Below, piece by piece: positions 1 to 26,455 of a stretch of 26,455 nt of DNA. The stretch is from a virus. A program made the translations under genes and the position numbers. How positions within the stretch are numbered: the first letter of the stretch is position 1; the number at the start of each line of letters is the position of its first letter. The stretch is from positions 1 to 26,455 of IMG/VR virus record IMGVR_UViG_3300024265_002405; one strand, given 5' to 3'. The notes under the pieces were generated by a model. That model worked only from the letters and a program-made list of their open reading frames with translations, ran no database searches and was not told where the DNA came from.

Positions 1-382
1 TCCCAGCTACCTGAGTTTTACTGACTTTCTCACCATATAGAAACAAGCACGCCAAAACTATTATCGCTGGCAACGTAGTTTGAATCAAAGCACTGTTAAT
101 AGCTGTGGTGGAATGTACACCAACATATAAAAGAGTTATAAACCCAGACATCCCGAGCACCGATAATACACTCAAAAAACCCCATGATTGCTTTATCTGA
201 GGCCAGTCTTTAGATATAGCTTTCCATGCAAACGGGAGCATAAACAAAAACGCCAAAGCCCAGCGCCAAAACACTAGGCTAAATGGCGGTATTTTACCAG
301 CTAACCCACGTGCAAGTACTATATCCCCTGCCCAGCACAATGGGGCTACTGTTGCTATCAAATACGGTATTAATTTTTGCAT
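1..382 (-). CDS. EamA/DMT-family transporter, N-terminal part (runs off left edge)
   Basis: This is the N-terminal 127 residues of a drug/metabolite-transporter (EamA) family membrane protein; the rest lies outside the window. Hydrophobic helices alternate with short loops, and family landmarks are readable: a Trp-Ala-Gly in helix 1, the 'ARGLAGKIPP' loop, 'FWRWALAF' in helix 2, 'TTAINSALIQTTLP' and a 'YGEKVS' near the cut. EamA proteins export or exchange small metabolites across the inner membrane; the substrate cannot be told. The ATG at 382 follows an AAAGGA site. It lies on the same strand as, and downstream of, the phage genes at 431-3085, with no convincing terminator between. It could be the host gene flanking a prophage or a phage-carried transporter. 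The family is clear, the origin is not. Confidence 0.85.
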   Translation of the reverse strand, partial: MQKLIPYLIATVAPLCWAGDIVLARGLAGKIPPFSLVFWRWALAFLFMLPFAWKAISKDWPQIKQSWGFLSVLSVLGMSGFITLLYVGVHSTTAINSALIQTTLPAIIVLACLFLYGEKVSKTQVAG

Positions 383-430
383 TCGTTATCCTTTTTTGGT
401 TTACATGCAACCTGCATTAAGTTATTTCCC

Positions 431-517
431 TCACTTCTTGGTTTTGCCCGTGCTTTTCTTTTTGTCCTTGTTCTTTTTTATTTTAGTGTTAGACTTTATC
501 GATTTCCCGCACCCCAT
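431..517 (-). CDS. 28-residue highly basic peptide
   Basis: This short open frame is supported by a very strong ribosome site, GGAGGAGAAAA, directly before its ATG at 517. It overlaps the 3' end of the upstream gene by 29 bases, the coupling style of the whole operon. The peptide starts Met-Gly-Cys-Gly-Lys and is then almost entirely Lys, Ser, Thr and Asn, ending in Lys-Lys. No family is recognised. A nucleic-acid-binding role or a role as a charged tail peptide is only a guess. It could be non-functional, but the SD is better than that of many neighbours. Confidence 0.5.
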   Translation of the reverse strand: MGCGKSIKSNTKIKKNKDKKKSTGKTKK

Positions 518-752
518 TTTTCTCCTCCATTTTTCTGTTACGGTTTTCAAGTGCTTGCGCCACTCTTCCAATGTTGTCTGCTATCCTTGAAACAGTTGAA
601 AAAAGTCCTTTAAAAGTTGTTGGGTTTTTCACAGTCTCCCCAGGTAGCACCGGAGGTTCAGCAGGAGCAACAACCACGACAGGTTCTGGCACTACCACCT
701 TCTCCGCTTCTTCACGTCGTATACGGTTTAAGCGTTTAACTAGTTTATTCAT
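489..752 (-). CDS. uncharacterised phage protein, 87 aa
   Basis: A small protein with three visible parts: a basic N-terminus rich in Lys/Arg, a Val/Pro/Ala-rich linker ('VVVPEPVVVVAPAEPPVLPG') and a helical C-terminus. The ATG at 752 is preferred over the GTG six bases upstream because GAGGAGG then sits at ideal spacing. Its start overlaps the end of the preceding gene by eight bases, so the two are probably translationally coupled. No homologous family is recognised. The low-complexity linker suggests a small structural or adaptor protein, but that is inference. Confidence 0.7.
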   Translation of the reverse strand: MNKLVKRLNRIRREEAEKVVVPEPVVVVAPAEPPVLPGETVKNPTTFKGLFSTVSRIADNIGRVAQALENRNRKMEEKNGVREIDKV

Positions 753-1005
753 CGTCACCCTCCTCAGTTAGTATATCTTTGATCGCTGCGCTAACATCCT
801 CAGCAACGTCAACCAACGTGTCTAGCCTGCCATTGATTGCAGTAACAGCCTTCAAAATCAAACAAAATACATCGTTGGTAGTGTAATTCCCGTTTGCGGT
901 TACGCTTTCTTTGCTCGGGATGATGGTTTTAGTCAATTTGGCTACGTTTACGCTCAAATCCTTCAAATCAATTGTAATGTTTCTTACTCGTTCGTCTAAA
1001 TTCAT
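745..1005 (-). CDS. uncharacterised phage protein, 86 aa
   Basis: An acidic, mostly helical small protein with heptad-like hydrophobic spacing (for example 'AINGRLDTLVDVAEDVSAAIKD') and an acidic tail. An AAAGGAG site precedes the ATG at 1005. It starts four bases after the stop of the upstream coiled-coil gene and overlaps the next gene by eight bases. No family is recognised. Such short helical proteins in a row are common in phage operons and may interact with one another, which the sequence cannot show. Confidence 0.7.
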   Translation of the reverse strand: MNLDERVRNITIDLKDLSVNVAKLTKTIIPSKESVTANGNYTTNDVFCLILKAVTAINGRLDTLVDVAEDVSAAIKDILTEEGDDE

Positions 1006-1008
1006 TTC

Positions 1009-1410
1009 TTACTCCTTTGTTAAAAGTTTAGCTCTTTCGTCCAGTATAACATCTTTTCGTCGGATCTCTTTAATAGCACCAGCCATACTAGTTAAGGCCT
1101 CTTCTATCGCTGTGAAAGATAACAATAGGACTTCCGGCAGAGGCTCGTCCCCAGTAAAGCTTGGTGAAGGAACACCCGCCCCGAAGCCATTAGCGATCTC
1201 ACGGAACGAAAGCAACAAAGAATTGAGACGTTCGTTTCGGTTATCTCGTTCTTTTTCTCTCACGTCAACCTCATCTGCGGCGTTCTCAATCTCGTCCTCT
1301 CTTTCTCGAATGTTCTCAATCTCGGCCTCTTTTTCTCTCTTTTCAATTTCGGCGTACCATTCTCGTGGCATATAGCCTAACCATTCAGATACTCTTTTGA
1401 ATATCCTCAT
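1009..1410 (-). CDS. coiled-coil phage protein, 133 aa
   Basis: Residues about 18-70 are dominated by Glu, Arg, Lys and Asp with regular hydrophobic spacing ('EKREKEAEIENIREREDEIE'), a clear coiled-coil signature. The C-terminal half is a more globular helical segment. The N-terminus ('MRIFKRVSEWLGYMPREWY') resembles that of the next gene upstream ('MFNKIKEWFLWMIGERKEW'), suggesting that the two are related or share a membrane- or partner-binding amphipathic helix. An AAAGGGG site precedes the ATG. No family is recognised. Confidence 0.75.
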   Translation of the reverse strand: MRIFKRVSEWLGYMPREWYAEIEKREKEAEIENIREREDEIENAADEVDVREKERDNRNERLNSLLLSFREIANGFGAGVPSPSFTGDEPLPEVLLLSFTAIEEALTSMAGAIKEIRRKDVILDERAKLLTKE

Positions 1411-1413
1411 TGT

Positions 1414-1722
1414 TTAATCCCCTTTTCCCATTTTATCTCCACGTACCCAACGTTTTATCCTATTTTCCCTCATGACCTTCGCAGTCCCTTCCATCGCTGC
1501 TCCAGCATCGTTTAACATTTCGTCTATGTTGCCTTTATAAGAATCGATATCTGCTGGGCTGGCTTGCTCTACTACTTCCATCCAGGTATAGATACTGATT
1601 TCGTCGCGTAACTTCTCCACACCTTCATAAAACGCTACCCAATCAGAGTGAACGATATCTGGCTCCCACTCTTTCCTTTCACCAATCATCCAAAGAAACC
1701 ACTCTTTTATCTTGTTAAACAT
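1414..1722 (-). CDS. uncharacterised phage protein, 102 aa
   Basis: The open frame extends to 1812, but the start at 1722 is preferred: it follows an AAGGGG site and lies just past the stop of the hydrolase gene, whereas the longer version would overlap that gene by 80 bases. The protein begins with an aromatic amphipathic helix and continues as a helical, acidic domain. A basic stretch near the C-terminus ('RENRIKRWVRGDK') is visible. No family is recognised. The N-terminal helix resembles that of the neighbouring coiled-coil protein. Confidence 0.7.
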   Translation of the reverse strand: MFNKIKEWFLWMIGERKEWEPDIVHSDWVAFYEGVEKLRDEISIYTWMEVVEQASPADIDSYKGNIDEMLNDAGAAMEGTAKVMRENRIKRWVRGDKMGKGD

Positions 1723-1732
1723 TCTTAACCCC

Positions 1733-2443
1733 TTAGATGTAGAAAACGCTACTGCCTTCAACTTGTGTTGCAACATGTAACATCGGCGCACCAATAGATA
1801 GCAAATCTTCAAATTCTTCGTTGATTTTCCCTAACGAATTGTTCTCTTCGCTGATATGAGCAAGGATAACATGCTCCGTCACATCTCTGTCGAGTTCCTC
1901 AACAACGTATCTCGCACTCTCATTAGAGAGATGCCCAAGGTCACTGTCTATACGCTTTTTTAATTGCTCAGGATAGCCCCCGACTAAGAGCATTTCTTCG
2001 TCATGATTCGATTCTAGTATCAACAAACACGCTTGTTGACAAATGTTGGCTACTTTTGCAGATACGTACCCAGTATCAGTCACTTGGCAGACATACTTGC
2101 CCGTTTTTGTACTGTAAACAGAATACCCAACCGATGGCATATCGTGGCTTAAATCAAATTTACTTACCATCAACTGCCCAACAGAAGCTAGTTGGCTCTC
2201 TTCATCTTCGCGGTAAATGACTGCTCCTAATTTGTTTGCGATGTGCTTCGCAGACGAAGTGTGATCTGAGTGCTGATGTGATATGAAAATACCTTTGACT
2301 GTAGACAGATCAAGCTCGCGCGCTTCTGCTCGTAGCTTAGTCTGCTTGTAAGACAGCCCTGAATCTATCAAGAGGGATACTCCGTTCTCTGAGATAAACG
2401 TGCAGTTCCCTTTACTACCGCTCCCTAGAACAGATACTAGCAT
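1733..2443 (-). CDS. metallo-beta-lactamase-fold hydrolase, YycJ/WalJ-like
   Basis: A 236-residue metallo-beta-lactamase-fold enzyme. The zinc-binding HxHxDH motif is intact (His56, His58, Asp60, His61 in 'SHQHSDH'). The start 'GSGSKGNC', 'LIDSG', 'VTDTG', 'LESNHDEEML' and a late 'LAHISEENN' match the YycJ/VicX/WalJ branch, whose members have been linked to DNA processing as nucleases. Length is close to the usual for that branch. A GAGAGGG site precedes the ATG, and the membrane peptide gene ends immediately before. A role in phage DNA metabolism or packaging is inferred from its position after the TerS-like gene; the fold assignment is firm. Confidence 0.88.
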   Translation of the reverse strand: MLVSVLGSGSKGNCTFISENGVSLLIDSGLSYKQTKLRAEARELDLSTVKGIFISHQHSDHTSSAKHIANKLGAVIYREDEESQLASVGQLMVSKFDLSHDMPSVGYSVYSTKTGKYVCQVTDTGYVSAKVANICQQACLLILESNHDEEMLLVGGYPEQLKKRIDSDLGHLSNESARYVVEELDRDVTEHVILAHISEENNSLGKINEEFEDLLSIGAPMLHVATQVEGSSVFYI

Positions 2444-2444
2444 T

Positions 2445-2561
2445 TTATAACCCTCTCACGAGTAGAAACGCTCCAATAAGCCATAAAAACGAACCCACAT
2501 GGATCTTTAACCCAACTTTAATGTCTTTAAAAAACTTTGCGATATTCGTTTGTTCCTTCAT
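2445..2561 (-). CDS. 38-residue single-span membrane peptide
   Basis: A short frame that fills the gap between the TerS-like gene and the hydrolase. Its ATG overlaps the upstream stop (ATGA) and follows AGAGGA at good spacing. The peptide has a charged N-terminal helix and then one membrane span, roughly 'GSFLWLIGAFLLVRGL', ending with its stop two bases before the hydrolase start. Overlap, SD and the exact filling of the gap make it a credible gene. Function is unknown; small phage membrane peptides include holin-like and inhibitor proteins, but nothing here decides. Confidence 0.6.
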   Translation of the reverse strand: MKEQTNIAKFFKDIKVGLKIHVGSFLWLIGAFLLVRGL

Positions 2562-3085
2562 TTTAACACATCCTCTATTAAAAGGTTACTTGAAGTTTTG
2601 AGTTCCGCAGCGATTGCAATCTTAGCTTCAGGAAATCTGTCCACTGCCTTTAATATGATAGGAAAAATCTTTTCCCAGCTACCTTGTGATTGGTACGATA
2701 ATAACAATTCTTTGCCTCTCATAGCGAGCCCTAGGCATTCTCTGTCTTGCCTTATAGCCTGCAACCGCAACATTTCGTCCCCTTTCGCTATTGCGTTCTT
2801 ATTAACATCCAGACATTCATTGTGTAAAAAAGACAGGCAATCCCCTAGGTTCTTGAGCTGCGGGAACTCTTTTTTTAACTCGAATTTAGGCACCTTGAGA
2901 GCTGGCATTTTCCCCTTCATGCTTTTGACTACTTCCGCAGACATGTGCTCATGCTTGTGCTTGTAAAGCGATCGGTATGTAAACCCATACTTCTGTTGCA
3001 TTAGCCGGTACGGCGTTCTCAAGAGCAGCTCCTGCTCTATCTTTTTCTTGCATTTAGATGTGCATACTTTGCATCTAGGATTCAT
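2558..3085 (-). CDS. HTH protein resembling a terminase small subunit
   Basis: First gene of the leftward operon, 175 residues. The N-terminus carries Cys5, Cys8 and Cys12 followed by an HTH-like pattern, 'YRLMQQKYGFTYRSLYKHKH', ending with an H-x-x-H-M. This matches a phage-associated family in which a Cys-rich head and a 'Y..I...FG.S..SL..H...H' recognition unit occur in proteins often found beside terminases. The rest is helical with no motif I recognise. A GGAGGG site precedes the ATG. A DNA-recognition role in packaging is a family-level inference; a plain transcriptional regulator is the alternative. Notably it is not next to the TerL fragment, which lies on the other strand. Confidence 0.55.
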   Translation of the reverse strand: MNPRCKVCTSKCKKKIEQELLLRTPYRLMQQKYGFTYRSLYKHKHEHMSAEVVKSMKGKMPALKVPKFELKKEFPQLKNLGDCLSFLHNECLDVNKNAIAKGDEMLRLQAIRQDRECLGLAMRGKELLLSYQSQGSWEKIFPIILKAVDRFPEAKIAIAAELKTSSNLLIEDVLK

Positions 3086-3120
3086 GTTCCCTCCAGGACT
3101 TGACTATTTAATAGTTCAAT

Positions 3121-3149
3121 ATTATAAAGGTTCCGCTTCTTTGTTGTTT
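3121..3149 (-). promoter_or_regulatory. candidate leftward promoter
   Basis: A perfect TATAAT box lies at 3126-3121 on the minus strand, with an expected start near 3114 and a leader of about 30 bases to the ATG at 3085. No good -35 box is found 16-18 bases upstream, so activation by a protein bound at the adjacent palindrome is possible. Confidence 0.4.
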
Positions 3150-3154
3150 CATTC

Positions 3155-3180
3155 GGCATGATCTTTAACGAGATCATGCC
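3155..3180. promoter_or_regulatory. perfect 10-bp-arm inverted repeat, probable operator
   Basis: GGCATGATCT and its exact complement AGATCATGCC are separated by six bases (TTAACG). No T-run follows on either strand, so it does not read as a terminator. It sits directly upstream of the leftward -35 region, inside the divergent control region, where a regulator would bind. Candidate binders are the XRE proteins encoded at 4767-5465. Confidence 0.6.
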
Positions 3181-3229
3181 ACCCCTTCACGATTTATCTA
3201 TCCCATACAGCATGTTACCCTAATTTGTC

Positions 3230-3246
3230 AAGCACATTCTGTGCTT
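3230..3246. promoter_or_regulatory. short inverted repeat upstream of rightward promoter
   Basis: AAGCAC and GTGCTT flank a five-base centre. The element lies about 39 bases upstream of the rightward -35 box and next to an A/T-rich tract (3247-3284) that could act as an UP element. A second operator is possible. Confidence 0.4.
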
Positions 3247-3284
3247 AAATAAAAAAATATTTACTTAAAAAGTACAAAAAAGAC

Positions 3285-3313
3285 TTGACGTACCCTTTCT
3301 GCGCGTGTATTGT
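3285..3313 (+). promoter_or_regulatory. sigma-70-type promoter of the rightward operon
   Basis: TTGACG at 3285-3290, exactly 17 bases, then TATTGT at 3308-3313. An A-rich tract precedes the -35 box. The predicted start near 3320 gives a short leader to the TTG at 3352. The TTG at 3310 lies inside the -10 box, which argues against that longer start. No other strong promoter was recognised in the packed operon that follows, so this may drive much of it. Confidence 0.7.
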
Positions 3314-3351
3314 GTGTTCAAATACTAACGAATGCGGTGAAAGGGGGCAAA

Positions 3352-3942
3352 TTGATAGAAGAAAAACAATATTATGAGGATGAGGACTATGATGAGGAGG
3401 AGGCCAAAGCGTTAGATGAGAAAAGGGCAGCTGAAGCGTCAACAGAGACAGTAGAAGGGGATTGGTTGGCAAGGATGGACTGTTTAGAAAGAAGTAATTA
3501 CCGGTATGCTTACGATACATCGCCAGGAATATCCACAGATCGTAAAGATCGCAATAACCTTTTAGACGAAGCAGAGGAGAGACAAATGAAAATCGATAAA
3601 ATGATGGAAAAAGTTTTGGCAGACAAACTTACAGAAACAGAAAATGAAGAAATGTCGGAATACATCGATTCTTTTGAAAAGATGTCTGCAGCTGGAACAT
3701 TTATTCCAACAATGCAGGGCCTGGGTGTTTACATATATTTCGACATCAACGACTCTGAAGTCAAAATGACAAAACTAGGATTAGGTGCTGGGTCATTTAT
3801 TAAAGCAGTAAAAAAATACATGGGACTTATATCTTTCGAGCTTTTTAAACTCCTAACCAAAGACCTCCCAATGGAGTTGTCAACAAGACTATTAGGTGTT
3901 TCTAGCTACACAGTGGGTCAAATAGAATCTAGGAAAAAATAA
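3352..3942 (+). CDS. first gene of rightward operon, uncharacterised, 196 aa
   Basis: The start is taken as the TTG at 3352, just after AAAGGGGG; the frame is open farther upstream, but that region is the promoter. The N-terminus is extremely acidic (runs of Glu, Asp and Tyr). The middle is helical and charged. The C-terminus ends with a possible helix-turn-helix: 'ELSTRLLGVSSYTVGQIES' followed by Arg-Lys-Lys. Its position immediately after the main promoter suits an early regulator or an anti-host protein; acidic N-termini can mimic DNA. No family is recognised and both ideas are inference. Confidence 0.65.
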   Translation: MIEEKQYYEDEDYDEEEAKALDEKRAAEASTETVEGDWLARMDCLERSNYRYAYDTSPGISTDRKDRNNLLDEAEERQMKIDKMMEKVLADKLTETENEEMSEYIDSFEKMSAAGTFIPTMQGLGVYIYFDINDSEVKMTKLGLGAGSFIKAVKKYMGLISFELFKLLTKDLPMELSTRLLGVSSYTVGQIESRKK

Positions 3943-3956
3943 CTAACTAGCGGTCG

Positions 3957-3986
3957 CCCTGTGACGCTCAGAACGGTGCCACAGGG
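3957..3986 (+). other. stem-loop between first two rightward genes
   Basis: CCCTGTG and CACAGGG pair across a 16-base loop, just after the stop of the first gene. No U-tract follows, so an attenuator, mRNA-processing site or stabiliser is as likely as a terminator. Confidence 0.4.
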
Positions 3987-4019
3987 TATAAATTTTCATT
4001 AGAGATTAAAGGGGAGCCA

Positions 4020-4412
4020 ATGAGCACTAAAGACGAAATTTTAAGCATAATGGAAGAACATTTAGACAAGTTGCTAGCCAGCGAAAAACTTGTAGAGAAA
4101 GGCCCTACAAAGCTAACCGTAGACAAAATGATACTGGTCGCATCTAAAGCTGTAGTAAATCCTCCACGAGGAGATCGACATGCTTATTTGCAATCGACTA
4201 TAACCCTGGCACCTGAAGTGGAAGCTGCTTTACGAATGATCGGTGTCGAACGAAAGGTTAATAAGCAACCAAACTATAGAGGATCGGAGATTCTACGAGA
4301 AGCTGTGTCTTTTTGGTTAAAACACCAAGTACAATCCAGGAACGAGGCAACTGCCACATTGCAAAAATTTTTATCGGGCACAGTCCCGGAGGGTGAGCAG
4401 ACAACTATTTAA
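4020..4412 (+). CDS. putative ribbon-helix-helix-type regulator, 130 aa
   Basis: A helical N-terminus is followed from about residue 55 by a pattern typical of ribbon-helix-helix proteins: a strand 'STITLAPEVEAALRMIG', a basic loop, then 'RGSEILREAVSFWLKHQ', where the Ser-Glu-Ile-Leu-Arg-Glu segment matches the second helix of that fold. An AAGGGGA site precedes the ATG. If correct it would bind DNA as a dimer and regulate the surrounding early genes. The match is by eye and the fold may be wrong; no named relative is recognised. Confidence 0.6.
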   Translation: MSTKDEILSIMEEHLDKLLASEKLVEKGPTKLTVDKMILVASKAVVNPPRGDRHAYLQSTITLAPEVEAALRMIGVERKVNKQPNYRGSEILREAVSFWLKHQVQSRNEATATLQKFLSGTVPEGEQTTI

Positions 4413-4437
4413 GACTAGGAAATAAAAAGGGGATTCA

Positions 4438-4767
4438 ATGAATTTATCAACAGCGAAGCAAGATTTAAACACAATCAGATTAAAGAATTTAGCCCAACGT
4501 ATTACCACTGATTTGATAGCCAACCTCGTAGCAAACAAAACTATTCTAGAGAAGCCAACAAACACTTGCCCAGCATGTAGAACAGGGGTCTTGGTGTGCT
4601 TCTCATGCGATCACGAACTATCAACCAAGCCAACACCACCCTCTCTCTCTAATAAGGACGCCCTTGACGCTTGTGCTTGTCCTGCATGCGACGGTGGCAT
4701 GATGGGCTGCAACTCTTGCGGGTACTCATTCGATAGTTTGGAAGGATTTAACAAGGGGATATTGTAA
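4438..4767 (+). CDS. double zinc-ribbon protein, 109 aa
   Basis: Two CxxC pairs form each of two zinc-ribbon-like modules: Cys44/47 with Cys54/57, and Cys81/84 with Cys91/94 (plus Cys79). They are separated by a Pro/Ser/Thr linker, after a helical N-terminus of about 40 residues. The stop overlaps the ATG of the first XRE gene (TAATG), so the two are translated together. A nucleic-acid or protein adaptor role is typical of such ribbons, but no specific family is recognised. An AAAGGGGA site precedes the ATG. Confidence 0.65.
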   Translation: MNLSTAKQDLNTIRLKNLAQRITTDLIANLVANKTILEKPTNTCPACRTGVLVCFSCDHELSTKPTPPSLSNKDALDACACPACDGGMMGCNSCGYSFDSLEGFNKGIL

Positions 4768-5129
4768 TGAAAAAGTCTAGAAGAACGTGGAACTTGGCAA
4801 TTTCTTCTGCTGCTATGGCATTGAAAAATTTTAGAGAAAATAAAAATATGTCCGCAGAAACGCTGGCTTGGAAAACCGGGTTATCTTCTCAGACCATCTA
4901 TAATATAGAACACCAGCAGGCTGGGACTACTCTACATACGGTATACCTACTGTGCCAAGGGCTTGAGATTGACCCAATGGATTTTTTCGCTATGTTTGTA
5001 GCTTCGCAGTGTCTTGGAGACAACATAAAGAAGTTGCAAGCTACGTGCGTAAACCGATATTTTGATCCAGAATCTGGCTGCCGTATCAATTAAAACCACC
5101 GATAGAGTAACCAAAGGGATATTGTAATG
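4753..5129 (+). repeat. duplicated translation-initiation region of the two XRE genes
   Basis: The 17 bases ending in the ATG of each XRE gene (4753-4769 and 5113-5129) differ at a single position: AAGGGGATATTGTAATG against AAAGGGATATTGTAATG. Only these two end segments are repeated. This suggests that the genes arose by tandem duplication. Confidence 0.6.
4767..5093 (+). CDS. XRE-family HTH regulator (paralogue 1)
   Basis: A 108-residue DNA-binding protein with a Cro/C1-type HTH domain at about residues 15-75: 'LKNFRENKNMSAETLAWKTG' (helices 1-2), then 'LSSQTIYNIEHQQ' (recognition helix) and 'LHTVYLLCQGLEIDPMDFF'. The basic N-terminus 'MKKSRRT' precedes it. It is clearly related to the next gene, sharing 'QTIY.IE.Q..GT..H..Y..C.GL..DP..FF'. 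It probably acts as a repressor or Cro-like protein on the divergent control region at 3086-3351. It lacks a C-terminal cleavable domain of the CI type. Confidence 0.85.
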   Translation: MKKSRRTWNLAISSAAMALKNFRENKNMSAETLAWKTGLSSQTIYNIEHQQAGTTLHTVYLLCQGLEIDPMDFFAMFVASQCLGDNIKKLQATCVNRYFDPESGCRIN

Positions 5130-5465
5130 GAAAACCATAAAAACAAATTAAGCCACCTTAAGCCAGGAAGTACGACTCAAATCGGCAGACCTAAAATGTG
5201 TAACTTGTCTAAAACAGCCCTTGCATCAACCTTAAAGATGTACAGAAAAAGACTAAACTTGGGTGTCACACAGCTAGCACACAATTCAAACGTTCCAGTC
5301 CAAACTATTTACAGCATAGAAGGCCAACATTTCGGAACTAACGTTCATTCTTTGTACCGTATATGCAGAGGACTCAATGTCGATCCAGGAAGTTTCTTTG
5401 GTCATTACTCGGAGACGCTGAGAAATCTGGAACTAGAAAAAGGAGCATGCGAATGTTTAAAATAA
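5127..5465 (+). CDS. XRE-family HTH regulator (paralogue 2)
   Basis: A 112-residue relative of the preceding protein with the same domain at about residues 28-88: 'LKMYRKRLNLGVTQLAHNSN', 'VPVQTIYSIEGQH' and 'VHSLYRICRGLNVDPGSFF'. The recognition segments differ between the two, so they could read different operators, as CI/Cro pairs do, although here both lie on the same strand. The translation-initiation region is nearly identical to that of paralogue 1. The 3' end overlaps the next gene by 13 bases. Confidence 0.85.
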   Translation: MENHKNKLSHLKPGSTTQIGRPKMCNLSKTALASTLKMYRKRLNLGVTQLAHNSNVPVQTIYSIEGQHFGTNVHSLYRICRGLNVDPGSFFGHYSETLRNLELEKGACECLK

Positions 5466-5782
5466 CAAAGACAACTGAATCAATCCAAGACGTAGCATGG
5501 AGTTACTTTAAAAGCGATCAGATAGGCCCTAAGCAATACGAGAACGTAAAAGAAGTAGTGGCAGCCATAGAAGCAGGCACCCTCAAACCCTTGGTGTGCT
5601 GGAGCAACGGAGAGGTATCTTGGTCAACTGACCGACTAGAGGTCTGGGTAAATGACATAGACCAAGTGAACCTGATCCCTAAGAAATCAAAACGCCCATA
5701 CGTGCGGAATCTGCCTAAAGCAATATGCAAGTGCGACAACAAGGCTGAAATAGAAACCGGCAACGATACAAAAACAGACTAA
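5453..5782 (+). CDS. uncharacterised phage protein, 109 aa
   Basis: The start at 5453 is chosen because AAAGGAG sits seven bases upstream; the open frame reaches back to 5363 only within the XRE gene. The protein has an N-terminal mixed segment with several Trp residues ('VAWSYFK', 'LVCWSNGEVSWS', 'LEVWVNDID'), a basic middle ('PKKSKRPYVRN') and a polar tail with a CxC. No family is recognised. Overlap with the regulator suggests coupled expression. Confidence 0.65.
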   Translation: MFKITKTTESIQDVAWSYFKSDQIGPKQYENVKEVVAAIEAGTLKPLVCWSNGEVSWSTDRLEVWVNDIDQVNLIPKKSKRPYVRNLPKAICKCDNKAEIETGNDTKTD

Positions 5783-5792
5783 CTACGGTTGC

Positions 5793-5815
5793 GTTGCCTC
5801 CTAAATGGAGGCAAC
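5793..5815 (+). other. strong stem-loop, possible terminator or mRNA-processing site
   Basis: GTTGCCTCC and GGAGGCAAC form a perfect nine-base stem with a five-base loop (TAAAT). It is followed by CTCCCAAAAC rather than a U-tract. It separates the regulator block from the lipoprotein and paralogue block and could set a boundary of expression. Confidence 0.5.
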
Positions 5816-5849
5816 CTCCCAAAACAATACGAGAAGGAACAAATACCAC

Positions 5850-6008
5850 ATGAAAAAAGCTATCTTAGCAGTATCCGCACTAATTGTAATCGGTTTTTTC
5901 GTAGGTTCTTTAACAGCTTGCAAGTACATACAACACGTAGTGCCTGAAGTAGCAGCTTACGAGGCGCTACCAGTTGCCCCGCCAACCCCAGATGAAGAGG
6001 TATCTTAA
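5850..6008 (+). CDS. small phage lipoprotein, 52 aa
   Basis: A type II signal peptide is readable: 'MKKA', a hydrophobic core through residue about 20, and a lipobox Leu-Thr-Ala-Cys with the acylated Cys at residue 24. The mature peptide is only about 29 residues and ends in a Pro/Glu-rich stretch. The start at 5850 is preferred to the upstream ATG at 5805, which lies inside the stem-loop. The gene ends with a TAATG overlap with the next. It may act in the envelope, for example in superinfection exclusion or as an outer-membrane spanin; neither can be decided, and no partner inner-membrane spanin is seen. Confidence 0.7.
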   Translation: MKKAILAVSALIVIGFFVGSLTACKYIQHVVPEVAAYEALPVAPPTPDEEVS

Positions 6009-6472
6009 TGACACCAAAACAATGCGACAAAAGACTTCGGGTACTACGAGAAGAGCAGCGACATCATGTAATTGCCCCGATTAAAGCAGATGAACGCGCA
6101 GCTTTTTACGTAAAAAACCTCTGGATTCATAAATTCGAGACAGACCCACACCGAACTTACGCGCATTCAATGCCTACACAAGTTTCTTTTTATGCTGCAG
6201 ATCTCGGCACCATATCTTACGACGACTTTTTTTACTGTATAACACTCGATGACATGGAATTTATCGAGTACGTCGTAAGAAGATTCTTGGAAGTTTGTGG
6301 GCAATCGTTCTACGAGACCCCAATCATGCCTGCCAGTTCTGCCCCTGGGACCGAACTCAGGACTGTACCGTCATCGTTGCTAGCGTTGTTAATGACTAAT
6401 GCTATGATGGTACAATTCCATACGCTTCTGGTAGCAGCTTGTGATATGGAGAAAATTAAGGAGGCAAGTTAA
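6008..6472 (+). CDS. paralogue A of a three-gene unknown family, 154 aa
   Basis: First of three tandem relatives. Shared landmarks are the start 'MTPKQCDKRL', an 'LW.H.F' about 45 residues in, a 'VSF' strand, 'SYDDFFYCITLDDMEFIEYV' in the middle and a helical C-terminus with 'TNAMMVQF'. The family looks soluble, acidic and mixed alpha/beta, without an enzyme motif I recognise. Start and stop overlap the neighbours by one to two bases. Function is unknown; duplicated small genes in early phage operons are often host-takeover or anti-defence proteins, which is inference only. Confidence 0.75.
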   Translation: MTPKQCDKRLRVLREEQRHHVIAPIKADERAAFYVKNLWIHKFETDPHRTYAHSMPTQVSFYAADLGTISYDDFFYCITLDDMEFIEYVVRRFLEVCGQSFYETPIMPASSAPGTELRTVPSSLLALLMTNAMMVQFHTLLVAACDMEKIKEAS

Positions 6473-6897
6473 TGACACCAAAACAATGCGAAGAACAATT
6501 ACAAGAGCTATTGGGGAGCGAAAACAAACCCCTCCCAACTGGCCAAAATGAGCTTAAATGCCTCTATGCAGAGATATTGTGGTACCACCATTTCCAAAGA
6601 GACCAAACCAAACCGCTTCTTGGCAAACCATTAGAGGTTTCTTTTTGCAGCACATTCATGGAACATCATTCATATGACGACTTTTTTTACTGCGTGACCC
6701 CAGACGGCATAGACTTCATTGAGTACGTCATGGGTATTATCACAAATAGTAATTTTGTCTTGGAACTAGATTCTTATAGCCTTTTAAAAGACGCATTTGC
6801 CAGGACGCTGCTGATGGCGAACATGATGAAAACACGATACCAGGAACTCTGGGCAGCAGCATACGACATAGCCATAGCAAAGGGGGTAGCAGAATGA
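6472..6897 (+). CDS. paralogue B of a three-gene unknown family, 141 aa
   Basis: The second copy keeps 'MTPKQCEEQL', 'LWYHHF', 'VSF', 'SYDDFFYCVTPDGIDFIEYV' and 'MANMMKTRY'. It is the closer relative of copy A in the central motif, while the N-terminal loop and C-terminus differ strongly. Translation is coupled on both sides (TAATG upstream, ATGA downstream). An AAGGAGG site for this gene lies within copy A. No known family is recognised. Confidence 0.75.
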   Translation: MTPKQCEEQLQELLGSENKPLPTGQNELKCLYAEILWYHHFQRDQTKPLLGKPLEVSFCSTFMEHHSYDDFFYCVTPDGIDFIEYVMGIITNSNFVLELDSYSLLKDAFARTLLMANMMKTRYQELWAAAYDIAIAKGVAE

Positions 6898-7313
6898 CAC
6901 CAGAACAATGTGAAGAACGAATGCACGGCTTGCTTGGATGTAACCAAAATGAAACAAAACTTTATTGCAGCAAACCAGTACTCCCAGAAGACCCTGACTT
7001 GCTAGCGAGCATGTACGTTGAAGTGCTCTGGGATCATCGTTTTTATGCCGAAGAGACACAACAGACCCTAGAGGACGTCCCTCTAACTGTTTCTTTCAGA
7101 AGTGCAGGTAGCAACAGAAGCTTTTTTAAATACTTAACTGATGACGATCTGGATCTCGTCACCTATGTCCTGGACACATACGACAGGTGTATGTATCACG
7201 GCGATTTCATATATTGTAGCTCTGCTTCGAGTGTGATGAAGAAGGCTCTAAAAATGTCACACTTCATGGTTACAAGAATGCGGGCTAAGGAGGCCAAATG
7301 CCATCAACAATAG
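6894..7313 (+). CDS. paralogue C of a three-gene unknown family, 139 aa
   Basis: The third and most divergent copy: 'MTPEQCEERM' at the start, 'LWDHRF', 'LTVSF' and a diverged central motif 'SFFKYLTDDDLDLVTYV' in which the Tyr-Asp-Asp-Phe-Phe-Tyr core is altered. The C-terminus keeps 'MSHFMVTRM', parallel to the other copies. It overlaps the RecT-like gene by 16 bases. The conserved Met-Thr-Pro-x-Gln-Cys start in all three is unusual and may be a functional N-terminus. Confidence 0.75.
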   Translation: MTPEQCEERMHGLLGCNQNETKLYCSKPVLPEDPDLLASMYVEVLWDHRFYAEETQQTLEDVPLTVSFRSAGSNRSFFKYLTDDDLDLVTYVLDTYDRCMYHGDFIYCSSASSVMKKALKMSHFMVTRMRAKEAKCHQQ

Positions 7314-8164
7314 AGGTACCCACGACAGTTGACGAAGTAAAGGCTTTAGCTAACCTTTACTTTCAAGCTTCTCACGTCAAATCTAAGCACAAGAGTACAG
7401 GAAACGTAGCCTACGTTATCCTGTACTGCATAGAGCATAAGATCAACATCACAGAGGGCTTGCAGTTTATTTATTTGATAGGGGACAAGCTAGCATCACA
7501 AGCAGAATTGATGCTATCCCTTGTGTATAGGTCAAAAGAGGTCGCGGTGTTCAATGAGGAAATAATAGGAGATTTCAAAGACGGGACTGCGAAAGCCGTG
7601 TGCATGATCCAACGTACAGGATTCGACAAAAAAGAATTCACATTTTCCATAGCCGACGCAAAAACCGCGAATTTGTGGAATAGAAACAATATTTGGAAAC
7701 AGTACCCGTATAGGATGTTGAAAATGCGCGCGAGAACGTTCGCGCTTAAAGATACATTCTCTGACGTTTTAGGAGGCCTAACTTCAATCGAAGAGGCTAC
7801 TGACATAATAACGCACAAAGAGGACAGCAAGCCCAAAACCATCACAACGCCAAAGCCTGTACAAATCGAACAGCACATGCCACTTAAGATATCTGCAAGA
7901 CCAGAAGTTGCGCAGGCAACACAACCAGAACTTATCAAGGCGCCTGAAGTGTATACGGCTGCGATGTTCGACGAAAAATACATCATAGACAGCAAAGGCA
8001 ACTTCCATATGTCCTCTGGAATAACGCTACTCAAGGGGGAAATAGCCGATATGAAAGACATGACTGACAAAGAGAAAAAAGTATACTACGCCGATAAAAC
8101 ATCGGATTCCATAGGGACTTCCAACGAATACACTGAACTTTTTCCAGTAAGTGAGGACAAATAA
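7298..8164 (+). CDS. RecT/Bet-like single-strand annealing protein
   Basis: A 288-residue protein with the signature of phage RecT/Redbeta-type annealing proteins: around residues 131-168 it reads 'NNIWKQYPYRMLKMRARTF' followed by 'ALKDTFSDVLGGLTSIEEA', the family's 'W..YP.RML.MRA..FA..D.F.D.L.G....EE' core. The C-terminal third is Pro/Thr/Lys-rich and looks like a flexible tail. Such proteins anneal single-stranded DNA during phage recombination, usually with a partner exonuclease; none is obvious beside it, although the YycJ-like hydrolase is a distant candidate. An AAGGAGG site precedes the ATG. Fold confidence is good, exact subfamily less so. Confidence 0.8.
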   Translation: MPSTIEVPTTVDEVKALANLYFQASHVKSKHKSTGNVAYVILYCIEHKINITEGLQFIYLIGDKLASQAELMLSLVYRSKEVAVFNEEIIGDFKDGTAKAVCMIQRTGFDKKEFTFSIADAKTANLWNRNNIWKQYPYRMLKMRARTFALKDTFSDVLGGLTSIEEATDIITHKEDSKPKTITTPKPVQIEQHMPLKISARPEVAQATQPELIKAPEVYTAAMFDEKYIIDSKGNFHMSSGITLLKGEIADMKDMTDKEKKVYYADKTSDSIGTSNEYTELFPVSEDK

Positions 8165-8902
8165 ATGGACACGAAAATTTGGCATAGATTCGAGACAACC
8201 AGGTTCATGTCTTTGATGCACCAGCACTCTAACTACCACATTGGCATGTGGTTCAGGGTTTATTGCACTTTGGCAGACAACAGAGAGCCATGGAGAGCGG
8301 CTTTTGACCTACAAACATGGTCAAGGGTTGTTGGAGAGCCGGCTAACATAACAAAAAGATTCTTGGCCTACATGGATAGTAAGATCAACGACATGAGGGT
8401 CTCTACAGAGATCAGCACCACGGGGAAAATCACGTACTTAGTTGTAGACGAGTACCACGCTCTCCTAGAGGAGAGCAAACAAGTCCTAAGCAGCACATCA
8501 ATGAGGTCAGTTCGTAGTACTCTAGGGATGAATAGAAAAAAAATGAAGGACGAGATCATAGGAGCGTACCACCCTGCCAAAATAGAGTTCCAACGGCCTA
8601 TGTTTGAAAAACATTTTACGTTAGTAATGCGGGATACTAGCAGAGAAGAGACGTTTCAGGATGCGAAGATCGAAGTAGAAAAAAACAAACATCAAGAGAT
8701 TCTTTCCTATATACACTGGCTTTCAACTACACCAAAATGGATCGAGGACGGCGGGATTTTTCTACTCGGTTTAGGGAAGTTCATGCAAGCTAGGCCATGG
8801 GATTACGACAAGAGATATACGGAACCGATAGACCCAGGTGTAAGCGCTAAGGACACTATAACTGCCCAAATAGAGGCTGAGGCTCTACAATGCAAAAACT
8901 AG
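8165..8902 (+). CDS. putative replication initiation protein
   Basis: A 245-residue basic protein immediately upstream of, and overlapping, the DnaC-like loader by 13 bases. That is the place of phage replication initiators (lambda O, DnaD-like or DnaT-like). The N-terminus 'KIWHRFETTRFMSLMHQHSN' is followed by segments that could form a winged helix, and the C-terminus ('ARPWDYDKRYTEPID') looks extended. I do not recognise a named family from sequence alone, so the role rests on context. It starts one base after the RecT-like stop. Confidence 0.55.
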   Translation: MDTKIWHRFETTRFMSLMHQHSNYHIGMWFRVYCTLADNREPWRAAFDLQTWSRVVGEPANITKRFLAYMDSKINDMRVSTEISTTGKITYLVVDEYHALLEESKQVLSSTSMRSVRSTLGMNRKKMKDEIIGAYHPAKIEFQRPMFEKHFTLVMRDTSREETFQDAKIEVEKNKHQEILSYIHWLSTTPKWIEDGGIFLLGLGKFMQARPWDYDKRYTEPIDPGVSAKDTITAQIEAEALQCKN

Positions 8903-9651
8903 ACTTCATAAAGACACTAGACCGAATACGGTCTAGTGTTGAATCCGGAGACAAAACGTATCTGCCGTATTCAAAAAAAGAGATCGAATCTTTTCAAGAG
9001 GCAGAAAACCAGGACAAAATAAGGCAGAGCATATTAAAGGCAGGATTATACGCTTTGACCAAACCCAAGATGCTTAAAGATGTAAAACCTAAAAACAATC
9101 AACAACAGGTCATGATCTCTAGGCTGCTCAAATGGGACATTATGGCTACTTTCAGATTGCCGTATTTATATGGCACTCCGGGCACCGGCAAGAGCTACAT
9201 CGCCATGAGGCTAGCCTACACCCTTCTAACTAAGGGCATAGAAAATGTATCCATATTGAGCATGTCGGAGTTTCTTATAAAGTACAGGCAATTTGACAAC
9301 AACGCCACATTCTCTGCCTTTAGTGACCCTACCGTACTAATCATCGATGATTTTTGTGCGCACAATTCAACCAGGGTTATAACTGAAATACTTCACGCTG
9401 GCATTGATTACAGGTTGAGACATAAAAAACCCACTATGATAACCAGCAATATCCCCGCAAACAAAATAAGTGATTTTTTGTTCTCGTCTGCTCGTAGATC
9501 TGAAGTGAGCAAAAGCATCTGCGACGCGATTGAAGATCGCATATTTGAACTGTGTTTGTTAAGCACGTTCAGTTTTACTAGTATCCGTGAAACGGAGGCC
9601 TTAGCGCGGGTCACCGACAATAAACCTCAATTAAACCGTGAAGGAGATTAA
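8890..9651 (+). CDS. DnaC/IstB-like AAA+ helicase loader
   Basis: A 253-residue ATPase of the DnaC/DnaI/IstB group. Walker A is 'GTPGTGKS' at residues 95-102, Walker B 'VLIIDDF' at 149-155, and a sensor-like 'TSN' follows at 185-187. A helical N-terminal region of about 80 residues would contact the helicase. It loads the replicative helicase at the phage origin, with the upstream gene as likely initiator; no phage DnaB-type helicase is seen, so the host enzyme is probably recruited. A perfect inverted repeat lies inside its 5' coding region. Confidence 0.88.
   Translation: MQKLDFIKTLDRIRSSVESGDKTYLPYSKKEIESFQEAENQDKIRQSILKAGLYALTKPKMLKDVKPKNNQQQVMISRLLKWDIMATFRLPYLYGTPGTGKSYIAMRLAYTLLTKGIENVSILSMSEFLIKYRQFDNNATFSAFSDPTVLIIDDFCAHNSTRVITEILHAGIDYRLRHKKPTMITSNIPANKISDFLFSSARRSEVSKSICDAIEDRIFELCLLSTFSFTSIRETEALARVTDNKPQLNREGD
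8914..8939. repeat. perfect inverted repeat inside the loader gene
   Basis: ACACTAGACCG and its exact complement CGGTCTAGTGT flank AATA. This gives an 11-base-pair stem with a tetraloop at codons about 9-17 of the loader. It lies in the replication module, so it may be part of an origin, or an RNA hairpin that limits loader translation. No T-run follows. Confidence 0.55.
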
Positions 9652-9653
9652 CA

Positions 9654-10001
9654 ATGCAACAAGCATTTACAGAAGCACTTAAGATAAAGAAAAAACAAGT
9701 ACAATATGAGTTAGAACACCTTCTTACTGCTGAGGAACCGGTATGCCCTATGGTGGCTAGCTTTAAAGTAGCCTTACATAGTTGGTGCCTAGACGAAACG
9801 ATTTTTGACAAATTAAGAGGTTTGGGCTTCGGCATAGTCTATGTAATCAAACGAAACAAATTCGTAATATCAGTAGACCAACAGTGCGATTCCGAAGATC
9901 ACCAACTGCTTTATGCAGAAGTATGGACTTTTGTGCGAGAAAACAAAGAAGCTTTAAAAGACATCGCATTAGCATACATGCTTTCTGAGCGCGGATTTTA
10001 A
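9654..10001 (+). CDS. uncharacterised phage protein, 115 aa
   Basis: A small acidic alpha/beta protein placed between the loader and RusA. It begins with a Lys-rich helix ('ALKIKKKQVQYELEHLL') and contains 'LRGLGFGIVYVIKRNKFVIS', which reads as a helix followed by two strands. An AAGGAGA site precedes the ATG, and the gene starts two bases after the loader stop. It may take part in replication or recombination by position. No family is recognised. Confidence 0.7.
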   Translation: MQQAFTEALKIKKKQVQYELEHLLTAEEPVCPMVASFKVALHSWCLDETIFDKLRGLGFGIVYVIKRNKFVISVDQQCDSEDHQLLYAEVWTFVRENKEALKDIALAYMLSERGF

Positions 10002-10029
10002 CACATAAATCTCAAAGGAATCGAATATT

Positions 10030-10449
10030 ATGGGTAACTACCAGGAGTTCACTCTCCTTGACGACAAGATGCCAGGATTCAACGAAGTTCTGGACGCTGC
10101 CAAATCTTTTGGGACTCGAACAACCAAAAAATTGGCGAATAGTTACACCGGAATGAAGAGAAACTGGATGTTGAGGATTACGGATGTACTTAAAAAGGAA
10201 AAAATTCACCCGATAGAGACAATATACCTCTCTATGCTATGGCTAGAGCCGAACAAAAGACGAGACCCAGACAATATCGCATCATTCATCAAGTTCATCC
10301 TGGATGGCTTACAGGCTGGTGGGATAATAAAAAACGATGGATGGGCGCAGGTTAAGGGCTGGGAAAACAGGTTTGTAATTTCACAAAAAAGAGGGGTCAC
10401 AGTGAGGATATACGATGCTGCAAAAAGATATAATCTTAAAGGAATTTAA
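10030..10449 (+). CDS. rusA: RusA-type Holliday junction resolvase
   Basis: A 139-residue protein with the RusA core: 'NKRRDPDNIASFIKFILDGL' at about residues 75-94, then 'AGGIIKNDGW'. The acidic residues Asp79, Asp81, Asp92 and Asp103 occupy the family's metal-binding positions, and the length is typical. RusA-family nucleases cut four-way junctions made during phage recombination and replication and can debranch DNA before packaging. The gene overlaps the following XRE gene by 35 bases. An AAAGGAA site precedes the ATG. Confidence 0.85.
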   Translation: MGNYQEFTLLDDKMPGFNEVLDAAKSFGTRTTKKLANSYTGMKRNWMLRITDVLKKEKIHPIETIYLSMLWLEPNKRRDPDNIASFIKFILDGLQAGGIIKNDGWAQVKGWENRFVISQKRGVTVRIYDAAKRYNLKGI

Positions 10450-10687
10450 GGAACGGTTCGGCGATAATATACGTGCGTTGCGAGCAGCCTCTGGGCTTAC
10501 AGGAGAGGAGTTCTCAACGTCAATAGGGGTGTCAAGGAACCATTTATATAGCTTGGAGAACGGACAGGCCCATGGGATCGTGCTTAGTGGCCTATATTAT
10601 TTAAATAACAAGATAAGCGTGCATAAATTGATGGAAGATGACCTGTATTTGGACATAATCTACAAAAAAATAAAGCATACGAAATGA
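10415..10687 (+). CDS. third XRE-family HTH regulator
   Basis: A 90-residue protein with a Cro/C1-type HTH from about residue 14: 'FGDNIRALRAASGLTGEEFS', 'TSIGVSRNHLYSLENGQAHG'. It is not a close relative of the pair at 4767-5465. It starts inside rusA after a GAGGA site and ends with ATGA into the terminase nuclease gene. This position, between replication and head genes, suits a switch to late expression, but that is inference. Confidence 0.8.
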   Translation: MLQKDIILKEFKERFGDNIRALRAASGLTGEEFSTSIGVSRNHLYSLENGQAHGIVLSGLYYLNNKISVHKLMEDDLYLDIIYKKIKHTK

Positions 10688-11292
10688 ATACCTCAACGAT
10701 AATAATCGGATTGGATTTAGGTCAACAGAACGATTACACTGTCTTATCAGTCCTGGAGATGGATCGCACAGTCCTGCAAAGCTCCGGTGTTATCTACAAC
10801 TTGATTTATCTTAAAAGATTCCCCCTAAAAACAACGTACCCTACGCTTGTTAATTGGGTAGCTTGGTTTATAAAAAAAACATTTATGAATTCTGGATATC
10901 TTTTGGTTGTGGATTGCACAGGAGTCGGCAGGCCGATAGTGGACATGCTCAGAGAAAACGACCTTGATCTACTATCACTGACGATAACAGGAGGCACACA
11001 ATGTAACTGGCGAAAAGGCAAAGAAGTAAGTGTCCCCAAAAAAGAACTAATATCAAGCCTACAAGCAGTAATACAAAGTTACAGAATAAAGATAGCATCG
11101 GATATAGACCACCTAGAAGCATTAAAAAAAGAGTTCTTAAACTTCAAAGCACGAATAACTTCATCAGCTAAGTCCCAGTTTTCAGCGGAATCATGGTGCC
11201 ACGATGATATTGTCTTGTCAATAAGTTTCGCTACATGGTATGGTGAATATGCGTCACGGAAAGGTAGAAAACTAAGAATAATAACAGGATAA
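10684..11292 (+). CDS. stand-alone terminase large-subunit nuclease domain
   Basis: A 202-residue RNase H-fold protein matching the C-terminal nuclease half of phage TerL: 'GLDLGQQNDYT' (Asp11 and Asp17), 'LLVVDCTGVGRPIVDML' with Asp77, 'VPKKELISSLQ', and 'WCHDDIVLSISFATW' with Asp174 and Asp175. These are the metal-binding acids that cut concatemers during packaging. No Walker ATPase half precedes it; the frame begins cleanly at an ATGA junction. The ATPase must be encoded elsewhere, or this is a split or specialised form. Position just before the head genes supports a packaging role. Confidence 0.82.
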   Translation: MNTSTIIIGLDLGQQNDYTVLSVLEMDRTVLQSSGVIYNLIYLKRFPLKTTYPTLVNWVAWFIKKTFMNSGYLLVVDCTGVGRPIVDMLRENDLDLLSLTITGGTQCNWRKGKEVSVPKKELISSLQAVIQSYRIKIASDIDHLEALKKEFLNFKARITSSAKSQFSAESWCHDDIVLSISFATWYGEYASRKGRKLRIITG

Positions 11293-11304
11293 CGGGGGCT
11301 CATT

Positions 11305-14300
11305 ATGGGAATACCAGGACTAGGTTTATTAACTTCTGAATTAGTATCTACAATAATTCTACCATGGGTAGGAGGCATAGAGATGGCTGGCATAGCTGCA
11401 GGTGCAGCTGGTTTGACGCTTGTCTTTTTCGCGGAGGTTATGATTTTGCCTATGTTAATCACACTCGTCCTTGTTGGTGGTGCTGTATTCCTCGGTGGGT
11501 TAGCCGGTGGAGCACTCGGTGGCTTACTTACCGGAATCGGTTGGGGCAGCAGCGGATCAAGAATAGCCATACCGTCCTTAACTGGTGTAAAAATACCAAC
11601 GACATCAACGATAACTCCTTTTTGGGATCCAAGTTGGGATCCAAACTCTGATTTGCTACCCCCGCCTGACCTTCCAGACCCTGATGACGATTGGGATCCA
11701 AAAAGATGCGATGTTAAAATACCGGATTTAGACATCACAACAAAAGACATCAACGATGCAAGGTACCTTGTAAGCAAATTAACTCAAGGGTCTGGTGAAG
11801 GAGCGGTACTATTGACGCTAGCCCCGCAAGCAGTCAGAGAATTGGTTTCTGGGTGGGGTCAACGTCAAGTGAACTTAGTTGGGCCTGTTTTCGATCAAAA
11901 CACAGGAACGTGGAGACCACAACTAACAGGAGACAAAGCAACGTACTTGCACCAACAATATAACGTAGAAGGTCTACGTCCAGCACCCGATGCTACATTA
12001 CGATTGCACGCCGACACTCCACAAGACGCATTCACAAGCTTTCCAGACCCACAGTCCGGCAACCCATACTTAGACAGGTTAGTTATGCGAGGACTTCAGA
12101 CAATAGAACCAGGGCCAGACGGGTTACCCCAAACGTATCAACCACATCCTATTGTGTTAATTAGAACACCTGAAGGCAACCTAAAAACTCTGTTAGTTAG
12201 GACAGGAAATGACTACCTAAACGTCTTGTTAGACAGAGGTGTGCAAACATTACAAGACTTGCCTCCATACGACCCCCACGACCCTCTAGAATTAAAAATA
12301 ACCGAACTACAACTTGGATACGAAGAACTCGTGAAGCTTCCACCGGAAGACAAGATCAGCAGAACAACCGAGGCGCGTATACAAGCATTGAGAGGAAACG
12401 TAACACCAGAGTTAGAAGTGCTTTTAACTCGAGATCCTGCAGAAGTAGTCATTGACATGAGTGCTTTGACAATCGGGGAAATAGCTCAAAAGTTGATATC
12501 ACTCCCCACTCCAACACGTATACCAATCGAAACACCAATCCCAGACGCTAAAACTTTACAAACCCCTCAAGGCAAACTTAAATATATAGACCAACGTATT
12601 AAAGAATTAACTGAAAGAATGTTCAAAGAAGGCGAGGATATCGACAAGGCAGAGTATGAAGAATTACAAAGCCTTTTGAAAATACAAGATGCGCCAGAAG
12701 CACCGCCATTGCCAACTGAAAAACCAACGGCCAAGAAACCACTGAAACCGTACAAAATCGCCAGGAGAACCAAAATAAAGCTAGCCAGAAACGAACGCAA
12801 GATGGCTAGGTTTTACAAAAAAGCAGCCAAGTTACGAGCGAAAGAAGACAAGGAGAAAGCCAAGGATAGAAAGAGGATATCCCAAACATGGAAAAAGAAA
12901 GACGACCGATGGAGTCGAGAAGTTGTACCACAGGCAGAAAAGCCACAGCCACAGACGCAAGAGATCCCAGAAGCTCCGGAAATAGATCCTGGTTCATATT
13001 ACATCTCTAAAAGTGGCAAACTTGTATATAAGTTGTTCGGTGGCGGAAAGACAAAGAAAGAGACTCAAGAAGCAATAGATGACTTGCAAGATCAGTTGGA
13101 TATATTGAACGACGACACCCAAGAAGAAACAGAAAACGTTGAAAAAACAACAGTAACTAAGCAACAACGAAAAAATGACGTATCTAAAAAAGCTTTTTTA
13201 AGAAGACAAATCGCAAGATTAAGAAGAGACCTTCAGCCAGCAGAAACAGAAGCACCAATATTCGACGTAAATCTATTCTTCCAAGACACAATACAAACAC
13301 CGAACCAACAACCAGTAACAACGTCATTTGCGCAACAAATGCTCGATCTAGCAGTAACAAGGAGACGCGAAGCAGAAGCCAATGCAGCAGAAGACCAGGC
13401 AAATCTAGCAATGGTAAGAAGAGGCGAAGCAGCAGCTAAGCGAGAAACTAACCGTCGTAGGAAAGAAGCCCTTACAAGGGCGGCCATGGACATGATGGAC
13501 ATGACTTTGACCTTTCTCGGCCCGGAGATGGATCGGCTCCGGACCCAAATTATAGACTCGTCGCCAAGTAAATTATTAAGCCTTAATCTTCCTTTACTAG
13601 AGACTTTCTGGCGGTGGTATCGAGATTACACACACCGAGGGGCTTTGGTGAATCTAGCCCTCCCGATACCTGCTCCCTCTGTAGAGGAGGAGTACGATTC
13701 AGATGGTGAATCTGAATTTGATTCAGATGATGACACAACTCAAGAACCTGTGTACTTCAAAGACTACGATCCAGACGACGATCTTGACCCTAGCCAATTC
13801 TACAGATCAAAAGACGGGACAATTCTACGTAAACTGAAAGGTGGTGGCAAGACAAAGAAGAAAACTCAGGACGCAATAGATCATCTTCAAGATCAGTTGG
13901 ATAGATTGGACGACGATACTACAGAAGAAACAGAAAATATTGAAAAAACAACTGAAACTACGAAGCAACGAAAACAGTTAGCACGAAGAAAATTTTTATT
14001 ACAAAGACAAATTATACTATTAAGAAGGCAAATCGCGAAATCAAAAGAAGTACAAGTCCAGGAATCTGTTCAAACAGAAACACAAAGACCTGAGTTTGAC
14101 GTAAATTTATTTTTCCAGGATACGAACCAGATGCCTGCCCAGCAACTATTTCTAACCCCCGAAGCCCAAGGTTATTGGGGCATGTTTAAACTCTTCGGGA
14201 AAAAAACAAAACCTAGTCCTTCTGATTTCTATAGAAAAAGAGACGAGGATCGGAAAACAGCTGCTCCTTGGAAAAAACGAGCGATTGCTAGACGAGATAC

Positions 14301-17300
14301 GAGGTATAACAACCTAACACGACTGAAAGACTACTGGAAACGCTTTAAAAAACCAATCGTAGATTTAGTAAATCGTAGAGAAACCCGTAGGAGTTACCGT
14401 ACGTTTCTTCTAGCCCTTGAAACACGAAGAGAAGGGATCGCTACAAGTGAGATGGTACCAGTTCCTCCTCGTGCGATGGAAATGGAACCGGAACCATCTG
14501 CTGTGTTCTATGACTCAGACGATTATTCTTCAGAGCTCTCAGATATAGATGACGACACAATAACAGGATTAAAGAAATTCAAAGATTACGACTCAGATGA
14601 TGATTTTAGCCCAGACTTTTACACATCTAAAAGTGGCAAACGTATATATAAACTAAAGGGCGGAGCTAAGAAAAAGAAAAAACAAACTATCGCTGAGGAC
14701 TTTGATGACTTGCTAGTTGCTCAGGGATTAGTCGAGCCGATATCAATCAGCACTGTGCTTGACGAGATCCAAGAAGCCAACCCAGAAGAGAACATCGAAA
14801 AAAAAGAGGTGGCACAACTATTTGAAACCTTGACAGGAACAGTACAACCACAGGTTGAGGTGCAAGTAACTCCCCCACAAGAAGTTAAGGTGCAAGTAGC
14901 AGCCCCACAAGAAATAGAATTAGGTTATATCACGTCGCAAGCTGAGCTAGACCGAATAACGAAAGCAGAGGACAAGTATGACCGCGAGGTTAAACAGTTC
15001 AAGAAGTTCAGTGCTAAGTTAAAAAGAATTAAAATTCTAAAACAAAAAAGACGAGAACAGCAACGGAAAAAAGTAGCACTTCAATACGAAAGAATTAAAA
15101 TTCTAAAACAAAAAAGACGAGAACAGCAACTGAAAAAAGTAACACTTCAATACGTAAGAGGAGTGCCACACGAAGGGTTTATATTCTACCCTACCAATCC
15201 TGACCCGATGCCAGGGTTTGGAGGTACAACGGTACTCGAGAGCGCAAAATCATTAGAACAAGCATCTAGTTACTTTGAAACTAAAAAAATACTATCTGCC
15301 ATGACTACTATTCAACTAGAAGCTATCCAAAGGCATTACGACCTTGGCAGACCAGGAAGCATTGTAAGCAAGAATGTTTTTATATCAGACGACCCAAGCA
15401 AGTTAAAAACACTAGCTGACTCTCCCCTAGACTTTCTACGATTTCGAGAAGAAACGGAACTTGAGTCAATAGCCAAACTCGATCTTTTACGTGCAAGAAC
15501 TATCATAACGAGGATACGGCAAGGGGACGAGACCGTACCTGTCGACCTACCTGGGTGGTCAGAAGGTGTCATGACAGTACTCAGAAACTGGTTTACAGAT
15601 AACCCAGAGGATCTTTCCAAACTTCCATTTTTATCTGTACGAAGTTTCAGCCCAGCAAACTTACGTACAACCAGAGAAACCCGGCAACTCAACAGAAAGC
15701 TGAAAAGACAACGCGCGGAAATGATCCTTTACGAAGAAAAACGTCAACATCGTCTAGCTGCACCAGTAAAAAGTATTGAATCAATGATCGAGGAAAGTTA
15801 TCCCTCTGAAGAGGTGACACAAGAGAGTCCAAAGCCAATAGAGACTCTTGAGAGATTACACTTGCAATTCTTGAAATTAGAAACAAGGGACAAAACTTTT
15901 CACGTCCCTTCTGTTATGACAGGACTAAAAAGACTTATAACCGTAAGAGAAGAACTCCTTTTCTGGCAAAAAAAAGAATTGTTGCTACAAAGCGAGGAAT
16001 CAACGCTCCATTTAAAAGGCATAGAGAGGCAAGAAAAACACCTCGTAATTCTCAAGAAACAACTCGCAGGCATAAAAAAAACGTACGAAGAACACCCGGA
16101 CTTATTTAAAGAAGAGTTTCTAAGCACCCTCGAAACTCGCGAAAAAAGCCTACGGAAAGAGGCAAGAAAGGCAGCCAAGGTTGCAATAGAAGCACAAGAT
16201 CAATATCAACGTTTACATGCAATCATGGAATCTAGTCAGATTAAATCTGACTTTATACAGGGTGTCGGGCAATTTAAAGACATCCGTAATAAAAAAAAAC
16301 CTCTTCCAGCAGCTAAATCCAAACGGTTAAAATCCATAATACAGGAGCATGCTTTACGGTTGAGCTTGCTAAAAAAGGGCGAGCTGCTTGGCGACGTCTT
16401 GCGCCCTCTCGGTAGCGTCGCAGAAAGCGCAACGCCAGAGGAATTCACCACAGAACAACAAGAGGAGGTAACTGCACAGTTTGAACCTTATCGCAACCGG
16501 AAGCTCCGGGAAGCAATGAAAAAACGAATTGCAGCACGAAAAATCAAAATAGATGCACTAAAAAAAGAGCTAAAACAAGTTCTGCGTGATAAACAAGAAA
16601 ACAAAGAGAAACACGAGAATAGATTAAAAGTAGCTGCAGACACAGAGCTTCGCACTCGTATCATAGGAGGTAAAGTAGTATTAACAGAACACAAAAAACC
16701 AGTGTTCGACAAATTACTAGCAGATCAAGCAAATCAAAGAGGGAAAGCCGCAGCTAAAAAAATTAGTGCAGAACTGGACAAACTAATAGCACTCCGAGAA
16801 GCTAGCGAACCCACAGAGCTTCGCACTCGTATCATAGGAGGTAAAGTAGTATTAACAGAGTACAAAAAATCAGTGTTGGACAAGAGAAGAGCGGCAGACG
16901 CCTTTTACGCTCAAAAGGAAAAAGAACTGGTTGGAGAACGCGAACATAAAACTATATCAATCCCGCTGCCTAAAGCATTAAAACGCAGGATCTCTAAAAA
17001 ACGGGCCAAGATAAAATCGGAAAAACGTTTAAAGAGCATAAGGAAAGAGCAACTAGCAGTCAAAGACTTCGCACAAACTGTTGAAGCCATCAAACGCGAG
17101 GAAAACATATCAAAAGAACTCGACGACAAAGAATCTGATCTCAAAATAACTTTGCGTAATATGGAAATCGAGATCGAAGCAGAGGAACGGCAAGAAAGAG
17201 ATAGGTTGCGTAAAGAAAGGCTAGACCGAATCAAGGACAACCTCAACAAACAAGCAAGCACCATGCTAGATAGTATCGTTACTGAACCGCTACTCAAAAA

Positions 17301-17853
17301 CTGGTTAGCCACGTCTAAAAAGAGCCTGAAAGACTTTACTTCTAAACGTGGTCGCAGAAGAGCTAAACGTAAGCTGAAGAAAAGATTCAAACAATTCGGA
17401 GGAGAGATAGATTCTGTTTTCAACAAGTTGAAACCAAGCAAAACATTCAACCCGGAGAAAGCAACAATTTCCAGAGCTCGCGATCGCGCCCCCGTTCCTA
17501 CAGTAGCACCACGCGGTGGTGGTGGTGGTGGAGACGGTGATGGAGACGGTGATGGGGGTGGGTTGACTCCTGAAAAGAAAAGGAAACTATTAAAGATCGC
17601 AGGCTTGTCAGCCGGTGTAGTTATAGCAGTTGGGGCAACCATTGCGCTCGGTATAGGTATCACCGCGCTTATCATACAAGACACAAAAGACAAACCAGAG
17701 CCAGATCCAGAGCCAACCCCAGAACCATGGCCTGAACCACCAGACCCATGGCAATTGAGGTCAGCACATCCAGACTTCCAAGATGGATTTAAAGACTACT
17801 TCGATCCTCAAATATTCATAGAAAAAGCAATGACTAACAGGAGGTTATTCTAA
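11305..17853 (+). CDS. giant modular head-region protein, 2182 aa
   Basis: One uninterrupted frame covers a quarter of the window, starting after a GGGGG site. In order: an N-terminal Gly-rich hydrophobic region with two or three spans (about residues 5-80); a Trp-Asp-Pro motif stretch and a mixed domain to about 450; a basic region; two modules of about 270 residues starting at 561 and 828, with a partial third near 1101; a 22-residue tandem repeat at 1241-1284; long Lys/Glu/Arg-rich coiled coil to about 2040; a twin repeat at 1780 and 1837; a Gly/Asp run; a final span at about 2099-2125; and a Pro/Glu tail. I recognise no catalytic motif or family. Its place between TerL nuclease and portal suggests an internal or ejection virion protein; a tape measure is possible but the location is atypical. 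Confidence 0.7.
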   Translation: MGIPGLGLLTSELVSTIILPWVGGIEMAGIAAGAAGLTLVFFAEVMILPMLITLVLVGGAVFLGGLAGGALGGLLTGIGWGSSGSRIAIPSLTGVKIPTTSTITPFWDPSWDPNSDLLPPPDLPDPDDDWDPKRCDVKIPDLDITTKDINDARYLVSKLTQGSGEGAVLLTLAPQAVRELVSGWGQRQVNLVGPVFDQNTGTWRPQLTGDKATYLHQQYNVEGLRPAPDATLRLHADTPQDAFTSFPDPQSGNPYLDRLVMRGLQTIEPGPDGLPQTYQPHPIVLIRTPEGNLKTLLVRTGNDYLNVLLDRGVQTLQDLPPYDPHDPLELKITELQLGYEELVKLPPEDKISRTTEARIQALRGNVTPELEVLLTRDPAEVVIDMSALTIGEIAQKLISLPTPTRIPIETPIPDAKTLQTPQGKLKYIDQRIKELTERMFKEGEDIDKAEYEELQSLLKIQDAPEAPPLPTEKPTAKKPLKPYKIARRTKIKLARNERKMARFYKKAAKLRAKEDKEKAKDRKRISQTWKKKDDRWSREVVPQAEKPQPQTQEIPEAPEIDPGSYYISKSGKLVYKLFGGGKTKKETQEAIDDLQDQLDILNDDTQEETENVEKTTVTKQQRKNDVSKKAFLRRQIARLRRDLQPAETEAPIFDVNLFFQDTIQTPNQQPVTTSFAQQMLDLAVTRRREAEANAAEDQANLAMVRRGEAAAKRETNRRRKEALTRAAMDMMDMTLTFLGPEMDRLRTQIIDSSPSKLLSLNLPLLETFWRWYRDYTHRGALVNLALPIPAPSVEEEYDSDGESEFDSDDDTTQEPVYFKDYDPDDDLDPSQFYRSKDGTILRKLKGGGKTKKKTQDAIDHLQDQLDRLDDDTTEETENIEKTTETTKQRKQLARRKFLLQRQIILLRRQIAKSKEVQVQESVQTETQRPEFDVNLFFQDTNQMPAQQLFLTPEAQGYWGMFKLFGKKTKPSPSDFYRKRDEDRKTAAPWKKRAIARRDTRYNNLTRLKDYWKRFKKPIVDLVNRRETRRSYRTFLLALETRREGIATSEMVPVPPRAMEMEPEPSAVFYDSDDYSSELSDIDDDTITGLKKFKDYDSDDDFSPDFYTSKSGKRIYKLKGGAKKKKKQTIAEDFDDLLVAQGLVEPISISTVLDEIQEANPEENIEKKEVAQLFETLTGTVQPQVEVQVTPPQEVKVQVAAPQEIELGYITSQAELDRITKAEDKYDREVKQFKKFSAKLKRIKILKQKRREQQRKKVALQYERIKILKQKRREQQLKKVTLQYVRGVPHEGFIFYPTNPDPMPGFGGTTVLESAKSLEQASSYFETKKILSAMTTIQLEAIQRHYDLGRPGSIVSKNVFISDDPSKLKTLADSPLDFLRFREETELESIAKLDLLRARTIITRIRQGDETVPVDLPGWSEGVMTVLRNWFTDNPEDLSKLPFLSVRSFSPANLRTTRETRQLNRKLKRQRAEMILYEEKRQHRLAAPVKSIESMIEESYPSEEVTQESPKPIETLERLHLQFLKLETRDKTFHVPSVMTGLKRLITVREELLFWQKKELLLQSEESTLHLKGIERQEKHLVILKKQLAGIKKTYEEHPDLFKEEFLSTLETREKSLRKEARKAAKVAIEAQDQYQRLHAIMESSQIKSDFIQGVGQFKDIRNKKKPLPAAKSKRLKSIIQEHALRLSLLKKGELLGDVLRPLGSVAESATPEEFTTEQQEEVTAQFEPYRNRKLREAMKKRIAARKIKIDALKKELKQVLRDKQENKEKHENRLKVAADTELRTRIIGGKVVLTEHKKPVFDKLLADQANQRGKAAAKKISAELDKLIALREASEPTELRTRIIGGKVVLTEYKKSVLDKRRAADAFYAQKEKELVGEREHKTISIPLPKALKRRISKKRAKIKSEKRLKSIRKEQLAVKDFAQTVEAIKREENISKELDDKESDLKITLRNMEIEIEAEERQERDRLRKERLDRIKDNLNKQASTMLDSIVTEPLLKNWLATSKKSLKDFTSKRGRRRAKRKLKKRFKQFGGEIDSVFNKLKPSKTFNPEKATISRARDRAPVPTVAPRGGGGGGDGDGDGDGGGLTPEKKRKLLKIAGLSAGVVIAVGATIALGIGITALIIQDTKDKPEPDPEPTPEPWPEPPDPWQLRSAHPDFQDGFKDYFDPQIFIEKAMTNRRLF
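12985..14690 (+). repeat. two ~270-residue modules plus a partial third in the giant gene
   Basis: Module 1 begins at 12985, module 2 at 13786, and the partial third near 14605. Each opens with 'Y.SK.GK..YKL.GG.K.KK'. The first two continue with 'AID.LQDQLD', 'EETEN.EKTT', a basic helix and 'FDVNLFFQDT'. Modules 1 and 2 end in acidic spacers that share 'FKDYD.DDD'. The copies are diverged at DNA level, so the duplication is old. Confidence 0.75.
15025..15156 (+). repeat. tandem 66-bp coding repeat
   Basis: Two adjacent 66-base units (15025-15090, 15091-15156) encode 22 residues each, beginning 'RIKILKQKRREQQ'. They differ at only a few bases, so this duplication is recent compared with the large modules. 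Confidence 0.85.
16641..16859 (+). repeat. 48-bp identical repeat, 171 bp apart
   Basis: The segments 16641-16688 and 16812-16859 are identical over 48 bases and similar for about 24 more. They encode 'TELRTRIIGGKVVLTE' twice, with the second copy 57 codons after the first. The near-identity indicates recent duplication or gene conversion. Confidence 0.85.
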
Positions 17854-18431
17854 TGGTTAAATTTTCCCCAGAACCGTTTTCCCCACGTCCCTACGGAGCT
17901 TTGCAGGAAATGGTAGAGCAAATGTCTCCTGGGCTTACTGCGTGGCAAAAACTGCATTATCTAGACCCGAAGGCTCCAGGTTTTTGTAAAAAGAAAGACG
18001 AGCTATTCAACCAAGCGATGCTCGATTCAATGACGGGTGGAGGTGGAGGTGGCCTCCCAATGGGCGGCGGCGGAGGAGCTCTGGAACCAGAGATTGGGCC
18101 AGATGGGAAGCCAGTAAAATACGAAAAAAAGACAATAAAGCAAAGAACCAAGGAGTTTTTAAAAAACTTTAAATACCAAATGTTACATGGTTGTGACGGA
18201 AGCATGGGATGCTACGGCCCACCACCACCGGAACCACCACCAATTAGGCCACCACTACCAGTAGGGAGAGGCATTATAACCCCGGAGTCGGTAACTCGAC
18301 TTGACCCGCACTCCAATACAGTGATCGCTAGCAGGAACCAGCTTTGCAGAAAGGCTGGGGGAGGAACAAAGGATACAATCGATATGTGCACGCCCACAAT
18401 AATCTTTAAAGAAAAGGATATTCTTGTATGA
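17853..18431 (+). CDS. Gly/Pro-rich head-region protein, 192 aa
   Basis: The gene is coupled to the giant gene by a TAATG overlap, with AGGAGG upstream. Residues about 60-76 are almost all Gly ('TGGGGGGLPMGGGGG'); a basic helix follows ('YEKKTIKQRTKEFLKNF'), then a Pro-rich segment ('YGPPPPEPPPIRPPLP'). The C-terminal part is more ordinary. The low-complexity linkers suggest a flexible virion or scaffold-like protein that works with the giant neighbour, an inference from position. No family is recognised. Confidence 0.7.
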   Translation: MVKFSPEPFSPRPYGALQEMVEQMSPGLTAWQKLHYLDPKAPGFCKKKDELFNQAMLDSMTGGGGGGLPMGGGGGALEPEIGPDGKPVKYEKKTIKQRTKEFLKNFKYQMLHGCDGSMGCYGPPPPEPPPIRPPLPVGRGIITPESVTRLDPHSNTVIASRNQLCRKAGGGTKDTIDMCTPTIIFKEKDILV

Positions 18432-18640
18432 AATACTTAGGCTCAATCATTGATAAACTTAAGAACTTTGTATTTTCAACAACCGCTGCAAACCTTATAC
18501 GGATTATGTGTATCCTGGCTGTCTTCATCGCCCTGGAAATATCATTCATCCTAGCGTACACAGCATACGATATGCTTAAGTCCGGAGACACATACATTGC
18601 ACGGGGCAGCTACGCGACATCTGACACCCATAACCGATAG
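18428..18640 (+). CDS. small membrane protein, 70 aa
   Basis: One strong membrane span at about residues 21-46 ('LIRIMCILAVFIALEISFIL' and on), preceded by a basic amphipathic N-terminus and followed by a short polar tail. It overlaps the preceding gene by four bases. It could be a holin, but holins are rarely placed directly before the portal; an internal virion membrane peptide acting with the giant protein is an alternative. No family is recognised. Confidence 0.65.
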   Translation: MKYLGSIIDKLKNFVFSTTAANLIRIMCILAVFIALEISFILAYTAYDMLKSGDTYIARGSYATSDTHNR

Positions 18641-18651
18641 AAAGGCATACG

Positions 18652-20019
18652 ATGCCAAAACTTAACGAAATAGCTACATTGTCCTCTAAACTTGCGTTCG
18701 CCAATACGATGTACGAACGATACCAATCCAACTCATTGTTTGGAAAAAACCTTAATAGCAAGCTTTACGATGCTCTGGGGTTCCCTGCAAATATAACGTA
18801 TCGAGATTACGTGGACAAATATAGAAGGCAGGACGTGGCGAACAGGATAGTAAATGCACCTGTGGATGGATCATGGTCTAAAGCACCTGCTGTCTATGAA
18901 ACAACGACATCAGAAACACAATTTGAGAAGGATTTCAAAGCTATCGAACAAGAGCTTGACCTTTTTTCTAACTTACACGATCTGGACGTTTTAGCAACGC
19001 TAGGACGTTACAGCATCCTATACCTTGGGCTAAACGACGGAGTTGACCCATCTATACCAGCCACAAGAGCTTCTATGATAAATTACGTAACTCCTATACC
19101 AGAGGACAGGGCAGAGATACAGACTTGGGACAATGAGTCCACTTCACCACGATATGGTGCACCCTTGTCTTATACAATAACAATAAATGCTGATGCGGCA
19201 CCATCGATATCCCAAACTGTGCATTACTCTAGGATAATCCATGTCGCTGAGAACACCTTGGATAACAAAGTGTATGGAATACCAGCCCTAGAACCTGTAT
19301 TTAACAGGCTGTTGGGCCTCGAAAAATTGGCTGGTGGATCGCCTGAGATGTACTGGCGTGGAGCTAGACCGGGTTATGTAGCTCAATCGTCTGAGAACAT
19401 GATAATAACTGACAGCCAAGTTGCATCCCTTAAAACAGAACTCGACAAATTTGTAAACAAAATGGACCGTTTCATATACGCAGAGGGCGTTGACATCCAA
19501 CCATTAGCGCAACAAGTAGTGTCACCAACCGACCACATTGACTGCCAATTGAAATTGATATGCGCAGCAACCCAAATACCACTTAGGATCCTAACCGGGT
19601 CAGAAAGAGGCGAGCTTGCATCATCACAAGACGCACTGGGTTGGCTGACTTACCTAGAGACCCGTAGAGTGGCAGTGGCAGAGAAACTAATACTACGACC
19701 CGCCATAGACAAGTTCATCGAGCTAGGGCTTATCTCAGCCCCAGTAGGAGACGAATACACGGTAGCGTGGGAACCACTGGTAGTAACCTCCGAAAAAGAA
19801 AAGGCTGAAATCGCTTTGATACACATGCAAGCCATAAAAACTTGGGGTGAATCCATAGGAGGGCAGGATATATACCCGCCTGAGTTCTTGCTTAAACAAC
19901 TTGGCAAATCAGATGAAGAGATCGAATTGCAATTAGCAGTGTCTGACGAAGAAGTGGCACTAGAAGAACCGATAGCAACAGACGACGCGACCAAAGAAGA
20001 CGAACCGATGAAAGAATAG
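18652..20019 (+). CDS. phage portal protein (DUF1073-like)
   Basis: A 455-residue portal of the DUF1073 type. Readable landmarks are 'YRRQDVANRIVNAPVDGSWS' near the start, the 'LGRYSILYLGLNDG' strand pair, 'GGSPEMYWRGARPGYV' and, at about residue 315, 'LTGSERGELASSQDALGWL', a typical portal segment before the long stem/crown helices. The C-terminus is acidic. The portal forms the ring through which DNA enters and leaves the head and on which terminase docks. The minor head protein follows after one gene, the usual neighbour; the methyltransferase interrupts that pair. An AAAGG site precedes the ATG. Confidence 0.85.
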   Translation: MPKLNEIATLSSKLAFANTMYERYQSNSLFGKNLNSKLYDALGFPANITYRDYVDKYRRQDVANRIVNAPVDGSWSKAPAVYETTTSETQFEKDFKAIEQELDLFSNLHDLDVLATLGRYSILYLGLNDGVDPSIPATRASMINYVTPIPEDRAEIQTWDNESTSPRYGAPLSYTITINADAAPSISQTVHYSRIIHVAENTLDNKVYGIPALEPVFNRLLGLEKLAGGSPEMYWRGARPGYVAQSSENMIITDSQVASLKTELDKFVNKMDRFIYAEGVDIQPLAQQVVSPTDHIDCQLKLICAATQIPLRILTGSERGELASSQDALGWLTYLETRRVAVAEKLILRPAIDKFIELGLISAPVGDEYTVAWEPLVVTSEKEKAEIALIHMQAIKTWGESIGGQDIYPPEFLLKQLGKSDEEIELQLAVSDEEVALEEPIATDDATKEDEPMKE

Positions 20020-20027
20020 GGGCTAAT

Positions 20028-20726
20028 ATGAATGCTACAACAAAAACTACACGAGGTGCAATAAGAACAAAGAAAACAATCCTAAGCTTGTTCGACTGCT
20101 CAGGCAGTTGGAGCAAACCATACAAAGAAAAAGGGTACGATGTTGTTAAGGTAGACATCAAAAGCGGAACAGACATACGAGACTTCGAACCTATTGATTG
20201 TCACGGGATACTAGCAGCTCCGCCGTGTACTGCTTTTTCCATCGCTGGCAACCAATATTGGGCAAAAAAGGACAAAAACGGTGCGACAAAAGAAGCCTTG
20301 GACTTGATAAGTGCAACTTACAGGCTTATACTGACATGTAACCCTGTTTGGTGGGTTCTTGAAAACCCAGTAGGTCGCTTAAAGTATTGGCTCGGGAAAC
20401 CTGTTATGTACTTCAACCCTAATGATTACGGAGGTTGGTTACAAGAAACAGAACGGACACACCCACTAGCACCATACCAAGATGCCTACCAGAAAAAAAC
20501 GTGTTTATGGGGAGTTTTCAATACTCCTGTAAAAAACCATGTCGCAGCCCATTCCGACGAAAAAGAACGGTTTTGGGTACAGAAAAAAAAATTCACAACA
20601 AGCACAGGCGAATGGATTTACGACAGGCCGTTCATAGAAGGAATGACCTACGATGAGAAGAGAGCCGAGATAAGAAGCGTCACCCCGTTGGGGTTTGCTC
20701 GAGCTTTCGCAAACGCAAATATTTAA
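20028..20726 (+). CDS. C5-cytosine DNA methyltransferase-like protein
   Basis: A 232-residue protein with the core of Dcm-type enzymes: an AdoMet-binding 'ILSLFDCSGSWS' (motif I), an acidic 'VVKVDI' strand end, the catalytic 'PPCTAFS' with Cys67 (motif IV) and 'LENPVG' (motif VI). It is shorter than full methylases and no target-recognition domain is obvious, so the target, and even activity, is open. In phages such enzymes can protect DNA from restriction. It sits between portal and minor head gene and shares its first 19 bases with the latter, which suggests insertion. A GGGG site precedes the ATG. Confidence 0.8.
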   Translation: MNATTKTTRGAIRTKKTILSLFDCSGSWSKPYKEKGYDVVKVDIKSGTDIRDFEPIDCHGILAAPPCTAFSIAGNQYWAKKDKNGATKEALDLISATYRLILTCNPVWWVLENPVGRLKYWLGKPVMYFNPNDYGGWLQETERTHPLAPYQDAYQKKTCLWGVFNTPVKNHVAAHSDEKERFWVQKKKFTTSTGEWIYDRPFIEGMTYDEKRAEIRSVTPLGFARAFANANI

Positions 20727-20759
20727 CGGAAAAACTCAACATGAATGCTACAACAAAAA
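20028..20759 (+). repeat. 19-bp direct repeat at the starts of two adjacent genes
   Basis: ATGAATGCTACAACAAAAA occurs at 20028-20046 and 20741-20759, the first codons of the methyltransferase and of the minor head gene (both Met-Asn-Ala-Thr-Thr-Lys). The two proteins are otherwise unrelated, so the repeat probably marks insertion of the methyltransferase. Only the end segments repeat. Confidence 0.75.
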
Positions 20760-21673
20760 GCGATCCGACAAAGACAATAACCCTCCGTAAAATGTACGTA
20801 CAACAATTTAGGCACAGATTTACGGCTATAAAAAGAGCATCGACCCAAAGCATCGTGCAAAATGATTGCTTCGGGCTTATCAACTCCCCTGTCCAAGCTG
20901 CGTACCGATACACGAAACAACAACCGTTCCCTTTATGGAAAAAGTACACCGAGCCTGTCCCATACCATGGGTTTGCCTTTGCCTCAGAGGCTGAGAAGGT
21001 ACCTCTGTTTATGAATTGGCTTAAGACAATGCAGGATAACGTTATATTCCAACAAGACGTCATGTCTCTAGCCCCGAAAGATGCCGAGAACATCTGGACA
21101 AATATTTACTTGTCAGACGGGTACAAACATGGCATACTATGGGCAAGAAACAACGTTAAGAACGACAAAGAATTGATGAAGCATTATAGAATCTCTGATG
21201 AAGACGTTAAAACTGACGCAGAAAGTATAAACACGGCCTTCGTACACAGCACTCACATGAACAGAGCAGCTTTGATCTTTACAAGGACATATGGGGACTT
21301 GAACGGTATCTCAGCAACAATGGACGGGCAGATAAGCCGGATTTTGGCGGACGGAATAACCATGGGACATAACCCCGTGAAAATAGCAAAAGAAATTGCT
21401 GGTAGGATAGACAATATCGGAATCCACAGATCTACCATACTAGCTAGAACAGAAATAGTACGAGCGCACCACATCGCTTCTATCCAAACGTACAGAGATT
21501 ACGGGATACTAGGGGTTCAAGTTAAGGCTGAATGGCAAACAGCAGGGGACTCGAGGGTCTGCGAGCTATGTGCGCCACTAGATGACAAAGTATACACTTT
21601 AGATGAAGTCGAAGGAAAGATACCAGTCCACCCGCAGTGTAGATGTGCTGCTTTACCACTTGTGATTGATTAA
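20741..21673 (+). CDS. minor head protein (Mu gpF / SPP1 gp7-like)
   Basis: A 310-residue head morphogenesis protein. The conserved C-terminal domain is clear: 'RTEIVRAHHIASIQTYRDYG', then 'WQTAGDSRVCELCAPLDDKV' at about residues 264-283, and 'IPVHPQCRCAALPLV' at the end, with the paired Cys and His residues typical of the family. Such proteins act inside or at the portal vertex during head assembly and may be injected. The ribosome site is weak, unlike that of the preceding gene with which it shares its first six codons, so translation may rely on coupling. Confidence 0.85.
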   Translation: MNATTKSDPTKTITLRKMYVQQFRHRFTAIKRASTQSIVQNDCFGLINSPVQAAYRYTKQQPFPLWKKYTEPVPYHGFAFASEAEKVPLFMNWLKTMQDNVIFQQDVMSLAPKDAENIWTNIYLSDGYKHGILWARNNVKNDKELMKHYRISDEDVKTDAESINTAFVHSTHMNRAALIFTRTYGDLNGISATMDGQISRILADGITMGHNPVKIAKEIAGRIDNIGIHRSTILARTEIVRAHHIASIQTYRDYGILGVQVKAEWQTAGDSRVCELCAPLDDKVYTLDEVEGKIPVHPQCRCAALPLVID

Positions 21674-21690
21674 CCAAAAGGGGTAGCAAC

Positions 21691-21987
21691 ATGAAACGCA
21701 ATCCTGAACTACTAGCTTCGATCCTGAGAGCAATGGAGGGGGGGATACCCTACAAATGCACAAACAACGAACTTCGGTATCATCTACTTCTAGCAGCCGA
21801 TTACGGTTTAGTAGATTACAAGCTTCCACCCAAGGGCAAAGAAGCCCTTGATATACTTCATGAATTTGACAAAATCCAAATCATGGGGGAACTAATACAA
21901 CAGGGCGGGGGAAAAATGGATACTCGGGACCCGACCGATACTCTCTGGTATAAATGTGTACGGGCCTTCCAGTGGGTAATCACTTAA
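21691..21987 (+). CDS. DUF2513-like phage protein, 98 aa
   Basis: The start 'MKRNPELLASILRAMEGG', the 'YHLLLAADYGLVDYKL' helix and a following 'GKEALDILHE' match DUF2513, a small winged-helix-like family found in phages and mobile elements with no known function. An AAAGGGG site precedes the ATG. The C-terminal part ('WYKCVRAFQWVIT') is less typical. It opens the accessory block between head genes and SSB. Assignment is by pattern, moderately sure. Confidence 0.65.
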   Translation: MKRNPELLASILRAMEGGIPYKCTNNELRYHLLLAADYGLVDYKLPPKGKEALDILHEFDKIQIMGELIQQGGGKMDTRDPTDTLWYKCVRAFQWVIT

Positions 21988-22012
21988 AAACGAGATGAAA
22001 AGGGGGTTTAAA

Positions 22013-22180
22013 ATGAAAAAGAAACTAAGAACCGCAATAACCGCGTTTACGCTTGCTGCTTTGATAACGTTCGGATTTTACGCAGGTCAAAGCCAAGCAT
22101 GCTCCACCTGCCCAGGACGTACAATATATATAGAAAATGAGGATGGTGGGTATGACATTATCTTATTCGGCCATGATTAA
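22013..22180 (+). CDS. small exported peptide, 55 aa
   Basis: The start at 22013 is chosen because AAGGGGG lies seven bases before it; an in-frame ATG at 21995 has no good site. A signal peptide is clear: 'MKKKLRTA', a hydrophobic core, then 'GQSQA' with probable cleavage before Cys30. The mature part is about 26 residues, starts Cys-Ser-Thr-Cys and is acidic at the end. The Cys is not preceded by a good lipobox. Envelope location is inferred, function unknown. The stop overlaps the next gene. Confidence 0.65.
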   Translation: MKKKLRTAITAFTLAALITFGFYAGQSQACSTCPGRTIYIENEDGGYDIILFGHD

Positions 22181-22424
22181 ACACAAAAAGCAGATGGCTT
22201 ACAGTTTGGAAGATATAATGGCTGCGTTTTTACTAGAATTCAAGAGCCTGGACAGCATAACTTTGACGCGATTGGTATACTTACTAGACATAGAACACAT
22301 AAAACTACATGGAGAGCAAGCCACCGACATACAATGGGAACGGAATGCTTACGGGCCTTGCATTGGGCAAACAAGTAATAACAAAACAAAAGGGGACAAC
22401 AATGAGCAGCTTGAACAGACATGA
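22173..22424 (+). CDS. shortened Panacea (SocA-like/DUF4065) protein, 83 aa
   Basis: The ATG overlaps the previous stop (ATGATTAA). The protein shows the first half of the Panacea/SocA fold: a helix, then 'LTRLVYLLDIEHIKLHGEQA', a Trp-rich strand and 'NAYGPCIG', close to the family's 'L.KL.Y..D..H....G......W..YGP' pattern. It then ends within about 20 polar residues, where full-length relatives continue for another helical half, and overlaps SSB by 23 bases. Panacea proteins are antitoxins or protease adaptors; a fragment may be inactive or a minimal form. An unrelated small protein is possible. Confidence 0.55.
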   Translation: MIKHKKQMAYSLEDIMAAFLLEFKSLDSITLTRLVYLLDIEHIKLHGEQATDIQWERNAYGPCIGQTSNNKTKGDNNEQLEQT

Positions 22425-22764
22425 ATTAATCGGACGTACAGGATCTGACCCATACGAAAAACAGTTACCTAATGGGACAAACCAAGCAAAAGTGAATATA
22501 GCGACAAACAATGTATACATCAAAGATGGAGAGAAAATAGAAGAAACAGACTGGCATACGGTAGTTTTTTACGGAAAATTAGCTGACGTTTGCGCTAAAT
22601 ACGTAAAAAAGGGCGACTTGGTTTATATCTCTGGAAGGAACAAGATGTCAAAAGTTGACGTGGCCTATAGTGAAAAGCCGGTGTTGTTCTCTGAAATAAT
22701 AGCAGATAAATTGGTTATGCTCGGCACTAAGAAAAAAACCAACGCAGATGATGCACCTTTTTAA
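22402..22764 (+). CDS. ssb: single-stranded DNA-binding protein
   Basis: A 120-residue OB-fold SSB: 'MSSLNRHELIGRTGSDPYEK' as the first strand, 'DWHTVVFYGKLADVCAKYVK' and 'KGDLVYISGRNKMSKV' as the conserved core, and an acidic tip Asp-Asp-Ala-Pro-Phe, the partner-binding end of bacterial SSBs. The linker is very short. The start after AAAGGGG at 22402 is preferred over the upstream in-frame ATG at 22309. It lies about 13 kb from the replication genes, as last gene of the rightward operon. It binds single-stranded DNA in replication and recombination. Confidence 0.9.
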   Translation: MSSLNRHELIGRTGSDPYEKQLPNGTNQAKVNIATNNVYIKDGEKIEETDWHTVVFYGKLADVCAKYVKKGDLVYISGRNKMSKVDVAYSEKPVLFSEIIADKLVMLGTKKKTNADDAPF

Positions 22765-22778
22765 ACACTCTCTTCAAG

Positions 22779-22802
22779 AGCCGTACTCAACTGAGTACGG
22801 CT
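22779..22802. terminator. stem-loop between convergent operons, probable bidirectional terminator
   Basis: AGCCGTACTCA and TGAGTACGGCT are perfect complements separated by two bases, and the right arm overlaps the stop codon of the leftward tail gene. It lies exactly where the rightward and leftward operons meet. The lack of a clear U-tract on either side weakens the terminator reading. Confidence 0.6.
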
Positions 22803-23826
22803 ACCCATGGCATATCCCTGAAAAGTTCGTTGTATCTAGATCCACAGTCCAAGGAACAGCGTTTCCATGTATAAGCTGGACACTAATATACCGGTGTATA
22901 GGCTCATACCTAGGCTTTAACATCACAGTGGTAGAAAACTGCGCAACAACATTTATAGGTTGATACCCTCCCGTGCTATTTACATAAAACGGCGTAGTTG
23001 AACCAGCTAAGGTAGTCCCGGAGGCACTCCCTAATGTATCCGTGCCGAAAAGACGGATATTCACGTACACAGGTACATTAATAGTCACCTTTAGATTTAC
23101 GTGAACATGGAATGAATACACCTCGTAATCGTATCCATCACCCCACGGGGTAGTAAAGGTTGAGTAACCAATATTAAAAGCATCTTTGCCTGGTGGCATT
23201 CTGGTAAATGATACGTGCGAATAGTCTGTAGCATCAACCTTAAAAAAATGAACGGTAGTCCAAGCGCCCCCCGCTATCACTTGGTCGATAGATGATACCG
23301 CACAAAAGGCTGGTTGAGTTCTTTTTTTAACCATATTGTGTAAAGTAACAGGGCCTGAAACAACCATCGGGCCATCCGAAGAAACACCACTAACTGACAA
23401 GTTGTTTACAGACCCCCCAGTACTGTCCTGGGTCACCAGAGTAGGTGGGCCATAATAAAATACTGTATCTGTGGTCAACTCAGCAGTTGGTCGAACATAG
23501 ATTGTCGAAGGGTAAGCACCCTTGCTGACAACGATAGTTGAAAAATTCCCAGCATTTATCGCGTCATCAACTTCTAAATTTGTGTGGTCAATACCTTGTG
23601 ATAAAGTAGCAACTCCATCGATATCCCATCTTATAGTCCCCGCAGCAATCCCAAGAGGATCTTTATCCTTTAAAACCACGGGTGGTTCAATATCATGCTT
23701 TTCTATATGTGTAGCAATATCACCTAGTGTGGTTTTGTATGTTTTTATTGTTTCATCAGTAACCGCAAAGATGCTAGCATCAGTGAGAGCAGGGACAGTT
23801 GGCAAGTCCTTTGTGAACTTACCCAT
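22801..23826 (-). CDS. tail tip/fibre protein with C1q-like head domain, 341 aa
   Basis: Last gene of the leftward tail operon. The N-terminus ('MGKFTKDLPTVPALTDASIF') resembles tail-fibre attachment segments; the middle is beta-rich. From about residue 170, 'QPAFCAVSSIDQVIAGGAWT' and 'VHFFKVDATDYSHVSF' match the C1q/TNF-like jelly roll of trimeric adhesins, and the last strands run through 'YISVQLIHGNAVPW'. Such a head usually binds the host surface, here likely receptor binding. The ATG at 23826 after AGGGG is preferred to a TTG six bases upstream. It overlaps the previous gene by eight bases. Confidence 0.65.
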   Translation of the reverse strand: MGKFTKDLPTVPALTDASIFAVTDETIKTYKTTLGDIATHIEKHDIEPPVVLKDKDPLGIAAGTIRWDIDGVATLSQGIDHTNLEVDDAINAGNFSTIVVSKGAYPSTIYVRPTAELTTDTVFYYGPPTLVTQDSTGGSVNNLSVSGVSSDGPMVVSGPVTLHNMVKKRTQPAFCAVSSIDQVIAGGAWTTVHFFKVDATDYSHVSFTRMPPGKDAFNIGYSTFTTPWGDGYDYEVYSFHVHVNLKVTINVPVYVNIRLFGTDTLGSASGTTLAGSTTPFYVNSTGGYQPINVVAQFSTTVMLKPRYEPIHRYISVQLIHGNAVPWTVDLDTTNFSGICHG

Positions 23827-24373
23827 GACCAATTCCCCTCATTCTAAAAGCACCCCAAAACAAACCCTCTGGGTTGTTAGGATCGAAAATCACCATATCA
23901 GCAGTGTATATCTTTGTTTCAATTATACCTAATATTCCGAGCCTAAGATAAACGCTGCCCTCTCTGCCGTACCCGGTTGCCCAACTTATAGGGACTCTAG
24001 GGACAAGTCTTAGGTTGGCACCAGGCGTGTCAAAAGGGTCATCTGACGAAATAACAACCCCTGTATCCAATCTCAACTCGATCTTTGTTACATTATCCAA
24101 ATGAACAAAATCTGTTTTATTTAATAGCCTAAGAACATTTACATTGTCTGTGTTGTTATACACTACAATAGTCGGCAAAGGCTCAGTATCCCAATATGAA
24201 ACCGGACTTTGCGGAGAACCAACACCACAATTGTCTACTTGTATTTTAGGGCATGTCGGCTCACACAAACCGAGATCGTTCCAATCTTCCCAATGTGTAC
24301 CGTCATAGGCAAAGTCGTACCAACTAGTAACAACTGGTGCCATCTCAGTCCACGAACAGTCTATATAGTACAT
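23819..24373 (-). CDS. beta-rich tail-associated protein, 184 aa
   Basis: The start at 24373 follows AGGAGG with ideal spacing. The N-terminus holds several Cys and Trp residues ('MYYIDCSWTEMAP', 'LGLCEPTCPKIQVDNCGVG'). The second half looks like an immunoglobulin-like or other beta sandwich ('KIELRLDTGVVISS', then 'VYLRLGILGI' and 'MVIFDPNNPEGLFW'), a pattern seen in small phage tail or baseplate accessory proteins. It sits between two tail fibre genes and overlaps the downstream one. No named family is certain. Confidence 0.6.
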   Translation of the reverse strand: MYYIDCSWTEMAPVVTSWYDFAYDGTHWEDWNDLGLCEPTCPKIQVDNCGVGSPQSPVSYWDTEPLPTIVVYNNTDNVNVLRLLNKTDFVHLDNVTKIELRLDTGVVISSDDPFDTPGANLRLVPRVPISWATGYGREGSVYLRLGILGIIETKIYTADMVIFDPNNPEGLFWGAFRMRGIGHG

Positions 24374-24382
24374 TTGCACCTC

Positions 24383-25099
24383 CTAAACATCCCAGTTGGC
24401 CTCAACAGCACTAATGCCACCGTAAGGTACCGGAGGCCCTGTCTTAGTGCTTAACCCTTCGATAGTAAAATCATATACACCATTTAATGCAGTCGCATCC
24501 AAAAAAGTATCGCTCCCCCATGCCGGACCAGGGTCAACAACACTGGAAGGTGTAGAACGGACTCCATCAAGAACAAAACTGATAGAACACGTCGTTTGAA
24601 GTGCTCTGACTCGTAGGATGCCAACATCATCAGGGACGTACAACCGGCTTGTAAGCAGCACGTTCCATGTAGGGTTTACTACTGTAATATCTCCCAATCC
24701 ACCGATACCTGCGAATATCTCTTGCGGAATCCAAGGCATTGACCCCCCAGTAAACTTTGTCCTTAACGCGCAACTACCAGGCCCTATGTCTTCGTTTTCT
24801 ATTAGTGTAGGCTTTCTAGCTTCGTTAGAAATATGTGTTGCTAGTACTTGCTCTGCGTTTAAAAGTATAGCCTCATTGTCAAAATCATAGACATCGATCC
24901 AATCAGAGTTGGCTTCGTTCCTTAGTTTCAGTATGCCGGAATAAAGATCGGCCCACCATTGAAAACCCACCGTTCCTGTTGGCGGGTCGGCATGAGAAAA
25001 AGCCGTCCTAAGTGCGTCCAGGCTTCCATTTATCAACGCTGCCATAGTAAGGTTAACTGCTTCTGTAGAATTCCATAAAGGATGAAAGTCTTGTGACAT
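24383..25099 (-). CDS. tail fibre protein, short paralogue without repeat array, 238 aa
   Basis: It is the compact relative of the next gene upstream. The N-terminal domain ('LDALRTAFSHADPPTG', 'FQWWADLYSGILKLRNEAN', 'WIDVYDFDNEAILLNAEQ') and the C-terminal beta domain ('CSISFVLDGV', 'FTIEGLSTKTG') both align with that protein, but the decapeptide array is replaced by about 15 residues. A GGGGG site precedes the ATG. The N-terminal pattern is common in phage fibre proteins with a Trp-Trp 'QWW.D...G' core. Role in host attachment is inferred. Confidence 0.7.
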   Translation of the reverse strand: MSQDFHPLWNSTEAVNLTMAALINGSLDALRTAFSHADPPTGTVGFQWWADLYSGILKLRNEANSDWIDVYDFDNEAILLNAEQVLATHISNEARKPTLIENEDIGPGSCALRTKFTGGSMPWIPQEIFAGIGGLGDITVVNPTWNVLLTSRLYVPDDVGILRVRALQTTCSISFVLDGVRSTPSSVVDPGPAWGSDTFLDATALNGVYDFTIEGLSTKTGPPVPYGGISAVEANWDV

Positions 25100-25101
25100 T
25101 T

Positions 25102-26455
25102 TTAGCCCCCTATCCTAGTAAAAATAGCTACTACACCGCCCCACGGCCCCCCTCCACTGACTGTCGACAGCCCTTCTATAACAAAAGATCGGTGTCCACC
25201 AGAAGGTGTATCAAAAACAGCCTCATTGCTCCAACCTGACGGAACTGGCGTATTGGCAGGCCCTGGAATTCCATCAAAATTTATTCTTATGCTACATGTG
25301 ACTTGAGAAGCAGAGACATATATTTTGTCTGAACCATTAGGTAAATAAATATTAGTAGTAAATAAAGGGTACCATGTCGGAGATGCCCCCGGGATTACAC
25401 CTAGAGTTGGAATCGCTGCAAATATTTCTTCGCATATGCTGACACCCCTAGAAGATCTCGGACGGATCGCGCAAGTGAACGGCGAAATCTCCTCACCTAA
25501 AACAATACTTCCTTTTCTTGCGAAGCTATCAATCTTTTCTGTTGTCACTGCTAAGTCCTCAATCTTAGCAGTTGTTACAGCTAAATCACCGAGCTTATAT
25601 TCATCTACAGCTAAATCTTGAAGTGCACCAGTTCCTACAGCTAGAAGACCCATTTTACCAGGGACTATCGATCCATCTAAAATATTAACAGCGCTAACAG
25701 AATCATCAGCCATTTTCAATAAAGTAACGGCACCAGAACCGATCTTAGCCTCTGTTACAGCTAAATCCTTAAGCTTTATTGTTGATACAGCTTGATCGTC
25801 GAGCTTAGCAGTAGCTACTGCTAAAGCGCCAAGCTTAGTTTCTGTTACAGCTAGATCTGCAAGCTTATCTTCAGTTACAGCCCCAGCACCAATCTTAGCC
25901 TCTGTTACAGCTAAAGCACCAATCTTAGCCTCTGTCACAACTAAACCCTGAAGTTTGACAGAAGTTATAGATGAATCCTCTAGGTTTTGAGTAAGTACAG
26001 CTCCAACACCTATCTTCGCATTGGTTACAGCTAAATCATCAATCTTGGCAGTAGTTATGGCTAGATCTTGTATTTTAGAAGTAGATATACCCAAATCACC
26101 AAGCTTACCATTGGTAATCGCCCCGTCCGCAATTTTTAAAGCTGTCACTGCTAAATCATTAAGCTTGGCGGTCGTCACAGCCAGATCTTGCAATTTAGAT
26201 GTAGACACCGTGTCATCAGCGATAAGAATAGCATCCGTATTTGAATCATATATAGAAACCCAACCTGTATTGGATTCGTCTCGTATTTTTACAAAACCAC
26301 TGGTTGTATCAACCCACCATTGATAAGGTTTTGTTTCGGTTGGCTCGGTGGCCCCAGAAAACTTAGTCCGCAACGCATCCAAATTGTCCTCGAAAAGACC
26401 TTTCATGGTCGCTTGAACATCTGAATCCGGATCGAATAATGCAGTAAAAACTTGC
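25102..26455 (-). CDS. repeat-bearing tail fibre protein, 5' end beyond the window
   Basis: The frame is open to the right edge, and the residues upstream of the ATG at 26406 still align with the N-terminus of the short paralogue, so 26406 is not the true start and a few codons are missing. The visible 450 residues hold an N-terminal domain ('LDALRTKFSGATEPTE', 'YQWWVDTTSGFVKIRDESN'), 23 copies of a ten-residue repeat and a beta-rich C-terminal domain ('CSIRINFDG', 'FVIEGLSTVSGG'). Repeats of this kind form extended trimeric fibre shafts. It probably projects a host-binding tip. Confidence 0.75.
   Translation of the reverse strand, partial: QVFTALFDPDSDVQATMKGLFEDNLDALRTKFSGATEPTETKPYQWWVDTTSGFVKIRDESNTGWVSIYDSNTDAILIADDTVSTSKLQDLAVTTAKLNDLAVTALKIADGAITNGKLGDLGISTSKIQDLAITTAKIDDLAVTNAKIGVGAVLTQNLEDSSITSVKLQGLVVTEAKIGALAVTEAKIGAGAVTEDKLADLAVTETKLGALAVATAKLDDQAVSTIKLKDLAVTEAKIGSGAVTLLKMADDSVSAVNILDGSIVPGKMGLLAVGTGALQDLAVDEYKLGDLAVTTAKIEDLAVTTEKIDSFARKGSIVLGEEISPFTCAIRPRSSRGVSICEEIFAAIPTLGVIPGASPTWYPLFTTNIYLPNGSDKIYVSASQVTCSIRINFDGIPGPANTPVPSGWSNEAVFDTPSGGHRSFVIEGLSTVSGGGPWGGVVAIFTRIGG
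25522..26211 (-). repeat. 23-unit decapeptide (30-bp) repeat array in the tail fibre gene
   Basis: Units follow the pattern 'A-V-T-x-x-K-I/L-x-D-L', a 30-base period with no interruptions over 690 bases. Individual copies are diverged, but several adjacent ones are near-identical ('AVTTAKIEDL', 'AVTTEKIDSF'), so the array may expand or contract by recombination and change shaft length. Confidence 0.85.

Follow-up and report, generated by a model that had tools for sequence, protein, structure and literature searches.

The ejected protein gp16 of phage T7 contains two hydrophobic regions and inserts into liposomes; the sequences of ejection proteins are known to diverge fast (PMC8954989). The packaged polyvalent proteins are likewise giant and are encoded near the portal and MuF genes (PMC5512222). 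The window analysed here, a stretch of viral DNA of 26,455 nucleotides (IMG/VR record IMGVR_UViG_3300024265_002405), contains a gene for a giant protein between the genes of a terminase nuclease and the portal. With the podovirus ejection proteins (T7 gp16 type, 1318 residues; the N4-like giant vRNAP) this protein shares a very large size, hydrophobic regions and a location among virion genes, and the fast divergence of that group would be compatible with it. In contrast to them, it shows no sequence similarity and possesses no enzyme domain; an RNA polymerase domain of the N4-like virion type was not found with PHROGs or Pfam. Moreover, its relatives have tail genes of the long-tailed type, and the site between nuclease and portal is empty in these relatives. 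The polyvalent proteins (DarB, MuF-fused and related forms) also combine giant size with a position near portal and MuF, but they are defined by enzyme domains, none of which was detected in the giant with Pfam, PHROGs or NCBIfam.

The giant gene is a single open reading frame of 2182 codons, uninterrupted between the two neighbours identified in Table 1, as the first-pass annotation had described it. The chance of an open frame of this length is about 7e-59 at the base composition of the window. The codon usage correlates at 0.91 with that of the eight other genes on the same strand (the giant being left out of the reference), and at 0.87–0.90 for each third of the gene. The ATG is preceded by a ribosome-binding site, GGGGG, and lies 12 bases past the nuclease stop. 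The stop of the giant gene overlaps the start of the 192-residue gene (TAATG), which has AGGAGG upstream; the stop of the latter overlaps the start of the 70-residue gene (ATGA), and the portal gene follows 11 bases on. The gene is real, and because of the overlapping starts and stops and the short junctions the three genes are considered a coupled cassette of 7.3 kb, neither end of which looks like an assembly joint.

Table 1. Features of the giant gene, of its neighbourhood and of two giants from distant phages (positions in the window unless preceded by L057 or L058).
Feature	Position	Strand	Characteristics
Stand-alone nuclease (RNase H-like), half of split TerL	10684..11292	+	phrog_27743 E=1e-32; PDB TerL nuclease domains E=3.7e-9
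Giant orphan protein	11305..17853	+	2182 aa, 249 kDa, pI 9.2, one Cys; without relatives in searches
N-terminal hydrophobic region	11305..11532	+	residues 1-76, 2-3 spans, Gly-zipper (GGAVFLGGLAGGALGGLLTG)
Internal repeat unit 1	12985..13785	+	residues ~561-827; YISKSGKLVYKLFGGGKTKK core ... acidic tail, FKDYDPDDD
Internal repeat unit 2	13786..14604	+	residues ~828-1100
Internal repeat 3, preserved core YTSKSGKRIYKLKGGAKKKK only	14605..14680	+	starts ~1101
Tandem pair, 22-aa basic unit (KRIKILKQKRREQQ.KKV.LQYE)	15023..15159	+	residues about 1240-1285; TRF, 95% matches
Pair of 24-aa unit TELRTRIIGGKVVLTEHKKPVFD	16641..16883	+	57 aa apart; 94% DNA identity
C-terminal membrane span	17584..17655	+	residues 2094-2117; Gly/Asp-rich stretch before, Pro/Glu-rich tail after
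192-aa Gly- and Pro-rich protein	17853..18431	+	own AGGAGG; no match
70-aa protein, one membrane span	18428..18640	+	start overlaps stop of 192-aa gene
Portal protein	18652..20019	+	PF06381 E=4.2e-31; phrog_146 E=2.2e-55
Cytosine DNA methyltransferase, accessory	20028..20726	+	between portal and MuF; PF00145, phrog_757
MuF-like head morphogenesis protein	20741..21673	+	PF04233, phrog_758
L057 giant	L057:12700-20597		2349+ aa; after portal-like gene, preceded by Gly/Tyr-rich small protein
L058 giant	L058:12806-20254		2140 aa; after portal-like gene, preceded by Gly/Tyr-rich small protein

The giant protein belongs to no family in Pfam, PHROGs, NCBIfam or PADLOC, sequence comparison with the PDB returned chance helix matches only, and tblastn revealed nothing related in 50,697 phages and 72,556 plasmids. 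Eleven related records contain no relative of it. The IMG/VR viral contigs, queried with the whole giant, residues 81-465, the repeat profile and the 192-residue protein, also gave nothing related in an exact-short-peptide scan, a method that would miss distant relatives. In a search of bacterial genomes, for which residues 85-460 only served as the query, one match (E = 1.8e-4, 1/200 genomes) was rejected, since it overlaps a frame antisense to a likely efflux membrane-fusion gene. Judged by its sequence, the giant is an orphan that resembles nothing in the searched collections. The first-pass annotation had called it a protein of unknown family without a catalytic motif, and both statements agree with these searches, in which Pfam, PHROGs and NCBIfam offered no catalytic family; a match to a known tape measure or enzyme family, named there as a possible refutation, was nowhere significant, the matches to tape measure families being faint. 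The two small proteins of the cassette have no convincing database match, and the MuF-like protein of the window carries no recognised effector domain. Regarding the host, a nuclease scan of 84,980 genomes yielded only relatives of 28–39%, and a portal search of 399 genomes distant portals only.

The giant starts and ends with predicted membrane-inserting hydrophobic spans (residues 13-75 and 2094-2117, judged from hydropathy alone), in accordance with the earlier description. Behind the N-terminal spans follow a section in which Pro, Asp and Trp are abundant (residues 77-150), the most globular-looking part (150-460) and a very basic stretch (480-545). The body is charged and in stretches poor in Pro and Gly. 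The several repeat classes noticed at the outset are indeed present: a three-copy unit of about 270 residues, a 22-residue tandem pair and a 24-residue pair. The copies of the long unit begin near residues 561, 828 and 1101, thus at a spacing of about 270 residues, and the first two are 46% identical over that length, with an alignment score of 376 against a best of 77 among 200 shuffles. The third copy scores 89 and 78 against the other two when its core is included (shuffle best 67 and 62), and 41 and 33 without the core (shuffle best 58 and 50). The 24-residue unit contains RIIGGKVVLTE and has its copies near residues 1780 and 1837.

The long coiled coils that had been attributed to the protein were not recovered. 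In a test of heptad a/d positions, 2/306 windows of the giant exceeded the 1% threshold, where 2.2 would be expected, whereas the same test on the tape measures of three relatives was clearly positive (10/89, 16/102 and 6/76 windows, about 0.7–0.8 expected). An earlier, looser periodicity test had given 9 windows against 3 expected, which leaves room for a few short amphipathic helices. Charge-hydropathy, like the heptad measure a crude index, predicts 66% of the giant to be unfolded, compared with 20% of the portal, 24% of the MuF protein, 1% of the nuclease and 5–12% of two tape measures. Structure prediction, proposed earlier as a check, was carried out with AlphaFold2 without relatives; the models were poor, with a mean pLDDT of 38 for residues 85-460, too low to be informative, and a pLDDT of 51 for the other model.

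The genomic setting has been established by comparison with nine relatives (L002-L007, L049, L050, L128; roughly 42–51% identity). The nuclease shares 42–49% identity with relatives; where it was compared alongside the portal and MuF proteins, the identities were 43–47% for the nuclease, 46–51% for the portal and 39–47% for the MuF protein. In all nine the portal gene directly follows the nuclease gene: the two overlap slightly or are up to about 50 bases apart, counted to the earliest start that the portal frame allows. This direct adjacency indicates that the giant and its two small companions form an accessory cassette private to this phage. Accessory genes are also found elsewhere in the packaging region of these phages; those between the ATPase and nuclease genes encode membrane and secreted proteins and a glutamate dehydrogenase-like protein, and the insertions between portal and MuF comprise a ThyX-like gene, the methyltransferase in the window and several small genes in L128.

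The most extensively mapped relatives carry on one strand the genes for TerS, ATPase, nuclease, portal, MuF, capsid, tape measure and fibres, and on the other RecT-RepO-DnaC-RusA, with RusA (where placed there) adjoining SSB and the fibres. The window is collinear with this arrangement (TerS minus, replication plus, fibres minus) except for one block, HTH-nuclease-giant-192-70-portal-methyltransferase-MuF (10415-22180), which is found between RusA and SSB on the plus strand. The block is therefore opposite in strand to TerS and the fibres and continuous with the replication genes, downstream of which it is placed, unlike in any mapped relative; within it, the nuclease gene overlaps the preceding HTH gene by ATGA. 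Genes for the terminase ATPase and the major capsid protein are absent from the window and presumably lie outside the contig. Consequently, the placement of the giant "in the head operon" does not hold, since a nuclease-portal-MuF trio displaced to the strand opposite TerS and fibres, and attached to the early genes, is found instead. Because the block shares the early strand with the replication genes, late expression of the giant is not assured. A scan for promoters and terminators gave a result no better than shuffles.

The best explanation, to which a probability of roughly 40% is assigned, is that the giant is an accessory virion-internal protein, packaged and injected ahead of or with the DNA. 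It would be made together with the nuclease, portal and MuF proteins, would enter the head near the portal and would leave it before the DNA or together with it, as a basic chain, unfolded for the most part, that fits a narrow tail. The glycine-zipper ends may then enter the host membrane and the middle, rich in Lys and Arg, may hold DNA, the Gly/Pro-rich and the one-span proteins acting as putative partners. That the protein is packaged and ejected, inserts in the membrane, binds DNA and works with both partners is inferred from several features: (i) a translationally coupled cassette between the TerL nuclease and the portal, with MuF in the same run; (ii) Gly-zipper hydrophobic regions at both ends and a basic pI; (iii) a mostly unfolded (predicted) body that could pass a long tail, in a phage whose relatives encode tail proteins and a tape measure; (iv) the presence in L057 and L058, two distant phages that have the same nuclease, of unrelated proteins of 2.1–2.3 kilo-residues whose genes lie close to the portal gene, in each case behind one for a small Gly-rich protein. 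The L058 giant resembles one family of internal virion proteins faintly and below significance, and neither of the two belongs to a clear family. They resemble the giant of the window in being encoded near terminase and portal, but differ from it in their place after the portal, in composition and in the lack of sequence similarity. Counting against ejection are the lack of similarity to ejection or internal virion proteins in PHROGs, Pfam, the PDB and the phage tblastn search, the absence from all nine close relatives and the location of the block on the early strand. The status of an ejected virion protein is thus suggested as a functional fit and a lead, not as membership in a family. The first-pass annotation had proposed a DNA-delivery or membrane-spanning machine; the anatomy and the neighbours fit this idea, whereas the absence from the site in all nine close relatives makes the giant an accessory and not a core machine. 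That it represents a new class, a giant, mostly disordered protein anchored in the membrane at both ends, encoded in a three-gene cassette that accompanies the nuclease-portal-MuF set, and injected by a long-tailed phage to build a conduit for its DNA that exists for a time only, is unlikely.

Alternatively, the giant may be a "moron-like" accessory protein that never enters the virion; it would be made in the infected cell and held by both ends in the inner membrane, while its long charged middle would recruit or tether something such as phage DNA or host proteins, or help to exclude other phages. The relatives carry unrelated accessory genes, many of them for membrane-bound or secreted products, at various sites in the packaging region; the block adjoins the replication genes on the early strand, and the Lys/Arg residues before the C-terminal span are typical of a cytoplasmic side. 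Both neighbours, nuclease and portal, have late packaging functions, however, and no defence family of PADLOC is matched. Because of the early-strand position and the habit of collecting membrane genes, such a cell-made membrane protein, doubtful as it is, appears nearly as likely as an ejected one.

The remaining explanations are much less probable. Cleavage of a polyprotein or precursor after (L/I)xGG into smaller virion or membrane proteins is suggested by five such motifs that lie away from the membrane regions (at residues 577, 844, 1117, 1786 and 1843; 0.6 expected) and by the third repeat, which keeps only its KLKGG core. The form of the motif recalls the GG-X sites of eukaryotic virus proteases. 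To our knowledge, GG-X cutting is not known in tailed phages; moreover, the five motifs represent only two independent duplicated sequences, and no matching protease gene was recognised within the 26,455-nt window, itself part of the genome only. This reading is improbable. An assembly chimera, with the cassette or the whole block derived from another genome, would account for an arrangement unlike that of all relatives, but it is even harder to reconcile with the junctions within the cassette and at its two ends, which overlap or span 11–12 bases and have ribosome-binding sites, and with a codon usage like that of the neighbours. A tape measure protein out of place, which the large size, the hydrophobic segments and the faint family matches might suggest, is close to excluded: the heptad periodicity present in the tape measures of the relatives is missing, and those proteins are encoded separately, with 537–753 residues, in the tail module and not between nuclease and portal.

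If present in virions, the giant protein would rank among the larger ejected proteins, unusual for a long-tailed phage, and would demonstrate that an ejected protein can be acquired in the form of an accessory cassette beside the portal. If not, it would add to the giant orphan membrane proteins that phage accessory genes encode.

The phage separately provides an example of a terminase nuclease gene located outside the operon of its TerS partner. The nuclease profile, built from alignment A1 and compared with the terminase nuclease domains of the PDB, together with a separate open reading frame of about 250–267 residues in the relatives that matches terminase ATPase families, indicates that the nuclease is one half of a split terminase; its family, phrog_27743, is annotated as "unknown function" in PHROGs. 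Among the literature results listed for split terminases, none was pertinent. The stand-alone nuclease, apart from the ATPase gene, is widespread in the group (L002-L007, L010-L109), and accessory genes separate the two in the closest relatives, among them the complete-looking glutamate dehydrogenase-like gene at L002:8240-9589. A cytidylate kinase-like gene lies upstream of the terminase ATPase gene in four related phages (L006:6843-7610, L007, L049 and L050). In the window, a gene for a metallo-beta-lactamase-fold hydrolase (phrog_392; 1733-2443) adjoins the small terminase gene, and the early region contains three tandem, apparently paralogous genes whose products start with MTPKQC or MTPEQC (6008-7313). 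The EamA-type transporter gene at positions 2-382 has a relative in a related phage (L005:4773-5741) and is probably carried by the phage rather than belonging to a host flank.
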